Source of the DNA: Pararhizobium sp. IMCC3301
GTDB lineage: Bacteria; Pseudomonadota; Alphaproteobacteria; Rhizobiales; GCA-2746425
Assembly: GCF_030758315.1 (NCBI RefSeq)
Contig: NZ_CP132336.1
Location: 992,001-1,056,000 of the forward strand
Direction of reading: 5' to 3'
DNA: 64,000 bases
Numbering within the stretch: position 1 is the stretch's first letter; the number at the start of each line of letters is the position of its first letter. The notes under the pieces are model-generated. The model was not told the DNA's origin, did no database searches, and saw only the letters and a program-made list of their open reading frames with translations. Both the position numbers and the translations under genes were made by a program. Of this stretch, positions 1-64,000 are shown piece after piece.

Positions 1-2
1 AT

Positions 3-302
3 TTCGCCATTCCCGCCAGTCTCAAGGCCTGGATTGACCAGATCTGTCGCGCCGGTGAAACTTTCTCCTACACGGAACACGGACCGGTGGGTCTTTTGAC
101 CGGAAAACGCGCTTATTTGGTTATCACTTCAGGTGGTGTGGAGAGCGGCTCAGATGTGGATTTTGCCACCAATTATATGAAGCATGTCCTCGGTTTCATC
201 GGCATTGACGATGTCCAGATCATTGCCGCGGATCAGTTGCTGTTTCAGGGCGAGGAAAAGCTGTCAGCCGTCCGTGATACGATTGAAAATCTGGCTGCCT
301 GA
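3..302 (+). CDS. azoR: FMN-dependent NADH-azoreductase, C-terminal part
   Basis: Only the last 99 codons are inside the window; the frame is open to the left edge. Visible is the flavodoxin-fold segment typical of AcpD/AzoR quinone reductases: FAIPASLKAWIDQICRAGET, then FSYTEHGPVGLL, then the strand RAYLVITSGG and a C-terminal helix ending IENLAA. The family uses FMN and NADH to reduce quinones and azo compounds by two-electron steps in the cytosol. A strong rho-independent terminator follows 38 bases after the stop, so this is the last gene of its transcript. Family assignment is firm; the physiological substrate cannot be read from the fragment. Confidence 0.85.
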   Translation, partial: FAIPASLKAWIDQICRAGETFSYTEHGPVGLLTGKRAYLVITSGGVESGSDVDFATNYMKHVLGFIGIDDVQIIAADQLLFQGEEKLSAVRDTIENLAA

Positions 303-340
303 CGCTGAAACCAGTCTGAATCGAAGAATTTTTCATAGAA

Positions 341-367
341 AAGGCCGGGCTTTAAGCCCGGCCTTCT
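341..367 (+). terminator. Rho-independent terminator after azoreductase
   Basis: An 11-bp GC-rich stem (AGGCCGGGCTT paired with AAGCCCGGCCT) with almost no loop is followed by a short T-containing tract. It lies 38 bases after the azoreductase stop codon on the same strand. Confidence 0.75.
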
Positions 368-426
368 TGACCCAGACGGTCGGCCACCACCCTAACAGTG
401 GCCCATTGCGGAGCAGCTATTGTTGC

Positions 427-519
427 CTAAACGGCACCCAGCACAATAGCTCCGATAAACAAAAACGCAGCACAAAGAAGAGCAAAATTCGTCGCTCTCA
501 ACGCATTCATTTTCATCAT
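427..519 (-). CDS. Small hydrophobic protein, 30 aa
   Basis: A minus-strand frame of 31 codons runs from ATG at 519 to TAG at 427. It has a good Shine-Dalgarno sequence (GGAGG, 8 bases upstream of the first ATG). The peptide starts MMKMNALRATN and continues as one hydrophobic helix (FALLCAAFLFIGAIVLGAV) long enough to cross a membrane once. It lies in an otherwise gene-poor stretch. I do not recognise a family. It could be a single-span membrane micropeptide; chance cannot be excluded at this length, but the combination of ribosome site, charged N-terminus and clean hydrophobic helix argues for a real gene. Confidence 0.4.
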   Translation of the reverse strand: MMKMNALRATNFALLCAAFLFIGAIVLGAV

Positions 520-1254
520 TTTTCAATCCTCCGCTATAAAGCGTAAGTCAGAGTCTTTTCCATGTAGGTGGTATTGGAAAGAAAAAAACATGGTGCAGCG
601 CAAGACAGGCAGCCCGTCAATACCGGCCGTCAGCTCTATTGCTCTGTCCTGTTTGGATTTTTCCGAACCGGGAAAACCATCTTACGTCTTATATAAGACG
701 CCGGAAAAACCGAATCACAGCTCAGTCCAGAGGTGGTTTGCCAGGCTCAGGAGCCTATTGTCCTGCTCCTACCTGCCAACAAGCTGAACCTCGATAGGCA
801 AGCCTGATTCGTTCTGAAAGGCTGGAAGGTGAATGCAGGGCACATGCATCAGCGTCAAAAACGGTTGAAAATGGAAGTGCCCGTGTTTTTCAGGGTTGCC
901 GGTGCGGTGCCAGGCGCAGACCGCGTGACCATCACATCAACGCTGGCCCGCAATTCAGCAAAATCAACCCACGCACGTGACGCTACCAGCGTTTATCTCG
1001 GTTGACGCCACCTCGCCAGCGGCGATCATTTCACGGATATCGGATGCAAACACACCCTCCGCGCCACGCTTTCAAAGAAGAGCCGCCAGTGAAATGATTT
1101 TGTTGGGCTGAAATTTTGTGAGTTTCGGTGTTGCCGTCTTATTGATTTGACGATTGCGACAGGGACTCATTTATCGCTAACAAGACGCCTTTTTGCCACA
1201 AATACAAGCCACAGGGAGCCGGTAGATAGACGCGAGAAGGCGGATGACGCAGGT
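520..1254. other. Gene-poor stretch with palindrome and possible gene remnant
   Basis: No convincing intact gene was found here. It holds the palindrome at 685-700. On the minus strand around 1110-960 there is a broken reading frame with a protein-like stretch (GVFASDIREMIAAGEVAST) interrupted by a stop, which looks like debris of an old gene that I cannot name. The 3' part is the upstream region of the extensin-like gene. Confidence 0.4.
685..700. promoter_or_regulatory. Perfect 16-bp palindrome (CGTCTTATATAAGACG)
   Basis: The sequence CGTCTTATATAAGACG is a perfect inverted repeat with an AT-rich centre, the form expected of a dimeric repressor site. It lies in a non-coding stretch with no clear promoter assignment, about 165 bases upstream of the small minus-strand gene at 427-519. 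The regulator is unknown. Confidence 0.3.
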
Positions 1255-2289
1255 ATGATTGAAAAGTCTGTTTGGCCACAAATTTTTCTGACCGTAGCCC
1301 TGGCCCTGTCAAGTTATTCCATAACCGGCATAAATACCGCTTCAGCGCAGCAATCCGGCGAGCGGAGGAACTCGGTTGTCACGATTTTCAACCGCTTGAA
1401 GAATGATATTCGCCGCGCTCGCGGGCAGCCCTCTACGACACCGCAAACAGCGCCTCAAACCCGAACAAAGCGTCAGACAAGGACAAAACCGGCCAGCCCG
1501 GCGATTGCTCGGGCAGCCGGACCAGTTCCGCGTCCGCGCCCCCGCCTTGTTGCGCAAAGCAATGCAGCAGCAGGCAGCAGCGCAGAGCGCACTTCGATAT
1601 TCGCCTTTGCCCAGCCGCGCGCCCCACAGCCGTTGGCTGGAAAGCCGGCACCGTCTGTTGCCGCAGTCCCGACCCCGCCTCAGGTCAGACCTGGCAAACC
1701 GCTCACTGCAATTACCGCCATAAGGCCTGTGTTGCCAAAATCCGTCGACAGGCAGCGCGTAGCGGCCCCGCTGATACTGGCAAAGGTTTCAGGCAAGGCG
1801 CTACGCAGTTCCTGCCCGAAACGCCAGTTGGTCGGCCTCACCGGCCTGCGCACACCGCAAACAGTCAAATTATCGCCCCAGGCCAACGTTCAAAGACCGC
1901 TTGGTCTTGCCGCTGCCAAATGGGTGGAAACTGTTGTGCAACCTTCAGCCAGAAAGGTCTTTGGCAGTGACATTGTCTCTCTGCGCGTGGCTGCATCATT
2001 CGCCTGCCGTGCGCGCAACGGTGTTAAAGGCGCGAAACTTTCCGAACATGGCTACGGCAATGCAATCGACATCAGTGCTTTCACTCTTGCCAACGGCAAA
2101 ACCGTCACTGTGGCCAAGGGCTGGAACGGGCCAGGTGCCCAGCGCCAGTTTCTGCGAGCCGTCAATGCCGGCGCCTGCCGCTATTTTACCACCGTTCTGG
2201 GGCCAAAAGCAGATCGCTACCATCAGGACCATTTTCATCTGGATCTTGCCAGGCACGGTAAGAGTGGCACCTATCGGATATGCAAATAG
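1255..2289 (+). CDS. Extensin-like C-terminal domain protein, exported
   Basis: The protein is about 344 aa. The start at 1255 (MIEKSVWPQIFL) is chosen because it puts a signal peptide at the N-terminus, cleaved near ASAQQ; an upstream in-frame ATG at 1147 would bury it. After the signal comes a long Pro/Arg/Ala-rich low-complexity linker (roughly residues 55-180), then the extensin-like C-terminal domain. That domain shows SEHGYGNAIDIS and YHQDHFHLDLA, whose histidines and aspartate match the metal-binding pattern of the VanY/D-Ala-D-Ala peptidase fold. Several cysteines may form disulfides. It probably acts in the periplasm on, or bound to, peptidoglycan; activity in this family is not established. 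Confidence 0.85.
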   Translation: MIEKSVWPQIFLTVALALSSYSITGINTASAQQSGERRNSVVTIFNRLKNDIRRARGQPSTTPQTAPQTRTKRQTRTKPASPAIARAAGPVPRPRPRLVAQSNAAAGSSAERTSIFAFAQPRAPQPLAGKPAPSVAAVPTPPQVRPGKPLTAITAIRPVLPKSVDRQRVAAPLILAKVSGKALRSSCPKRQLVGLTGLRTPQTVKLSPQANVQRPLGLAAAKWVETVVQPSARKVFGSDIVSLRVAASFACRARNGVKGAKLSEHGYGNAIDISAFTLANGKTVTVAKGWNGPGAQRQFLRAVNAGACRYFTTVLGPKADRYHQDHFHLDLARHGKSGTYRICK

Positions 2290-2510
2290 TCCGACCATCA
2301 ACCAGACATGAAATGGCGCGGCTTTCCGGCCACCCACCCCTTGAATCTTAATCTCAGCAAGAACGCCCAACTGTTTGGACCGATTCCGAAATTCCAGACC
2401 AGGCTGACGCAGCTTCAGACCACCTCTTGCTGCCATCAATTTATGAAATTGCTTTGCAGGTCCGGCCAGTGCCATAAGCTGGGTTCCTGACCTCAACATC
2501 CGAGCATTCG

Positions 2511-3713
2511 ATGATTCCCGGCATTGCCGTCCTCGCCCTTGGCTACATGATGAGCCAGTTTTACCGTGCATTTCTGGCAGTCTTGTCTGGTGATTTAACC
2601 ACGGATCTGGGCGCCACTCCGACAGAATTGTCGATTGCTTCGGGCACCTGGTTTGTCATATTCGCCCTGGCACAGTTTCCAGTGGGTCTGTGGCTTGATC
2701 GCTACGGGCCAAGACGCATGACAGCCGCGCTGTTTACGTTCGGCGCTGGCGGCGGTGTCATGCTGATGGCCTTCGCCACGACACCGCTGCATCTGATTAT
2801 CGCCATGGGCCTGATCGGAATAGGCTGCGCTCCGGTATTGATGGCGTCATTTTTCATATTTGCCAAAGCCTTTCCGCCGGCTCGCTTCGGCCTGTATTCT
2901 GCATGGATTGTCGCATTTGGAACCATGGGAAATGTCGCTGGTGCCAAACCGCTTGCGGTGCTGGCGACTGAATTTGGCTGGCGGCCGGTGATGTTGGGGC
3001 TGTTCGTAATGACACTGGCCATCGGGCTGGCGATCCTGCTGTTTGTCAAAGACCCGCCCACTGACGATAATGCACAGGACCACGCCATTCCTGGCGGTTC
3101 ATTTCTGACACTTTTGAAAATGAAACAGCTGTGGCCGATTTTTCCACTAATGGCTGTGGCCTATGCTGTGCCTGCCGGGATACGCGGCTATTGGGCCGCA
3201 CCCTATCTGTCTGAGGTTTTCGGAGCTGACACGCCTGCCATCGGGACCGCAACTCTCTGGATGGCTTTAGCGATGATTGCCGGCAGCATTGTCTACGGCC
3301 CACTGGACCGGCTGGTGCCTTCGCGCAAATGGCTTAATTTCGGCGGTGGTATTGTTGTTGTCAGTTCAATGCTGGTGCTTGCCATCTGGCCTTCGTCGAG
3401 CCTGGGCCTGACAACAGCCATGCTTGTCCTGTGCGGCTTCGCCGGGATGAACTACCCGATTCTGATGGCACATGCGCGGCAGTTTTTCCCGCCCCGCCTG
3501 GTCGGGCGCGGCGTCACGCTGATGAATTTCTTTTCCGTCGGCGGCGTCGGTGTCATGCAGTGGATAACGGCGGCTCTCATTCGTGACGAGACAATCCTGC
3601 AGACGCCAATTGTAGCGTTTCAGACATTGTTCTGGTTTTATGTCGTTGTGCTCAGTCTCGTCCTGGTGCTGTATCTGGCCGCCCGGGAGCGGCCAGATGA
3701 CAAACCGGCCTAA
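2511..3713 (+). CDS. MFS transporter, 400 aa
   Basis: A 12-helix major facilitator protein. After the first helix ([21 protein letters not shown]) there is the conserved loop [13 protein letters not shown] between helices 2 and 3. The second half begins near residue 205 ([17 protein letters not shown]). It resembles the nitrate/nitrite-sugar-type MFS group common in Rhizobiales, but the substrate cannot be told. The gene is alone on the plus strand; its 3' end overlaps the end of the convergent ettA by 4 bases. Start taken as the ATG at 2511, directly before the first helix. Confidence 0.85.
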
Positions 3714-5365
3714 CGCGTAAACGGCTTGTATTTGATCCGCCGCGGGTTTTCCACCGCATCCGCACCAAGCCGGCGTTTCTTGTCTTCTTCATAATCGGCA
3801 TAATTGCCCTCGAACCACTCCACATGGCTGTCCCCTTCGAAGGCCAGCATATGTGTGGCAAGGCGATCCAGAAACATCCGGTCATGGGAGATCACCACGG
3901 CACACCCGGCAAAATCCTCCAGCGCATCTTCCAGAGCACCCAGAGTTTCCGTATCAAGATCGTTGGTCGGTTCATCAAGCAGCAGGACATTCGAGCCGGA
4001 TTTCAGCATTTTTGCCAGATGAACCCGGTTGCGCTGGCCACCTGACAACGAGCCGACTTTCTGTTGCTGATCCCCACCTTTGAAGTTGAAAGCGCCGACA
4101 TAAGCCCGGCTGTTCATTTCATGCTTGCCGAGCTTGATGATCTCGTCGCCTCCGGAAATTTCTTCCCAGACATTCTTGTTTGCATCCAGTGAATCGCGGG
4201 ACTGATCGACATAGCCAAGCTTGACCGTCTCTCCCAGACGCACCGAGCCGGCGTCTGGTTCCTCCTGGCCGGTCAACATGCGAAACAGCGTCGTCTTGCC
4301 GGCTCCGTTGGGCCCGATAACACCGACAATGCCGCCGGGCGGCAGCTTGAAGGACAGATCATCGATCAGCAGTTGCTCGCCATAGCCTTTCGAGACATCC
4401 TCCATTTCGATCACCACCTGGCCAAGCCGTTCGCCGGGCGGAATCAGGATCTGCGCCTGCCCGGGCTTGCGCGCTGCGCTGCGCTCGACCAGTTCGTCAT
4501 AGGCGTTGATACGCGCTTTGGATTTGGTCTGCCGCGCCCTCGGGCTGGCAGCAATCCATTCCCGCTCCCGGTCCAGCGCCCGTTGGCGAGCCTGATCCTC
4601 ACGGCCTTCCTGGGCCATCCGCTTGGATTTTGCTTCCAGATAGGCCGAATAATTGCCCTCATAGGGAATCCCGCTGCCCCGATCGAGTTCCAGAATCCAC
4701 CCCGTAACATTATCGAGGAAATAGCGGTCATGAGTGATGATGAGAACGGAGCCTTTGAAGGCAACCAGATGCTTTTCCAGCCAGGCAACCGTCTCCGCGT
4801 CAAGATGATTGGTGGGCTCATCAAGCAACAGCAGGTCGGGCTCTGACAACAGCAACTTACACAGCGCAACCCGGCGCTTTTCGCCGCCGGACAGATTTTC
4901 CACCGAAGCATCTCCCGGCGGGCAGCGCAGCGCTTCCATCGCCATTTCAACCTTGCTGTCCAGATCCCAGAGATCCTGGGCATCGATAACATCCTGGAGC
5001 TGAGCGCCCTCTTCGGCCGTTTCGTCAGAATAATTCATCATCAATTCATTATAGCGGTCAAGGATCGCCTGCTTTTCAGCAACACCGTCCATGACATTGC
5101 CGAGCACATCCTTCGACCCGTCCAATTGCGGTTCCTGAGGCAGATATCCGATCCTGGCTCCATCTGCCGCCCAGGCTTCGCCGGTAAAATCCTTGTCGAG
5201 ATCAGCCATAATGCGCAGTAGTGTGGATTTACCCGCTCCATTGGGACCCAGCACGCCGATTTTCGCGTCCGGGTAGAACGACAGATGAATATTATCGAGC
5301 ACCTTTTTGCCGCCGGAATAGGTCTTTGAAAGCCCGCTCATATGATAGATAAATTGCCGCGCCAT
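3710..5365 (-). CDS. ettA: Energy-dependent translational throttle protein EttA
   Basis: An ABC-F ATPase of about 551 aa with two nucleotide-binding domains and no membrane segments. Domain 1 has GPNGAGKS near residue 40 and the signature [11 protein letters not shown] followed by [12 protein letters not shown]; domain 2 has GPNGAGKT near 345 and [11 protein letters not shown] with [11 protein letters not shown]. The arm and linker between them carry the basic stretch [19 protein letters not shown]. EttA binds the ribosomal E site and couples ATP/ADP level to the first elongation step. The start at 5365 (MARQFIYHM) matches the family; an ATG four codons upstream sits directly against the AAGGA ribosome site and is less likely. 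Converges on the MFS gene with a 4-base overlap. Confidence 0.93.
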
Positions 5366-5564
5366 AGGGCTGGTCATTCCTTCAATGTCATTTGAAAATT
5401 CAGCACCTTCTACGACAGATCAAGGTCCGCTCGCAATTGCCGATAGCTCAATTTGTGAAGTTTTCTCGGCGCATTGGCAATAAACGCGGCATCTTCAGGC
5501 CGCGCCGGCTTACATCTCTCGTACAGACCAGTTCGGCAATACCAAACGCCGGACAACAAAAAAT

Positions 5565-5592
5565 GCCGCCAGCGTTTCAAAACGCTGGCGGC
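5565..5592 (-). terminator. Terminator downstream of the DUF4198 gene
   Basis: A perfect 12-bp-arm hairpin (GCCGCCAGCGTT paired with AACGCTGGCGGC). On the minus strand it is followed by ATTTTTTG, and on the plus strand by CACTTTTT. It lies about 95 bases past the stop of the minus-strand DUF4198 gene. It occupies most of the recognisable content of the 310-base gap between ettA and that gene. Confidence 0.8.
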
Positions 5593-5687
5593 TTCACTTT
5601 TTATTCAACACTCAATCCGGATTGAAGGTTTTGCCCGGCTGTAACAGAGTAAATATCATTGGCGATCAGGGCCGGTGGTAGACCCGC

Positions 5688-6557
5688 TCAGTCAGCCTCA
5701 AGACGGAAACTCAAAGATGCCCAGAGACTGTGCCATACCGGTTTGCGCCCGGCTGTGTCTTCCTTGAATTTTGCAGGATCTGTCTCCTCCATTTGTACAG
5801 CACTGATGAGGTAGAACCCACCGCCATCGAGAGTGATGTTGGCCACGCCTTCAGCATTACTGCGGGTCAATCGCCTTGCGACAGTGCTGTCGTTCATGCG
5901 CTGAAACGTTGCAACCTGAATATTTTCCAGCGGCTTTCCCTCGCGCAACAGCAGAACGTCAACACGGCTGGTTTGCGGTGCATAGGGAGATTGCAGCGCC
6001 ACCAGCTCTATCGGCAGGCCAACGGCCTGGTTTTGCCCGGCATCGTCCTCCTGATAGGGACCAACCTGCACCAGAGATTTGGCGAAGCGTGTATAGATTT
6101 CCTTGAAATACGCTGTCGGCAAGCCGCGCTTTTGATGGGCTTCCAGCACCCAGTCCAATCCCTCATAATCAAGGAATTGCTGAAACTTCGCTGGGTCTAC
6201 ATAAGTCAGCACGTCTCCCCGCGACTGATAGGCGATGATGTGAAGGCCCTCTTGCGCTGCCTCCATCTGAAGCGCCGGATTATCACCGATACGGCCTTCA
6301 ACCGGTTTGGTGTTGCCGCCAATTGTCATTGTGAATCTGTCAAATCGCGGCGGCAGATACGGATAGGTACTGCCAGCAAGGTCCTGCCCCACATTCAATG
6401 TGGCTGAAAATTTATCTCCAGTCTCTATCTGCGACACATTCGGTTCGATCCAGAACTCGTGCGCTTTCGTATCCGTTATAGCGAGCGCCAGGGCCGCGAG
6501 CGCGCCGAATAAGGTCAAACATCGAAATTTGGTTGCAACAAGAGATACGAAAGACAT
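5688..6557 (-). CDS. DUF4198 periplasmic protein, likely metal-uptake accessory
   Basis: 289 aa with a signal peptide (hydrophobic CLTLFGALAALALAITDTKA) cleaved just before HEFWIEP. A histidine exposed at or near the mature N-terminus is the hallmark of DUF4198 proteins, relatives of the NikK/CbiK-type periplasmic components of nickel and cobalt uptake systems. The body is beta-rich, including a carboxypeptidase-regulatory-like segment (ITLDGGGFYLIS). It is divergently arranged with a HupE/UreJ-type permease gene that starts about 107 bases away, so the two probably share a control region and act on the same metal. Which metal is inference only. Confidence 0.8.
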   Translation of the reverse strand: MSFVSLVATKFRCLTLFGALAALALAITDTKAHEFWIEPNVSQIETGDKFSATLNVGQDLAGSTYPYLPPRFDRFTMTIGGNTKPVEGRIGDNPALQMEAAQEGLHIIAYQSRGDVLTYVDPAKFQQFLDYEGLDWVLEAHQKRGLPTAYFKEIYTRFAKSLVQVGPYQEDDAGQNQAVGLPIELVALQSPYAPQTSRVDVLLLREGKPLENIQVATFQRMNDSTVARRLTRSNAEGVANITLDGGGFYLISAVQMEETDPAKFKEDTAGRKPVWHSLWASLSFRLEAD

Positions 6558-6664
6558 ATGACTTTGACTCCAATGGCGCTCAGCAATAATTTTCTATTCG
6601 GGGACAATAACGTCTCCAGATCCAACACGCTACAAGACTATTGAGACATAAATCGAGGTTTATA

Positions 6665-7843
6665 TTGGCACGCATTTTCAGTCAAAGACCGCTGACGGGA
6701 TTCACTGCAGGGTCGTTACCACTGGTTTTCCTGATTACAATTGCCTCACTGATCGGATGGAGCTTTACCGCCCGCGCTCACGAAATTCAGCCAGCCATTG
6801 CAGATCTGGTCTTTTCGCCAGATCAATCCGGTTACCAGCTTGAGATTGCGTTGAATCTGGAAGCCGCCCTTGCCGGTGTGGGTTCTGAGCACGCGGATAC
6901 CGACCAGTCACCTAAAGCCGAGGAATACGATGCCCTGCGCGCCCTCTCGGCTGCACAGCTACGGGACAGACTGTACCAGGTACAACAGAACTTTTTGTCT
7001 CAGATATTCATATCAGCCGACGATGTGGCCCTCGAGAAAACCATTGAAAACGTCTCGATACCGGATGTCGGTGATTTGTCTGTGGCACGGGCATCGAGGA
7101 TCGTGCTGCGCGGCAATCTGCCCCCCGATGCACAAAACATGACATTTTCCTGGGCACCTTCTTTCGGAGCGGTCGTGCTGCGTGGGCCCTTGAGTGAGGC
7201 AGGAGAAGGCTACTCAGCTTATTTGCAGAACGGAACTGTAAGCGATCCGGTTTCCATTCAGGGTCAGACCACTCAAAGCGTCTGGCAGGTGATTTCCGAC
7301 TATGTCACGGTCGGCTTTACTCATATTATTCCCAAAGGGCTCGACCACATTCTGTTTGTGGTCGGCCTGTTCCTGCTGAGCACAAAACTGTCACCGCTGT
7401 TGTGGCAGGTCACGGCTTTCACTTTGGCCCACACGATCACACTTGCCCTTGGCATGTTGGGTTTGGTGAGCGTTCCCGCCGCCATTGTTGAACCTCTGAT
7501 TGCCGCCTCAATTGTCTATATCTGCGTTGAAAATCTGTTCTTGGACCATCTTACAAAATGGCGGCCCATAGTGATTTTCGGCTTCGGCCTGTTGCACGGA
7601 CTTGGCTTTGCCAGCGTGCTGACAGAGATCGGACTTTCACGGTCTTATTTCATCACCGGCCTGATTTCATTCAATGTGGGCGTCGAGCTTGGCCAGATCA
7701 GCGTCATATTTCTGTGTTTTATGGCTGTCGGTTTCTGGTTTCGCAACAAGCCCTGGTACCGCCCTTTTATTATTATTCCCGGATCGTTGATCATCGCCGC
7801 GATTGGTGCATTCTGGTTTCTGGAACGCACAATACTGGCCTGA
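6665..7843 (+). CDS. HupE/UreJ family membrane protein
   Basis: About 392 aa. The start is taken as TTG at 6665 because a GAGG ribosome site lies 7 bases upstream; an in-frame TTG at 6641 is the alternative. The N-terminus carries a signal or first membrane helix ending TARAHEIQPA, so a histidine again lies at the periplasmic entry. Residues to about 210 are a soluble extracytoplasmic domain. The C-terminal half is the HupE/UreJ_2 domain with PKGLDHILFVVGLFLLS, TLAHTITLAL and GFGLLHGLGFASVL, whose histidines line the proposed metal path. The family is implicated in nickel/cobalt movement. Divergent from DUF4198. Confidence 0.85.
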   Translation: MARIFSQRPLTGFTAGSLPLVFLITIASLIGWSFTARAHEIQPAIADLVFSPDQSGYQLEIALNLEAALAGVGSEHADTDQSPKAEEYDALRALSAAQLRDRLYQVQQNFLSQIFISADDVALEKTIENVSIPDVGDLSVARASRIVLRGNLPPDAQNMTFSWAPSFGAVVLRGPLSEAGEGYSAYLQNGTVSDPVSIQGQTTQSVWQVISDYVTVGFTHIIPKGLDHILFVVGLFLLSTKLSPLLWQVTAFTLAHTITLALGMLGLVSVPAAIVEPLIAASIVYICVENLFLDHLTKWRPIVIFGFGLLHGLGFASVLTEIGLSRSYFITGLISFNVGVELGQISVIFLCFMAVGFWFRNKPWYRPFIIIPGSLIIAAIGAFWFLERTILA

Positions 7844-7944
7844 ATCCACGCGGTCCAGGATTACCGGCAATCTGAAAAAAAGGCTGCAGAACCGCCGAAA
7901 TTTACTGCCTATTGCTCTGGACAATCAGGCATTTCGGGCGCTTG

Positions 7945-9216
7945 ATGCCAGAAAAGCCAGATGAGTCTCCGGCACCCATGCCCCTTGCCCTAATTCCCCT
8001 TCTTATCGCGGCCGGCATTCTGCTGGCAGGCAACGGCCTTCAAGGCACACTGATCACCTTGCGGGGCACCGCAGAGGGATTCTCGCCGCTTGATATCGGG
8101 CTGATCGGTGCCGGCTATTCGGCAGGCTTTCTGGTGGCCTGTGTCTACGCACCGCGGCTGCTGCAGTCTGTTGGCCATATCAGAACCTTTGCCGCACTGG
8201 CGGCCGTCTCTGCGGTCAGCACATTGTTGATGGTCATGCTGGTCGATTCCAATTTCTGGATTTTGATGCGGTTTATCATGGGCTTCTGCTTTTCCGGCCT
8301 GTTCACGACAATTGAAAGCTGGATCAATTCCAAAGCCAAAAAACAAAATCGCGGCCGCGTTTTATCCCTGTACCGGATGATCGATTTGCTCGCCGTTACC
8401 AGCAGTCAGTTTCTGATTCCCGCTTTCGGCGTCATGAGCTTTGCCATTTTTTCGGTCGCGGCGATGCTCTATTGTTTGTCGATCGTTCCCATTTCGCTTT
8501 CCGACCGGTCCAGTCCGAAACCGCCTGAAAATTTCCGGTTTGACCTCAAAGCGATCTGGTCAATATCGCCACTTGCCTGTTTTGGATGTTTCACCATCGG
8601 GCTTACCAATTCGGCATTTCGAATGATCGGCCCGTTATACGCCCAGGATATCGGCTTTGACGAAACCGGAATTGCATGGTTCATGAGTGTTGGAATTGCC
8701 GGCGGCATCCTGTCGCAATATCCATTGGGCTGGCTGTCAGACAGGTTTAACCGCCGTGTTTCACTGTTGATCGCCACCATCGGCGCGATGGGGGCCGGGA
8801 TTGCTCTGTCCCTGCTGGGCGGCAATTCACAGACGGCAAGCCTGATCGGCATATTTGCATTCGGTGCCTTTGCCATGCCGCTCTATGCACTGTCAGCAGC
8901 TCATGCCAATGATCAGGCCAAGGATGACCAATATGTGTTGGTTGCAGCCGGGCTTATGTTCTTTTTTTCCGCAGGCGCGATTGGCGGTCCATTCTTCGCA
9001 GCGGTTTTCGCCGAGCAGTTCGGCACTCCGGCCATGTTCATGTACACAAGTCTGATGCATGGCATGCTGGTTGTGTTCACAATCATCCGCTCCCTGTCCC
9101 GGCCCGGATTGTCGCCGCGGCCTGACCGGCGGTTTGTCGCACTCATCAGAACGTCACCGCAATTCCTCAAACTGGCAACCAAATCGAGCCGCAATCACGA
9201 GAATTCAGACCGCTGA
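7945..9216 (+). CDS. MFS transporter (YcaD-like), about 423 aa
   Basis: A 12-helix major facilitator. The first helix is ALIPLLIAAGILLAGNGLQG and the next segment reads LITLRGTAEGFSPLDIGLIGAGYSAGF, a pattern shared with the YcaD/YfcJ-like drug or metabolite exporters of alphaproteobacteria. The cytoplasmic loop GWLSDRFNRRVSLL of the second half is also present. ATG at 7945 is chosen as the first methionine compatible with family length; ATG at 7978 is possible. Substrate unknown. The gene converges on the ABC transporter operon 56 bases away, with a GC-rich hairpin but no T-tract between them. Confidence 0.8.
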   Translation: MPEKPDESPAPMPLALIPLLIAAGILLAGNGLQGTLITLRGTAEGFSPLDIGLIGAGYSAGFLVACVYAPRLLQSVGHIRTFAALAAVSAVSTLLMVMLVDSNFWILMRFIMGFCFSGLFTTIESWINSKAKKQNRGRVLSLYRMIDLLAVTSSQFLIPAFGVMSFAIFSVAAMLYCLSIVPISLSDRSSPKPPENFRFDLKAIWSISPLACFGCFTIGLTNSAFRMIGPLYAQDIGFDETGIAWFMSVGIAGGILSQYPLGWLSDRFNRRVSLLIATIGAMGAGIALSLLGGNSQTASLIGIFAFGAFAMPLYALSAAHANDQAKDDQYVLVAAGLMFFFSAGAIGGPFFAAVFAEQFGTPAMFMYTSLMHGMLVVFTIIRSLSRPGLSPRPDRRFVALIRTSPQFLKLATKSSRNHENSDR

Positions 9217-9272
9217 ACTGCAGCAGCATCTGTCGCGGCAGCGCTGCTGCAGCTTGATCTGTTCGGAACGAT

Positions 9273-11381
9273 TTATTCTGCCGGTTCCATTTCCTCAGCA
9301 GTTTTCTGACGGAAAACAGGAAGCATGTCAGTCAGCGTTTCTTCGCTCAGATGACACATGATTTCATGTCCGCCATGTTTGCCAGCTTCTCCGGAGAAAA
9401 CCCGCACGGGTGGAACCACCGTCTCACACAGACCCTCGATCTTGTGCTGACAACGCGTTGAGAACGGGCACCCTTTCGGCGGATTGAGCGAGGACGGCAT
9501 TTCCCCGTCCAGAACAATCTTGCGCTTCTCAATGGATGTGTCCGCTATCGGCACCGCCGACAAAAGAGCCTCTGTATAGGGATGATAAGGCGGAGCGAAT
9601 ATCTCCTCGGTACGGCCCTGCTCCATGATTTGTCCGAGATACATGACAACAATGCGGTCGGCCAGATAGCGCACAACCGATAAATCGTGACTGATGAACA
9701 AAAGGGTGGTGCGGTGTTCGCGCTGAATATCCATCAGCAGTTCTGTCACCGCCGCCTGCACCGAAACGTCCAGAGCTGACACCGGTTCATCAGCAATCAC
9801 CATTGATGGGTTGCCGGCGAAAGCGCGGGCAATACCGACGCGCTGTTTCTGTCCGCCTGACAATTGCCGTGGCCTGCGTTTGGCGAAATCACGTGGAAGC
9901 TTGACGATATCCAGAAGCTCAAGAACCCGCGCCTGGATTTTCTCAGGCTCGCTTTCGACACCGAATTTGCGGATCACACGCGCGATCTGACTGCCGACCG
10001 TGTGACTTGGGTTCAACGTATCAAAAGGATTCTGGAATACCATTTGTAAATTGGCAATCGTATCTGCCGTGCGATCTTGGACATTCAGATCACCAAGTTC
10101 AACGTCGCCAAACTGCACCTTTCCGGCGGTCGCTTCCTCCAGCCCCATCAGAACCTTTGCAAAGGTGGATTTTCCGCAGCCGGACTCTCCGACAATCGCT
10201 ACGGTCTCAGCTTCACGGGCATGAAAATTAATGCCCTCATTGGCTTTGATAGTGGTTGTTTCGCCGCCGAAAAACAATAATCCGCCACGATCGACTTCGT
10301 AATGTTTCTGCAGATCCTGAATATCCAGAACCACATCGCCCGGGAGCACAGCCTCACGCACGACCACCGCCGCTTTTTCGGCTTCCCAGTCAATTTCGCG
10401 GAATTTGACGCAGCGCGCGAAATGATTTGCGTCCTCGGCAATTTCTTCAAGCGGAACAAGGCCCTGATCACATCGGCCCGCTTCAAAATAATCGCAGCGC
10501 GGTCCGAAATAACAACCATCCGGGCGTTCATGCGGCAGCGGCAATTGTCCGCGAATAGGCACAAGCGGCTTCGTAGTCTTGTCTGCACCCGGCAACGGAA
10601 TGGAGTTGAACAATCCACGCGTATAGGGATGGCGCATTTCATCGAATACATCGCCAATATCGCCGATTTCAACTGCCTGGCCGGAATACATCACAGTGAT
10701 GCGGTCGCATGTTTCCAGAATCAGACCCAGATTATGAGAAATGAAAATCAGTGACGTTCCAAACTCATCGGCAATCTCTCGGATGAGTTCCACAATGCCG
10801 GCTTCCACAGTCACATCAAGTGCGGTGGTCGGTTCATCAAGCAACAGCAGTTTGGGGTTGGATAACAGCGCCATGGCAATCACGACGCGCTGTTGCTGCC
10901 CGCCGGAAATCTGATGCGGATAGGCGTCCATGATACGTGGCGGATCCGGCAGTTTCACCTTTTCCAGCATCTGCAAGGCTTTTACCTTGGCATCCTTTTC
11001 GTTCAATCCATCATGATACATCGGCACTTCAGCCAGTTGATCGGCGATTTTCATGGATGGGTTCAGAGACGCCATCGGCTCCTGATAAACCATCGCGATC
11101 TGCGAGCCCCGAATGTCGCGCAATTCCTCCTCACTCATGGTGGTCATATCGCGGCCGTTAAAGAGGATTTCTCCGCTTTTGATATAACCATTGTTGCCCA
11201 TATATTGCATGATCGCGAGGGCAACAGTCGACTTGCCACAGCCGGATTCCCCGACGATTCCATGCGCTTCACTGGGCATCAGCTTGAGGTTGAAATTGAT
11301 GACAGCGGGGATCTCACCGGCCCGTGTCGTATAGGAAATCGAAAGGTCCTTGCATTCAAGGACGGGAGTAATGTCACTCAT
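9273..11381 (-). CDS. Fused dual ATPase of a peptide/nickel-type ABC transporter
   Basis: 702 aa containing two complete ABC ATPase domains of the OppD and OppF types in one chain. Domain 1 has GESGCGKST near residue 43, SGGQQQRVVIAMAL and [12 protein letters not shown]; its oligopeptide-transporter C-terminal cluster contains CYFGPRCDYFEAGRC. Domain 2 has GESGCGKST near residue 398, LSGGQKQRVGIARAF and the matching cysteine cluster CPFSTRCQHKIEGLC. The cysteines probably bind an iron-sulfur cluster or metal as in OppD/OppF relatives. It energises import through the two permeases encoded just upstream. Last gene of the operon. Confidence 0.9.
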   Translation of the reverse strand: MSDITPVLECKDLSISYTTRAGEIPAVINFNLKLMPSEAHGIVGESGCGKSTVALAIMQYMGNNGYIKSGEILFNGRDMTTMSEEELRDIRGSQIAMVYQEPMASLNPSMKIADQLAEVPMYHDGLNEKDAKVKALQMLEKVKLPDPPRIMDAYPHQISGGQQQRVVIAMALLSNPKLLLLDEPTTALDVTVEAGIVELIREIADEFGTSLIFISHNLGLILETCDRITVMYSGQAVEIGDIGDVFDEMRHPYTRGLFNSIPLPGADKTTKPLVPIRGQLPLPHERPDGCYFGPRCDYFEAGRCDQGLVPLEEIAEDANHFARCVKFREIDWEAEKAAVVVREAVLPGDVVLDIQDLQKHYEVDRGGLLFFGGETTTIKANEGINFHAREAETVAIVGESGCGKSTFAKVLMGLEEATAGKVQFGDVELGDLNVQDRTADTIANLQMVFQNPFDTLNPSHTVGSQIARVIRKFGVESEPEKIQARVLELLDIVKLPRDFAKRRPRQLSGGQKQRVGIARAFAGNPSMVIADEPVSALDVSVQAAVTELLMDIQREHRTTLLFISHDLSVVRYLADRIVVMYLGQIMEQGRTEEIFAPPYHPYTEALLSAVPIADTSIEKRKIVLDGEMPSSLNPPKGCPFSTRCQHKIEGLCETVVPPVRVFSGEAGKHGGHEIMCHLSEETLTDMLPVFRQKTAEEMEPAE

Positions 11382-11402
11382 AATCTTATCCTGTCCCTGA
11401 AC

Positions 11403-12413
11403 CTAGTCTTTCAGACTGATGTCGCGCAGCCCGTCGGCCATCAAATTGAAACCGAGGATCAGTGACGACACTGACAGGGCCGGTACCAGCAACATGTATG
11501 AAAATTTCCACAGCATTGCGACGCGCGCGGATTCCCGGATCATCAGCCCCCAGTCCGGATCGGGCGGCTGAAGGCCAAGGCCGAGAAAGGTCAGCGTGGT
11601 GATGGCAACTGTCGTATATCCAAGCCGCAGGCAGGCATCGACAATAAGCGGCCCGCGCACATTGGGCAGCAATTCGACAACCATAATATACAGCGGATGT
11701 TCGCCTCTGGTTTGCGCGGCATAGACGTAGTCGCGGGTCTTAACGTCAAGTGTCAGTCCCCGGACAATACGCATGATGGCGGGCGCAGAAGCAAACGTCA
11801 CTGCAATCACTATGTTGAAGCCGGATGGTCCAAGATAATTCAGGATGACGATGAACAGCACCATCACCGGAAACGACAGAAACACATTGCCGATGAAGGA
11901 AATGGCTTCATCCCACCATCCCGATAAATAGCCCGCTATCAAGCCAAGCAACGTGCCGATCACATAGGCAACCGCTGTTGCGGACACGCCCCAGATGAGA
12001 ACCCTCTGACAACCCCAGATCACCCGGGAGAGCATGTCCCGGCCTTTGAAATCACTGCCAAGAACGAAGAATGTATCTTTTTTCTCAGACCAGGGCGCAG
12101 CAAAGGGCGCAATTGGCTTGTTAGGATCCAGCAATGGCAGATAGGGAGCAGAAACAGCCAGGATCAGCCAGAAGAACACCAGCGTCAGCCCGATCAGCGC
12201 AACAGTGGATTCTCGGAACGCCCACAGACAGACCACATACAGCGCAATAGTCGCCGGGATCGCTGGCAACAATATCAGATCACTCAGATCGAACATGACA
12301 TAAAGAGTGAGTGGAACCCACATGATTGCAAACAGGACCAGCATGGGTTTGGGCTTCGCCAGTCTTTCGATCAGCGTTGTGCGGGGGAGTTGTATCGCTG
12401 TAACAGCCATCAT
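11403..12413 (-). CDS. ABC transporter permease, DppC type
   Basis: 336 aa. The N-terminal region carries three extra membrane helices (to about residue 95) before the usual binding-protein-dependent permease domain. The domain shows the extracytoplasmic segment GSDFKGRDMLSRVIWGCQRVL and the EAA-loop region (RDYVYAAQTRGEHPLYIMVVE) that contacts the ATPase. It forms a heterodimeric channel with the DppB-type permease whose stop lies 8 bases upstream. The extra N-terminal helices make it longer than the usual 280-300 aa DppC. Confidence 0.88.
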   Translation of the reverse strand: MMAVTAIQLPRTTLIERLAKPKPMLVLFAIMWVPLTLYVMFDLSDLILLPAIPATIALYVVCLWAFRESTVALIGLTLVFFWLILAVSAPYLPLLDPNKPIAPFAAPWSEKKDTFFVLGSDFKGRDMLSRVIWGCQRVLIWGVSATAVAYVIGTLLGLIAGYLSGWWDEAISFIGNVFLSFPVMVLFIVILNYLGPSGFNIVIAVTFASAPAIMRIVRGLTLDVKTRDYVYAAQTRGEHPLYIMVVELLPNVRGPLIVDACLRLGYTTVAITTLTFLGLGLQPPDPDWGLMIRESARVAMLWKFSYMLLVPALSVSSLILGFNLMADGLRDISLKD

Positions 12414-12420
12414 CGCGCTC

Positions 12421-13371
12421 CTAGCTAAACCGTATGCGTGGGTTCAAAAACGTGTAGCCGACATCTGAAATGATCTGCGACAGGACCGCCACAAGAACGG
12501 CAACAAGGGTACAGGCCTGTACCACTTCCACATCAGGAAACAGCGCGGCTTCCAGCAGCAGTTTGCCAAACCCGTCATATTCAAAGAACACTTCAACGAC
12601 GACCACGCCCGACAGCAGCCAATTGAGCTGCAGCACAATAATGGTAAAAGGAGCGATCAGGGCATTTCTCAGCGCATGTTTCATGATCACACGCCTGTAG
12701 GGCAACCCTTTCAGAACAGCGGTTCTGATATATTGCGAGGTCATCACCTCCGCCATGGATGCCCGTGTCATGCGGGCCACATAGCCAAAATCGTAAATCA
12801 CAAGGGTGAGCACCGGCAGAACAAGGGCTCTCCAGTCAAAGCCAGAGATCATGGATGATTTGGCCGGCACCAGTCCAAGGCCCAGGGCCAGGAAGACCGT
12901 CAGAAAGATTGCGGTCGCAATTTCGGGAATACTGGTGAAAAACACTGAGATAAAGGAAACCGTCCGGTCCTGCACCGACCCCTCCTTCATGCCCGCCAGG
13001 ACGCCCAGAACAAGCGATAGTGGCACCATCAGGGCGAACACCCAGAACGCCAGAATCCCCGTATTCTTCAGTTTCTCCAACAGCAAGGGACCGACCGGCC
13101 GGTTCTTCTCATAGGAAAACCCAAGATCGCCCTGCACCACCGACCCGATCCAGTTTCCGTAGCGCTCATAGAACGGAACATTGAGGCCCTTGTTTTCCAG
13201 CCAGTCCTGATAACTTGCCTCTGTCAAAGCACTCACGGCAAAACCGCCAAGCTCCTGCACTGCCAGTCGTTTCTTGAATTCCGGCGTGTCAAATATGACA
13301 AACAGAATAAGCGACGCCGTCAGCATGATGAGGATCATCTGCAGAACGCGTCTCAGTAACAGGTTTATCAT
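12421..13371 (-). CDS. ABC transporter permease, DppB type
   Basis: About 316 aa from ATG at 13371 (MINLLLRRVLQMILIMLTAS), which starts with the positively charged residues and first helix typical of DppB; an in-frame ATG at 13425 lies inside the terminator-like region and is less likely. The EAA loop reads TSQYIRTAVLKGLPYRRVIM. A large periplasmic loop follows helix 1. It is followed closely by the DppC-type gene and preceded by a hairpin separating it from the binding-protein gene. Confidence 0.88.
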   Translation of the reverse strand: MINLLLRRVLQMILIMLTASLILFVIFDTPEFKKRLAVQELGGFAVSALTEASYQDWLENKGLNVPFYERYGNWIGSVVQGDLGFSYEKNRPVGPLLLEKLKNTGILAFWVFALMVPLSLVLGVLAGMKEGSVQDRTVSFISVFFTSIPEIATAIFLTVFLALGLGLVPAKSSMISGFDWRALVLPVLTLVIYDFGYVARMTRASMAEVMTSQYIRTAVLKGLPYRRVIMKHALRNALIAPFTIIVLQLNWLLSGVVVVEVFFEYDGFGKLLLEAALFPDVEVVQACTLVAVLVAVLSQIISDVGYTFLNPRIRFS

Positions 13372-13405
13372 ATTGGCCCCGGATATAGTTCGTTGCTGAG
13401 CGCTG

Positions 13406-13443
13406 CGAAAAAAACAGGGCCGCAAGCAGAAGCTTGCGGCCCA
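13406..13443 (-). terminator. Intra-operon terminator/attenuator after the binding-protein gene
   Basis: On the minus strand an 11-12 bp stem (GGGCCGCAAGC with GCTTGCGGCCC, 3-4 base loop) is followed by TGTTTTTTTCGC. It lies between the solute-binding-protein stop (13459) and the DppB-type start (13371). Partial readthrough would give more binding protein than permease. Confidence 0.7.
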
Positions 13444-13458
13444 ATTGTAACAGCAATA

Positions 13459-15120
13459 TTAGACTTTCCACACCTTGTTGAACTGATGATAGTTCGTCGG
13501 ATGCAGCTCCAGTCCGTTCACGCTGTCATTGACGATGGAATAAAGCGGCCGGTAAAACGGAATGCAGGCGATCGCCGCATCCTGCATGATCTGTTCCACT
13601 TTTTCCATTTTTTTGCGCCGTTCCGCCACGTCCAGCGTTGCTTCCGCGTCGTCCAGGGCAGCATCAAATTCAGGATCGGAAAAGTGCGTTTCATTCCAGG
13701 GAACACCGGAACGGTACCCCAGCGACAACACCATCGTGCCCAGAGGACGATGTGTCCAGGCCGTGGCGCCAAAAGGCGTCTTGTCCCAGATTTCCCAATA
13801 TTTTGAAGCCGGCATGACGTTGATTTTCAGATCGATGCCTGCGTCCTTGACCTGATCGCGAACAACTTCAACAACCGTCTGGTGCCAAGGTCCGTCTGTA
13901 TTGCCGACATCAATAGTCAGCTCAATTCCGTCAGCATGACCGGCCTCTGCCAGAAGCGTTTTCGCACCTTCCACATCACGGACCAGAGCTGGGAGTTCAA
14001 AATACTCCGGGTGAACCGGCGCAACATGGAAATTCGCCCCCACATCACCACCTTCCGGATAGACAAAGGGCATTACGGCAGCATTGTCGATCGCCATCAG
14101 GAAGGCTCGGCGCACGCGGATATCATCATACGGCGCCTGATCAACCTGCATTCGCAGGGCGAGCATCTGGGCTGTGCGTGCGGAAATAATGTTGCCCTCG
14201 ACCGCTTTTGCAAATTCAAGCTGCTCCACGCCGAATTCATAAATCGTATCCACTTCTCCACTTGAGAAGGCAAGCAGAGCGTTTTCGTCGGAGAAATTAT
14301 AATAGTGAATTTCATCGAGATAGACTTTGCCACCCCAATAATCCCCATCAGCGCGCTTCAGAATGCATTTCTCGCCGACAACCAGTTCTGACAGCATGAA
14401 AGGGCCGGTGCCGATTGCATTATCTGAAAACGGTGCCTTGAAGCTTGGATGCACAATCGCTGTCGGATAATTGTACATGTCCTCTGGAAACGACAGCACA
14501 GGCTTTTGCAGATTGAAGCGGATCGTGTGGCTGTCGATCACTTCGATGGAACCCTCAACCATCTTTTTCTTGCCGTCGACTTCTTCCAGCATGCCTGAAA
14601 TAGACGACAGTCCTACATTGGAGGATCCAAGGTCAGGGTTCATCCAGCGTTCGAAGTTGAACTTGATGTGGTCTGCAACAAGCTCATCCCCATTGTGCCA
14701 CTTGACGCCTTTGCGAATGTTGAATGTCCATGTTGTCAGATCATCGGATGCTTCCCAGCTTTCAGCGAGCATCGGCCGAGTGATATTATCCGGCCCGGTC
14801 ATGGACAGATGTTCAACAATGTGACGCGCCTGGTTAGACATTTCCACCCAGGAAAAGGTTGCTGGATCTTCCATTTTCTGGACTTCCATGGCGACCTTCA
14901 GAATGCCTCCCGACTTGGCAGTCGGATCATCTGCGGGAAACGGCAGATTGCCGTCGGTTGCAGCCTCTGCCGGATCTGGCAGCCCGGCCATTGCATAGGC
15001 CGTACCAGCCGAAACGCCAAGCAGGGTTGCAATGCGCAGAAATTCTCGACGGTCCATGCGACCGTCTTCCATCATGTGTTGCGCTTCCATTACTTTTGGA
15101 TGCAGATGTGTATCGCTCAT
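13459..15120 (-). CDS. ABC transporter solute-binding protein (SBP family 5)
   Basis: 553 aa. The N-terminus holds a Tat-type signal (RREFLRIATLLGVSAGTAYA) after a 22-residue leader, which suggests export in folded form. The mature protein has the family-5 landmarks: WTFNIRKGVKWHNGDELVADHIKFNFERWM reduced here to its core pattern of a tryptophan-rich strand followed by helix, and AFLMAIDNAAVM in the second lobe. Family members bind di- and oligopeptides, nickel, or other small solutes. The start at 15120 has a GGAG ribosome site. First gene of the operon; the control region lies in the 491 bases upstream. Confidence 0.9.
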   Translation of the reverse strand: MSDTHLHPKVMEAQHMMEDGRMDRREFLRIATLLGVSAGTAYAMAGLPDPAEAATDGNLPFPADDPTAKSGGILKVAMEVQKMEDPATFSWVEMSNQARHIVEHLSMTGPDNITRPMLAESWEASDDLTTWTFNIRKGVKWHNGDELVADHIKFNFERWMNPDLGSSNVGLSSISGMLEEVDGKKKMVEGSIEVIDSHTIRFNLQKPVLSFPEDMYNYPTAIVHPSFKAPFSDNAIGTGPFMLSELVVGEKCILKRADGDYWGGKVYLDEIHYYNFSDENALLAFSSGEVDTIYEFGVEQLEFAKAVEGNIISARTAQMLALRMQVDQAPYDDIRVRRAFLMAIDNAAVMPFVYPEGGDVGANFHVAPVHPEYFELPALVRDVEGAKTLLAEAGHADGIELTIDVGNTDGPWHQTVVEVVRDQVKDAGIDLKINVMPASKYWEIWDKTPFGATAWTHRPLGTMVLSLGYRSGVPWNETHFSDPEFDAALDDAEATLDVAERRKKMEKVEQIMQDAAIACIPFYRPLYSIVNDSVNGLELHPTNYHQFNKVWKV

Positions 15121-15611
15121 AGATATTCTCCGGATTTCGTATAGATCAAAAAAAAGAGACCGCTGGCAGGCGGACTCACGTAAAAATGTCGAAACAGGAT
15201 TGTCGAGAAATCCCTCTGAGCAAAACTCATGGCCCGATCAAACAGATCCGGCTCTGGAGTGGTGCGGTTCGATTCAAACTCTTTCGGCAGTTCACTCGCC
15301 CCTGCTCCCTATTAAGTGCAACCCTGCCAGACAAAGTCAACAGCCAGCCGCGCAAACTTTAAGCGGCCCCTGAATCGGTAGATATTTCCATTTTACAAAA
15401 CAAATTCAACAGATTAGCAGTTATGTACGGGTCCAGGCCGACGACATCACCCTATCTGGATTGCGACATGATGCAATGAAATCTGTCGTTTTTCATAAAT
15501 AATGATGCGACAATGGCGCGCATTCACAGCGCTTTGGTAAAACCCGAACATTGCAGAATCCGTGCATCTCAGGCCATAAACAGCACTTCAATCCATGGTC
15601 GAATTAAGCCG
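15121..15611. other. Non-coding region upstream of the peptide ABC operon
   Basis: No gene was recognised in this stretch. It should contain the promoter of the ABC operon (reading left) and the 3' flank of the DUF1194 gene. An AT-rich segment around 15390-15510 is the most promoter-like part, but no specific operator can be named. Confidence 0.4.
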
Positions 15612-16340
15612 TCAGGGGTCAATTTCGGCAAGTCCCGCACTCAGCGCCAAATTCTCCAATGGACTGATTTCCCGGATAAGCTTCAGTCGCATTGCCTTTG
15701 CAAAAGCGGCAAAATCGGCTGCGACCACGACAAAGCTCCCGGGACCTACGCGGACATTTTCCTCGTACCAGCGATCCAGATCTTTTTCGTCCGACAGAAT
15801 AGCCAGCCCATTGACCACAACATTTCGCGCGGCAGCCATCGCGGTGGCCTGTTCAATCAGCACCGTATAATCTCGCGGTGCCGTCTCGCGGCCGTCTCCG
15901 GACACATCAACAACCACTCTGTCGCTGACGTAACCATTGCGCTCGAACTTGCGAATGCTCCAGGCAAGCCCTGCCCCGATGCCGGTCGCCCCGACAACCG
16001 TGCGCGGCATTGCTTCCACTGTGCGGGCAAACAATTCTGCATCCTGCGGCGATGCAATCCCAAACCAGGCGGTCTCGGACTTGGGCCGCAGGGCATCCGC
16101 CCAGACCACCAGTGACACGGCGATACGTCCCAACGTGCCATCTGATATGGCCCGCTGAACAACCGGATCGCGAAAGCCCGCTGCAATCCCGCCAAGCTGC
16201 AAAAGATATTCATCTGCATCCACGCTGCCCGAGGCATCGACCGACAGCACCAGTTGCAGATCGACCGGCTCCTGGCCAGCGGCTGGCGCCAGAATGCCGG
16301 TCAGAACAAGGCTCAGAGTAAGTGCGAAAGCAGGATGCAT
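15612..16340 (-). CDS. DUF1194 von Willebrand A-like exported protein
   Basis: 242 aa with a signal peptide (ALTLSLVLTGILAPAAG). The mature protein begins with strand LQLVLSVDASGSVDADEY, where DASGS is the metal-ion-dependent adhesion site (MIDAS) motif of VWA domains. A later GATGIGAGL and the strand VVVDVSGDGRET fit the rest of the DUF1194 fold. The family is periplasmic or secreted and of unknown function. No operon partner: the upstream neighbour is a decayed LacI-type gene. Confidence 0.82.
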   Translation of the reverse strand: MHPAFALTLSLVLTGILAPAAGQEPVDLQLVLSVDASGSVDADEYLLQLGGIAAGFRDPVVQRAISDGTLGRIAVSLVVWADALRPKSETAWFGIASPQDAELFARTVEAMPRTVVGATGIGAGLAWSIRKFERNGYVSDRVVVDVSGDGRETAPRDYTVLIEQATAMAAARNVVVNGLAILSDEKDLDRWYEENVRVGPGSFVVVAADFAAFAKAMRLKLIREISPLENLALSAGLAEIDP

Positions 16341-16375
16341 AGGAATCCCCGATAGTTGCTGTCAGGATAGTACAG

Positions 16376-16700
16376 CTAGCGCTTGTCGCAATGGCAAGGT
16401 GTTTGGGAGCCAAATGCAAGCTCAATTACCATCGGGAAGAGTTCCTCGCCGCGAAAACCGTCATGACTGGCAGTCACAAGAATGGTGCCGGTTCTGGCAG
16501 CGACAAATCGCGACTTCAAATAGGAGGCTGTTTCTCCGGCCTGAGCGTTGTCCAGGCCGGCATAATCAATGCGGCCACTGTCGGGAATATCGGTGACCAG
16601 AGCTACCGTTGGACCATTGTGCTGCCGCAGGGCCAGAATCGCGCTCTTGATTTCCGGCAGATCACGGGCTTTCAATCTATGAGAGTCCACACCCGAAGCC
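16376..16700 (-). pseudogene. LacI-family regulator remnant
   Basis: About 105 codons on the minus strand read like the middle of a LacI-type effector-binding domain: LPEIKSAILALRQHNGPTVAL, then VTDIPDSGRIDYAGLDNAQA and GETASYL. In intact LacI proteins this lies around residues 100-200. No DNA-binding helix-turn-helix precedes it and the C-terminal third is missing: the frame ends in FGSQTPCHCDKR. The upstream part has been replaced by the start region of the divergent PhyH gene. It is best read as the residue of a deleted sugar-responsive regulator. Confidence 0.6.
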
Positions 16701-16791
16701 GATCCGTTTTGATGGTTTTTTGATGGCTTTTGATGAATATGACATGGCGCAAATTCTGTAAGGTGTAAAGCTTGTGATAAGGGAGAACACG

Positions 16792-17988
16792 ATGACGGAC
16801 CACCGCACCAAACACTTCTATGCCCCCCGGCCGACGGCCTGGTACACCAAGCAGGACGCCAATTCGGAGGAATTTCTGCAGTCCCTTGACGGTGAAACCC
16901 GCACGGATGATGTGCCACATGCCTTCGACATCCAGAACAACATCCCGATCTATCGCGCCAGTGACATTCGCGAAGTCTTCGCGGTGCAGGATGGACGAAA
17001 ATCCGTACTGGCTGAAATGGCCGGCGTGTTGCTGAACGGTGCCGGGACATTCGTAATTCAAAACGCTTATCGCGATACCAGCGTGATTGATGCGGCAAGC
17101 GACATCTTCAACCGCATCATAGCGCGTGAGAAAAACTCCGGTGGTGGTGGCGATCACTTTGCAAAAGCAGGCGCAAATGACCGCGTCTGGAATTCGATGC
17201 AGAAACTTTGCGAGGAAGACCCGGCGCTGTTTGTCCGTTATTACGGCAATGACATGATCGCCCTTGGCTGTGAAGCCTGGTTGGGGCCAAACTACAAAAT
17301 GGCATCGCAGGTCAATCTCGTGCATCCGGGCGGAGATGCTCAGGAAGCCCACCGGGATTATCATCTCGGCTTTCTGACTTCCGAACGCGCCGCGCAATAT
17401 CCACCGCATTTGCATCATATGTCTGCAGCTTTGACCCTGCAGGGAGCGGTTGCCCATTGTGATATGTCGATTGAAAGCGGTCCGACAAAGCTTCTGCCAT
17501 TCTCCCAGCGTTACGGCGCCGGCTACGTGGCTTATACGCGCCCTGATTTCCGCGCCGAGTTTGAGAAGAGATTCGTGCAACTTCCTTTGAATAAGGGAGA
17601 TTTGCTGTTTTTCAGTCCTGCGCTTTATCATGCGGCCGGAGCGAACAGAACCACCGATACAGAGCGCATGGCCAACTTGTTGCAGGTGTCCTCGGCATTT
17701 GGCCAGCCGATGGAAACCATCGACCGGACCGAAATGTGCAAACGCATTTATCCGGTCTTGCAGAAAGCGCGCAAAAACAAACACCTGTCTGCTGAAGAAA
17801 TTGAATATGCAGTGACGTCTGCAGCCGATGGCTATTCCTTTCCAACCAGTTTGGACAGTGATCCTCCCGTTGGCGGACTTGCTCCGCAATCGCAAAAGGC
17901 GCTGACCCTGCAAGCCCTTGAGGCGGGCTGGACTGTGGCACGCTATAACAAGGCGTTGCAGGCTCAGGAAAACCGGCGCAAATCCTGA
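16792..17988 (+). CDS. Phytanoyl-CoA dioxygenase (PhyH) family protein
   Basis: About 398 aa from ATG at 16792, chosen over an ATG at 16774 because of the AGGGAG ribosome site in front. The iron ligands expected of Fe(II)/2-oxoglutarate oxygenases are visible: an HxD pair in EAHRDYHLGF and a distal histidine in YHAAGANRTTDTERMANLLQ, followed by the arginine region that binds 2-oxoglutarate. The protein is longer than typical PhyH enzymes, with an extra C-terminal helical region. Substrate unknown. It is monocistronic, and it is the last chromosomal gene before the phage-like module. Confidence 0.8.
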   Translation: MTDHRTKHFYAPRPTAWYTKQDANSEEFLQSLDGETRTDDVPHAFDIQNNIPIYRASDIREVFAVQDGRKSVLAEMAGVLLNGAGTFVIQNAYRDTSVIDAASDIFNRIIAREKNSGGGGDHFAKAGANDRVWNSMQKLCEEDPALFVRYYGNDMIALGCEAWLGPNYKMASQVNLVHPGGDAQEAHRDYHLGFLTSERAAQYPPHLHHMSAALTLQGAVAHCDMSIESGPTKLLPFSQRYGAGYVAYTRPDFRAEFEKRFVQLPLNKGDLLFFSPALYHAAGANRTTDTERMANLLQVSSAFGQPMETIDRTEMCKRIYPVLQKARKNKHLSAEEIEYAVTSAADGYSFPTSLDSDPPVGGLAPQSQKALTLQALEAGWTVARYNKALQAQENRRKS

Positions 17989-18295
17989 CAAAGCTGTTCC
18001 AGAGCAGCGGCTCCCAGGCGAATTGATGCAACACAATACGTGATTAGTTTGGGGAAAGTGCCAGTCCGGCGGGACTGGCCCGGTCGTTGCCAGGATAAGT
18101 GATCCTCCGGCAGCCGGGCGCAGCAGAAACTGGCCTTCAGTGGGTCCGTCTGTATCAGTTGATCCAGCAGACAGCACCGGCATGGGACAGGTTTTTAGGT
18201 TTATCCGGCCGGTGCTAACACCCGGCAACTCGCGCAGGCCGCATACACCTTCGGAATAAGCAGCAGAGAAATTGCGCTCTTATGAGCGCTTACGA
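17989..18295. other. Left flank of the phage-like module
   Basis: No clear gene. On the minus strand a frame beginning at 18183 (MPVLSAGSTDTDGPTEGQ) has a protein-like start but soon runs antisense into the end of the PhyH gene, so it may be a truncated phage gene. No tRNA and no recognisable attachment-site repeat was seen. Confidence 0.35.
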
Positions 18296-18544
18296 TCAGC
18301 CCTTGAAAGCCGCGCCAATCTTTTCCCACACCGTGACCAGACCAATGATAAAAGCAGCGGCACCCAGCATCACGCCAAAAGCACCCTTCCACTTTGCAGC
18401 CTGCGTCTTGATGTCAGCCATATCGGATTTCAGACTTCTGATCTCTGCCCGCATATCCGCCCGGGAACTCCGGCTCTCATCTATCATGGCTTGCATTTGT
18501 TGGCACAGCAGGGCCAATTGCACTTCAATCGATTGCTCTGTCAT
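18296..18544 (-). CDS. Coiled-coil plus membrane-helix lysis protein (XhlA-like)
   Basis: 82 aa: residues 1-50 are an amphipathic helical stretch rich in charged residues (QQMQAMIDESRSSRADMRAE), followed by one membrane helix (AFGVMLGAAAFIIGLVTVW). This is the layout of hemolysin XhlA-type and related holin accessory proteins. It is the last gene of the lysis cassette, after the 3TM holin. The exact role (holin partner, or spacer-type membrane protein) is not determined. Confidence 0.55.
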   Translation of the reverse strand: MTEQSIEVQLALLCQQMQAMIDESRSSRADMRAEIRSLKSDMADIKTQAAKWKGAFGVMLGAAAFIIGLVTVWEKIGAAFKG

Positions 18545-18609
18545 CCGTGCGCACCGCCATCAATCGCATGTCTATTGTGTTCCATAACGACTCCCCGGTT
18601 TGTGCGCGG

Positions 18610-18990
18610 CTAGCGCGACCGGGACCGCACCAGTTTCTCAAATGGCCGTGTCAGGAAATAGGCCCCGATCATCACCATCATGATTTCACCCAGTTCTGCC
18701 GACAGCGGATCTGTTGTGCCAAGTGCAAGCACCTTGTCCCACAGCACCACCTTCCAGAGATAGGCGACGAAGGGAAAGGCAATCGCCGGTCTGATCCAGC
18801 GTGTGATGCCACTCTGCTGTTCGGCCAGGATGATATCCCGCTGCGCCTCGAACTGTCGGATGCGCAGATCGGCTTCAAGGCGCTGTTCGTCGGTCTGCGC
18901 TTGCTTCTTTGCCAGATAGGCGTCTTTTAGCTGACCGCCGATGCGCTCCAGTGCACCGCCGGTAATCCAGCCTATAATCCGGGCGATCAA
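18610..18990 (-). CDS. 3TM-type holin (GTA/phage holin family)
   Basis: 126 aa. The N-terminus is IGWITGGALERIGGQL, then a charged helix (AYLAKKQAQTDEQRLEADLR) and two membrane segments (WIRPAIAFPFVAYLWKVVL and IMMVMIGAYFLTRPF). The pattern matches the three-helix holins found in alphaproteobacterial prophages and gene transfer agents. A holin permeabilises the inner membrane to release the endolysin. Its ATG overlaps the stop of the upstream membrane gene by 4 bases, so the two are translationally coupled. Confidence 0.75.
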   Translation of the reverse strand: MIARIIGWITGGALERIGGQLKDAYLAKKQAQTDEQRLEADLRIRQFEAQRDIILAEQQSGITRWIRPAIAFPFVAYLWKVVLWDKVLALGTTDPLSAELGEIMMVMIGAYFLTRPFEKLVRSRSR

Positions 18991-19199
18991 TATTTCTCTC
19001 CCACCGGTGTGGTAGTGTTGAACCGCAGCCAGATGTTCAGCAGGCCGACAGCCAGAATGAACCAGCCGGCATAGTCGGGTGGCAGGACCGACTTCCAGTC
19101 GAACACATCCAGAAAGGCCAGCGTTTCACCGATCACCGGCAGTGCGATCACTACTGAATTGGCGATCAGCGTGCGAAATCCCTTGGGCATGAATTTCAT
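18987..19199 (-). CDS. Small two-helix membrane protein, putative holin
   Basis: 70 aa with two hydrophobic segments (LIANSVVIALPVIGETLAFL and WFILAVGLLNIWLRF) separated by a short polar turn. A strong ribosome site (AGGAG) precedes the ATG at 19199. It lies between the endolysin and the 3TM holin, so a second holin or antiholin role is likely from position alone; I do not recognise the family. Confidence 0.6.
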   Translation of the reverse strand: MKFMPKGFRTLIANSVVIALPVIGETLAFLDVFDWKSVLPPDYAGWFILAVGLLNIWLRFNTTTPVGEKY

Positions 19200-19202
19200 A
19201 GT

Positions 19203-19907
19203 CTATCTCCTGTGAAAAAGCCGCCCGATGAAGGCGGCTATGGTGGTCCAGAATGATTGCCGGTATGAATGCCAGAATGATTGATCCACGCCCGGTGGGG
19301 CGCCTGGCGGCTTCCCGGGCGGCTGCGCACGAGGCAGTGTTTTGGCGCTCACGCCGTATCCTTTGGCTTTCAGGGTTTTATCAAAATCGGCGGCAATGGC
19401 AGCAATCTCGTCATCACGGTCAGCCCCGTTTATGATTCTGCGCGCGCCCTTGAAATCCGAGCGGTTCAGCGTGATATAGTCCGAAAGCTTTCTGCCGGTG
19501 AACCAGCCTTCCACCATGCCCGTGACAAGGATCGGGGCAGCATATTCCGGCTGCAGCGCATCCTCTGGACGTGCGACAAGATCAACACCGATTTCCTCAC
19601 CAGCGCGGCGGTAGTTGCTGCGCCCGGTAATCTGCACGTAGCCCCGGCCATGAAAGCGCACGCCATCGCCCTTGACTGTATTGCCGAGCCGCCTTGCAAC
19701 GTGCGGCCTGTTGCCGTCCTTGTCATACATCCGTTTGAAATAGGCCGGCCCGCCAGCCTCATTGATTGGCTGCATCGTCCAGGCGGTTTCCCATTGGACC
19801 GTGGCCAGCACATAGGCCACCTGATTGCGCAACAAATCCCGCTTCCGGCACGCGTCAATGATTAGGCGGGTGTCGCCTTTGAAAAGGTCAATCATATGGG
19901 CATCCAT
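19203..19907 (-). CDS. GH19-type endolysin
   Basis: 234 aa. The catalytic domain has the helical core of GH19 chitinase-like phage lysozymes: VLATVQWETAWTMQPINEAG with the presumed general acid glutamate in WET, and HGRGYVQITGRSNYRRAG, a signature of this group. The last about 45 residues are a Pro/Gly-rich linker and a hydrophobic helix (FWTTIAAFIGRLF), which could anchor or target the enzyme to the inner membrane. It would cleave peptidoglycan once holins open the membrane. Start uncertain: ATG at 19907 lacks a clear ribosome site and ATG at 19895 is an alternative. Confidence 0.82.
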   Translation of the reverse strand: MDAHMIDLFKGDTRLIIDACRKRDLLRNQVAYVLATVQWETAWTMQPINEAGGPAYFKRMYDKDGNRPHVARRLGNTVKGDGVRFHGRGYVQITGRSNYRRAGEEIGVDLVARPEDALQPEYAAPILVTGMVEGWFTGRKLSDYITLNRSDFKGARRIINGADRDDEIAAIAADFDKTLKAKGYGVSAKTLPRAQPPGKPPGAPPGVDQSFWHSYRQSFWTTIAAFIGRLFHRR

Positions 19908-19932
19908 AAATTTTAGGGTGGTTTAATTCGTA

Positions 19933-20676
19933 TTAGTCGAGCCGGTCTGGATCGTATCCAAGGCTTAGAAAGTCGTTCATGAAGCGGCGCTGAACGATGC
20001 TTTGTGTTTCAGCGTCATAGAACTGGCGCAGCCGGTCAGACGCACCGGTTTTGTGATGCGTCCCCTTAGCTGCGGAATCGTCAAGATATATCCGACTTGC
20101 CGGCACACCAGAGCGCTCTAGAAAGGCCCGCATTTCAGCGTTGTAGTTCTCAAATCTGATAACAGTGTCGTAATCACTGGCCTCAAAGCACATCTGCTTT
20201 TGCTGTAGATCCCAATGACTGTTTTTGGCCATCCCGCCATTGTCGAGCCATCGAACGAAGTCCCGGAAGCCATCAGGGTTTAGCGGAAAATCACCATACT
20301 GTTGCCGGTTCTCCTCATTCGCAAACTTTTGCAGAAATGCTGAAAGTGTCCGCGAATAAGGATTGCGAACGACCACGAAAAACCAGAAATCGTTCAACCT
20401 GGCAATATCCACCCGGCCAAGATCGCTGATTGACGCCACGGCCTTTTTCGCCTGCTTGGCATCGTGATTGCCGCCGCTGATGCTATCCATCAAAAGAACA
20501 GTGGTAGAATTGGCGTTCTTCTGGATGCGGTTATAGCAAAGCCCAAACTCTGTATTCACGACGATTTTCCGAAGTGCCCGCCTATTCGCCACACGGCCAT
20601 CAAGGCTTTTCTTTGCCCGATAATGCGCGGAGTAGACCTTCAAACGATTTGGAAGTTTAAGCAGGATATTTGTCAT
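19933..20676 (-). CDS. Sulfotransferase family 2 protein
   Basis: 247 aa. The 5'-phosphosulfate binding loop is seen as CYNRIQKNANSTT near residue 48 and the 3'-phosphate binding region as FFVVVRNPYSRTLSAFLQKF near residue 95, both hallmarks of PAPS-dependent family 2 sulfotransferases. Enzymes of this type sulfate carbohydrates or lipids. It lies between a tail protein and the endolysin inside the phage late region, so it is probably phage cargo that modifies host surface glycans, or sulfates a virion part; both ideas are inference. No signal peptide. Confidence 0.8.
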   Translation of the reverse strand: MTNILLKLPNRLKVYSAHYRAKKSLDGRVANRRALRKIVVNTEFGLCYNRIQKNANSTTVLLMDSISGGNHDAKQAKKAVASISDLGRVDIARLNDFWFFVVVRNPYSRTLSAFLQKFANEENRQQYGDFPLNPDGFRDFVRWLDNGGMAKNSHWDLQQKQMCFEASDYDTVIRFENYNAEMRAFLERSGVPASRIYLDDSAAKGTHHKTGASDRLRQFYDAETQSIVQRRFMNDFLSLGYDPDRLD

Positions 20677-20752
20677 GCCTCATTTTACTATTCCTGATTG
20701 CGCTGTCTACAAGATTACTCATCCGGTATCACACAGGCAAATATGTTTGGCA

Positions 20753-21409
20753 TCAGTTAGGTTTGATCGCGACTGCGGCTATGCATTGCCCATTCCCAGT
20801 GAAGAATGAGATAGCGCGTGCCGTTTCTTCTGTCAGATTATCGCCGGCGGTTGAACACCATTCGTTTGTGTTAGCATCCACTGCCGCCCTTTCTGTAAGA
20901 CCAGACCATGCGGCCCCGCCTGCATCGTTAGCTACTGCTGCGGCCATGGCCCCGCCGCCCGATGGTACATCTACGGATGCGCTGGAGCCTGTGCTGCTGG
21001 TTTTTGTGTCTGACCTTGGGTCTACAGCAGAACTCTGGAAGACAAAAACCTGCAAAGCGCACCCGCGCCTTGACGTAGAAAATGTAATCGATACATTCGC
21101 AGTTGAGCCGGTAGGAACCTTCCAAAACCCGACGCCAGACGAATTGCCGTTAGCGTCAGGCGTCGAAATTTCAGTTAAATAGTCGTAAGTAACGCCTCCG
21201 AGTGTAAACGCTGTTGTTGTGGCAACGTTCCTGTGAGACGCATAAGCAACAGCGACCCATCGGTTGGCGGACGGTGAACCAATATCCGCCGACGAAATCG
21301 TATAGTTTGCTAGGTCTGACGCGTTTTCTGTTTTTGATTTAACTTCAAGGCTCACAGCCGTAACGCCGCCTACAACTGGCTGCGTCATCACTCCAATCGC
21401 CGCAAACAT
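20753..21409 (-). CDS. Tail-associated beta-rich protein, function unknown
   Basis: About 218 aa from ATG at 21409 (MFAAIGVMTQPVVGGVTAVS), which overlaps the tail-fibre stop codon by one base, so the two are translationally coupled. The sequence is Ser/Thr/Ala/Gly-rich with alternating beta strands and repeated AVAYAS/AISFFTGNG-like strands, the composition of a jelly-roll or Ig-like virion surface domain. No catalytic motif is visible. It is likely a receptor-binding or fibre accessory protein from its position directly after the fibre. Confidence 0.6.
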   Translation of the reverse strand: MFAAIGVMTQPVVGGVTAVSLEVKSKTENASDLANYTISSADIGSPSANRWVAVAYASHRNVATTTAFTLGGVTYDYLTEISTPDANGNSSGVGFWKVPTGSTANVSITFSTSRRGCALQVFVFQSSAVDPRSDTKTSSTGSSASVDVPSGGGAMAAAVANDAGGAAWSGLTERAAVDANTNEWCSTAGDNLTEETARAISFFTGNGQCIAAVAIKPN

Positions 21410-23058
21410 CAGCTGTACCCCTGTCCTGGTGCAAACATTCTGATCGTGGTGCCATCGAAGGAGAAGCCGGAAATCACATCCACGGCGTTCGCAGCAGTCG
21501 AAAGCGTGGGAGCTGTGCCGCCGGCAAACTGATAGGCCGTCCCCCAAGCGGCGGTACGTCCGCCTGTGGCATCCTGCTTGAGCTCGAACAGATAGGCCGC
21601 ACCGGCTGTGATCGTCGTCATATTGGCGATCGTCCGATTTCCGCCCAGCGTCACCTGCATGGCGTTCTTCGTGCCGGTCGGGGTGATCGTTACGCCATCT
21701 GTCAGTGTTTCAACGCTCGACGACTGCAGGGCGGAGTAGGTTTGAGCGATATCCGTCTTTGCAGTGTCGGCATCATAGGCCTGCACCGAAACCCCGACTG
21801 CCGTTGTGATCCTTGCATCAGCCGCCGTGCTGAAATCTGACACCGTTGAGGCGGCCTGCGTGCCAGTATGGTTGGCCCTTGCAACAAGTGCAGCATCTGA
21901 GGAATTGGCCGTAGCACCGCTGGCAACGCCCGACAATTTCGTAAATTGAGCATCCGTGAAAGCGTTTGCTTCTGCCTCATAGGACGCTTTGATTTCCGCC
22001 CCTGTCTGATCCGCAGTTGCCGCCGTTTCTATCCCGGCCAATTTGGTAAACTGCACATCGGTGAACGCATTGGCTTCGGCTTCGTAAGCCGCCTTTATCT
22101 GGGCCCCTGTCTGGTCAGCCGTTGCACCGGTTTCAATGCCAGTCAGCTTGGTACGCTCTGCGGCTGTCAGTATCCTGGTGGTTGCCCCCTCAACCATATT
22201 GTCCATAGCGAAGGCGTTACCGGCAACAGATGTCGGGTCATAGGTCACCGTCAGCATATCACCGCCACCCGATGCAAGCGCCGCAACGGCCGCGGCGACT
22301 TTTGCCGGGCTCACCGCGCTTTCAGCTGTGCCAACACCGGCTTCCCAAACGCCTGTCGATTGCGCCGATGCTGTCATCCTGGCATCGGCTGCGCTGGCAA
22401 AATCCGTGACATCAGAGGCCGTATGGGTATGCACAGAAGGCGGGAAAGACGCTGGAACACCGGTCAGGCCAGTCCATGGCGCCACGTCGGCAGCGTCTGC
22501 CGCATTCACCTTGCCATCCGCATTGCTGTCATAGGCGGATTTCAGCATGTCGCCGACGCTCGCTCCCGACGCAATATAGCTTGCATCCGCATAGGTCTTT
22601 GTCACCGCGTCCTGTGCTGCTGTGGGATCAGCCACATTGCCGATGCGGTTTGACCTGGCATCAAACTGGCCGGAGTCGTCAAGAGCGCTGTCGGGCAAGG
22701 TCAGAGCGCGCGTCAGCTTGTGCCAGATCCGGTAAATCTGCCGCACAATCGTATCGAGCGCGCCTTCAAACCCCTCAGCCCTGAAGGTGTTGATGGTGGT
22801 CAGGTCCGTGTTCTGCGCCAGCGGTTCTTCGCGGACGATGGTCACGCGAACTCCGGCGGCAGGTGCCGCCAGAAAGGTCACTGTGGCAATCTGTGCGGCA
22901 ATCGAGACCGAATAGTCGGTGGCAATGGTCTGCGGCGTGTCATCCAGATACACCGCCAGATCGGCTGCATTCAGCACATTCACATTTGACATGGCAAAGG
23001 CAACCGAAACCGCGTCCCCGACCCATTGTTGAAAATTCTTGGCTACATTCTCTGTCAT
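21409..23058 (-). CDS. Tail fibre protein with T7-like N-terminal domain
   Basis: About 549 aa from ATG at 23058 (MTENVAKNFQQWVGDAVSVA); a TTG at 23172 would lie upstream of the terminator and is rejected. Residues 1-140 match the T7 gp17-type N-terminal tail-attachment domain (FRAEGFEGALDTIVRQIYRI, ARSNRIGNVADPTAAQDAVT). The middle holds a 35-residue repeat with LxGIETxATADQTGAxIKAxYEAE pattern, present about 2.5 times, likely forming a trimeric shaft. The C-terminus (NRTIANMTTITAGAAYLFEL) resembles a distal fibre domain found in alphaproteobacterial phages. Binds the cell surface. Confidence 0.8.
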   Translation of the reverse strand: MTENVAKNFQQWVGDAVSVAFAMSNVNVLNAADLAVYLDDTPQTIATDYSVSIAAQIATVTFLAAPAAGVRVTIVREEPLAQNTDLTTINTFRAEGFEGALDTIVRQIYRIWHKLTRALTLPDSALDDSGQFDARSNRIGNVADPTAAQDAVTKTYADASYIASGASVGDMLKSAYDSNADGKVNAADAADVAPWTGLTGVPASFPPSVHTHTASDVTDFASAADARMTASAQSTGVWEAGVGTAESAVSPAKVAAAVAALASGGGDMLTVTYDPTSVAGNAFAMDNMVEGATTRILTAAERTKLTGIETGATADQTGAQIKAAYEAEANAFTDVQFTKLAGIETAATADQTGAEIKASYEAEANAFTDAQFTKLSGVASGATANSSDAALVARANHTGTQAASTVSDFSTAADARITTAVGVSVQAYDADTAKTDIAQTYSALQSSSVETLTDGVTITPTGTKNAMQVTLGGNRTIANMTTITAGAAYLFELKQDATGGRTAAWGTAYQFAGGTAPTLSTAANAVDVISGFSFDGTTIRMFAPGQGYS

Positions 23059-23070
23059 TGGCTTTCCCAT

Positions 23071-23095
23071 AAAAAAAGGCCCGTCCAAGCGAGCC
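23071..23095 (-). terminator. Terminator upstream of the tail fibre gene
   Basis: On the minus strand GGCTCGCTTGGACGGGCC forms a short GC stem followed by seven or more T residues, just before the fibre ATG. It resembles the hairpin upstream of tail tubular B. Confidence 0.6.
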
Positions 23096-23176
23096 ATGGT
23101 TTGCAGATCTATGTGCAGGCGTTTCAGCAGAAACACCGCGCCTCCTTCAACGATGCTGATAGGTTTCTGCAACCAT

Positions 23177-23344
23177 CATGAAAATCCGCGTCCAAGGCTG
23201 GCAGCGGATCCGATAATTGGTGAAAACAAGGCCAGCCCGGCACCGCTTGACTGACTTCTTGCATTGAATCGCTGCTGCCGCGACTGCAGTTCCAGATTGT
23301 TGGCCGGAATCTGCCCGCTATAGCGGATCGCCTGCAAATCCTCC
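23177..23344 (-). repeat. Duplicated 3' end of the gp14-like gene (truncated copy)
   Basis: This stretch is a diverged copy of the last about 165 bases of the gp14-like gene at 24025-24486, in the same orientation. Both copies begin CATCATGAAAATCC on the plus strand and run through the segment ending GGATCGCCTGCAAATCC. Together they bracket the toxin-antitoxin cassette. Confidence 0.85.
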
Positions 23345-23429
23345 ACCATCCGGGCTCGCCATAGGCTGCCTGGTTCTGCTTGTATTCGCTATTGCATTTC
23401 TTTCAATTTACTATTGCAATTCCCGTTAT

Positions 23430-23445
23430 GTATATTAAATTATAC
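23430..23445. promoter_or_regulatory. Putative operator of the HigB/HigA-type cassette
   Basis: GTATATTAAATTATAC has 5-bp inverted arms around an AT-rich centre and ends two bases before the toxin ATG. The AT-rich stretch just upstream, unlike the GC-rich phage genes, is the likely promoter. Autorepression by the antitoxin is expected for such cassettes. Confidence 0.45.
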
Positions 23446-23447
23446 GA

Positions 23448-23747
23448 ATGATCGAGATAGTCCAAACAAAGACATTCGCCAAGTGGCATGACGGTCTGAA
23501 AGACAAACGCGGCGCTGCAAAAATCTCTCAGCGTCTTGTTCGGGTTCAGTCCGGCCTTGTAGGCGATGTGAAATTCTTTGATGGTATCGGTGAACTCAAA
23601 ATAGATTACGGCCCTGGATACCGGGTTTATTTCGTTAAGCAGGGCAGCCTCATAATCGTCTTGCTGAATGGTGGCGACAAGAAGTCTCAGAAACGGGACA
23701 TCACCAAAGCCAGGGAAATGGCAAAGGAGCTTGAAGATGGCAATTGA
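23448..23747 (+). CDS. RelE/HigB-type addiction module toxin (Gp49-like)
   Basis: 99 aa. Sequence features of the phage Gp49-like/HigB group are clear: KTFAKWHDGLKDKRGAAKIS at the N-terminus, then VGDVKFFDGIGELKIDYGPG and YRVYFVKQGSLIIVLLNGGD, ending in KSQKRDITKAREMAKELE. Members are small mRNA interferases acting on the ribosome. It runs opposite to the surrounding virion genes and its 3' end overlaps the antitoxin gene by 11 bases. The cassette sits between two copies of a gp14-gene end, showing it is an insertion. Confidence 0.88.
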   Translation: MIEIVQTKTFAKWHDGLKDKRGAAKISQRLVRVQSGLVGDVKFFDGIGELKIDYGPGYRVYFVKQGSLIIVLLNGGDKKSQKRDITKAREMAKELEDGN

Positions 23748-24030
23748 AACAGTCCCATTTGATGCCGCAAAACATCTTGGCGAGCATGCAGATCAGATCG
23801 AACTAATCTCTGATGCCATGGCAACCGGCGACCCTGAATATATCAAAAACGCCCTTAACGTTGTCGCCCGTGCCCGTGGTATGACCAGCATTGCCCAGAG
23901 CGCGGGCGTAAGCCGTGATACGCTATATAAAGCGCTATCAGGCAAAGGCGATCCTAGAATGTCCACACTTACCGGCGTTTTGAAAGCCCTTGGGCTGCGC
24001 ATGTCAGTTGAAGCTGACCCGCCATCATGA
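23737..24030 (+). CDS. HigA-type addiction module antidote
   Basis: 97 aa. The start at 23737 (MAIETVPFDAAKHLGEHADQ) overlaps the toxin end, as usual when toxin precedes antitoxin. The helix-turn-helix is TSIAQSAGVSRDTLYKALSG followed by MSTLTGVLKALGLRMSVE, the pattern of the putative addiction module antidote family. It neutralises the toxin and probably represses the promoter. Its stop codon touches the end of the convergent gp14-like gene, with an overlap of six bases (24025-24030). Confidence 0.88.
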   Translation: MAIETVPFDAAKHLGEHADQIELISDAMATGDPEYIKNALNVVARARGMTSIAQSAGVSRDTLYKALSGKGDPRMSTLTGVLKALGLRMSVEADPPS

Positions 24031-24486
24031 AAATCCCCGTCCAAGGCTGGCAGCGGATCCGATGATTGGCGAAAACAATGCCAGCCCGGCGCCGCTTGAC
24101 TGGGTTCTTGCATTATACCGCTGCTGCCGCGCCTGCAATTCCAGATTATTGGCCTGAATCTGTCCGCTATAGCGGATCGCCTGCAAATCCAGATCTTCTT
24201 CTGCCGCCGTATCCTCAATAAAATCGAGAGTCGATCCGCCCAGCTGAAAACCGCTGGCGCTTGCAGATGCAACCTGCTTGGCCGCAAGCCGCCCGGCTTG
24301 TTGCTGATGCCGGATGCCTTCATATGAAGTCTTGTCACGTTCCAGCATCGCCTGCCGTTTCAGCAAATCGGCATTGGCTCTGGATTGCGCCGCCATGGCG
24401 CGCTGCTGCTGGTATCCTGAGACACCCTGCATGACACCCCCGGCCAGCGTTGCCACAGCGCCGATGGCTGCTAAAGGTCCGCACAT
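24025..24486 (-). CDS. gp14-like internal virion protein
   Basis: 153 aa. The N-terminus has the hydrophobic segment AAIGAVATLAGGVMQGVSGY, followed by a long helix with Ala/Gln/Arg-rich sequence (QQQRAMAAQSRANADLLKRQ) and the segment GFQLGGSTLDFIEDTAAEED. This layout is typical of T7 gp14-type ejection proteins, which enter the outer membrane of the host at infection. Its ATG overlaps the tail tubular B stop by one base (TAATG). The last third of the gene is duplicated at 23177-23344. Confidence 0.75.
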   Translation of the reverse strand: MCGPLAAIGAVATLAGGVMQGVSGYQQQRAMAAQSRANADLLKRQAMLERDKTSYEGIRHQQQAGRLAAKQVASASASGFQLGGSTLDFIEDTAAEEDLDLQAIRYSGQIQANNLELQARQQRYNARTQSSGAGLALFSPIIGSAASLGRGFS

Positions 24487-26921
24487 TAAGGTTCTCCTTC
24501 CACACCCAGCAACACAGCACGTATGGTCGCCGGATACATTGCATTCGTTTCAAAAAGACAGGCGCCGCCATTGCGCCAGCTGTCCTGGCTGGGCACGGCG
24601 AAAATCCCGCTGCTAAGCGGCTGCGCGCTGTCCAGATTGGTGGTCATCGTCCGCGCGGTTACATCTTCCAGGCGGCTTTCGGTGCCAGCGCGCAAAGCCG
24701 CAGATTCAAACACATCCAGCCCTACTGAACTGATTGTCTTGCGTCGGCCAAGTGCGCTGCCATCCTGATTGCCGGCCTGCGGCATTCGCAGTGTTTTCCC
24801 AGAAGAGCGGTAGCGCAGGCCGGCAGTAATTGTGGAGGCTGTCACGCTGCCGGGCAGAACCAGGGTTCCTCCGCTCACTGCAATGTCGCCAACATCAATC
24901 CCGTCAGCAAGAACCCCAATTCTCTCGCCCTCCAGATGATCAAGTCCGGAAACCGACGAAACGGCCGGTCCGCTGTAGCGCAGCGCACTGTCCGCAAACA
25001 CCCCGGTCTCCACCGCGTCGCCATCATCCCAGCTACTGAAATATTCAATGTAGCGCACCGGATTGCCGTCAATTGTCCGGCGCACCACCAGCCAGGTCTT
25101 ATCCTCCGTTTCGGTCGAAATGGTCTGGATAGATTCCACCACGCCAAATTCATCAGCCGTACCCCCGGCGATCCGGAACGGGGTCATGCCCGCTACCTGT
25201 TGCGCTTTTTCAAGGGTTGTGACAGCAAGCTGACCATCCTCGGTCAACGCATAAAGCAGACCTTCCGGGGATGCCTGCCAACTCATCTCGCTGATCTTGG
25301 ATTTCAGCAGATGATTGGACAGGATCGACAGTTCCGGCGTGCGGTAGCCATTGACGTTGAAATCATAGAAGAACTCGTGGATGGATTTTCGCGCCGCTTC
25401 GACAAAAAAAGCCGTCTCACCCACAAAGACCGGCTCCACACTGGCACATTTTTCCTGGGTTTCACGGCGCTGGCGCTTGTTTTCATTGGTAATCGCGCTG
25501 TTGCCGTCATTCGCGCGGATCGAGCGTGTCGCACCGGTGGTACCAACCAGCAGATCAAACCCTTCGGCGACCCATTGGATCTGGTTCAACTGCCCGCCAT
25601 TCATGGTCATGTTCAGCGCATCAGTGTCTTCCGCCGGGAAGCTTACCCCCATATTGTCATAGTCGCCGATCTGGGTGGACCAAAGCGTGCGCGGAAATGA
25701 CGATGATGCGGCAAAGGTCAGCCGGTCCTCGAAAAACGCGATCTGCTGCGGCCAGCCCAATTCATCAGACCATTGCGACAAGCGCCAGCGGCTGAAGGAA
25801 TCCGTATCAGGCAGACAACGGCCATACATGCGCACCAGAATTTGTGTTGTGGACACGACGGAAGTTATTCGGCACCAGCGTTTCAGCCCGTCCGATCCGG
25901 TCACCTGAAGGGTGCGCCCGGCATCGCTGGATTGAAATCCGGTATCATCATTTATCCCGTCCACCGAGGACGCGGTAATTGCAAACGGCGTCTGGTCGTC
26001 ACCCGCCCGGTTGATGAACCATTCGGCAAATTCCTTGTCGGTGGCCGCCTCCGCCGCCACAATCGTTATTCGGTAATAGCGGAAGGCAATCGAATTATCG
26101 AAATCATAATGCCGGATTTCATGGCGGCCCCATCCGGTCTCATTCGAGCGGCTGTCCAGCGCAACCCATGTTGTATTATTGTTTGAACCGTGCAGCTTGA
26201 ACTCGCTGGGCGTCTTTTGCGGCGCTCCGTCCGTGGATTGAATGCTGTAGGAATCGCTGACTTCAGCATTGCCAATACCCAGGTCGATTTTGATGGTTGA
26301 AACCGTGCCGCCGGCCTGGCTCCATTTCGTCTTCGGATCAAGATCAAACAGATTGTTTTCACCGGCCCCGCTCGAGCTGTAGGTTCCGGCGGATAACACA
26401 TTTCGGCCGCTTGGTGTCAGCACCGTCTGGCCGTCATGGGCATCAAGATAGGGACCGTCCTTCGCCACATAGTCCGCAAAAGCCCAGTTCGTCTCCGACA
26501 TGCGTTGCAGTATTTTCGGCGCATAGCCGTCACACACCAGATAAAGCTCATCTCCGGCGCTGACACCTCTGATTTTCGCCAGATCGGCCTCAAGATAGGG
26601 TGTCGCGACCTCCACAGGAACCGTTGCAACTTCAACCCGTCCACCATTGGTCCAGAACCGGATATAGGTTTCGCCGAACTCGAGAACATAGCTTTGCGAG
26701 GTGGAAAACTCGAATGGCAGCAGGCGGACCCGTTTGTTGTGATCCTTGACCGCCCCGGCAAACAGCGTGCCCACGCGCCGCCGCAATCCGCCCTGTTTCA
26801 ACACCTGCCAGTTCAGCGCACGGACAAGCCCGGCCCGATAGTGATCCAGATCCGTGCGGCCATGTAGCCTGGGGCCAAGCTCGCCGCGGGTGAAATTGGC
26901 CTGAATAGGATAAACACTCAT
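24486..26921 (-). CDS. Tail tubular protein B (T7 gp12-like)
   Basis: About 811 aa from ATG at 26921 (MSVYPIQANFTRGELGPRLH), which is the conserved beginning of this family (start of the form QxNFTxGELSPRLxGRxDL). Other landmarks are LVRALNWQVLKQGGLRRRVG, YVLEFGETYIRFWTNGGRV, and a discoidin-like insert around residues 230-300. The protein forms the nozzle of the short tail. A longer frame upstream is rejected because it would run through a terminator hairpin. Confidence 0.85.
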   Translation of the reverse strand: MSVYPIQANFTRGELGPRLHGRTDLDHYRAGLVRALNWQVLKQGGLRRRVGTLFAGAVKDHNKRVRLLPFEFSTSQSYVLEFGETYIRFWTNGGRVEVATVPVEVATPYLEADLAKIRGVSAGDELYLVCDGYAPKILQRMSETNWAFADYVAKDGPYLDAHDGQTVLTPSGRNVLSAGTYSSSGAGENNLFDLDPKTKWSQAGGTVSTIKIDLGIGNAEVSDSYSIQSTDGAPQKTPSEFKLHGSNNNTTWVALDSRSNETGWGRHEIRHYDFDNSIAFRYYRITIVAAEAATDKEFAEWFINRAGDDQTPFAITASSVDGINDDTGFQSSDAGRTLQVTGSDGLKRWCRITSVVSTTQILVRMYGRCLPDTDSFSRWRLSQWSDELGWPQQIAFFEDRLTFAASSSFPRTLWSTQIGDYDNMGVSFPAEDTDALNMTMNGGQLNQIQWVAEGFDLLVGTTGATRSIRANDGNSAITNENKRQRRETQEKCASVEPVFVGETAFFVEAARKSIHEFFYDFNVNGYRTPELSILSNHLLKSKISEMSWQASPEGLLYALTEDGQLAVTTLEKAQQVAGMTPFRIAGGTADEFGVVESIQTISTETEDKTWLVVRRTIDGNPVRYIEYFSSWDDGDAVETGVFADSALRYSGPAVSSVSGLDHLEGERIGVLADGIDVGDIAVSGGTLVLPGSVTASTITAGLRYRSSGKTLRMPQAGNQDGSALGRRKTISSVGLDVFESAALRAGTESRLEDVTARTMTTNLDSAQPLSSGIFAVPSQDSWRNGGACLFETNAMYPATIRAVLLGVEGEP

Positions 26922-26949
26922 CAGCCTGTATTTCCTTGAAATATGTATG

Positions 26950-26978
26950 AAAGAAAAAGGCCCGCCGAAGCGAGCCTT
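26950..26978 (-). terminator. Terminator upstream of tail tubular B
   Basis: On the minus strand AAGGCTCGCTTCGGCGGGCCTT folds with a TTCG loop and is followed by TTTCTTTC. It ends the cargo operon at 28.6-27.1 kb before the tail gene. Confidence 0.7.
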
Positions 26979-27077
26979 AATGGTCAATTTTTCCTGGTAA
27001 ATTACGTCTATTCAATTGCTGGTTTTGGTAAAACGAACTTCGAACAGTGTGAACTGTTTGGTTTTCGGTTGTGAGGA

Positions 27078-27569
27078 TCAGGGTTCGGCGACGGAGTGGC
27101 CTACTGCGGATCTGGCGTCTTCCGGTGGCGTGAAGCTGATTTTCAGGCGTCCTAGCAGGAATTTTTTGTCGCCGTATTGCATGACAGCGCGGACGAAGCC
27201 GGATTCTTTAAACCTGACATCCGAGAGCCCAATGGAAGCCCTTGCCACCATCGGCGCATGGGGGAACTGGGACATGTCGTCGGCTTTCTCGGCTTTACCG
27301 AAAGCTTCTTCCGGCACCTCAAAATCAAACGTGACAACAGGCTCATCCTTACCGGGAAAATATATCTGTAGTTCCCTGACCTTGTCCGGCGGGTCGATGG
27401 GGTCGAACATGGCGGTCGCAATGATGGTAAAATACGGAGTCTGAAAATCTTCCGGTTTTTTGTGGATGATATAATCGCCTCCGGTGTAGACCCCAATATA
27501 GAAATCCTTGCCATTGGCCTCGCGGCGGACTTCATCACAGAACACCGCGTATCCTTCGCCAAAGTCCAT
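27078..27569 (-). CDS. DUF6941-like protein of a three-gene cargo operon
   Basis: 163 aa. The first 50 residues (YAVFCDEVRREANGKDFYIG, then VYTGGDYIIHKKPEDFQTPY) resemble the DUF6941 proteins of prophages and islands, in which the pattern CDEhRxExxGKxxhhGhY precedes a beta-sandwich. No catalytic residues are evident. It is the third gene of an operon with an unknown protein and a helix-turn-helix regulator, abutting the latter's stop by one base or less. The family is widespread in mobile regions but its role is not known to me. Confidence 0.55.
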   Translation of the reverse strand: MDFGEGYAVFCDEVRREANGKDFYIGVYTGGDYIIHKKPEDFQTPYFTIIATAMFDPIDPPDKVRELQIYFPGKDEPVVTFDFEVPEEAFGKAEKADDMSQFPHAPMVARASIGLSDVRFKESGFVRAVMQYGDKKFLLGRLKISFTPPEDARSAVGHSVAEP

Positions 27570-28058
27570 TTATGTTCCCTCCGACACCAATTCCACTCTC
27601 TGACGGTGCAGGGCTGGCGCCGGATCGGATGATGTGGAGGGTGAATGGCGCGGGGGTTCGTGGTGTCCGGGCTGCGGCAACCCTTCGACGAGCATGTGCG
27701 ACACGAATTTGGTTTCGGCATCATCATGCAACCAGGCTTGAGTGTCAAAATTTGCCTTTTGGTCCTCGTCCTCACTGAACAAGCGTATATCGAGCTGTTT
27801 TCCGGTGATGGCCAGAAACAGATCACTCAGAGTGTCGAGGGTGATGTTGTTTGGCGCGCCCAATATGCGAGAGAGTTGCGACTTGTCCTTGCCGGTGCGG
27901 CGGCAGATTTCAACCTGCGAGAGTTCCGCCGCGCGGATTTCCTTGTGCAGCAGATTAAATGCCCGGTTGCGCAGATTCTGGCGAGCGTAGCCCAAGAGAC
28001 CAAGTTTGACCCGGCCCTTTTCGTTAAACATCAACTGTGTTTTCGGTAATGTAGTCAC
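27570..28058 (-). CDS. XRE-type helix-turn-helix regulator
   Basis: 162 aa. A helix-turn-helix is visible around residues 45-75 (LSQVEICRRTGKDKSQLSRI) followed by LDTLSDLFLAITGKQLDIRL, the layout of antitoxin-like XRE domains. The C-terminal third is low-complexity (Pro/Ser/His-rich). The gene overlaps the preceding one by 35 bases, so the start may instead be the ATG at 28031. It probably represses its own operon through the palindrome at 28554-28569. Confidence 0.7.
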   Translation of the reverse strand: MTTLPKTQLMFNEKGRVKLGLLGYARQNLRNRAFNLLHKEIRAAELSQVEICRRTGKDKSQLSRILGAPNNITLDTLSDLFLAITGKQLDIRLFSEDEDQKANFDTQAWLHDDAETKFVSHMLVEGLPQPGHHEPPRHSPSTSSDPAPALHRQRVELVSEGT

Positions 28059-28560
28059 TGGAACGCTCTCCTGAATGTCTTAAATAGCTGTCGAATGACA
28101 GGCGCCACTTGGTTTTGGCACGTTGTATGAATTTCTTCCACAAGGGCATGTCGATGCCGGTGTCCAGATTCTCCCTGAATTCGTATTCTAGGGCGATGAA
28201 CACGTCAGGCATGGCAAAGCCGCCAAGCACGCGCAGGCTGGCATTGGGGTCGACGACGCGGATGTCCCAAATCTCGTCTTCTGCGGGATCTGTCTTTGCC
28301 CATAAGGCACTCCTGTTTTTCCGGTACGGGTTCATGGCCACTGTGATTAAACCGCCGTGAACGTAGTTTTCGAGGATGGCGCGCAAGTACCCGAAGCGGA
28401 GCCCTTCAGCATCATCCGTGTCGAGCGACTCGCGCAGCCGCCTGTCGATTTCTTCGTGGACAAACATGTGCCGCTGGGTGCGTTTTGAATGATCTTCCGG
28501 ACAGAACACCACCAAACGACCTTGTCTGACCTCGCTCTTTATCACATCCTTAATTGACAT
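28024..28560 (-). CDS. Unknown protein, first gene of XRE-linked cargo operon
   Basis: About 178 aa from ATG at 28560 (MSIKDVIKSEVRQGRLVVFC). Mixed alpha/beta sequence with segments FGYLRAILENYVHGGLITVA and VFIALEYEFRENLDTGIDMP; no membrane helix and no family I recognise. Position before an XRE regulator in an operon controlled by a palindrome suggests a toxin, effector or anti-phage component. The start codon lies inside the palindrome, so binding of a repressor would block both transcription and translation initiation. Confidence 0.6.
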   Translation of the reverse strand: MSIKDVIKSEVRQGRLVVFCPEDHSKRTQRHMFVHEEIDRRLRESLDTDDAEGLRFGYLRAILENYVHGGLITVAMNPYRKNRSALWAKTDPAEDEIWDIRVVDPNASLRVLGGFAMPDVFIALEYEFRENLDTGIDMPLWKKFIQRAKTKWRLSFDSYLRHSGERSSDYITENTVDV

Positions 28561-28569
28561 ATATGTCAA
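28554..28569. promoter_or_regulatory. Perfect palindrome TTGACATATATGTCAA over the start codon
   Basis: A perfect 16-bp inverted repeat whose minus-strand reading contains the ATG of the first cargo gene. TTGACA also matches a -35 element. It is the obvious operator for the XRE protein encoded two genes on. Confidence 0.6.
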
Positions 28570-28668
28570 CTTAACACTGAGAAAAGGTTAATTTCAGGTA
28601 ATACGCTGCGGGCGACGCTTGCTGGCGAGCCGATACAGGGCGCTGCGACATAATCTTTCGCGGTTCTG

Positions 28669-28812
28669 TCACGATGTCCAGCGGGCAAGGTAGCGGCCGA
28701 ACACAAACAGATCTTCCCGATTGCGTTCATAGGGGGAGTGTTTTGGATAGTCGGACATGATGCGCACCAGGCCGTCGCCGCTGTCTAGCAGGCGCACTAT
28801 TTTATAATCCAT
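28669..28812 (-). CDS. Small unknown protein, 47 aa
   Basis: A minus-strand frame from ATG 28812 to TGA 28669. The product MDYKIVRLLDSGDGLVRIMS followed by DYPKHSPYERNREDLFVFGR and YLARWTS reads like a genuine soluble protein with a beta-strand/helix pattern and no repeats. A G-rich tract 6-14 bases upstream could act as ribosome site. It lies upstream of, and in the same direction as, the XRE cargo operon. I do not recognise a family. Confidence 0.4.
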   Translation of the reverse strand: MDYKIVRLLDSGDGLVRIMSDYPKHSPYERNREDLFVFGRYLARWTS

Positions 28813-28856
28813 GAATCACCCCCCCCCTGAAGGAACATAGGGTATTTAGTTTTTGT

Positions 28857-28872
28857 TGGAAACGAGTTTCCA
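28857..28872. promoter_or_regulatory. Inverted repeat TGGAAACGAGTTTCCA
   Basis: Seven-base perfect arms with a two-base centre, in the intergenic region between the leftward small gene and the rightward zinc-ribbon gene. A plausible operator for the divergent pair; the binding protein is unknown. Confidence 0.4.
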
Positions 28873-29043
28873 CCTTGGAATGCGCGCTGCGCGTATCTTG
28901 CCCGCACTCAATCAGTGATGGAGGCAAATATGTTTGGCGTTCCGAAATGCGGTCATTGCGATCCTCGAAAGTTTTATTCACAGGACTCCCCTTCACCGAA
29001 AATCTGCAATAGCCTGCGTCCCAATCATCTTTGGGAGTTTGTT

Positions 29044-29544
29044 ATGGTTGCCGGTATTGATCTGGCTATTACGTCAATAAAAGCCACTACGGAGGCTGTC
29101 AAAGCTGTAATTGGGCTGAGGGACAAGGCAAAAATCGACGCAGCACTTCAAGATATCAACGCCAAATTACTCGCAACGCAAGGCATCATGCTTACCGCAT
29201 ATGAGGAACGCAGAGCGCTCTTGGCACAGGTAGAGGAACTTGAAAAGGCGCGTATGCAAGTGGAAAACTGGAAACGAGAGGCGGCACGCTATCAGCTTAA
29301 ACAAATCCCCCCGACTGTTCTTGTTTACGCGCTCAAGAAACCTGTGCAAGGCGGCGAGCCGGAACATTATATATGCCCCAATTGCTATAACGATAGAAAG
29401 AAATCTCTGCTCCATAGGAAACCCTCAGCTTCTGGCGGTGAAATTATTAAATGTGATAATTGTAGTTATGAGCAACGCATAGGTGTGGCGAAGCCATTTA
29501 GTCGGCCCAATGTCGGCTATAAAGATGACGGCGGGTGGATGTAG
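29044..29544 (+). CDS. Coiled-coil zinc-ribbon protein, phage cargo
   Basis: About 166 aa from ATG 29044, which has a GGGAG ribosome site; longer starts at 28915 would lack one. The N-terminal half is helical with a coiled coil (ALLAQVEELEKARMQVENWK). The C-terminal half has two cysteine pairs, CPNC near residue 112 and CDNC near residue 140, separated by about 25 residues, forming a zinc ribbon. It is transcribed against the virion genes and lies between tail tubular A and B genes, so it is a cargo gene. Similar small proteins occur in prophages and islands; function unknown. Confidence 0.6.
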   Translation: MVAGIDLAITSIKATTEAVKAVIGLRDKAKIDAALQDINAKLLATQGIMLTAYEERRALLAQVEELEKARMQVENWKREAARYQLKQIPPTVLVYALKKPVQGGEPEHYICPNCYNDRKKSLLHRKPSASGGEIIKCDNCSYEQRIGVAKPFSRPNVGYKDDGGWM

Positions 29545-29619
29545 CCTCCACTGGCCGATCGTGTAGAAAAGGGACTTTTGCTTTTCTCGATCCGCCGACG
29601 GTGTGATTTGGCTTAATCA

Positions 29620-30207
29620 TCAGCCGCGCACCCGAATAACATTGTTCTGATCCAGATCTTCCTGGAATTGCTCAAGCGCATCGATCCGCCGCGCCTCGCG
29701 CAGTGTCTGCTGATACATCCGGTCCGCTATCTCGGCATGTGAGCTCTTGCCGGTCAGCCAGTGCGCCAGTTTTGCTGCCAGCCTGGCCACCACTACGTCA
29801 ACGAACAGCGGATCCCACAGGCCGGTGGTCGTCACCCGTTTGATATAGCGCAATTTCAAAGGCGCGCCCGCATCCGACAGAATGGCATCTGCTTCCAGCT
29901 CATAGGCAATCAGCGCGCCGTTCAGCGCGCCGTTCTGGCGCAGCGCCAGCATCCGCAGGCAATCACCCGGCAACTCGTATTTATGCGCCCATCGCCAGGC
30001 CGGAGCCTGGGCGCTGGCCGCAATCTGCGCCCGCGCAAGCGCAAAGTTCCAGGCGAATTTGCGCAATTCGCTGTCCCGGACCTGTGCGAAATTGCGCGAG
30101 AACCACAACCGCACACTTGTATCCTCGACAGGCGAGGAAACAGGTGCTTCGTGAAGCAGGTCCAGAGCCATGTTCCAGATGTCGATTTCAGCTACACTTG
30201 TAGGCAT
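29620..30207 (-). CDS. Tail tubular protein A (T7 gp11-like)
   Basis: 195 aa. The N-terminus (IDIWNMALDLLHEAPVSSPV) and the segment FSRNFAQVRDSELRKFAWNF with ALARAQIA and WRWAHKYELPGDCLRM are the usual gp11/gatekeeper landmarks. The protein forms the ring between portal and nozzle. In T7 the gp11 and gp12 genes are adjacent; here about 2.7 kb of cargo separates them. Confidence 0.85.
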   Translation of the reverse strand: MPTSVAEIDIWNMALDLLHEAPVSSPVEDTSVRLWFSRNFAQVRDSELRKFAWNFALARAQIAASAQAPAWRWAHKYELPGDCLRMLALRQNGALNGALIAYELEADAILSDAGAPLKLRYIKRVTTTGLWDPLFVDVVVARLAAKLAHWLTGKSSHAEIADRMYQQTLREARRIDALEQFQEDLDQNNVIRVRG

Positions 30208-30210
30208 CTG

Positions 30211-30516
30211 CTAGCCATCCTTTCCGGCAATCAGCCCCTGCAGATCGTCGATCTGCGCCTGCAGAGCGGCAAAACCGGTCTGCGCCGGTTGGTTCGGACC
30301 GGCAGCGTCATCAAGCACCGCTCTGATCGGCGGCAAGGCAGCGATCAGCGCGTTGCGTCGGTCGCGTTTCCAATCGGTCTTGCCGGTCAGGTCCTGCAAC
30401 GCAGCGGTGCCCTCAGCCACGCGTCGGAAATGGGCAGCGCGGGCGGTATCGGTTTCGCGCGCGATCAGGCTCGTCAACTCCGCTTTTGGAAGGCCGGAGG
30501 TGGATGATTTGGCCAT
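30211..30516 (-). CDS. Small phage protein between capsid and tail tube genes
   Basis: About 101 aa from ATG 30516 (MAKSSTSGLPKAELTSLIAR). Mostly helical, Ala/Arg/Gln-rich (ALIAALPPIRAVLDDAAGPN, then ALQAQIDDLQGLIAGKDG). It lies immediately 5' of tail tubular A, with three bases between the genes. A head-completion or decoration role is possible from position; the sequence itself does not say. Confidence 0.6.
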   Translation of the reverse strand: MAKSSTSGLPKAELTSLIARETDTARAAHFRRVAEGTAALQDLTGKTDWKRDRRNALIAALPPIRAVLDDAAGPNQPAQTGFAALQAQIDDLQGLIAGKDG

Positions 30517-30531
30517 TTTCGTTTCTCCATG

Positions 30532-30560
30532 AAAAAGGGGCCGGCAAAAGTGCCGGCCCC
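30532..30560 (-). terminator. Terminator after the major capsid gene
   Basis: Nearly perfect stem GGGGCCGGCA/TGCCGGCCCC with a four-base loop, followed on the minus strand by TTTTTC. It lies 51 bases past the capsid stop, probably limiting readthrough into the tail genes. Confidence 0.8.
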
Positions 30561-30610
30561 GATGGTCCCGATCAATCGGGCGCAGCCATCTGGCTGCTGG
30601 TATATGGACG

Positions 30611-31636
30611 TCAGGCGTTGACAACCAGTTGCGCCATACGGATGTTCTTGCGGTTGTAGACCCGGTCCCAATTGGCCGCATCTTCCAGTTCGCTCCAGCT
30701 TGGCGACAGGGCAGCAACGCCCACATTGGTGAATTTCACCCCGCGCGGATGCAGCAGGGCGTGACGCCGTGTATGCACTGTGTCCTGTCCGCCGCCATTG
30801 CCGACAGCCGGTTCGCGGTCGGTTTCAAACGCCACCAGATCGGCTCCGGCACCATCGGTGAAGGCAAACGCGCCCCGACCGAACAGATAGCAGGTATAGG
30901 CCGGGGAATTGACCCCCACTGTCACCGGCATACGGTCATCAACAATTACTTCCATGCCCTGGAACATGGCAATTTCCGTCGACTCGGAAGGCTTGATGAA
31001 ATCAATCTCATCATTGTCCGCCATATTCACATAGACCGCCGAATGAACTGCAATCGCGGCAAATTCATCCATGTAATCGCCCATCGTCACCCGTGCCCGG
31101 CGCACAGCCGCACCGGAGATGCGGTTGGCAGGTGTCAGGGACCCGGCCACCACGTCAGAATAGATGCGATAGCTCATATCATCGGCATCATTCGTCAGAT
31201 TGTCGGCAAACACACCCTTTGTCGAAGCGATCAGGGCACCCTGCTCGGCAGATTCCCACCATGTCGCCATCCGGCTCAGAATCTGCTGGACCGGGTCTTT
31301 CGCCCGTCCGGTCGCCATCATGCCGGCGACATCCATGCTGGACCAGGATTTGTGCCAGAAGTGCTTGACGGCCTGATCCTTGTCGGCCGTCACCTTGTCC
31401 GGCGTAGCGCTGACGGCGGGATTGTCGGACATGATATCCGGCTCACCGCGTCCCAGATCATCCCAGAACGGCATATTGATGATGGTGCCACCGGCATTCA
31501 TCTGGCTCTGCACATTCTCAGGGGGCGGGACGACAATACCGGAGCGGAGCAAACGATTTCGCTCCGGGTAATCTTCCTGCATGTAGTTGAGATAGACCTC
31601 AGGCGTGATGAGGTCGGCAATTTGTGTTTGTGCCAT
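30611..31636 (-). CDS. Major capsid protein
   Basis: 341 aa. The N-terminus (LITPEVYLNYMQEDYPERNR) and the segments GGTIINMPFWDDLG, AVKHFWHKSWSSMDVAGMMA and TPANRISGAAVRRARVTMGD are typical of the HK97-fold coat proteins seen in podoviruses and some siphoviruses. Toward the C-terminus TRRHALLHPRGVKFTNVG matches the usual coat-protein P-domain/A-domain end. It follows the scaffold gene and precedes a strong terminator, as expected for the most abundant virion protein. Confidence 0.85.
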   Translation of the reverse strand: MAQTQIADLITPEVYLNYMQEDYPERNRLLRSGIVVPPPENVQSQMNAGGTIINMPFWDDLGRGEPDIMSDNPAVSATPDKVTADKDQAVKHFWHKSWSSMDVAGMMATGRAKDPVQQILSRMATWWESAEQGALIASTKGVFADNLTNDADDMSYRIYSDVVAGSLTPANRISGAAVRRARVTMGDYMDEFAAIAVHSAVYVNMADNDEIDFIKPSESTEIAMFQGMEVIVDDRMPVTVGVNSPAYTCYLFGRGAFAFTDGAGADLVAFETDREPAVGNGGGQDTVHTRRHALLHPRGVKFTNVGVAALSPSWSELEDAANWDRVYNRKNIRMAQLVVNA

Positions 31637-31653
31637 GTCTTAAGTCTCCACAA

Positions 31654-32538
31654 TTAAAGGCCCCAATTGGCCGGGTCTCTGCCCGCCGCCAGAATGAGAG
31701 CCTTTGCGCGTCTTGGATCGTTGCGCTGAAGTTCAGATTGTGTTGTGAGATTCTGGCTTTCCCTGGCAAAGGGGTTATCGGCAGCGCCGCTCCCCCCTGT
31801 TGTCAGACCGCCCGATGAGTTGAACAGTTCCCGCCCCACATTGGCCATCGCCTTGGCAATGGCCGGGTTGAGAATAATGCCCTGCGGCCCCAGCATGCCG
31901 GCCGTTTCAAAGCCTTCCAGAAGCGTGTCACCACCCAATTCGCGAATAGCCCTGTCGGCCAGGGCCACCTGTTCATTGAATTGTGGCGTTCCCTGCTTGG
32001 CACCCCAGTCTTTTTCAAGCTGAGATGTTGCAGCACTTGTGCGCTCTTCCAATTGGGCAATATGGCTGTCCAGTCCGGACTGATAACCATCAACCGTCTT
32101 GCCGACATAAAAGTCATGAAGACCTTTGGCCTGTTCAGCCGTAATGCCGTATTTATGCGCGACGCCTTTGAATTCATCCGCAAACGCTGCATCATAGGGC
32201 AGATCGTCGGGCATGTCGGTTGGCGGTGTCAGTTCATAGCCCGACACATCCTGCGGGCGGCCAAGACGCTCAAAATAAGCGTCCCGTTCAGTCTCACTTG
32301 CGTCCGGCCCGGGTTTTTGAAACGATTTCCCGATCATACTTTCGGAATGTCGTGCCATCTTCACCAGGCTTTCAACATCTTTCACTCCTGCTGTTTCAAT
32401 CCATTCGCGGCTGCCTTCATCGTGAAGACCGTCGAATGGATGCGCAGCACCTGCAGCGGTCGCAGATCCGTTGTCACCGCTTGTGCTGTTTGGAGAACTG
32501 CCCTGCCCGGCCGCGCCGGAAGCTGTTTCGTCCATCAT
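31654..32538 (-). CDS. Capsid scaffold protein
   Basis: 294 aa, acidic and helical, with a Gly/Ser/Ala-rich N-terminus. Landmarks are SRMI-like segments KMARHSESMIGKSFQKPGPD, the motif YFERLGRPQDVSGYEL and AKGLHDFYVGKTVDGYQSGL, the usual scaffold signature in alphaproteobacterial phages. The C-terminal helix-rich region ends RAKALILAAGRDPANWGL. It directs assembly of the procapsid and is encoded just before the capsid gene. Confidence 0.8.
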   Translation of the reverse strand: MMDETASGAAGQGSSPNSTSGDNGSATAAGAAHPFDGLHDEGSREWIETAGVKDVESLVKMARHSESMIGKSFQKPGPDASETERDAYFERLGRPQDVSGYELTPPTDMPDDLPYDAAFADEFKGVAHKYGITAEQAKGLHDFYVGKTVDGYQSGLDSHIAQLEERTSAATSQLEKDWGAKQGTPQFNEQVALADRAIRELGGDTLLEGFETAGMLGPQGIILNPAIAKAMANVGRELFNSSGGLTTGGSGAADNPFARESQNLTTQSELQRNDPRRAKALILAAGRDPANWGL

Positions 32539-32867
32539 AAGTCACCCTCTTCTGTGTTGGTGAGTTGTTCCTGCCTTGCCGCATCCTCCAGCTGTTGCTG
32601 AAGTTCACGGGGCATCCGCAGATGGTGCAGAATTCGCGCCATGACGAACCGCTTGCCCTCTGCAAATCTCAATTCCGCCTCCGGCGTATCAGCCGGAGAA
32701 ACACGGTAATATCCTGTCGAATTCGCCAGATCCGTGAGAACCAGATCCCGGTCCATCTGGGTCGCGCCGCCTGCCACCAGAACCCGTTTATAGGCACCGG
32801 CCAACAACAGCCGCGCAGCCGCGCTTCTGCGCAGGCCGCATGCAAAAAGTGCACGCAATCTGATCAT
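32535..32867 (-). CDS. Bbp19-like phage protein
   Basis: 110 aa. The C-terminal half MDRDLVLTDLANSTGYYRVS followed by AEGKRFVMARILHHLRM fits the small phage family around Bordetella phage Bbp19 (a start, an aromatic-rich middle, a GxRxVxxxIxxxL end). Role unknown, virion-associated by position: it lies between the first PIN-domain protein gene and the scaffold, overlapping the latter by 4 bases. Confidence 0.6.
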   Translation of the reverse strand: MIRLRALFACGLRRSAAARLLLAGAYKRVLVAGGATQMDRDLVLTDLANSTGYYRVSPADTPEAELRFAEGKRFVMARILHHLRMPRELQQQLEDAARQEQLTNTEEGDL

Positions 32868-32913
32868 GATTTATCCCGTCGGAAAAATTGCAAAAATACG
32901 GCCAAACCTGAAG

Positions 32914-35478
32914 TCAGTCAGCCCTGTTGTGCCCTGAAGGTGTCACCTGACTGCCGCCGAACCGGCCCAGACTATAGGCAATCACATCATCGGCGCGCGG
33001 CCCGAAGCTTTGCTGCAGCTCTGCATAATGCTGCCTGATTTCAGCTTCACGGCTGCGCCGGTCCGGCGTGGCGGCTCCGCTGGCAAGCGGCGTTTCAAAC
33101 CGCGCCGCTACTTGTTTCGCCCAGCTTTGCGGGATCGGCTCAATGTTTGCTTCTGCCGTGCCGATCTCGCGCTGCGCCGCCTCCAGATAAAACAGAAACG
33201 CAGCCATCTCTTCCCCGTCAACAGCAGCCCCGGCATCAAAGCTGGTATCAAAGCTGGCATCAAACTGTGCTTTGCGTTTCGCCAGGTCGGCAGACAGCAA
33301 CACAGCGTCAGACGGCTTGGTCCGGCGCATCTGCAAAATGTCTCTGGCGCGTGCGGCGGCGGCCGCCAGCACTTTGGGCGTTATCAACTCTGCAAGTTTC
33401 TCATGCGGCGCTTTAATTTCTGCCGTTCCATCAGCAATCCCCTGCAGATCGGCATTTTGCATCAGATGCAGACCGGTTGTTGCATGGGAAAGCAGGCCTG
33501 CTTCCAGCCGCTCATCGACAAAACTCTGATAGGCCTCTTCGCCAAGCACATCACGCACAGCTTTGGGATAGCCCGCCTCTTTCCACACACTCGACAGCTT
33601 GCCCGCTTTCAGATCGGCAAGGTCCTGCGCCATCTTGCGCTGCACCTCCATGCGCTCGATCATCGCTGCTTCGGCCGCATCCGTCTCCTTGCGGCCCTTG
33701 TGCGCCACAAACTCCGCCGCCAGCACCAGCCGCTCATCATCGGCCATACCCTTCAACACACCTTGCCTCACCGGCGTCAGCTGCGGCCGCGGCCGCGGTA
33801 CCGGCACTACAACAGGTTCCTGTTCGTTGTTTGTTCCATTAACCTTATCATTTTGAACAATGACGGTTTCATCGCCTGTACTTGCCGTTCCAATCGATCC
33901 AGCGATAACGGGCTCAACCAGCCACGATTGCGCCTCCAGTTTTCTGCGCACACCGTCAGGCAGCAGGTCTGTGTCCGGACCTAACGTGTTGTCAAAGCCG
34001 GCACTCCGGTGGCGGGCTGCAACCAGCGTGTGCGCTCCATTCACGCGATCATATGCGGTTCTCCCCTGCAAACCGGTCCTTATCTGATCAGACCCATCCT
34101 CTGCCCCGCTCCCAGCCTGAGGCGCATCATTCGTCTGCCCATAATAGGAGCCCATATCGAAGGCTTGAAAGTCACCATTCCTGTCAACAAAGCCCCACGG
34201 CCCTGTCTGCGAATTGAGCCGGCTTAAATCCAGCTTGCTTTTTGGAATGGCCAAACCTTCAACATTCAGGTCATTTGCGTCGGAATAGTCTTCAAAGAAC
34301 TCAATGATATCGTCGATGATAATCGTTTCGCCATTTGCCTGCCGGGATTGGATTTCCCTGACAAGATAGGACGCGAATTCCCTGCCCGCCGCATCTCCCA
34401 GATAACTGCCGACAAAAACGCTGACTATTGCCAGCGGCACCCCGATCACAGCACCAATTCCGGTGGCGGAAATCGCTGCGCCGGCCGCCAGTCCGGCTGC
34501 GGCACCACCCACGGAGGAGCCACCAATGCCGCCAATATACTCGCCAAGCAGCAGTTCGGCTTTATCGGCCTTGTGGTTCTTGATCAGATCAACAGCTTTT
34601 TCGACAACTTGAGTAAATTCTGCCACATCGCCGATAATGCCGATTCCACGCAACACATTACCGGCATTTGGCCTGGCGAGAAAATTCTGGCGGCCACCGG
34701 ACCCGGAATCCGGGCCATTGCCTGCTTGTCCGGATTGCCCGGCTTTTGATGCTCTTCGTGCCTCTCGTTCCGCATTCACCCGGTCCTTATTTTCCTCTCG
34801 GAAAACGGGATCCTCATTACGCGGATCCGGATAATCTCCAGTCTTCCACACAATGGTGGATTCTTTCACTTGACGGGCGGTTTCTCCTCTATCGCGAAAC
34901 TCAGCCGAAATAGAATCCATCACATCAAGGTTTGCCCGAATGCGCGATGTATAAGCATTATAGTTTTCGTTGGTGATGCGGCCTTCCAGCAATTCCGCTC
35001 GCAAGAACCCGAACACACCGCGATGTGGCAACAGAATGTTGTTACCGGCGCGCATGCTCTCGTCCCTGAAATAATTCACCAGACCACGGTCGCCGGAGGC
35101 AAGCTGAACCTGACGATCCGGATGCTGCTTCAACATGTTTTTCAGATGCAGCCTGATTGACGCGTCGCCAATCCCGTCCCCGGTTCCGGCTTTCGTATAG
35201 GGCGTATCCCTGTTGGGGTACGCTTTATTTAGGTCCCTAGCCGTAATTTTGGGAGTATCTATGCGAGACCTGTTTTTCTTCCTCCATGCCCTGAATTCAT
35301 TGCCGTACTTCGAATTCTTCATTTCCTCCAGGATAATTGTGGTTACGATCAAGGTATCGCCCCGGCTGATAAGTCGGTCCCACGCCCTTTGGCCGCCGCC
35401 GGCATAAATCTGCTGAAGAAAATTCGTATCGGCATAAATATAGGTTTTGCGTCTCGTCACCGGGATGTGATTGGCCAT
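32914..35478 (-). CDS. PIN-domain/glycine-zipper protein with phage ejection C-terminus (copy 1)
   Basis: About 854 aa from ATG 35478 (MANHIPVTRRKTYIYADTNF), aligned with copy 2. Residues 1-140 form a PIN-type nuclease domain: D17 in YADTNF, E51/E52 in LEEM, D105 in GDASIR and D130 in ASGDRGLVNYF supply the acidic tetrad. A charged linker follows, then a Gly/Ala-rich hydrophobic segment (GGSSVGGAAAGLAAGAAISA and GVPLAIVSVFVGSYLG) and a Pro-rich piece (PVVVPVPRPRPQL). The last about 300 residues resemble the helical part of podovirus ejection proteins and are nearly identical to copy 2. Preceded by four small genes of one family, presumed immunity. Nuclease toxin delivered with the virion is inference. 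Confidence 0.65.
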   Translation of the reverse strand: MANHIPVTRRKTYIYADTNFLQQIYAGGGQRAWDRLISRGDTLIVTTIILEEMKNSKYGNEFRAWRKKNRSRIDTPKITARDLNKAYPNRDTPYTKAGTGDGIGDASIRLHLKNMLKQHPDRQVQLASGDRGLVNYFRDESMRAGNNILLPHRGVFGFLRAELLEGRITNENYNAYTSRIRANLDVMDSISAEFRDRGETARQVKESTIVWKTGDYPDPRNEDPVFREENKDRVNAEREARRASKAGQSGQAGNGPDSGSGGRQNFLARPNAGNVLRGIGIIGDVAEFTQVVEKAVDLIKNHKADKAELLLGEYIGGIGGSSVGGAAAGLAAGAAISATGIGAVIGVPLAIVSVFVGSYLGDAAGREFASYLVREIQSRQANGETIIIDDIIEFFEDYSDANDLNVEGLAIPKSKLDLSRLNSQTGPWGFVDRNGDFQAFDMGSYYGQTNDAPQAGSGAEDGSDQIRTGLQGRTAYDRVNGAHTLVAARHRSAGFDNTLGPDTDLLPDGVRRKLEAQSWLVEPVIAGSIGTASTGDETVIVQNDKVNGTNNEQEPVVVPVPRPRPQLTPVRQGVLKGMADDERLVLAAEFVAHKGRKETDAAEAAMIERMEVQRKMAQDLADLKAGKLSSVWKEAGYPKAVRDVLGEEAYQSFVDERLEAGLLSHATTGLHLMQNADLQGIADGTAEIKAPHEKLAELITPKVLAAAAARARDILQMRRTKPSDAVLLSADLAKRKAQFDASFDTSFDAGAAVDGEEMAAFLFYLEAAQREIGTAEANIEPIPQSWAKQVAARFETPLASGAATPDRRSREAEIRQHYAELQQSFGPRADDVIAYSLGRFGGSQVTPSGHNRAD
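32963..33845 (-). repeat. 0.87-kb direct repeat, copy 1 (shared ejection module)
   Basis: Nearly identical to 41111-41981. It codes for the C-terminal module of the PIN-domain protein. The two differ by scattered substitutions and one 12-base in-frame unit (TSFD repeated once more here). The paired copies lie 8.1 kb apart in the same orientation. Confidence 0.9.
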
Positions 35479-35547
35479 GAAAATGCGCTCACTTGTCGTC
35501 AAGTGTGGACAGAACGGAATTTTGCGGAAATCGGGAAAGAATGCGAC

Positions 35548-35967
35548 CTAGGCGGCTGTCTCCCCGTCGTCATAGACGATGCCTTCAGTAAGCAGCGCCG
35601 CTCGAAGCTTCGGGTCATCGACACCGCTATAGACACCGTGTACCAAGCGTCTCATATGGCCTGTGGCTTCATCGACCGCCGTTGTCTCGTTGCCGTATTT
35701 GTAATCCAGATAGTTGCTGTACCACATCAACAGGAAGCTTTCTTCCGGCCCGATCTGCCCGTCCATCGGCGCACTGCTCCAGGCGGCAACGACCTCCGGC
35801 CGGCTGACTATTTCCTGCATGATTGTCAACACAAGGCTTAATGGTGCCGGTGGAGTATCCGACAGCAAGCGGGAGGACAGGTCCAGATTGGAAGCTTCTT
35901 CCAACGCGTCAATATCGTTGAACCACTGATACTGGTCCAGTTCGGTAAACATGCTTTTGTCGGTCAT
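35548..35967 (-). CDS. Putative immunity-like protein, array 1 member 4 (type A)
   Basis: 139 aa, acidic. Shared family pattern: MTDKSMFTELDQYQWFNDID at the start, LVLTIMQEIVSRPEVVAAWS and GQIGPEESFLLMWYSNYLDY in the middle, DDPKLRAALLTEGIVYDDGE at the end. No membrane helix and no family I recognise. It is the member nearest to PIN-domain copy 1, whose start lies about 70 bases downstream. Array position directly before a nuclease-domain gene suggests a binding or immunity role. The N-terminal half differs from its neighbours more than the C-terminal half. Confidence 0.6.
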   Translation of the reverse strand: MTDKSMFTELDQYQWFNDIDALEEASNLDLSSRLLSDTPPAPLSLVLTIMQEIVSRPEVVAAWSSAPMDGQIGPEESFLLMWYSNYLDYKYGNETTAVDEATGHMRRLVHGVYSGVDDPKLRAALLTEGIVYDDGETAA

Positions 35968-36014
35968 GGCAGAACCCCTTCGTCAAATACACATCTGCAT
36001 CAGGCAGCAATTCC

Positions 36015-36434
36015 TTAGGCCGATGTCACGCCGTCATCATAGACGTCAATATCAGCAAGCAGCGCCGCCCGAAGCTTCGGGTCGTCCACACCGCTATAGA
36101 CACCATTTACCAGGAGCCTCATATGGCTTGTAGCTTCATCCACGGCCATTGTCTCGTTGCCGTATTTGTAATCCAGATAGTCATTGTACCACCTTAACAG
36201 GAAGCTTTCTTCCGGCCCGATCTGCCCGTCCAGCGGTGCGCTGCTCCAGGCGGCAACGACCTCCGGCCGGGTGACTATCTCCTGCATGATTGTCAGCACA
36301 AGACTTAAAGGTGCCGGTGGAATGTCGGCCAGACAGCGTGTGGACAGGTCCAGATTGGAAGCATCTGCCAGATCATCAATCTGGTTGAACCACTGATACT
36401 GGTCCAGTTCGGTAAACATGGTTTTATCGGTCAT
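36015..36434 (-). CDS. Putative immunity-like protein, array 1 member 3 (type A)
   Basis: 139 aa of the same family as its neighbours (MTDKTMFTELDQYQWFNQID; VVAAWSSAPLDGQIGPEESF; DDPKLRAALLADIDVYDDGV). It is closest to the member at 36949-37368, nearly identical in the second half, so the pair arose by recent block duplication or gene conversion. AAGGAG ribosome site 8 bases upstream. Function not recognised. Confidence 0.6.
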   Translation of the reverse strand: MTDKTMFTELDQYQWFNQIDDLADASNLDLSTRCLADIPPAPLSLVLTIMQEIVTRPEVVAAWSSAPLDGQIGPEESFLLRWYNDYLDYKYGNETMAVDEATSHMRLLVNGVYSGVDDPKLRAALLADIDVYDDGVTSA

Positions 36435-36481
36435 GGCAAAGCTCCTTCATGACATACAGATCTGCATCAGGCAGCAGAGCC

Positions 36482-36901
36482 TTAGGCGGCTGGCTCTCCA
36501 TCATCGTAAATGTCGTCATCGGCAATCAGAGCAGCCCGCAACTTCGGATCGTCAGGGCCACTAAAGACACCGTTTGCCAGCTTTCTCATACGGCTTTTGG
36601 CCTCATCGACGGCTTGGGTCTCATTGCCATATTTGTAGGTCAGATAATCACTGAACCAAGACAGGAGATAGCTTTCTTCCGGCTCGATCTGCCCATTGAC
36701 CGGCGCGCTGCCGTAAGCCGCCATGATCTCCGGGCGGCTGGTCATATCTTTGATGATGGTCAGCACGAGGCTCAGTGGAGCCGGTGGAATATCAGTCCAC
36801 GGACGAACCGAATAATCGACCTTCGCAACCTTTTCCAGATCGTCAATATCGTTGAACCACTGATACTGGTCCATTTCAGTAAACATGCTTTTGTCGGTCA
36901 T
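36482..36901 (-). CDS. Putative immunity-like protein, array 1 member 2 (type B)
   Basis: 139 aa, the divergent B type in this array: MTDKSMFTEMDQYQWFNDID, then KVAKVDYSVRPWTDIPPAPL, EIMAAYGSAPVNGQIEPEES and YLLSWFSDYLTYKYGNETQA. Its first about 100 residues are identical to the member at 43564-43992 in the second array, about 7 kb away. This points to exchange between arrays. Function not recognised. Confidence 0.6.
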   Translation of the reverse strand: MTDKSMFTEMDQYQWFNDIDDLEKVAKVDYSVRPWTDIPPAPLSLVLTIIKDMTSRPEIMAAYGSAPVNGQIEPEESYLLSWFSDYLTYKYGNETQAVDEAKSRMRKLANGVFSGPDDPKLRAALIADDDIYDDGEPAA

Positions 36902-36948
36902 GGCAGAACCCCTTCGTCAAATACACATCTGCATCAGGCAGCAATTCC

Positions 36949-37368
36949 TTAGGCCGATGTCACGCCGTCATCATAGACGTCAATATCAGCAAGCAGCGCC
37001 GCCCGAAGCTTCGGGTCGTCCACACCGCTATAGACACCGTGTACCAAGCGTCTCATATGGCCTCGGGCCTCATCGACGGCCATTGTCTCGTTGCCATATT
37101 TGTAATCCAGATAGTCATTGTACCACCTTAACAGGAAGCTTTCTTCCGGCCCGATCTGTCCGTCCAGCGGTGCGCTGCTCCAGGCGGCAACGACCTCCGG
37201 CCGGCTGACTGTCTCCTGCATGATTGTCAGCACAAGACTTAAAGGCGCCGGTGGAATGTCGGCCAGACAGCGTGTGGACAGGTCCAGATTTGAAGCATCT
37301 GCCAGCTCGTCAATATCGTTGAACCACTGATACTGGTCCAGTTCGGTAAACATGGTTTTGTCGGTCAT
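36949..37368 (-). CDS. Putative immunity-like protein, array 1 member 1 (type A)
   Basis: 139 aa, first of the array in transcription order (MTDKTMFTELDQYQWFNDID; RRLVHGVYSGVDDPKLRAAL). AAGGAG ribosome site before the ATG. Between it and the upstream portal gene lie 164 bases with no gene, which probably hold the array promoter or a readthrough linker. Function not recognised. Confidence 0.6.
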   Translation of the reverse strand: MTDKTMFTELDQYQWFNDIDELADASNLDLSTRCLADIPPAPLSLVLTIMQETVSRPEVVAAWSSAPLDGQIGPEESFLLRWYNDYLDYKYGNETMAVDEARGHMRRLVHGVYSGVDDPKLRAALLADIDVYDDGVTSA

Positions 37369-37532
37369 GGCAGAACTCCTTCATGAAATACACAATCTGC
37401 ATCAGGCAGCGCGGAATGGATACCACATCCACAAAATGGCGCGGTTCAAAATGGCGTCGGTTTTCAGATATGCATGCAGTTTGAATACGACCTGAACACC
37501 TGACATCTACCGCACGCTCTGGAATGAGCAAA

Positions 37533-39263
37533 TCACTGGCCCTGGATTGGCACCGCCCCGGCGGCCAATCCGGTCAAAGCCGGAGAGCTTTCCACAGCCT
37601 GTGCGCCCTCGCCGACCGCCTTGGCGGCCGCGCCGCCGGCCTTGGCAATCGAAATGGCCTGCATCATCTGTTCCATCTGCGCCGTTTCGGCGCGTGCTTG
37701 CTGCACTTCTTCGGCCGTCTTGAACATACTGGCAGGAGCTCCGAACACTTTGCGCGCCGTATCCAGCATGGTGTCCTCATCGAATTTGTTCAAAATCGCC
37801 GGGTCCTGTTTCAGCTGCGCAAGGGTCGCACCGAATTCCAGCGTGCGCTGCATGCCGGTCACCTGGCTGGCGCGGCGCATCCTGTCCAGCGGTGTGTCCA
37901 TCTGCACAGCGATTTCTTTGCCCTGCATCGCTTGGGGCAGCGCCAGCGGCTGGTCAGGCTCAAACGCCCCGCGTTCCACCAGATATTGCGTTTCCACATC
38001 CACCAGCCGGGCAATGCCCGTATAAAGCGAAGCGGCGGCAGGCCCGAGCAGCTGCCCTTTTTCCTCTGCCCGGATCAGCGCCTCTGTCGCGGTCATGTTC
38101 GGCGAATTGATCAGCAATTGCCAGAGATTGACGTAGAGGCTTTCCTTGATCTGCTCACGTTTGATATTCAGAACGCTTTCGGCGAAATCCGGACGCGGCG
38201 CCGTGACAATCGGCTGCACCAGCAGCCGGCCGTCTGCCGACACCAGGCCGGGATTGTTCTTGCCGGGGTTGAGGTTCACCCGCCCGAACCCATCATCAAT
38301 GCTGGCCGTAGGCGGATTGACTGCCTGCTGTGAGGCCCTGAGCGCATCCTTCGACAAGGCATTCAGGCTTTTGACTTCCGCCAGTGCCAGCGCCATCGGG
38401 CCTTCCGAATAGGCATCATTGCCCATCTGGTTCCAGTGGTAGACCACATAGGGAAATGCGTTATAGCCGCCTTCATGCAGCACATGTTTGGTCTTGCGCT
38501 CAAAGTAGAATTCCGCCCAGGGCGCGTTGCGCCGTGTGTTCAGCCCGGAACCGCGTTTCGCGCGCGGCAGCACTGCATGAACCAGGTCCACCATCTGGTC
38601 CTTGCTCTTGGCATCAACCGCTTTGGCGCGTACATCGGCGGAGCATTTATCGCCCCATTTGGCCAGGCACTGCGCCGCCGTCTTGGTGAAACAGCGGAAA
38701 TTGGTATCGACAATGCCCTCATAATTGGTTGCCAGGTAGCTTTCCGACAATTGCACATAGCGATACGACATCGGCGCATCGGCGCCGCGCTGCAGGTTTT
38801 CGCTGACAAACTGAATGCCGGTGCCCAGCGCCCACATCGCCCGCAGGGCCGATTTGTGTGAAATCCAGAATCCGGTCTGCGGATTGTTGCGCATCTTGTG
38901 CAGATAGTTTGCGAACTTCTCCGACCATTCATCGGTTTCCTGGTCACTGCTGTCTGTCAGCGCATCCTGGCTGGCAATGCCGTGCCAGGTCTCCGATTGC
39001 GGCGTGATCAGCGACATGAAGCCGGCAACGCCCCGGTCCACCGCCCAAAGGCTGGTAGTATCGTATATCGCCCGCGCCCGGTCCGCGCCTTTCGGGCCGC
39101 TCGCCCAACTGTCCATCTGGCTGGTGCCATTGTTGAACAGCCTGTCAAACCGGTCCACATTGGGCAGCGCATAATTGGCAACATCCAGCCAGTGTTGTTC
39201 CCATTGGTAACGGTCTTTTGCCAGCGCTGCCTGCCTGTCCAGCAGGTCTTCCACGACGCCCAT
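37533..39263 (-). CDS. Portal (head-tail connector) protein
   Basis: 576 aa, T7-like head-tail connector family. Landmarks: RYQWEQHWLDVANYALPNVD near the start, GVAGFMSLITPQSETWHGI, TNFRCFTKTAAQCLAKWG, HEGGYNAFPYVVYHWNQMGN and the C-terminal MTATEALIRAEEKGQLLGPA. The portal is the packaging channel at one capsid vertex. The gene starts with the ATG next to the preceding short gene's stop. Confidence 0.88.
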   Translation of the reverse strand: MGVVEDLLDRQAALAKDRYQWEQHWLDVANYALPNVDRFDRLFNNGTSQMDSWASGPKGADRARAIYDTTSLWAVDRGVAGFMSLITPQSETWHGIASQDALTDSSDQETDEWSEKFANYLHKMRNNPQTGFWISHKSALRAMWALGTGIQFVSENLQRGADAPMSYRYVQLSESYLATNYEGIVDTNFRCFTKTAAQCLAKWGDKCSADVRAKAVDAKSKDQMVDLVHAVLPRAKRGSGLNTRRNAPWAEFYFERKTKHVLHEGGYNAFPYVVYHWNQMGNDAYSEGPMALALAEVKSLNALSKDALRASQQAVNPPTASIDDGFGRVNLNPGKNNPGLVSADGRLLVQPIVTAPRPDFAESVLNIKREQIKESLYVNLWQLLINSPNMTATEALIRAEEKGQLLGPAAASLYTGIARLVDVETQYLVERGAFEPDQPLALPQAMQGKEIAVQMDTPLDRMRRASQVTGMQRTLEFGATLAQLKQDPAILNKFDEDTMLDTARKVFGAPASMFKTAEEVQQARAETAQMEQMMQAISIAKAGGAAAKAVGEGAQAVESSPALTGLAAGAVPIQGQ

Positions 39264-39464
39264 CTAGGCGCTCTGTCCCAGCAGCGTCGCCCTGCTGACA
39301 GAGCGCCCGAAACCGGCATCCCCAAGCGCAGAGGTGAACACCGATCCGGCAGCACCTCGGGCATTGCGCGCCCGGCGGCGGGCATCCTGCAGCAATGTTG
39401 CGTCTTCATCGCGCTTTGGCGGTGTCGGCAGCGGTTTCGGCGTTGCAATTTTCGGTTTCGACAT
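39264..39464 (-). CDS. Short phage protein preceding the portal
   Basis: About 66 aa (MSKPKIATPKPLPTPPKRDE, ending GFGRSVSRATLLGQSA). Proline-rich N-terminus and the LLGQ end are the features of a short protein seen upstream of portal genes in many alphaproteobacterial podoviruses. It overlaps the GNAT-like gene by about 59 bases and abuts the portal. Role unknown. Confidence 0.65.
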   Translation of the reverse strand: MSKPKIATPKPLPTPPKRDEDATLLQDARRRARNARGAAGSVFTSALGDAGFGRSVSRATLLGQSA

Positions 39465-39999
39465 GCACATGTTTCCTGGTCTCCATAAAGCGGCTCAGCA
39501 GGCGAAGCGTCGGCTTCAACCTGTTGCGGTGCCATGCAAATAAAATGAAATTCTCGCCGTCCCGGCCAAGGCCGCCAATCGGCCCCTCTTCCACTGCGCC
39601 AATCGCCTTCAGCCAGCGATGGGCGGATGTATGCTGCGCAATGGACCGCGCCTCAATCCGCGTGACCCCGTTGCAGATCCACTCGCGCAGCAGATTATCC
39701 TTCACCCATCCGGTCACATGGCGCACCACATGGCGGCTGTTCCCTGTGCCAAAGGCCCAGGCATTCAGCGCGTTTCCGGCAAGCGTAATGGGGTCAAACC
39801 CAAACACCATCACCGGCCTGCCATCCAGATAGGCGACAAAACTGGTGCCGGGTCGGGTGCAGATAAAGCCGATATCCCCGGCCCTGGTGCCCGCAGGCAA
39901 CTGGCAGAAAATCTCCTGCCGGTCACATGCTCGCAAATTGCCCGCTATGTACGACACATCGCGCACATTGGCAGGCCCGACCTCAAATTTACCGGACAA
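39406..39999 (-). CDS. GNAT-like phage protein
   Basis: About 197 aa if started at TTG 39999, which overlaps the stop of the upstream small membrane gene; a longer frame to 40149 runs antisense-like through that gene. The core AYLDGRPVMVFGFDPITLAG, NALNAWAFGTGNSRHVVRH and GVTRIEARSIAQHTSAHRWL resembles acetyltransferase-fold internal virion proteins (often annotated GNAT) near phage portals, including a region GAVEEGPIGGLGRDGENFIL. Acetyltransferase activity is not shown by the sequence. Confidence 0.6.
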   Translation of the reverse strand: MSGKFEVGPANVRDVSYIAGNLRACDRQEIFCQLPAGTRAGDIGFICTRPGTSFVAYLDGRPVMVFGFDPITLAGNALNAWAFGTGNSRHVVRHVTGWVKDNLLREWICNGVTRIEARSIAQHTSAHRWLKAIGAVEEGPIGGLGRDGENFILFAWHRNRLKPTLRLLSRFMETRKHVHVETENCNAETAADTAKAR

Positions 40000-40216
40000 G
40001 CGCAGTAACCGCCGCCAGCGGAAAGGCCAAAGATGTCGCAGACCACAGATAATCCCTCTTCCGGTCGGCATCAGCGGACGCAGGGCGCCGCCGGTCCGCA
40101 CCAGATCGGGGCAGCACAAGCCGGAACGCCGCCGCATGGTCCCGAACAATCAGAGCCAGCGCAATCAGTGCGGCGGCAGCCACCGGCAGGACAGCCGGAA
40201 TCGTGTCATCAATCAT
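39989..40216 (-). CDS. Small membrane protein, phage
   Basis: About 75 aa from ATG 40216 with an AAGGG ribosome site. One clear membrane helix near the N-terminus (AVLPVAAAALIALALIV) and a second weak one at the C-terminus (LWSATSLAFPLAAVTAL). It lies between the 222-aa ejection fragment and the GNAT-like gene. A holin-like or ejection accessory role cannot be told apart from sequence. Confidence 0.5.
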   Translation of the reverse strand: MIDDTIPAVLPVAAAALIALALIVRDHAAAFRLVLPRSGADRRRPASADADRKRDYLWSATSLAFPLAAVTALVR

Positions 40217-40273
40217 GAATATACCCTTCGATTGAGTAGACATTTTCAGTTGAGCGGATCGTTCGGCCGGGCT

Positions 40274-40942
40274 CTATTCCAGTATGGCTCCCAACCAGTC
40301 GGCCGCTTCAGCATCAGCTTCCTTGCGGGCTGTCTGAAAGCGCGATGACTGCTCCATCTCACGTCTCATCTGAACCTGCATCACCTTCGGCAAGGGGGCT
40401 GCCTCAACCACCGCGAACAATTGCTCCATGCGATCATCGAACGCCGCAGAACTGATGTCGTTCAGCATCTGGCTCTGGCTGTCCGCGATCACCTGTGTCG
40501 CATACGCATAGGTCTGGTCACGCTCGCGCCGCGCCACCTGCTGCGACCACAGCTCCCGGTCCTGCGTGAGCCGTTTCTCAAACAGCGCCTGCTGGTTCTC
40601 CGGCACAAGATCGATCAGCTCTGTGGCGCGGGCGTCAAAGGCCACGGCCATAAAGCGGTCATGAAGTCCGCTACCGCTTTCCGGCACCTGTGCCACCACC
40701 GTTGCCAGATCCTGTTCGAGCTTCGGTTTGAGCTGGTTATATTGCTGTTCCGCGTCAACGCTTTCCCGTTTGTTCTGCAAATCTGCATTTCGCTGCGCGT
40801 ATTGAGCCGCAGCCAGACCGGCCTTCTCGACCGTCCGGCCGAACTGATCAAGCCGCTGCAAACCGGATGTATCAACGGAAAGCTGTTGCGCCGAACCGGT
40901 ATCCAGTCCTCGTTGCGCGCGGTAATCCGGTAGTCTTGCCAT
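40274..40942 (-). CDS. N-terminal half of a podovirus ejection (internal virion) protein
   Basis: 222 aa, almost entirely helical and Gln/Arg/Glu-rich (AAAQYAQRNADLQNKRESVD; LFEKRLTQDRELWSQQVARR; LPKVMQVQMRREMEQSSRFQ). This matches the first part of large ejection proteins of T7-like phages of alphaproteobacteria, which normally continue for several hundred residues. Here it stops at ADWLGAILE. The missing continuation is found instead as the C-terminal module of the PIN-domain proteins, the nearest of which ends 120 bases upstream. Confidence 0.6.
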   Translation of the reverse strand: MARLPDYRAQRGLDTGSAQQLSVDTSGLQRLDQFGRTVEKAGLAAAQYAQRNADLQNKRESVDAEQQYNQLKPKLEQDLATVVAQVPESGSGLHDRFMAVAFDARATELIDLVPENQQALFEKRLTQDRELWSQQVARRERDQTYAYATQVIADSQSQMLNDISSAAFDDRMEQLFAVVEAAPLPKVMQVQMRREMEQSSRFQTARKEADAEAADWLGAILE

Positions 40943-41061
40943 TTTATGTCCTGTCAGAAAAAGGTCAAAAATCCGTCATGCTGGATTGGATTTTATGGGT
41001 GCATTGAACTCGCGATTTGCCGGAAATACCAACCATTCCCGCAAGCCAGGTAAACCGGATT

Positions 41062-43500
41062 TCAACGGGCGAAGCCCTGTCTTTCCGGCGGTTTTGCATC
41101 ACTTGCAAACCGGCCCAGACTATAGGCAATCACATCGTCGGTGCGTGGCCCGAAGCTTTGCTGCAGCTCTGCATAATGCTGCTTGATCTCAGTTTCACGG
41201 CTGCGCCGGTCCGGCGTGGCGGCTCCGCTGGCAAGCGGCGTTTCAAACCGCGCCGCCACCTGTTTCGCCCAGCTTTGCGGGATCGGTTCAATGTTTGCTT
41301 CTGCCGTGCCAATCTCGCGCTGCGCCGCGTCCAGATAAAACAGAAACGCAGCCATCTCTTCCCCGTCAACAGCAGCCCCGGTATCAAAGCTGGCATCAAA
41401 CTGTGCTTTGCGTTTCGCCAGGTCGGCAGACAGCAACACAGCGTCAGACGGCTTGGCCCGGCGCATCTGCAAAATATCTGTAGCGCGTGCGGCGGCTGCC
41501 GCCAGCACTTTGGGCGTCATCAACTCTGCAAGTTTCTCATGTGGCGCTTTAATTTCTGCCGTTCCATCAGCAATTCCCTGCAGATCGGCATTTTGCATCA
41601 GATGCAGACCGGCTGTTGCATTAGAAAGCAGGCCTGCTTCCAGCCGCTCATCGACAAAACTCTGATAGGCCTCTTCGCCAAGCACATCACGCACAGCTTT
41701 GGGATAGCCCGCCTCTTTCCACACACTCGACAGCTTGCCCGCTTTCAGATCGGCGAGGTCCTGCGCCATCTTGCGCTGCACCTCCATGCGCTCGATCATC
41801 GATGCTTCGGCCGCATCCGTCTCCGTGCGCCCCTTGTGCGCCACAAACTCCGCCGCCAGCACCAGCCGCTCATCATCGGCCATGCCCTTCAACACACCTT
41901 GCCTCACCGGCGTCAGTTGCGGGCGTGGCCGCGGCGTTGGCACCACAACCGGTTCCTGTTCATTGTTTGTTCCATTAACCGCACCGTTTTCAATTGCACC
42001 CGCATTCTCTCCGGCAGCCCCGGAGGCGGCTGCGAACTCTGCAGCTGCGGCTGTGACTTCACGCTTGAGAGTCTGCATTTCCATTGCCTGCTTCACACCT
42101 TCCGGCATCAGCTCCAGATCGGCCTGGCTCAACCCTGTATCGAACGATTTCTGCGCGGCCTCCCGGTCAGCACTTTGCTGCACAATGTCCCAGCTCCGCT
42201 CAATCAGCACCTGAGCATCCCTGCCGTCGGGGATGTCAATTGACATTGCCCGGTCATCGGTATCAGCCGACGGAATGTTCAATCCCTCGACATCCATTCC
42301 GTTCTTTTCCGAATATCCCTTAAAAAGTTCAATAATATCATCCAAGAGAAGGGATTCACCTTTGGCTTGCCGTAACTGAATCTCTTCAACCAGAAAGCCG
42401 GCAAATTCCCTTCCTGCAACGTCTCCCAGAAATCCGCCAACCAGGACACTGACAACCATCACAGGCACACCAACAAAGCTACCTGCGCCGGTCATCGACA
42501 AAACTGCCCCGGCAGTTAAACCCGCTGCGGCAGCACCAACTGCCGAACCGCCAAGGCCACCAATAAAACTGCCCAGCACGCGTTCGGCCTCAGGCAAGTT
42601 ATCCTGCTGAATCAGATTAGCGGCCTCTTCGACCACAAGCACAAATTCTGCAACATCGCCAACCACGCCCAGACCACGCAGCACCTTGCGCGCATTTGTT
42701 CTGCCAAGCAGATTAAGCGATCCGTCCGGGCTGCCACTGGATTTCCCACCCGTACCTCGCTCGGCATCACTCAACCGGCGTTTTTCTTTTTCAGCTTCTA
42801 CTCTGGAGCGATTTTCTTTTGCGAACTCCGGATCTTCGTTGCGCGGATCAGGATAGTCACCGGTCTGCCATTCTGGAGAAGACGCCTTCAGTTGTTGCGC
42901 CGTTTCTCCCTGGTCTCGAAAATCAGGCGAAATAGAGTCCAGGACTTTGAAGTTTGCGCGAATTCGGCTTGTATACGCATCATAAATCTCATTCTTGATG
43001 CGGCCTTCAAACAGTTCTGTTCGTAAAAACCCGAAAATTCCCCGATGCGGCAGCAGTATATTATTGCCGGGGCGCATGCTCTCTTGCCGGAAGTAGTTTA
43101 CCAAACTTTGGTCACCGGAAACGAGCTGGACCTGTCGGTCAGGATGTTTTTCCAGCATGTTCTTCACGCTTAAACGGATAGAAGCATCACCTGCCCCATC
43201 TCCAGCCCCGGCCCGTGTATAGGGTGTCTGTCGATCCGGATCAGCGTCATTGAGCTGTTTGAACGTAATCTTCGACGGCTCCATCTGAGATCTGTTTTTC
43301 TTCATCCAAATCTCGAATTCCTTACCGAAATTAGATTTTTCCATTTCCTCCAGAATTACGGACGTGACGATTAAACGCTCACCCCGGCTTATAAGCCGGT
43401 CCCAGGCTTTTCTGCCGCCGGCGACGTAAAATTGCTGCAGAAAATTAGTATCGGCATAAACATAGAGTCTGCCGTTTGTTGCCAGTTTCCGATTGGCCAT
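41062..43500 (-). CDS. PIN-domain/glycine-zipper protein with phage ejection C-terminus (copy 2)
   Basis: 812 aa. The PIN-type nuclease domain spans residues 11-140: D17 (VYADTNF), E51/E52 (LEEME), D105 (GDASIR) and D130 (VSGDQSLVNYF). Residues 170-300 are charged and disordered-like. Residues 311-360 are Gly/Ala-rich and hydrophobic (GGLGGSAVGAAAAGLTAGAV, then VGVPVMVVSVLVGGFLGD), like membrane-inserting segments of contact or phage-borne toxins. From residue 509 a Pro-rich linker leads to a module nearly identical to copy 1. Three small array genes precede it. Tail of the gene is adjacent to the ejection-protein N-half. Toxin role is inferred. Confidence 0.65.
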   Translation of the reverse strand: MANRKLATNGRLYVYADTNFLQQFYVAGGRKAWDRLISRGERLIVTSVILEEMEKSNFGKEFEIWMKKNRSQMEPSKITFKQLNDADPDRQTPYTRAGAGDGAGDASIRLSVKNMLEKHPDRQVQLVSGDQSLVNYFRQESMRPGNNILLPHRGIFGFLRTELFEGRIKNEIYDAYTSRIRANFKVLDSISPDFRDQGETAQQLKASSPEWQTGDYPDPRNEDPEFAKENRSRVEAEKEKRRLSDAERGTGGKSSGSPDGSLNLLGRTNARKVLRGLGVVGDVAEFVLVVEEAANLIQQDNLPEAERVLGSFIGGLGGSAVGAAAAGLTAGAVLSMTGAGSFVGVPVMVVSVLVGGFLGDVAGREFAGFLVEEIQLRQAKGESLLLDDIIELFKGYSEKNGMDVEGLNIPSADTDDRAMSIDIPDGRDAQVLIERSWDIVQQSADREAAQKSFDTGLSQADLELMPEGVKQAMEMQTLKREVTAAAAEFAAASGAAGENAGAIENGAVNGTNNEQEPVVVPTPRPRPQLTPVRQGVLKGMADDERLVLAAEFVAHKGRTETDAAEASMIERMEVQRKMAQDLADLKAGKLSSVWKEAGYPKAVRDVLGEEAYQSFVDERLEAGLLSNATAGLHLMQNADLQGIADGTAEIKAPHEKLAELMTPKVLAAAAARATDILQMRRAKPSDAVLLSADLAKRKAQFDASFDTGAAVDGEEMAAFLFYLDAAQREIGTAEANIEPIPQSWAKQVAARFETPLASGAATPDRRSRETEIKQHYAELQQSFGPRTDDVIAYSLGRFASDAKPPERQGFAR
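41111..41981 (-). repeat. 0.87-kb direct repeat, copy 2 (shared ejection module)
   Basis: See copy 1 at 32963-33845. Recombination between the two would delete or duplicate the 8.1-kb segment holding the ejection N-half, portal and array 1. Confidence 0.9.
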
Positions 43501-43563
43501 GGAAATGCACTCACTTGGCTAAAAGTGTGGATAAAAATAAATCTGTGAGAAACTGGAAGAAAG

Positions 43564-43992
43564 CTACGCGCCCTGAGCGGGTATCTCTCCATCATCGTAA
43601 ATGTCGTCATCGGCAATCAGAGCAGCCCGCAGCTTCGGATCGTCCGGGCCGCTATAGACACCATTTGCCAACTCTCTCATATAGCTTCTGGCCTCATCGA
43701 CGGCCCGGGTCTCATTGCCATATTTGTAGGTCAGATAATCACTGAACCAAGACAGGAGATAGCTTTCTTCCGGCTCGATCTGCCCATTGACCGGCGCGCT
43801 GCCGTAAGCCGCCATGATCTCCGGGCGGCTGGTCATATCTTTGATGATGGTCAGCACGAGGCTCAGTGGAGCCGGTGGAATATCAGTCCACGGACGAACC
43901 GAATAATCGACCTTCGCAACCTTTTCCAGATCGTCAATATCGTTGAACCACTGATACTGGTCCATTTCAGTAAACATGCTTTTGTCGGTCAT
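43564..43992 (-). CDS. Putative immunity-like protein, array 2 member 3 (type B)
   Basis: 142 aa, three residues longer than the others (ends DDGEIPAQGA). Its first about 100 residues are identical to member 2 of array 1. It is nearest to PIN-domain copy 2, which begins 63 bases downstream. AAGGAG-type ribosome site. Function not recognised. Confidence 0.6.
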   Translation of the reverse strand: MTDKSMFTEMDQYQWFNDIDDLEKVAKVDYSVRPWTDIPPAPLSLVLTIIKDMTSRPEIMAAYGSAPVNGQIEPEESYLLSWFSDYLTYKYGNETRAVDEARSYMRELANGVYSGPDDPKLRAALIADDDIYDDGEIPAQGA

Positions 43993-44039
43993 GGCAAAGC
44001 TCCTTCATGACATACACATCTGCATCAGGCAGCAGAGCC

Positions 44040-44459
44040 CTAGGCGGGTGTCACGCCATCATCGTAAATGTCGTCATCGGCAATCAGCACGGCCCGCAGC
44101 TTCGGATCGTCCGGACCGATATAGACGCCATTTGCCAACTCTCTCATATAGCTTTTCGCCTCATCGACGGCTTGGGTCTCATTGCCATATTTGTAGGTCA
44201 GATAGTCACTGAACCACATCAGGAGATAACCTTCTTCCGGCTCGATCTGCCCTTTAACCGGCGCGCTGCCGTAAGCAGCCATGATCTCCGGTCGGCTGGT
44301 CATATCTTTGATGATAGTCAGCACAAGGCTCAGTGGCGCCGGTGGAATTTCAGACATCAGACGACGTGACGTGTTAAGTTTCGCAACTTTACTCAATTCG
44401 TCAATATCATTGAACCACTGATACTGGTCCATTTCGGTAAACATGGTTTTGTCGGTCAC
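44040..44459 (-). CDS. Putative immunity-like protein, array 2 member 2 (type B)
   Basis: 139 aa (MTDKTMFTEMDQYQWFNDID; KVAKLNTSRRLMSEIPPAPL; EIMAAYGSAPVKGQIEPEEG). B type but with a different segment at residues 22-40 from the other B members, so the specificity-determining part may be there. Ends DDGVTPA. Function not recognised. Confidence 0.6.
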   Translation of the reverse strand: MTDKTMFTEMDQYQWFNDIDELSKVAKLNTSRRLMSEIPPAPLSLVLTIIKDMTSRPEIMAAYGSAPVKGQIEPEEGYLLMWFSDYLTYKYGNETQAVDEAKSYMRELANGVYIGPDDPKLRAVLIADDDIYDDGVTPA

Positions 44460-44506
44460 GGCAGAGCTCCTTCATGAAATACACATGTGCATCAGGCAGC
44501 AATGCC

Positions 44507-44926
44507 CTAGGCGGGTGTCTCCCCATCATCATAGATGTCATCATCAGCCAGCAGCGCCGCCCGCAGCTTCGGGTCGTCCACGCTGCTGTAGACACCGTGT
44601 ACCAGGCGCCTCATATGGCCTCGGGCCTCATCGACAGCCATTGTCTCGTTGCCGTATTTGTAATCCAGATAGTCATTGTACCACCTTAGCAGGAAGCTTT
44701 CTTCCGGCCCGATCTGTCCATCCAGCGGCGCACTGCTCCAGGCGGCAACGACCTCCGGCCGGCTGACTGTCTCCTGCATGATTGCCAGCACAAGGCTTAA
44801 AGGCGCCGGTGGAATGTCGGCCAGACAGCGTGTGGACAGGTCCAGATTGGAAGCATCTGCCAGCTCGTCAATATCGTTGAACCACTGATACTGGTCCAGT
44901 TCAGTAAACATGCTTTTATCGGTCAT
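44507..44926 (-). CDS. Putative immunity-like protein, array 2 member 1 (type A)
   Basis: 139 aa from ATG 44926 (one codon after another ATG). Type A (MTDKSMFTELDQYQWFNDID; VVAAWSSAPLDGQIGPEESF). First gene of array 2, 177 bases downstream of the large terminase gene stop. Function not recognised. Confidence 0.6.
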   Translation of the reverse strand: MTDKSMFTELDQYQWFNDIDELADASNLDLSTRCLADIPPAPLSLVLAIMQETVSRPEVVAAWSSAPLDGQIGPEESFLLRWYNDYLDYKYGNETMAVDEARGHMRRLVHGVYSSVDDPKLRAALLADDDIYDDGETPA

Positions 44927-45103
44927 CAAAGCACTCCTTCAGATCGGACATTCGCAAGGCACCGGCCTGCCCGCAATCTTCCATTGGAGGTTCACTGCAA
45001 CAGACTGGATTATCGGACATCTGCCTTTTCGCATCATGTACAGAACACGGCAACCTGCCCATAATATATCGCATCTGCGCGCGGCGGGCGGTATGCTGAA
45101 CCC

Positions 45104-46435
45104 TCAATACCCTGCCAGCGGATCAGCCATCCCTGCATGGCAGGTTTGATCGGCATAATCCGCAGCCGAAACCATCGCCGTTGCAACTCGTTCGGCAAAT
45201 GTCAGTGCCAGCGCGTCCCCCAGATCAGGCGATGGAATACCGCGTTTCTTCATGTCGTCTTTCTTCTCAAGTTGAATGCGGTTGTTCGCGTCATAACTGT
45301 ATTCCGGGCCTTGCAGATCGAGTTCCAGCTCGGGATTTGGTGTCAGGGCACCACGGTTTTTCAACCAGTCGCGCATGCGCCCCCAGCATTCGGCACGCTT
45401 GTTGAAATATCTGGTGTGCTCTGTGGCGCGACCACCCGCATTGACATCCACCGCCCTCAGTCCCAATTGCCGCAGCCGGTCCACCACACCGCCGCCAACG
45501 CCCACACCATCGACAAAAATACGGTCCGGACTCTCGCGCTCGGCGATTTCCGCCACCTTGGAGGCAGTCTGCATCGTGTCCAGTCCCTGCCATGTGATGA
45601 TTTTCATCAACTTGTCGCCGTGGCGGATGGCCAGCGCTGACCGGTCATCGCCAAACCGCGCCACATCCAGCCCCAGGATAACCGGGCGCTGCGGGTCTTC
45701 CATTGTCCGCTCCAATGCCTGGTCGATATGTTCATAGCTGATGAACTGCACGGACTCCGCGGCCTCAAAGGAGCAGTAATATTCCTGCTGAATCTTTTCT
45801 TCCGACATGCCCGACAGACGTTCTTCCTGTATATGCGCCGCCGTCAGAACCTGCGTGTCCTCAATGGTCAGCCGCTCGAAAAACCAGGCCGGATTTTTCT
45901 GTGCCATGATGGCCATCCGGTAAGCATGGTTGCGCCCGCGCGGCGTGGTGTTGAACCAGGCCCAGCCGCCATTTTCCATCAGGATCGGACGAATGAAATC
46001 CCATGATTGCGGGTTTGTCAGAGCCCATTCGGAAAACACCACGCCTACCGGGTTGGCACCCACCAGCGCATCGTAATTGTCGGCTCCGGCGAGTTGCCAC
46101 ACTGCACCGTTTTTGAATTCAATCAGCATTTCATCGCTCAGCTTGCGGGCACGTAATGCGTCCGGAAAAGCCTGATCGATCATGCGCCGCCCCTCGCGGT
46201 CGACATTGTTCCACACCACCTTGCGCGCCTGGCGCTGCGAGGGCAGCAAATGCCAGTACACTCCAGGGCGGCGGAACATTTCCTTGGCGGCATAGTTCAG
46301 TCCGGCGGAATCCTTGCCGGCGCGTCTGTGCCAAAGCGAAACGGCGCGTTTGCCGCCACCATCCAGATAGGCCATCACCGGTATCTGGTAGCTGCGCGGT
46401 GTCCAGTTATTCGGCAGGATTATCTGGCTCATCAT
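45104..46435 (-). CDS. Terminase large subunit
   Basis: 443 aa. ATPase domain: WHRRAGKDS near residue 37 is the Walker A-like motif and VVFSEWAL near residue 130 the Walker B region with its catalytic glutamate. Nuclease domain: GLDVARFGDDRSALAIRHGD near residue 250 and DGVGVGGGVVDRL carry RNase H-fold acidic residues, with a further aspartate near SPDLGDALALTF. It packages DNA into the capsid. Its start overlaps the small subunit by 29 bases. Confidence 0.9.
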   Translation of the reverse strand: MMSQIILPNNWTPRSYQIPVMAYLDGGGKRAVSLWHRRAGKDSAGLNYAAKEMFRRPGVYWHLLPSQRQARKVVWNNVDREGRRMIDQAFPDALRARKLSDEMLIEFKNGAVWQLAGADNYDALVGANPVGVVFSEWALTNPQSWDFIRPILMENGGWAWFNTTPRGRNHAYRMAIMAQKNPAWFFERLTIEDTQVLTAAHIQEERLSGMSEEKIQQEYYCSFEAAESVQFISYEHIDQALERTMEDPQRPVILGLDVARFGDDRSALAIRHGDKLMKIITWQGLDTMQTASKVAEIAERESPDRIFVDGVGVGGGVVDRLRQLGLRAVDVNAGGRATEHTRYFNKRAECWGRMRDWLKNRGALTPNPELELDLQGPEYSYDANNRIQLEKKDDMKKRGIPSPDLGDALALTFAERVATAMVSAADYADQTCHAGMADPLAGY

Positions 46436-46910
46436 TCATCTTTGCAAAATCGATTATCGCCACACTCAGCGTGGCTGCCGGTTCGCGCTTGTCGGCCATC
46501 AGCCCCAGCAATCTGGCTTTGCCCAGTGTCGCCGAAACGGCTGTACTGGCACCCTTGTCATCGGCCATCGCCTTGGCGCGGGCGTTTTCCAGTTCCCATG
46601 TCAGAGCACGAATATCGGCGTCTTGTGTGCGGTGCGCACTTTGTGAGGCGGAAATTGCCTCTCCACGCACGTCATCGCTGCCGGCTTCCTGCAACGCCAT
46701 AATGCGCAGCACCACATCGTGATTGGCCAGCGCTGCGCTGGCGTCATGCCAGACAATCTCATCCGCCACCTCGTTCGGCACAGCGAATGCAAACCGGAAG
46801 GCCTGCGGCGCATGTCCGCTTGCTACATAGGCAGCGGCAAACGCTTCCTGCTCGGACGTCAGCGCAAAAGCCTGTTCAAAGCGCGCGCTGCACAGCCCTG
46901 TTTCGGTCAT
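46407..46910 (-). CDS. Terminase small subunit
   Basis: About 167 aa from ATG 46910 (MTETGLCSARFEQAFALTSE). Helical N-terminal domain FAAAYVASGHAPQAFRFAFA resembles the terminase_2-type DNA-binding region, and the C-terminal part has the SATLGKARLLGLMADKREPA pattern of small terminases. It recognises the packaging site. The longer frame upstream is rejected as it runs into unrelated sequence. Confidence 0.75.
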   Translation of the reverse strand: MTETGLCSARFEQAFALTSEQEAFAAAYVASGHAPQAFRFAFAVPNEVADEIVWHDASAALANHDVVLRIMALQEAGSDDVRGEAISASQSAHRTQDADIRALTWELENARAKAMADDKGASTAVSATLGKARLLGLMADKREPAATLSVAIIDFAKMNDEPDNPAE

Positions 46911-46972
46911 AGAATTCCCGGTCTGTCTGCTGGACACATTTCCGGCCTTATGTAGCACGCGCACCAAGATTA

Positions 46973-47245
46973 TTAGGCTGGGACTTTCACGTCTGCAGTT
47001 TGATCTTGCATTGCCGTTGTGAGTTGGCTGTGGCAATGCTTCGCGCAATCCTTTGCGCTTTTGACCACGTACCGGCCCGAGAACACGCTGATAACCGGCA
47101 CCGCACAGATTGCCACTGAGACCGTATGCCAGATGTAAAAATACTGCTGCGAAAAGACCGTCGAAAAAAGACCCCATGACTTTGCGGCCTGGCCAACGTC
47201 CAGCGCCAGCAATATGGATGCGAAGAACGCGAGGAAGCCAGCCAT
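46973..47245 (-). CDS. Small membrane protein, unknown
   Basis: About 90 aa from ATG 47245. Two hydrophobic segments (FLAFFASILLALDVGQAA and TVSVAICAVPVISVF) and a polar C-terminus. A longer frame up to 47380 would run opposite to the transposase remnant, so the shorter start is preferred. It lies directly upstream of the terminase genes. Could be the last remaining gene of a phage early region; no family recognised. Confidence 0.4.
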   Translation of the reverse strand: MAGFLAFFASILLALDVGQAAKSWGLFSTVFSQQYFYIWHTVSVAICAVPVISVFSGRYVVKSAKDCAKHCHSQLTTAMQDQTADVKVPA

Positions 47246-47542
47246 TGGGATGCGCTCCGCGACGGTTGGGAGACTGGCCGCATCAATCACAGTGAGGCAT
47301 ACTCGCTCGAAGGCATCTGCACAAATCAGGTTGAAAGCTATTTCTCGCGCCTTCGCCGTATGGTTCAGGGCCAACATCATGGTGTGTCACCGCAATATCT
47401 GCACCAGTACGCACATCACGCGGCATGGAGTGAAGATATTCGCAGGCGTTCAAATGGCGGAAATGCTTTTGGGCTTTTTGGGTTGGCTTTGCATCAACCG
47501 GTCAGCCGGAATTGGGCTGGATATTGGCAACGGGCGGCTTAG
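47216..47542 (+). pseudogene. IS1595-family (ISXO2-like) transposase remnant
   Basis: A plus-strand frame ends in TAG at 47542 and codes for the C-terminus of an ISXO2-type transposase: HWDALRDGWETGRINHSEAY, TNQVESYFSRLRRMVQGQHH, GVSPQYLHQYAHHAAWSEDI and NPVSR-like HQPVSRNWAGYWQRAA. The glutamate in TNQVESYFSRLRR is part of the catalytic triad. The N-terminal zinc ribbon and the first two aspartates are gone. No inverted repeats were found. Confidence 0.75.
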
Positions 47543-47797
47543 TTAGACTGCCAAACGAAGACTCCAACACAACACGACACCATCATTGTCGTTGATCTCA
47601 TACAAGATATTCACTGCTGGTATTCTGATCAGTGAGGGCGACTGATAAACCCAAACCTTTCCGCCGGGGAAACCAAGATGTGGCTCGCCCACCATCCGAG
47701 GATCCTTGCAAACTGCTGCTTCGAAACTATCAAGGACGTCCCAAAGCCCTTCGTTATGCGTGGCTCTCTTGTAAAACGCGCGCTCGAAAAGTGGCAT
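47543..47797 (-). CDS. Panacea-linked toxin
   Basis: 84 aa from ATG 47797 (MPLFERAFYKRATHNEGLWD). It overlaps the end of the Panacea antitoxin gene by 44 bases and is in the same direction. The strand pair KVWVYQSPSLIRIPAVNILY and EINDNDGVVLCWSLRLAV resembles the RelE-like fold of toxins in panacea-type pairs. A longer frame to 47938 would lie inside the antitoxin gene and is rejected. Toxicity is inferred from position and fold only. Confidence 0.6.
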   Translation of the reverse strand: MPLFERAFYKRATHNEGLWDVLDSFEAAVCKDPRMVGEPHLGFPGGKVWVYQSPSLIRIPAVNILYEINDNDGVVLCWSLRLAV

Positions 47798-48362
47798 AAT
47801 CCGTAAAACCCAAGGAGTCTGCTTTCGATCTCTCAGCCTCAATTTCCTCTGCCTCGCCTGCTGCCCAATCAAGGGCATCCGGCGATACCTCACTGGGAAA
47901 AATGTGGAGAGCGCTATGATAGGGCAATTCTTCTCCAAAATCAGCTATTTCCCAAGCGCGATTATGGCTAAACTGGCTAATTGTCTTTGCCGTGTTGTTG
48001 CGACACACAAATTCAATCATTTCATCCAACATTAGGCGCTCGACCTTATTCAGGCGATCAATCTCTGGCTCGACTAATGGGATATACTCCTTCTTTCGAA
48101 ACCCGAAATAGTCACCCTCCTCAATTTTAAGAATTCCTTCTGACTCCATATCCCGAAGTGTCACCAGTAACTCGTCAGAAGTCGGCCCGTGAGGGCGCTT
48201 TCTATATGTCGAGCCTGTCACCGGCGCGCCAATAAGCGCGTAGTGCATCATGTCGAGAAAATAAAGCACCTTATGGAGTTTGACGGCCCCTAACTGCGAT
48301 CTGTCACAATTGGAGGACACGTACAAAATTATGGTTTTATATTTTGCCCTATCGAATTGCAT
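47754..48362 (-). CDS. Panacea-domain antitoxin (SocA-like)
   Basis: About 202 aa from ATG 48362 (MQFDRAKYKTIILYVSSNCD). The panacea domain is plain: LGAVKLHKVLYFLDMMHYAL, then GSTYRKRPHGPTSDELLVTL and LDEMIEFVCRNNTAKTISQF with SHNRAWEIADFG. Such domains neutralise a variety of toxins, which in this locus is probably encoded by the overlapping downstream gene. An ATG at 48431 gives a longer, less conserved N-terminus. Confidence 0.85.
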   Translation of the reverse strand: MQFDRAKYKTIILYVSSNCDRSQLGAVKLHKVLYFLDMMHYALIGAPVTGSTYRKRPHGPTSDELLVTLRDMESEGILKIEEGDYFGFRKKEYIPLVEPEIDRLNKVERLMLDEMIEFVCRNNTAKTISQFSHNRAWEIADFGEELPYHSALHIFPSEVSPDALDWAAGEAEEIEAERSKADSLGFTDYATFRARVLQESHA

Positions 48363-48608
48363 GACTAAGTTCCTAATTAGTAGACGTATATAGTGCGCTA
48401 TAATGTTAACAGAAAGGTTTTGATTCAGCAAGTTATTGATTCAAAAGAAAAAATTAGATTCAATCAATGGCTTAGCGCACCACTTCCCAAACCATATACT
48501 GCCCAGCCTTATTTGCCCGCATGGATGACTCGCCCTATTATAGTAAAGCCGAATCACTACAACCATAGAGATTCCGTATCGGCTGCAATCACGAAAGGAT
48601 TGATTATC

Positions 48609-48758
48609 ATGGCTAAAAAATCACCTTGGCATTCAACCAAACAACAGGTTCATCATAACAACACCGAATGCAACACGGGAAACAACATTGAAAAAGAAAA
48701 TCTCAGGCAGGGCGCAGGCGGCAAGCCGCTTTGTAAGGAATGCGCTCGACTGAGCTAA
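48609..48758 (+). CDS. Small conserved protein, 49 aa
   Basis: ATG 48609 with an AAAGGA ribosome site. The sequence MAKKSPWHSTKQQVHHNNTE, then CNTGNNIEKENLRQGAGGKP and LCKECARLS follows a small-protein pattern common in alphaproteobacteria and mobile regions: V-(H/Y)-H-x-N-x-x-C-x-x-G-N-x-I-E-x-E-N and a GTGGKPLCxxC end. The cysteines may bind a metal. Function unknown. Divergent from the Panacea pair. Confidence 0.65.
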   Translation: MAKKSPWHSTKQQVHHNNTECNTGNNIEKENLRQGAGGKPLCKECARLS

Positions 48759-48761
48759 TTT

Positions 48762-49037
48762 CTATTTGGGTGAAAATGTAATCTCCCACCACGGACCTGT
48801 AGGCTCTCCGTCATTCACTGGCCATGTCCTCCGTATTGCAGTGACGGGGAGCTGATTTACCATCGCCGCTGCGAGCGCCCTGAATCCTGTCTCGCGCTCG
48901 CCATAAAATCGCACTGTAGGTTCTGGGTATGCATGTCCGTCGCCGCCCTCACACGATTCAAATGTTTCTATTCCAGCCTTCTGCAATACCGCCACAGCGG
49001 CGACAATTCCAGCATCTAGCGGCGGGTCATAGGTCAT
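48762..49037 (-). CDS. Small phage/island protein, unknown
   Basis: About 91 aa from ATG 49037 (MTYDPPLDAGIVAAVAVLQK). Pattern AGIETFESCEGGDGHAYPEP with TVRFYGERETGFRALAAAMV matches a short protein often found in prophages and islands (ESCxG motif). Its ATG overlaps the stop of the preceding frame (ATGA), pointing to an operon with the broken gene upstream. Function unknown. Confidence 0.6.
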   Translation of the reverse strand: MTYDPPLDAGIVAAVAVLQKAGIETFESCEGGDGHAYPEPTVRFYGERETGFRALAAAMVNQLPVTAIRRTWPVNDGEPTGPWWEITFSPK

Positions 49038-49478
49038 TTGCTTAGTTCCCAAATCATGTACTGCGCCGGCCCCTGCTGTAACCGCGCAGCGCCTCTGTCA
49101 CGTTTGCCTCTTAACGCAACGCCGCAACGTTTTGTCATAGTCCTCACCAGCTTTGTGTCGTCTGTGTTCAATGCCCGCATTTTCATCATCTGCAAGGCTA
49201 TATCCTGCGATGTGAGCGGTTCTGTGGCTTGTCTGAATATATCTCAATACAGCGTGGGCCATTTGGCCTCTGTTGGCCCAATCATTAGGCGGGCGGAATG
49301 CCTTGGGCTTTATGATCCGATCTTCATAGGACGGATAAAACAACAAAATCGTTCCATCGAAATTTTCCAGATCCGATACCATCTGGCGCAATTCTTTGTG
49401 CAGGCGCTCTATATCGCCAGCCAGTTCGGCGCGCTTTCTGATTAACCCTGAAAGGGTGAGTTCGTATCCATTTGCCAT
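49034..49478 (-). pseudogene. Frameshifted small mobile-element gene
   Basis: The N-terminal frame (MANGYELTLSGLIRKRAELA, then GDIERLHKELRQMVSDLENF) belongs to a common unknown family in alphaproteobacterial mobile elements. Near 49210 the conserved C-terminus continues in another frame: SQDIALQMMKMRALNTDDTK, LVRTMTKRCGVALRG and ending YMIWELSK with a stop at 49034. So a one-base change breaks the gene, or the sequence has an error there. If not corrected, the product is about 126 aa with an unrelated tail. Confidence 0.65.
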
Positions 49479-49693
49479 GCCGTAAGACTGGCTGAAACGC
49501 GGTGAATCTGCTATGTGTCATTTGGTGTTACTGATACATATGGCCGAACATTTCCAAGTGGGGGCGGCCTGCCAGTAATTGCCCGACAATGCGACACAAC
49601 CGGCAAACGCCACTTGCCTCACATCACATCAAACTGGTGTCTGGAAAAATGTCTGAAAACCAGGCGGGACAAGCCAACAGCGTCACATCGCCC

Positions 49694-49780
49694 GATGCTC
49701 TATTTCTTGCATATTCCATTCACAGCAACAAGATTTTTGAAACATTGTCTGGCAGCTTTTTCCGGCTTTTTGTGCGCCCC
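49694..49780 (+). repeat. Imperfect direct repeat, copy 1 of about 87 bases
   Basis: Begins GATGCTCTATTTCTTGCA and ends TTCCGGCTTTTTGTGCGCCCC-like; copy 2 at 49929-50014 begins GATGCTCTATTTATTGCA and ends similarly, with a diverged middle. Confidence 0.6.
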
Positions 49781-49928
49781 CAACTGCCGCTCCTGCACCG
49801 CCTGGAAAAACAATGCAGCCGCACTTCACGCGGGCTGGTCACGCCGTCGCATGTTTATTCAACGGTCTGAATATTGATTTGTAAGTACCAACTGCATTGG
49901 ATGACCGGCTCCGATCATCAACTCGTCT

Positions 49929-50014
49929 GATGCTCTATTTATTGCAGAGGCACTCCGGTATCGCAATTTGTTTCGCCGGCCGATAGCAGTTTTATCCGGT
50001 TTTTTTCGCGCCCC
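49929..50014 (+). repeat. Imperfect direct repeat, copy 2 of about 87 bases
   Basis: Partner of 49694-49780. Both ends are conserved, the centre is not. Function unknown. Confidence 0.6.
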
Positions 50015-50038
50015 AGCACAACGGCCCGCGCCTGCCGG

Positions 50039-50767
50039 TCACTCCTTGGGATGGTTGGCCAGTGTCACCAGGCGGTCATGTTCCGTCACCGTGATTTTCT
50101 GCCGCCCGCTTTTCACCATGCCGGCCTGTTCCCAGGCACTCATCAGTCGCGAGACTGTGTGCAATGTTGTGCCAGTCATCTCCGAGATATCCTGACGCGA
50201 CAGCGGAAAATCAATCACAATGCCATCGTCGGTTTTGCGCCCGGTCTGATCGGCCAGCTTGACAATCGCATGAGCAACCCGCTGCTCCACGCGTTCCGTG
50301 GCCATTTCCACAATCCGGTCTTGAGCATCCTGCAGACGTTCACCCACCATGTGATAGGTGTTGGTCGCAAAGGTTGGAGATCGCGAAATCACTTCAGGCC
50401 AGATATCTCCGGGCCATCGCAACACCACGCAATCAGCCGCCGCGACGGCATTGGCGGGGTAAGTATCGCGGCCCAGCGCCTGGGCAACGCCGAACAATTC
50501 ACCGGCCGAAATATAACGTGCAATCACCTGCTCGCCGTCAGGGGTCACCCGTACAACACGAATATATCCATCCAGCAGAAGAAAAAACGAATCAGCCGGT
50601 TCACCGGCCGAAAATATGTAATCATTGCGGTTAAAGCGAACCGGCTTGGCCTGTTTTAATAGGTCCTGCAGGGCGTCCTTTGCAATATCCGCAAAGGGCG
50701 GCAAATTGGCAATCAGCGAAACATCCAGCACGTTGCAGAAAACCTTTCTGAGTTTGATGCAGCGCAA
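50039..50767 (-). CDS. Crp/Fnr family transcriptional regulator
   Basis: About 242 aa. Cyclic-nucleotide-binding fold: [40 protein letters not shown] and [11 protein letters not shown]. The helix-turn-helix is [20 protein letters not shown] near residues 190-210. The N-terminal cysteine cluster of FNR is not evident, so it is a nitrogen-oxide or redox regulator of the NnrR/DNR sort, not an oxygen-sensing Fnr. Start uncertain (ATG 50767; GTG 50731 is an alternative). Divergent from pseudoazurin by 64 bases. Confidence 0.85.
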
Positions 50768-50831
50768 TGTAGGCCGCGCCCGGCACTGTTACCACACTGG
50801 CATCGAACCAGTGCAACAGAAAGGGCACACA

Positions 50832-51287
50832 ATGCGCAAAGCACACATCATAGCAACACTTTTCGGAGCCGGACTGGCATTCGGGCTGACCACCGGTCTG
50901 ACAAATGCTGCCGAATTCGAAATTCAGATGCTCAACAAGGGCGAAAAAGGCGGCATGGTATTCCAGCCCGATTTTATCAGGGCAATGCCAGGTGACACCA
51001 TTAAATTTCTGTCATCCGACAAGGGTCACAACGCCGAAGCAATCGAGGGAATGCTTCCTGAAGGTGTCGAACCATTCAAAAGCAAAATCAGCAAGGATTT
51101 CGAGCTGACGGTTGATGAAGAGGGACTTTACGGCGTCAAATGCACCCCCCATTACGGACTTGGCATGGTGGCCGTCATCGCCGTGGGTGCTTCAGAAAAC
51201 GAGGATACTGCCCGCGCCGTCAAGCATCGCGGCAAAGCCAAGAAGCGCTTTGACTCAATCTTTGAGGAATACGACGCAACAAATTGA
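50832..51287 (+). CDS. Pseudoazurin (blue copper protein)
   Basis: 151 aa with a signal peptide ([20 protein letters not shown]) cleaved before EFEIQML. The four type-1 copper ligands of pseudoazurins are present: His in [12 protein letters not shown], and Cys, His, Met in [11 protein letters not shown]. It shuttles electrons in the periplasm to copper nitrite reductase, which is encoded convergently about 0.7 kb away. ATG at 50832 is chosen because it starts the signal peptide. A terminator follows. Confidence 0.92.
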
Positions 51288-51344
51288 TATCAGGTATTAA
51301 AATGAAGACAGGCCGCAAGTTGCGGCCTGTCAGACTCTGACCGG

Positions 51345-51369
51345 CCTCCGGCTTCTGCCGGAGGTTTTT
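51345..51369 (+). terminator. Terminator after pseudoazurin
   Basis: Perfect 8-bp stem (CCTCCGGC with GCCGGAGG, TTCT loop) followed by TTTTT. A second GC-rich hairpin without T-tract lies just before it at 51307-51331. Confidence 0.8.
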
Positions 51370-51905
51370 GATTCATTGAATCATGGAAATAATCCGATTT
51401 CACTACCAGCCGCTATTGCGCTGATGATGACGCTGGATGCCTTGATCCCGAAGATCATCTTCTGCCTCACATCAATGCGATGATCTGGCTACAACCATCA
51501 GACAACATCAAGCGGCCCAGGGCGAGTAGCCGCTGAAGAAGCGCGCGGCCTAAAGATAACCAGCGTCTCACGCACCGATCCTGATGCCGGCAATGCCACC
51601 ACCGACCGGAATGGCTATAGTCATGACACATCCAGCCCGGCCATCTGCAAAACCCGTCGGCTACTTGCTTCCTGCACTACAAACGTCAAGGCGCAACGCG
51701 CAGTTGCCTGCCATGTGCGGGTCACATCCGAGAATCCACAGCCGGGCATTTTTGAAGACCGTGGGGCAAAGCCATCAATAAGCAACGGAACTGAATATCA
51801 GGAAAATTGCAAATCCAATGGCTTGAAGGTCCAAACCACGCTCTCATCAGCCAATTGCCTCATCGTGCCTGAGCCAAAACCGTCAACAGCCACACCCCAA
51901 AACAA
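51370..51905. other. Non-coding stretch between pseudoazurin and nirK
   Basis: No convincing gene was found on either strand. The segment has short frames only, with no ribosome site. It may hold old gene debris. Confidence 0.4.
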
Positions 51906-51931
51906 AACCCCGCCTCAAAAAGACGGGGTTT
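51906..51931 (-). terminator. Terminator after nirK
   Basis: Stem AACCCCG/CGGGGTT with a loop of about 12 bases; on the minus strand it is followed by TTGTTTT. About 68 bases beyond the nirK stop. Confidence 0.7.
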
Positions 51932-51943
51932 GTCAGTAATCTG

Positions 51944-51972
51944 ACAGGCCGCAGGTCGCGGCCTGTTTTTTG
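51944..51972 (+). terminator. Plus-strand hairpin terminator near nirK end
   Basis: ACAGGCCGC and GCGGCCTGT form a stem around AGGTC, followed by TTTTTT on the plus strand. It would block transcripts entering nirK antisense. It resembles the hairpin at 51307-51331 that follows pseudoazurin. Confidence 0.65.
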
Positions 51973-51998
51973 GCTTTTACCGGGCTTGGTCAGTACCT

Positions 51999-53153
51999 TT
52001 ATGGCAGGGCTTTCCTTCCGGTGTAGGCCTGGCCGTAGGCGGTTGGTGCTTGCACCTGCGCCATCAGATCATTATCCCATTCGCCTTCGACAACCACATG
52101 GGCCGTCGCTCCAAGATTCACCGCTTCGATGAGGTTGTGGTTCACATAGGCGTAGACACCGGGCTGACGGAACTTGTACATCGCCGCACCTGCAGAGCCG
52201 CCCCGAATGAACCAGGTTTCCAGATCTCTGGCAGGAGGTGTGTTGAAACTTCCGGTTTCCCAGACAATATCGCCATGTCCGCCGATCAGATGCGGGCGCG
52301 TATCCCGGTTGGCCTGTGAATGCACAAACAACACAGTTTCACCGACAGTAGCAGTCAAGGCGTTGTCATTGGTCAGCGATCCTGCCTTGCCGTTGAACAC
52401 GACATGGGACGGAACGAGACCATTCATTACTTCAAGCGTATCGGCATAGGAACTGCCCAGATCTTCAAAGCGGAGATAGTCTCCGTCAGTATCTTTGGGC
52501 ACGTAAAAGTCATTCTCACCGATATAGAACACCTTGTCATAACGAACGGCCTGGTTTTTGTCATCTTTCAACCCGTCGCGCGGCAGGATCATGATGGCAC
52601 CGCTCATGCCCGACACGACATGCCACGGAATCATCGGTCCGCCCGGTGCGCAATGATAGACAAACGTACCAGGGCGAGTCGCCTTGAAGCGCAAAACCGT
52701 CAATTCACCTGGATTGACCAGCGTCAGCGCACCGCCGCCCAGCCCACCCGTCGCTGCGTGAAAATCGATATTGTGCTGCAGGGAGCTTTCCTCTGGATTG
52801 ATCAGTGTCAGTTCGACGTAATCGCCTTCATGGACCACCATCAGCGGGCCAGGAACGGACCCTTCAAAGGTCATCGCCTGCATCATGGTGCCGTCCTGAT
52901 CGATCTCCATTTCCTTTTCAACGATTGTCATCTCGAATTCGACAATGCTTGGCGGAAGCGTTGCAACCTGTTCGTGCTCATGCACGAAGGGCGGCGCAAC
53001 GAGTTTTACTTTTCTGCGTGGCATGTTGTTCAGATCCACATTCGCCCCGACCGGGGTCATGCTTTCTGAAGAGGCCGCCACTTGGGTTGCCACCAGGCTG
53101 GGCGCTGCGGCGGCAAATGCTGCTCCCATAAGGGCTGTACGGCGTGTGATCAT
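51999..53153 (-). CDS. nirK: Copper-containing nitrite reductase NirK
   Basis: About 384 aa from ATG 53153, which has an AAGGAG site 8 bases upstream; a longer frame to 53249 is rejected. A Tat signal ([20 protein letters not shown]) heads the protein. Copper ligands: His in [11 protein letters not shown] and, in [20 protein letters not shown], the T1 His, Cys, His and Met set. The T2/catalytic region includes [20 protein letters not shown]. The enzyme reduces nitrite to nitric oxide in the periplasm, receiving electrons from pseudoazurin. A candidate Fnr/NnrR box lies upstream. Confidence 0.95.
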
Positions 53154-53221
53154 GTTCGTCTCCTTCAACGGTCTTGGTTTATTCCGATGACGAAACCTAG
53201 GACGGGGGTGTGGTCTGCTCT

Positions 53222-53235
53222 TTGTTCCGGCGCAA
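53222..53235. promoter_or_regulatory. Putative Fnr/NnrR-type box (TTGTTCCGGCGCAA)
   Basis: TTG-N8-CAA, the consensus spacing for Crp/Fnr regulators, with an almost symmetric centre, 69-82 bases upstream of the nirK start. The regulator encoded at 50039-50767 is the natural candidate. Confidence 0.55.
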
Positions 53236-53276
53236 ACAAAACAAAGCATTCTGCCGGTATCGCCCCGTTGCAGACA

Positions 53277-53837
53277 TTAATTTGTTTTTCCAAATACGAG
53301 CAATTCCGGGGCAACTCCCAACGCATTCAATCGCTGATAGTGGCTCACCGAAAAATCACCTGCCAGAGCCTGCGCAAAGTCAAACAGATCAACGGCTTCC
53401 TGTCCGCCACCTGTATGTCCGGGATACAGCACCATGGTCACCGCCCCGCCTCGTTTCAGCAGTGCCAACGCCTGCTGCAAGGCCGCCAGTGTCGTCTCGG
53501 AGCGAGTCATAATTGTCTTGTCGGCACCAGGCAGATATCCCAGATTGAACACCACGGCCGCAACGGATGGCTCATCGCAATCTGCAAGGCATTTTGCCAG
53601 CGTCTCATGCCCGGCATGCAGCAGCGTTACCTCGGGCCTGGCGCCCAGTCTGTCAGCAGCATGTTGCAGCGCGCTTTCCTGCACATCAAACCCGAACACC
53701 CGCCCGGTCGGGCCAACTTCGTCTGCGAGAAACAATGTGTCATGACCGTTTCCGACGGTTGCATCAACGACCACATCTCCCGGCTGCAATATTTGACGCA
53801 GCATCAAATGCGCCATTTCAGTGGCACGCCACATCAC
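53277..53837 (-). CDS. Class I SAM methyltransferase of the YtqB/MnmM type
   Basis: 186 aa. Motif I reads VVVDATVGNGHDTLFLA near residue 22 and motif IV is AAVVFNLGYLPGADKTIM; the NLGYLPG sequence is characteristic of the YtqB group. In Bacillus the member MnmM methylates nm5U34 of tRNAs to mnm5U. The ATG overlaps the stop of the upstream FAD oxidoreductase by 4 bases, so the pair is translationally coupled and its function is probably linked. Confidence 0.75.
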   Translation of the reverse strand: MMWRATEMAHLMLRQILQPGDVVVDATVGNGHDTLFLADEVGPTGRVFGFDVQESALQHAADRLGARPEVTLLHAGHETLAKCLADCDEPSVAAVVFNLGYLPGADKTIMTRSETTLAALQQALALLKRGGAVTMVLYPGHTGGGQEAVDLFDFAQALAGDFSVSHYQRLNALGVAPELLVFGKTN

Positions 53838-54901
53838 ACACCCGCCTTGCGATTGGCATATTGCTGCACATCAAACTCTGCCGGAACAGCCGTTCCGACC
53901 ACCAGACAGGTACTGAATTGTTTTGCAAACCAGGGCCCGTGCAAAGACCCTTTCGACCCCAGTCCGTTGAAAAATCCAAGCCTGCGATGCACCGGGTGAA
54001 AGCCGATCACAGCCTTGCTTTCTCTGATGATCGGCCGTACGGCCGCGCTGTGCCCTACAATTTGATAGGGCACATGAAGGAAAGCCTTCAGCTTGTCTTC
54101 CAGTACAGCCCGCGCCTCCGGATTCGGCACTTCATCAAGATTTGCCCAATCATAACTCGCTCCAAGACGAAACTCCATCGGGTCTGCGCTCGGTGCCAGC
54201 CAGATTCCCCGATGCAGACTATGGGCAGGTAACGGGGCTTCAAAGCGCAAAGTCAGAATATCGCCCTTTGCCGCATTGAATGGCACAAATGCAAAATGCG
54301 GGTTTTGCGCTGCGGCATAGCCCTCGCATGAAATCACATAACGGGCAGAATGGCCGGCCACCGACACCGTGGCATCGCCAAAAGACACATCTTTAGCCCA
54401 GTCAAGCGTCACCGGCTCAATTGTCAGCAATGCAGCGGCCGCATCCAGAAACGCCGCCACATCCAGCTGCGCGGCTTTCATGGCAAACCCGCCGCCACTG
54501 GTATCAGCGACAGCGGCGGGCAGAAATTGCTCTACCGGCCCTTCGTCAAGATGCGCGCAAAATTGCAGGTCTCCCGCTCGCTTCTGCCACACCTCACGCT
54601 CCGCTAAACTGGTGAACAGGCGCAGCGCCGTGCGCTCATGAAAGAATGAATGCCCGGTCTGTTGCTCAACCCCGGAATAAAACGCTCTTGCATAGGGCAG
54701 AAATTCATCCACCCGCCAGCTCACCGTCAGCCTCTGGCCAGTGATCGGTGTCATCAGACCGGCAGCAATTCGCGACGCGCTGACCGGTTTGCCCGGGTCC
54801 AGCAGCAGCACCTTTTGTCCCGCTGCCCGCAAGTGCAGACCCAGCGTCGTTCCCGCCAGCCCCTGCCCTACAATAATGACGTCCCATGGCGTCTTCGCCA
54901 T
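53834..54901 (-). CDS. FAD-dependent oxidoreductase, MnmC C-domain-like
   Basis: About 355 aa from ATG 54901 (MAKTPWDVIIVGQGLAGTTL). The dinucleotide-binding GxGxxG is GQGLAGTTLGLHLRAAG; the DAO-family arrangement is clear, with SASRIAAGLMTPITGQRLTV, PFNAAKGDILTLRFE and a C-terminal NGLGSKGSLHGPWFAKQ, close in style to the FAD domain of MnmC (cmnm5U34 oxidation in tRNA). An ATG at 54943 lies upstream. Overlap with the YtqB/MnmM-type gene supports a tRNA-modification role, but D-amino-acid oxidase-like enzymes cannot be excluded. Confidence 0.7.
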   Translation of the reverse strand: MAKTPWDVIIVGQGLAGTTLGLHLRAAGQKVLLLDPGKPVSASRIAAGLMTPITGQRLTVSWRVDEFLPYARAFYSGVEQQTGHSFFHERTALRLFTSLAEREVWQKRAGDLQFCAHLDEGPVEQFLPAAVADTSGGGFAMKAAQLDVAAFLDAAAALLTIEPVTLDWAKDVSFGDATVSVAGHSARYVISCEGYAAAQNPHFAFVPFNAAKGDILTLRFEAPLPAHSLHRGIWLAPSADPMEFRLGASYDWANLDEVPNPEARAVLEDKLKAFLHVPYQIVGHSAAVRPIIRESKAVIGFHPVHRRLGFFNGLGSKGSLHGPWFAKQFSTCLVVGTAVPAEFDVQQYANRKAGV

Positions 54902-55045
54902 ACAGCTTTCGCTCCTCTGGGTGAGTTTGAACACACTCACCACTCAGCCCTGGCTCCAGCACAAGTCATTCCGGTCAGCCAACGCCGCTATCCGCACCGG
55001 AAAATCTGCCGATCAACAGCACCGGATTTCGACGCCCGGTCAGTT

Positions 55046-56278
55046 CTACACCGGCACACTGGCGGCGTCGGATCGTCTGGTCGCGACTAAAACGACGAAG
55101 GCTGCAATTGCCCCCAGCGAAGCCAGTTGGATCGCCGTTCTGAAATCAAATATCTGGGCAATCAGGCCCATTGACGAACCGGCGATGAGACCGCCCAGAA
55201 ACAGGCCATTCATGTAAAGCGAAGTTGCCCGCGCCATTCTGCCGGCAGCAAAGCTTTGCACAAAGGTGATACCAACCCCGGCAAAAATACCATAATAAAG
55301 CCCCTCCAGAGCTGATCCGACAATCATCTGCGGCAAGCTCGAAACTGCCGCCAAAACCATGAAGGCAACGATTCCAAGAAGTGCTGCGCCAAGCAGCGCA
55401 TTGCGTGCCCCGACACGCCCAATCAACCAGGGCGCACTCAAAATTGCGCCGATTTCAACAAATGTCTTGACCGAAAACGACAGACCGGGCGCAAAGGTTG
55501 GAAGCCCCACTTCCTGTATGTAAAACAGCGGCAACGCGCTGCTGCATAAAATATGCGCGAATGAAAAGAAGAAGCATGCCAGGCCAGCATGCCACAGTGG
55601 CCGGTTAATACTCTCCTGCCCGTTCGATGCCTTGTTCTGCAACGCCGGCCGTGCAGCTGCGGTGAAATCTTTTGGCATCACAAAATACCACAACAGCGCC
55701 CAGAAACCTGCAGCGATGAGCGCCATTTTGAAGACCGCGAGATGGCCGAATTGCCCTGCAATGAAAAACGCCAGCGCCGGAGACAGCATCCAGCCCAAGG
55801 ACGTCATGGAGCGCAAATATGAATTGTAGCGTTGAATGTTCAGCCTTTCACGCTCGGCATAGAGCCGGCCATAGCTGTACATCGCCGAAAGAGCGGCAGA
55901 CGACACTCCGAAACACAGGCTCGCGACACTCACCACGATCCAGTAGGATTGCACAATCAGTATCGCGGAATTTGCTATCACAAAGGCGGCGATACATAGC
56001 AGCACGAGCGGCGCAATCGTCCGGCCCTCGTCAATCCATTCGCCAAATCGGCGGTTGATCGTCACCGCCACCAACAGTGTCAGTGAAGAATAGACGCTGA
56101 TCATCCACGGCTCTTTACCAAGCCCCTCGACAATATAGACCCCCATGAACGGGACAATCGCCGAGTTCGACAGCACGCCAACCAGCAGCAGGACAAGATT
56201 CCACACTGATCTGTGATTCTGAATCAGGCCCATAAACTCCCAAACCGCCGCTGGACCGTTCAGCTTTCGTCTCGCCAT
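55046..56278 (-). CDS. MFS transporter, sugar-efflux-like
   Basis: 410 aa, 12 helices. Segment NRRFGEWIDEGRTIAPLVL is the cytoplasmic loop between helices 2 and 3. NSYLRSMTSLGWMLSPALAF and ATSLYMNGLFLGGLIAGSSM match the sugar-efflux (SET) subfamily style. Substrate is unknown. Reads leftward, toward the MnmC-like gene, 145 bases before that gene's start. Confidence 0.8.
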   Translation of the reverse strand: MARRKLNGPAAVWEFMGLIQNHRSVWNLVLLLVGVLSNSAIVPFMGVYIVEGLGKEPWMISVYSSLTLLVAVTINRRFGEWIDEGRTIAPLVLLCIAAFVIANSAILIVQSYWIVVSVASLCFGVSSAALSAMYSYGRLYAERERLNIQRYNSYLRSMTSLGWMLSPALAFFIAGQFGHLAVFKMALIAAGFWALLWYFVMPKDFTAAARPALQNKASNGQESINRPLWHAGLACFFFSFAHILCSSALPLFYIQEVGLPTFAPGLSFSVKTFVEIGAILSAPWLIGRVGARNALLGAALLGIVAFMVLAAVSSLPQMIVGSALEGLYYGIFAGVGITFVQSFAAGRMARATSLYMNGLFLGGLIAGSSMGLIAQIFDFRTAIQLASLGAIAAFVVLVATRRSDAASVPV

Positions 56279-56535
56279 TTTCGCGCAACGTGATCCTGGC
56301 CTCCGAACTCATGGCACCAACCATCCCGACAGCACTTGCCGATCAATCTAAAGGACGTTGAGTGAATGTCGAGACATTTGACCCGGCACCGGCGACAGAC
56401 AGACGGACCGGGAAGAATTGCCAGCGGTTCCGCCAGAGCGGATAACCCCATAGCAGCCAGCGTTCTATACCGGCCAATCCGGATGGTCTCAATTTTACCG
56501 GCCTCCAGCCGGCAAACGCAGTAAAGCGGTCTCGT

Positions 56536-57564
56536 TTAAGAGCCTTTCATTGCCAGGGACCGGATCAGCCTGTCCATTTTCCGGTAAACAGGGCGGTTGT
56601 CAAAGAAGGTTGTGTGTGCCCATCCGAACCCGGTGGCCATCACACCTTTGCGGTTCATTGTGTCTGTTGTATATGGCTGTTTGGTCAGCATACCGCGCAT
56701 CGCAATCAGCAGCAGAAGCTGGTTGTCGCTGGTTGAAACTTCGCCTTTGTCAAAAGCAAGGCGCCACTGCTCGGCGTTCTGCTTTCCGTCCTCAACATGT
56801 TTTGGATTCACCTGATCCCAATCGATCTGTATCCAGGACGTGGCAGCGCGATTATAGGCCCGTTTCCACTTCTGGGATTCATTGGTTTCACTCACCAGCG
56901 CCATCAGACTGTCGGCATATTTCAACCCGTTCTGGGTGCGCAGATCAAAGAACACCGCAAACTCGTTGAATTGTGGGCTGGAATTGGTGCCACGTTGCAT
57001 CTCAGCCCATTTCACGGCCTTGTCAAATGCCTCTTGTGCCAGTCCTTCCAGGCCGCGCATTTGCGCATCGCGGATTGTGTCATGGAGAAGAAATGCTTTG
57101 ATTTCGGTGACAAGGGCCGGATCAGCAAAACGAACACCTCCCCTTTTGTCATCTCTGCACTCTCCGGCCGAGAAAGCCGGTTTCTGCCAGCCTCTTGCCA
57201 GCGACACGGCCTGTGAAACATCACCCTGTTTGCCAAGCTGAATCATCTTCACCCACGCCGATCCGTAGGTCGGCATCACCGCGGCACTGATTGCCTTGAT
57301 CTGCGCATCGTCAACATCGCTCAGGAGTTCGAAAAAAGACCCGGTCCCCAATGGCCAGTTGAGATATCCCAGCGAAAGACCCTGGCAATCAAAATCGCGC
57401 GTAACCGCAGCAAATTTCTCATCCTTGTCTTTGCCACCACTTTCAAACGACCCGGAAATTTCGGAAATCGCTTCAATCCATTTCATCGGCAGTTGCGGTT
57501 GCGCAAAAGCTGCCGTTGGACCAAACACAAGAGAGGCAAGTAGTATCAGAAACTGAATTCTCAT
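56536..57564 (-). CDS. Secreted lysozyme-fold (chitosanase-like) protein
   Basis: 342 aa with a signal peptide (FLILLASLVFGPTAAFA). The N-terminal domain has the general acid region ISEISGSFESGGKDKDEKFA, then DFDCQGLSLGYLNWPLGTGS with FFELL: the pattern FExxx...D-x-x-G-x-S-x-G-x-x-x-W-x-x-G of secreted lysozyme-fold hydrolases often annotated with peptidoglycan-binding domains. The C-terminal part is helical and unassigned. It may cleave peptidoglycan or chitosan; no enzymatic proof from sequence. Confidence 0.6.
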   Translation of the reverse strand: MRIQFLILLASLVFGPTAAFAQPQLPMKWIEAISEISGSFESGGKDKDEKFAAVTRDFDCQGLSLGYLNWPLGTGSFFELLSDVDDAQIKAISAAVMPTYGSAWVKMIQLGKQGDVSQAVSLARGWQKPAFSAGECRDDKRGGVRFADPALVTEIKAFLLHDTIRDAQMRGLEGLAQEAFDKAVKWAEMQRGTNSSPQFNEFAVFFDLRTQNGLKYADSLMALVSETNESQKWKRAYNRAATSWIQIDWDQVNPKHVEDGKQNAEQWRLAFDKGEVSTSDNQLLLLIAMRGMLTKQPYTTDTMNRKGVMATGFGWAHTTFFDNRPVYRKMDRLIRSLAMKGS

Positions 57565-57936
57565 AAATCGTCCTACACCAAAAGACAGAGTAAGGTTCTC
57601 GTCAGTCGGGCGATCTTCAACAACAGGACCTGTTCACAAAGCGCAGCCTTGCAGCAAATCAGGCGGAAAATTCCACCTGATACCTGCGCATCTTTGCGCT
57701 CACCAGCGCTTTAAGATGCTAAATATCCTTCAGGATAATATTAGGTTTTCATCAGTCCCATTGAGTAACAATGGTCTGACTTAAATCTGCGTCGAAGCAA
57801 CGAAACCCATCGTATTTTGATCTTCCGACATTGGCGCAGGGTTTGAACGGCAACCGCGGCAGCATTATGGCGCGACTAAAGCCATAGCAAGGTGTTTTTC
57901 CTGTCCTGCCATTAGGCTCACAATTCGCCTGACGGT
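57565..57936. other. Non-coding stretch between lysozyme-fold gene and udh
   Basis: No gene. It contains an AT-rich segment with the short hairpin TATCCTTCAGGATA near 57723-57736, which may be part of the promoter of the leftward lysozyme-fold gene. No operator assigned. Confidence 0.4.
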
Positions 57937-58779
57937 TTAATCATCAATTTTTTTGGTATCGTCGATAATGTTCATGCTTGCAACGCCGCTTTCGCCCAGT
58001 GACACAGCGGCAAACGGGCCGCCATGATACAGGTTTTTCGGATCAGACAGATCCTGCACCGGCTCAGTTGCAAGGATCTGTGCTGCAAATTGCTCCGCAT
58101 TGTCCTTTGGCCGGTAGCCAAGATATGCGGCATTGCTGTTGTCAACCGGCCTGCGATCATTGTCAGACACTCCGTAAACCACGCTGAAGCCGGTGGTAGG
58201 TGTATCAATTGATCGCTCCACAAGTTGGATGAGATCCTCATATGACAGCCACGATCCAAGGGCGCGGGCATTTGTCACCTGCGCGCAGGAAAGAATGCGC
58301 AGACAGACCGATTCCACCTGCCGCTTGTCCCAGTACAGGCTGGCCAGATCTTCAGAAAAGCACTTGGCAAGCCCGTAAAACGTGTCCGGCTTATGCGCCA
58401 CATCGGTTCCGATGCAGACATTTCGCGGATGCATGCCCACAGCATGGATGGAACTGGCATAAATCACCCGCCGCACTTTATTGCGGTATGCCGCTTCCCA
58501 GACATTATAGGCGCCAATGATATTGGGCCCCAGAATCTGGTCAAATGTCCCTTCATCGCCATAGGCGCCGAAATGGACAACCATTTCCGCCCCTTCCAGC
58601 ACGGAAATCATATCGTCCAGGCTGGCAAGATCGGCCCGCACATACTGCTCACCATCATAAAGCTTGCCGATTTCATCGACTATGTCTGTGGACACCAATT
58701 GATCCGCCAGCCTGCTCAATGGTTCACGCAGATACGAGCCGAGGCGTCCGGCAGCGCCGGTCAGAACCAGTTTGTTCAT
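57937..58779 (-). CDS. udh: Uronate dehydrogenase
   Basis: 280 aa, short-chain dehydrogenase fold. NAD site TGAAGRLGSYL near residue 7, SSIHAVGM with the catalytic serine region, and YGLAKCFSEDLASLYWDK with the Tyr-x-x-x-Lys pair. WLSYEDLIQLVERSID and VVYGVSDNDRRPVDNSNAAY match uronate dehydrogenases, which oxidise galacturonate or glucuronate to the aldarolactone. It is adjacent to a DAO-type oxidoreductase in the same direction, 67 bases downstream. Confidence 0.8.
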   Translation of the reverse strand: MNKLVLTGAAGRLGSYLREPLSRLADQLVSTDIVDEIGKLYDGEQYVRADLASLDDMISVLEGAEMVVHFGAYGDEGTFDQILGPNIIGAYNVWEAAYRNKVRRVIYASSIHAVGMHPRNVCIGTDVAHKPDTFYGLAKCFSEDLASLYWDKRQVESVCLRILSCAQVTNARALGSWLSYEDLIQLVERSIDTPTTGFSVVYGVSDNDRRPVDNSNAAYLGYRPKDNAEQFAAQILATEPVQDLSDPKNLYHGGPFAAVSLGESGVASMNIIDDTKKIDD

Positions 58780-58846
58780 AAATTTCTCTCACTGTTTCAG
58801 GTCTGTGTCGGAACGGTTCCAAAAAGGCCCGCAACTGGGCTCAATT

Positions 58847-60061
58847 CTAGATCACGGCCTTTTCAACAAAGGGTTGGTTTTTCTCAATCCGCTCATAATT
58901 AAACGGCGACAGGTCAAGTGTCCGGAACTCGCCATAGGTAATCAGCTCGGCTGTGCCTCGCCCCATGGCGGGTGACTGCTGGAAGCCATGACCCGAAAAC
59001 CCGTTAACGAAAATGAAATTTTCAACCTGTGTGTGCGGTCCCAAAATGGCATTCTGGTCGAATGAATTATAGGCATAATGCCCTGCCCAGGAATTGATCA
59101 GCTTGATCGCCTCAAACTGGGGAATGCGGTTGGCGATGACCGGCCAGACCTTGTCTTCCCATATCGAATGATCCTGTACGAAATCTTCATAGTCGACAGC
59201 CATATCCTCATCCGGCGCACAGCCAGCCAGATAATAAGTGCCGTCAGTGCGCATGTGAATTCCTGTCGGATCAATCGTCAACGGCAGATCCCTGTCCAGC
59301 GGTTTTGCAGCGTCAAAAATGAAGGTATATCGCTTGCGCGGCTCAACGGGTATTTCGATGCCTGCCATGCGCGAAGTCAGCACCGCCCGAGGCCCGGAAG
59401 CGTTGACCACCGTACCGCAGGAAATCTCCTCACCGGATTTCAGGGTAACGCTTTCGACCCGGCTGCCGGCGGAATTCCGCGTCATCGCAACCACTTCATT
59501 GCTGACATAGTCAGCACCCCGTTCCCGCGCCATCCGCTTCCACCAGTCAAACAGCGAATTGCCGTCAAAATAGCCTTCATCGACAAGATTATGATTGGCA
59601 CCGACAATATCATCGAGCCTGTAAAACGGATAATCGCGTGCGATGTCTGCCCGGCTCATATATTTTGTTCCAGCACCACAGGCGGCCTGAATTTTCTGCA
59701 ACTCTTTCAATTGGTCGGCAAAGGCCTGATTGTCAGCCAGATACATATAGCCGTAACTTTGCAGCACAAGCTCGGGTACTCTCGGATCATCGCCCATATA
59801 GCTCTGAAAGTTCTTCACAAAATCAGCAGCAAACTGGGAAATGCGTACGTTGATCTTCGCTGAAAATTGCTGGCGCATACAACTATTTGTGTGGGCAGTG
59901 GAGGAGAATTCATAAGTTGGGTCTCGTTCAACCACCAGAATCGACCCGTCAAAGTCCGGATTGTCGCTCAGGAACCAGGCAACTGACGACCCTAACATTG
60001 CCCCCCCGACAATCACCACATCATACCGGCCTTGCCTTGGTTTTTCCAAAATCCGCCCCAT
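58847..60061 (-). CDS. DAO-family FAD-dependent oxidoreductase
   Basis: About 404 aa from ATG 60061 with a GAGAGG ribosome site; ATG 60130 gives a longer N-terminus. FAD site GGAMLGSSVAWFLSD near residue 20, then VVERDPTYEFSSTAHTNSCM, DEGYFDGNSLFDWWKRMARE, and the C-terminal NGFSGHGFQQSPAMGRGTAE. The look is that of FOXRED1/sarcosine-type oxidases; the natural amine substrate is unknown. Reads into udh, so the two could form one transcript. Confidence 0.78.
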   Translation of the reverse strand: MGRILEKPRQGRYDVVIVGGAMLGSSVAWFLSDNPDFDGSILVVERDPTYEFSSTAHTNSCMRQQFSAKINVRISQFAADFVKNFQSYMGDDPRVPELVLQSYGYMYLADNQAFADQLKELQKIQAACGAGTKYMSRADIARDYPFYRLDDIVGANHNLVDEGYFDGNSLFDWWKRMARERGADYVSNEVVAMTRNSAGSRVESVTLKSGEEISCGTVVNASGPRAVLTSRMAGIEIPVEPRKRYTFIFDAAKPLDRDLPLTIDPTGIHMRTDGTYYLAGCAPDEDMAVDYEDFVQDHSIWEDKVWPVIANRIPQFEAIKLINSWAGHYAYNSFDQNAILGPHTQVENFIFVNGFSGHGFQQSPAMGRGTAELITYGEFRTLDLSPFNYERIEKNQPFVEKAVI

Positions 60062-60252
60062 ATAAATCCTCTCACGCCACTTCACCGGGATTTGCTTTGC
60101 CAGCCTCGTCCTGATGTCTCTGTGTTGCATAGATCGGCGCTGTTTTGAAGTTGATCCATCGCCCGCATCCGGTGCTTCGATTGTGCTCCGTGTGACAAAA
60201 CCACAGGCACTTTTGCACTGCTCGTACCAACCTGATTACTGGAACATCAAAT

Positions 60253-61128
60253 ATGACCGATTCATCGAACTATATCCCTCCCAAAGTCTGGAAATGGCAA
60301 TCGGAAAATGGAGGTGAATTCTCCAAGACAAATCGCCCCATAGCAGGCCCAACGCACGAAAAACGGCTGCCAGTCGGGAAACATCCCTTACAGCTTTATT
60401 CAATGGCAACGCCAAATGGCGTCAAGGTAACCATCATGCTGGAGGAACTACTGGCTCTTGGACGTCAGGGCGCGGAATATGACGCACATCTCATCCGCAT
60501 CGGTGACGGCGACCAGTTTGGTAGCGGCTTTGTTGATATTAATCCAAATTCGAAAATTCCGGCCCTCATGGACCATGGCACACCAACGCCAACTCGCGTG
60601 TTTGAGTCCGGTGCAATTCTCCTCTATCTGGCAGAAAAATTCGGGGCGTTTCTGCCCACCGAACATGCCGCCAGAACAGAATGCCTGTCATGGCTGTTCT
60701 GGCAGATGGGCAGCGCGCCCTATCTTGGCGGTGGCTTTGGCCACTTTTACGTCTATGCCCCAACCAAAATCGAATACTGCATCGACCGTTTTGCCATGGA
60801 GGTAAAGCGCCAGCTGGATGTGCTGGACCGCCATCTTGCCGACAAACAATATATGTGTGGCGATGACTACACCATTGCCGATATTGCAATCTGGCCGTGG
60901 TACGGTGCCCTGATGCGCAACAAACTCTATGATGCGGCCGAATTCCTCGACACGGCATCTTACAAAAATGTCAGCAAATGGACTGAATTGGTAGGCGCGA
61001 GAGCAGCGGTTAAACGGGGCAGAATGGTAAACCGGTTTCAGGGGCCAGAAGATGAACAGCTGCATGAGCGTCACGATGCCAGCGACTTTGAAACCCGAAC
61101 ACAGGACAAGCTTGAGGCCGCGGAATAA
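60253..61128 (+). CDS. yghU: YghU-type glutathione transferase (disulfide-bond reductase)
   Basis: 291 aa. The thioredoxin-like N-domain is preceded by an extension (YIPPKVWKWQSENGG) as in YghU. Landmarks: LPVGKHPLQLYSMATPNGVK, SGFVDINPNSKIPALMDHGT, RVFESGAILLYLAEKFGAFL and the helical C-domain with QMGSAPYLGGGFGHFYVYAP and CGDDYTIADIAIWPWYG. The class has glutathione-disulfide reductase activity. Divergent from the DAO-type gene; convergent with the AstE-like gene 16 bases away. Confidence 0.9.
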   Translation: MTDSSNYIPPKVWKWQSENGGEFSKTNRPIAGPTHEKRLPVGKHPLQLYSMATPNGVKVTIMLEELLALGRQGAEYDAHLIRIGDGDQFGSGFVDINPNSKIPALMDHGTPTPTRVFESGAILLYLAEKFGAFLPTEHAARTECLSWLFWQMGSAPYLGGGFGHFYVYAPTKIEYCIDRFAMEVKRQLDVLDRHLADKQYMCGDDYTIADIAIWPWYGALMRNKLYDAAEFLDTASYKNVSKWTELVGARAAVKRGRMVNRFQGPEDEQLHERHDASDFETRTQDKLEAAE

Positions 61129-61144
61129 ACCTCACCACAGGACG

Positions 61145-62212
61145 TCAGATAATTTCGTCTTCGTCGAGCAACGCATCTTCTTCCATATCTGCGGTCAGGG
61201 CATCAATTCTGGCCGCAGCGTCCACTTTCCGATCAATATGAGCGATGTGAAACAACCCGTCTCCTTCATTCACGATCGGCAGATGGGTCCGTCCGATCAG
61301 CAGTCCGCTCTGCTCTGCCAGAACCTCTGTTTCAATCTCGCCGAACGGATCTGAGATAACACCAAGCAGATCGCCTGTGGCCACCTCTTCTCCAATATCC
61401 TTGTGGGTGCGCAGCAAACCACCTGCAGGTGCGCGCAGCCAGGTGCTTGATCTGGCATGAATGGTGCGCGATTTTGGATTGCTCACCCCTTTGGGTGGAA
61501 TCATCTGCAAGTGTCGCATGACACGCAGCACACCAGAAACCCCGGCGCGGACAGCAAATTCATCGAAGCGCAAACCCTCGCCTGCTTCGTAAAGCAGAAT
61601 GTCAATTCCGTTTTCCTGGGCGGCTTCCCGCAATGATCCGGGCCGGATTTTCGAGATCAGCGTCACCGGTGCCGCAAATGCTTCCGCCAGTTCCAGCGTC
61701 TCCGGCTTGGAGGGCGTCAATCTGATTTGTGGCAGATTGGTGCGGTGAATTGCAGCCGAGTGCAGGTCGATACCTACATCGGCGCGCTTCACTACTTCAC
61801 TCATGAAAATATGAGCCAGGCGCGACGCCAGCGAGCCGGTTGCACTGCCAGGAAACGACCGGTTCAGATCGCGTCTGTCAGGAAGGTAGCGCGAATGGTT
61901 CATGAACCCGAAAGAGTTGACAATCGGGACTGCCAGCAGCGTTCCCTTCATGTTTTTCAGGCTGGAGCTGCGCAACAACCGTCGCACGATTTCCACACCG
62001 ATAACTTCATCGCCATGGATCGCGGCACTGACAAACAGGGTCGATCCATTCTTGCGGCCGTGCACCACATGCACCGAAAGTGCCGCCGGCGTGTGATCAG
62101 ACAGCACACTGACCGGTAGATCGACAGTCTTGCGTGCCCCCGGCTCAATCCTGAATGTGCCGATGTGAAACGCTGGTCTTGCGCCAACTTTCTCCACAGT
62201 TTGAACGGACAT
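61145..62212 (-). CDS. AstE/AspA family zinc hydrolase of the rimK operon
   Basis: 355 aa. The zinc site is AIHGDEVIGVE near residue 63 (His and Glu ligands) and DLHSAAIHR (further His), with the catalytic region GEGLRFDEFAV later. A C-terminal beta-barrel (residues 250-350) contains LRAPAGGLLRTHKDIGEEVA, a lipoyl/biotinyl-like fold typical of the succinylglutamate desuccinylase/aspartoacylase family. Its ATG overlaps the rimK stop by one base (TAATG). A role in trimming glutamate-modified proteins or glutamyl adducts is only an idea from context. Confidence 0.8.
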   Translation of the reverse strand: MSVQTVEKVGARPAFHIGTFRIEPGARKTVDLPVSVLSDHTPAALSVHVVHGRKNGSTLFVSAAIHGDEVIGVEIVRRLLRSSSLKNMKGTLLAVPIVNSFGFMNHSRYLPDRRDLNRSFPGSATGSLASRLAHIFMSEVVKRADVGIDLHSAAIHRTNLPQIRLTPSKPETLELAEAFAAPVTLISKIRPGSLREAAQENGIDILLYEAGEGLRFDEFAVRAGVSGVLRVMRHLQMIPPKGVSNPKSRTIHARSSTWLRAPAGGLLRTHKDIGEEVATGDLLGVISDPFGEIETEVLAEQSGLLIGRTHLPIVNEGDGLFHIAHIDRKVDAAARIDALTADMEEDALLDEDEII

Positions 62213-63117
62213 TATCCTTTGCCTTTGGTATTGGTTTTGTTTGGCTTTGCGCGTTTTTCCAGAAACTCGATAATCTGGCTGGCAATGTCTATCCCCGTGG
62301 CCTTTTCCACGCCCTCCAGACCTGGCGAGGAATTGACTTCCATCACCACCGGCCCGCGCGCGGAACGCAACATGTCGACACCGCAGACATTCAAACCCAT
62401 CGCCTTGGCGGCACGGGTCGCCGTTTGGCGTTCCTGCGCAGAAATCTTGACCGAAACAGCGCTGCCGCCACGGTGCAGATTGGACCGGAACTCGCCTTCT
62501 GCTCCCTTGCGTTGCATCGCCGCAATCACTTTGCCGCCAACCACCAGCGCGCGAATATCACTGCCATTCGCCTCTTTGATGAACTCCTGTACCAGAATAT
62601 TCACTTTCGCGCCCCGGAAGGCTTCAACGACCGATTTGGCTGACCGGTCCGTATCCGCCAGAACCACGCCCACGCCCTGAGTGCCTTCCAGCAATTTTAT
62701 CACCAGCGGGGCGCCTCCGGCGAGCTTGATCACTTCCTCGGTCTGACTTGGATCATGAGCAAATGTCGTCACTGGCAGACCCAGCCCGTCGCGCGCCAGC
62801 AACTGCATGGAGCGCAACTTGTCACGTGAGCGGCCAATGGCAACAGATTCATTCAGCGGATAGACCCCCATCATCTCGAATTGCCGCAGCACAGCCATCC
62901 CGTAGAATGTGACAGACGCACCAATACGCGGAATAACGGCATCATATCCGGTCAGTTTCTCGCCATTATAATAGATTTCAGGACGCCGCGAGGCGATGTT
63001 CATGTAACACCGCAAGGTGTTGACGATGTTCAGTGTATGTCCACGCGCCTCGGCAGCTTCTTTCAGCCGTTTGTGGGAATACAAGCCCGGATTTCTGGCC
63101 ATCATACAGATTTTCAT
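62212..63117 (-). CDS. rimK: RimK, ribosomal protein S6 glutamate ligase
   Basis: 301 aa, ATP-grasp fold. Landmarks are [59 protein letters not shown] (phosphate-binding loop), [20 protein letters not shown] and [20 protein letters not shown] with the metal-binding Glu/Asn pair. It adds glutamate residues to the C-terminus of ribosomal protein S6. Strong AAGGAG site before the ATG. Encoded between a RimB-like protease and an AstE-like hydrolase. Confidence 0.92.
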
Positions 63118-63194
63118 GCAATTTCTCCTTGATAAGATTCAGGCGCGTACGCTGTTTGCGCTCGTCTCGGCTTTTCGCGGCCAAAGATCCGCCA

Positions 63195-63656
63195 TCAGTT
63201 TTTAGGCATGCCGACAAGAAAGGATTTGCCCGGCGCGACCAGCATGTTGTGTCGTCTGATTGCGGTCCGTCCCAGAATCAGGTCGAATTTCATCTGCTCA
63301 CGATCAGCCAACGACACTTCAATGCGCCAGTGTCTGCGACCCAGAGCCAGTTTCGTGGCGATCACGTAACGCATTTCAGGAACGCCGCTCGTGTTCCGGA
63401 TTTCACGCTCGTCCAGAACTTTCGCACTCTGGCGCTGGTCTTTGCGATGGCCGCGATGCGGCACATGAAACGAAATCCAGCGCTCGCCTTCCTTGTTGAA
63501 AGTCTGCAGATCAATCGCATGCAAAGCGGATGTCCGTGCGCCGGTGTCTATCTTGGCCTGCAGCAGCGCAATACCCAGATCCGGCAGCCCGACATGTTCG
63601 CGCCAGCCGATCACCTTGTCAGACTTCAGAGCCTGGGTAGCTTGATCCAGTTTCAC
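63195..63656 (-). CDS. RimB-like retropepsin (ATP-dependent zinc protease family)
   Basis: 153 aa. The aspartic protease signature is AKIDTGARTSALHAIDLQTF near residue 35, and ILGRTAIRRHNMLVAPGKSF near residue 128 supplies the second turn; this is the PF05618 group (RimB in Pseudomonas, RloA3). In rimABK operons it modulates RimK action. The ATG overlaps the stop of the upstream small gene (ATGA), so they are co-translated. Confidence 0.85.
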   Translation of the reverse strand: MKLDQATQALKSDKVIGWREHVGLPDLGIALLQAKIDTGARTSALHAIDLQTFNKEGERWISFHVPHRGHRKDQRQSAKVLDEREIRNTSGVPEMRYVIATKLALGRRHWRIEVSLADREQMKFDLILGRTAIRRHNMLVAPGKSFLVGMPKN

Positions 63657-63934
63657 CTCAGGCAGTCCTCATTGGCGCGGCGGTAATTTACGAACGTGTT
63701 GGAACTCATCACGACAAAAAACCCGTCCATATCAATCATCACATACCCACGCTCGGTCATCGCGCGGGTCAATTCGCGAACATCATCGTCATAAAGCCGT
63801 CGACGGCCAGCAAGTTGACGCACCAGCTTTGCTGCGATGCGAAATCTGCCCTTCGGTTTCCCGCCAAACGGCTGCGTATACAGATCAGCCAGTTTATCGG
63901 CCACCTGCACCATAACATTTTTCGGTACGGTCAT
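63653..63934 (-). CDS. Small protein, first gene of rimK operon
   Basis: 93 aa, mixed alpha/beta (MTVPKNVMVQVADKLADLYT; GRRRLYDDDVRELTRAMTER; GYVMIDMDGFFVVMSSNTFV). No family that I can name with confidence, not obviously RimA. Overlap with the RimB-like gene suggests functional linkage. Upstream sequence to the window end is AT-rich and probably contains the promoter. Confidence 0.65.
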   Translation of the reverse strand: MTVPKNVMVQVADKLADLYTQPFGGKPKGRFRIAAKLVRQLAGRRRLYDDDVRELTRAMTERGYVMIDMDGFFVVMSSNTFVNYRRANEDCLR

Positions 63935-64000
63935 TGGTAAATCGTATAATTATTATTGTCCATAGCAATTATTTTTTACCTATTGTAATTTCTTGTCAAG
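63935..64000. promoter_or_regulatory. AT-rich region upstream of the rimK operon
   Basis: About 65 bases, very AT-rich, directly upstream of the first operon gene and cut by the window edge. A likely promoter region; no specific element is named. Confidence 0.4.

What the first reader, a model, noticed from the sequence alone, without database searches (positions are those of the whole stretch)
53277..54901. MnmM-type methyltransferase coupled to a MnmC-like FAD oxidase
The two genes overlap by 4 bases. In E. coli MnmC is a fusion of an FAD oxidase and a methyltransferase that complete mnm5U34; in Bacillus the methyl step is done by MnmM (YtqB). A separate FAD domain fused in operon with a YtqB-type enzyme suggests an alternative route with the same two steps.
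Basis: inference. Interest (0 to 1): 0.6.

Follow-up and report, generated by a model that had tools for sequence, protein, structure and literature searches.

The report
FAD oxidase paired with tRNA methyltransferase
Two overlapping genes very probably finish a chemical mark on the decoding letter of certain tRNAs, using a methyltransferase unrelated to the E. coli one together with a previously unassigned flavin oxidase that travels with it in two groups of bacteria.

Summary
Window 53277-53837(-) is MnmM by NCBI's equivalog model (189.8 bits, cut-off 135). The gene just upstream, 53834-54901(-), overlaps it by 4 bases and encodes a glycine-oxidase-type (DAO) flavoprotein, distantly related to the MnmC oxidase domain but below NCBI's cut-offs for MnmC1 and ThiO. 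In this genome no MnmC methyltransferase domain, no MnmC1 over cut-off and no TIGR01212 (MnmL-type) protein were found; MnmG is present. The pairing is not local. The FAD family sits next to MnmM in 6 of 6 order relatives that have MnmM and in 14 of 46 MnmM-bearing genomes of the phylum of a verrucomicrobial record. In one of these the two are a single 548-residue protein, FAD domain first. In the other 32 the FAD gene lies elsewhere, so 46 of 46 have it, against 5 of 67 sampled genomes of that phylum without MnmM. Gene trees of the two proteins broadly agree. Best reading: an MnmC(o)-like oxidase turns cmnm5(s2)U34 into nm5(s2)U34 and MnmM methylates it, a third way to complete mnm5U34 besides MnmC and MnmL-MnmM. 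Activity is inferred, not shown.

The parts
53834..54901 (-). FAD-dependent oxidoreductase of the DAO/glycine-oxidase superfamily, 355 aa; proposed cmnm5(s2)U34 oxidase (MnmC(o)-like)
   Evidence: PF01266 4e-25; sub-cut-off hits to ThiO and MnmC1; AlphaFold model pLDDT 94.1 with glycine oxidase / MnmC fold; family co-occurs with MnmM
53277..53837 (-). MnmM (YtqB-type) nm5(s2)U34 tRNA methyltransferase, 186 aa
   Evidence: NF053511 equivalog 189.8 bits, cut-off 135; PDB relatives 4pon, 8h0s, 8h1a; D33, N98, Y101, Y138, H141 in 43 of 43 aligned homologues
53834..53837 (-). 4-base stop/start overlap of the two genes
   Evidence: in the five homologous loci the genes overlap by 1 or 4 bases or stand 3 bases apart
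53948..53962 (-). codons of LGSKG (residues 314-318 of the FAD protein), aligned to LGSRG of E. coli MnmC (G619, FAD binding)
54035..54037 (-). codon of Arg289, invariant in 43 of 43; aligns with R567 of E. coli MnmC and the AGLRP arginine of glycine oxidase
53526..53546 (-). codons of NLGYLPG (residues 98-104 of MnmM), with the catalytic Asn and one of the two U34-stacking Tyr

Best explanation
The two genes encode the last two steps of mnm5(s2)U34 formation in tRNA. The FAD protein binds the N-carboxymethyl (glycine-like) arm of cmnm5(s2)U34 and takes a hydride from its alpha carbon onto FAD; the imine hydrolyses to nm5(s2)U34 and glyoxylate, and O2 would re-oxidise the flavin to give H2O2. 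MnmM then methylates the freed amine with SAM to give mnm5(s2)U34. Shown here: the gene pair, the families, the fold, the conserved residues, linkage, one fusion, co-occurrence and broadly similar gene trees. Inferred from the families: both reactions, the substrate and the order of steps. It works like MnmC, but its methyltransferase half belongs to a different family and its oxidase half to a separate DAO family.
For: Linkage: 6 of 6 genomes with MnmM over cut-off among 61 relatives; 15 of 17 genome-contig loci found with the FAD profile, partly the same genomes. Phylum of L065 (record titled Verrucomicrobiae): FAD gene within the fetched ~1.5 kb of MnmM in 14 of 46 MnmM genomes, elsewhere in the other 32 (19 of 19, 13 of 13), so 46 of 46, against 5 of 67 MnmM-negative genomes drawn at random from 242. 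Relatives: 6 of 6 against 1 of 55. Fusion: one 548-aa ORF, FAD domain 5-355, MnmM 362-547. Gene trees over 43 chosen genomes: distance correlation 0.84, reached by 0 of 2000 permutations. The family is discrete: members 157 bits or more, other DAO proteins scored 72 or less. Fold and FAD-site residues fit glycine oxidase/MnmC(o). MnmG present; no MnmC domain, no MnmC1 over cut-off, no TIGR01212 match at 1e-20 in the genome.
Against: No activity is shown. Sequence and fold are closer to glycine oxidases than to MnmC(o), and 11 other DAO proteins of this genome match the MnmC1 model better than this one (best 66.9 bits against 40.4; mostly over the first 200 positions). The conserved FAD-site residues are shared with ThiO and do not fix the substrate. 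In 32 of 46 genomes the genes are not neighbours. The FAD gene occurs without a found MnmM in G004 and in the genomes of L057 and L058 (L058's contig ends after the FAD gene) and in 5 of 67 others. TIGR01212 and the FAD pair coexist in 4 genomes, so they are not simply complementary. MnmC was not searched for in the 46 genomes. MnmE/MnmG can make nm5U with ammonium (PMC3648344 section 17), so MnmM does not strictly need an oxidase. Co-occurrence p-values and the tree correlation ignore shared ancestry, and in genomes with many DAO genes only the first 25 candidates were scored.
Confidence: 0.85

Rival explanations
1. The FAD protein is a glycine oxidase (ThiO-like) or other oxidase of free small amines that merely shares an operon with MnmM.
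For: Top fold and profile matches are glycine oxidases (Z 36.1 against 32.6 for MnmC; 7cyx E 2.4e-23 against 3awi 5.6e-15). Whether the genome has another ThiO was not settled.
Against: Far below the ThiO equivalog cut-off (53.2 of 250.8). Fused to MnmM once and present in 46 of 46 MnmM genomes of a second phylum even when unlinked. Where B. subtilis glycine oxidase has GHFRNG it has GLGSKG, closer to ALGSRG of MnmC. A free-amine oxidase would not be expected to track a tRNA methyltransferase.
Confidence: 0.08
2. The FAD protein acts on the wobble uridine but at another point, for example on an alternative adduct made by MnmEG, while MnmM works on nm5U made directly by MnmEG with ammonium.
For: MnmEG is reported to make nm5U with ammonium (PMC3648344 section 17).
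Against: The FAD family was found in every MnmM genome searched with its profile or inspected, which suggests that MnmM needs its product. Oxidation of N-carboxymethyl amines, the chemistry of glycine oxidase and MnmC, fits cmnm5U directly.
Confidence: 0.05
3. The pairing is a neutral operon inherited from few ancestors without functional coupling.
For: The alphaproteobacterial copies form one clade, so their linkage counts as few independent events; co-occurrence counts are not corrected for ancestry.
Against: Linkage is found in several separate branches of the second phylum, one copy is fused, and genomes with unlinked genes still keep both.
Confidence: 0.02

Closest known systems
MnmC (E. 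coli, Y. pestis), bifunctional MnmC(m)-MnmC(o)
   Same: Two consecutive steps, FAD oxidase plus SAM methyltransferase; oxidase of the same fold and superfamily; counterparts of G518, R567, G578 and G619 conserved.
   Different: Methyltransferase is MnmM, not Methyltransf_30; two genes, or in one genome a fusion with the oxidase first (opposite to E. coli MnmC); the oxidase fails the MnmC1 cut-off.
MnmL-MnmM of Bacillus/Streptococcus (MnmM: PMC9976899, sections read; MnmL: Jaroch et al. 2024, seen only as a citation and a table entry, content recalled)
   Same: Same methyltransferase family; the nm5 step supplied by a partner gene.
   Different: Partner here is a DAO flavoprotein, not a radical-SAM protein; no TIGR01212 match in this genome.
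Glycine oxidase ThiO, CmiS2, iminodiacetate oxidase IdaA
   Same: Closest solved folds; FAD site and the AGxRP arginine aligned.
   Different: Act on small molecules (recalled, apart from glycine oxidase); ThiO cut-off not met; no known link to a tRNA methyltransferase (recalled).

Membership tests
MnmM (NF053511) | Score over NCBI equivalog cut-off of 135 bits | tested here: met
   189.8 bits
MnmM (NF053511) | Catalytic and U33/U34-binding residues D34, N98/N101, Y101/Y104, Y138/Y141, H141/H144 (from PMC9976899) | tested here: met
   Conserved in 43 of 43 sequences compared, the window's included
MnmM (NF053511) | K11 and the U35 contacts Q173/Q176, N175/N178 of the Staphylococcus/Bacillus enzymes | tested here: not met
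   Window has H10, A172, G174, by the alignment; K at the first site in 3 of 43, the other two columns vary. In bsMnmM K11E is nearly inactive, Q176A and N178A keep 20-60% activity
MnmM (NF053511) | Methylates nm5(s2)U34 in tRNA | not testable with these tools
   Needs an assay
MnmC1 / MnmC(o) (TIGR03197) | Score over cut-off of 174.2 bits | tested here: not met
   47.6 bits; 12th of 19 DAO matches in its own genome
MnmC1 / MnmC(o) (TIGR03197) | FAD-site residues equal to G518, R567, G578, G619 of E. coli MnmC | tested here: met
   G247, R289, G300 in 43 of 43, G318 in 42 of 43; also found in glycine oxidases, so not specific
MnmC1 / MnmC(o) (TIGR03197) | Fold of the MnmC oxidase domain | tested here: met
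   Z 32.6, rmsd 3.3, 339 aligned to 3ps9; glycine oxidases score higher (36.1)
MnmC1 / MnmC(o) (TIGR03197) | Fused to the MnmC(m) methyltransferase domain | tested here: not met
   Separate gene next to MnmM; no PF05430 in the genome
MnmC1 / MnmC(o) (TIGR03197) | Converts cmnm5(s2)U34 to nm5(s2)U34 | not testable with these tools
   Needs an assay
ThiO glycine oxidase (TIGR02352) | Score over cut-off of 250.8 bits | tested here: not met
   53.2 bits
MnmL-MnmM system | A TIGR01212 radical-SAM protein (family of MnmL, recalled) in the genome | tested here: not met
   No match at 1e-20 in G000; 4 of 55 genomes searched have one

The most novel reading that the evidence does not exclude
This FAD family is the missing MnmC(o) activity for MnmM-bearing Verrucomicrobiota and for a clade of Hyphomicrobiales that probably got the pair by transfer. 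It defines a third, convergent route to mnm5(s2)U34, with at least one lineage that rebuilt an MnmC-like bifunctional enzyme from an unrelated methyltransferase in the opposite domain order.
Probability: 0.75. Interest if true: 0.68.

Novelty: new variant of a known kind. Interest (0 to 1): 0.62.

Why it matters
The paper that found MnmM (PMC9976899, Discussion) says that the oxidase partner in MnmM organisms was unknown and worth identifying. Later work assigned a radical-SAM protein, MnmL, in Gram-positives (Jaroch et al. 2024; seen here only as a citation and table entry; details recalled). In the 46 MnmM-bearing genomes of the second phylum sampled here, a TIGR01212 protein was found in 4 and this FAD family in all 46. 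It gives a concrete gene to test and would extend non-orthologous replacement in wobble-uridine modification to both halves of the MnmC reaction. It would also give a function to proteins that the general models used here place only as DAO oxidoreductases.

Tried and rejected
A full MnmC elsewhere in the genome: not found. MnmL as the partner: no TIGR01212 match in G000. ThiO: cut-off not met. A simple either/or between MnmL and the FAD gene: not supported, since the 4 TIGR01212-bearing genomes all have the FAD gene next to MnmM. The same FAD family beside the MnmC(m) domain of other members of the order: not found within the ~1.5 kb fetched on each side; the DAO genes there are other families.

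The first structure model, from 6 close sequences, was poor (mean pLDDT 64.1) and was not used. A PDB sequence search with the single FAD protein gave one weak hit; the 32-row profile gave 37. Isoelectric points were computed as a hint of RNA binding and say nothing: 6.7 for the window's FAD protein, 5.2 to 9.7 over 43 family members, 5.4 for E. coli MnmC(o). A look for a separate ThiO among the genome's own DAO genes was begun and not finished. Jaroch et al. 2024 could not be read, so I do not know whether it already notes FAD-MnmM pairs or fusions; I recall only its abstract, which mentions fusion proteins and alternate arrangements. Searches of the held library for prior reports; from the titles and abstract starts listed, none is about this pair.

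Rows left out of counts: for the trees and residue counts I used 43 genomes, namely 12 alphaproteobacteria, L063 and 30 of the 46 phylum genomes; the 16 left out are 10 near-identical ones, G556 and G652 (short FAD genes), and G611, G623, G626, G679. G582 has two FAD copies and one was used.

Full report
The finding. Two minus-strand genes overlap by 4 bases: a FAD protein (53834-54901, 355 aa) and, downstream, MnmM (53277-53837, 186 aa). MnmM passes NCBI's equivalog model NF053511 with 189.8 bits against 135, matches solved YtqB/MnmM structures, and is the only PF06962 match in the 4.58 Mb genome. The FAD protein is a DAO-superfamily flavoprotein (PF01266 4e-25). Its matches to ThiO (53.2 bits, cut-off 250.8) and MnmC1 (47.6 bits, cut-off 174.2) do not pass.

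Rest of the pathway in this genome. MnmG is present (807 bits; the search covered 16 genomes and matched in all 16, 15 over cut-off). There is no MnmC methyltransferase domain (PF05430), no MnmC1 over cut-off and no TIGR01212 protein at 1e-20. One result cuts against a simple likeness to MnmC: of 19 DAO matches to the MnmC1 model in this genome, this protein ranks 12th (40.4 bits; best 66.9).

Linkage among relatives. MnmM over cut-off occurs in 6 of 61 genomes of relatives, the window's own included, and in 1 of 385 genomes drawn evenly from the class, again the window's own. In all 6 the FAD gene lies directly upstream, overlapping by 1 or 4 bases or 3 bases apart, with 53-70% identity for the other five FAD proteins. 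PF05430 matched in 15 of the 61 (14 over cut-off, 13 strongly, E 2.8e-32 or better); none of the 15 has MnmM over cut-off. In Bartonella, which I recall as belonging to this order, cmnm5s2U is reported as present and mnm5s2U as absent (PMC10965804, passages), which fits the lack of both genes in most of the order.

Linkage elsewhere. A profile of the FAD family found 17 loci in the named genome collection, 15 of them with MnmM next door. L057 has another gene there and L058's contig ends just after the FAD gene; no MnmM was found in either genome. Several of the 17 loci appear to be the same genomes as. Two are not titled as alphaproteobacteria: L063 (a MAG titled Akkermansia muciniphila, true placement not checked) and L065 (titled Verrucomicrobiae). 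L065's FAD protein is only 29% identical, yet MnmM still follows it.

The second phylum. Of 288 genomes in the phylum of L065, 46 have MnmM over cut-off. L065's own genome is one of them and was found through the FAD gene, so it is not an independent case. The FAD family lies next to MnmM in 14. In one of those, L091, the two are one open frame of 548 residues, FAD domain 5-355 and MnmM 362-547, as NCBIfam and Pfam also show. The other 32 have a FAD-family gene elsewhere in the genome (in G691 only about 3 kb away): 19 of 19 and 13 of 13. So 46 of 46 MnmM genomes have it. Of 67 MnmM-negative genomes drawn at random from the 242 in that sample, 5 have it, two of these only distantly (E about 3e-46). 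Among the 61 relatives it is present in 7: the 6 with MnmM, and G004, where no MnmM was found. Fisher tests give 2e-26 and 1e-7 but ignore shared ancestry, and at most 25 candidate DAO genes per genome were scored.

MnmL. Of 55 genomes with this pair or with MnmM, 4 have a TIGR01212 protein. All 4 are genomes with the FAD gene next to MnmM, so the two are not complementary. TIGR01212 also rings in E. coli, so it is wider than MnmL.

A discrete family. In one search FAD-family members score at least 157 bits against the 32-row profile, while E. coli MnmC, the DAO genes near MnmC(m) domains and the window's other DAO gene score 72 or less; the own genome gave a single match at 1e-30. Trees of the FAD protein and of MnmM over 43 chosen genomes are broadly alike: distance correlation 0.84, reached by 0 of 2000 permutations. 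In both, the alphaproteobacterial sequences form one clade (support 0.84 and 0.999) near the same verrucomicrobial group, with L063 placed differently. A transfer of the pair between the phyla is a natural reading; its direction rests on midpoint rooting only, and no tree test was run.

Fold and residues. The model from 32 sequences has mean pLDDT 94.1. Its closest solved structures are glycine oxidases and CmiS2 (Z 34-36), then iminodiacetate oxidase (32.9) and MnmC of E. coli and Yersinia (32-33) (Foldseek). PMC3648344 (section 14) describes the MnmC oxidase domain as structurally close to glycine oxidase, with analogous chemistry, and reports no significant activity of E. coli MnmC on glycine or sarcosine. 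Counterparts of MnmC's conserved G518, R567, G578 and G619 (Table 2) are G247, R289, G300 and G318, conserved in 43, 43, 43 and 42 of 43. They are shared with glycine oxidase. The segment NGLGSKG resembles AALGSRG of MnmC more than AGHFRNG of B. subtilis glycine oxidase, a hint and no more.

MnmM here. Residues that hold U33/U34 and serve catalysis in Bacillus and Staphylococcus MnmM (PMC9976899, sections 20-22) are kept in 43 of 43: D33, N98, Y101, Y138, H141. K107 is kept in 27 of 43. The site of K11 has H, Q, R or W in 40 of 43, and the U35 contacts Q173 and N175 are not kept. Since U33-U34-U35 was invoked to explain specificity for Gln, Glu and Lys tRNAs, the tRNA range may be wider here; this is inference.

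Mechanism. Most likely the FAD protein oxidises the glycine-like arm of cmnm5(s2)U34 to an imine that hydrolyses to nm5(s2)U34 and glyoxylate, and MnmM methylates the product. The overlap, and the natural fusion elsewhere, argue for coordinated production; channelling is not implied. Everything after family and fold is inference from the chemistry of the superfamily and from comparative genomics.

Novelty. PMC9976899 (2023) calls the oxidase of MnmM organisms unknown. MnmL was later named for Gram-positives (seen as a table entry and citation in PMC12548931; content recalled). None of the papers listed by my searches of the held library is, by title and abstract start, about this FAD-MnmM pair, but the key 2024 paper is not held and may mention it. 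I file it as a new variant of a known kind: an MnmC-like two-step system built from MnmM and a distinct DAO family.

Noticed in passing
L033, L034, L035, L038, L039, L041: In 6 of 13 order relatives with a strong MnmC(m) match, a DAO gene of another family lies beside it on the opposite strand (only ~1.5 kb flanks seen); candidate oxidases for those methyltransferases. L032 carries a fused MnmC.
   Followed up: partly
L063:3673-3987, L065:182-520, L083:3-473, L090:142-489, L131:2460-2780, L132:2451-2771, L135:1176-1505: A conserved ORF of about 105 aa lies directly upstream of the FAD gene, often overlapping it, in 7 genomes, three of which have MnmM elsewhere. No Pfam match for the 4 of 7 scanned. 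A possible third gene of the system in one branch.
   Followed up: partly
PDB 22zt_A: A solved 'Predicted D-Amino Acid Dehydrogenase' (353 aa) matches the FAD profile end to end (E 1.9e-22) and carries GGLGSKG; its organism is not shown. It may be a structure of a relative.
   Followed up: no
window 55046-56278: An MFS transporter (TIGR00899 115.8 bits, below cut-off) lies upstream of the pair; its counterpart was found beside the pair in L003, L004, L006, L049 and L050 only, so probably not part of the system.
   Followed up: partly
window 50039-53249: Copper nitrite reductase (TIGR02376 520.5 bits) downstream, with a cupredoxin-like ORF and a CRP/FNR-like ORF (by eye).
   Followed up: no
window 58847-60130: A second DAO-type oxidoreductase, not of this family (15.4 bits against the profile).
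   Followed up: no
G487, G576, G620, G676 (L115-L118): Four genomes carry both the FAD-MnmM pair and a TIGR01212 radical-SAM protein; whether the latter is MnmL or another member was not resolved.
   Followed up: no
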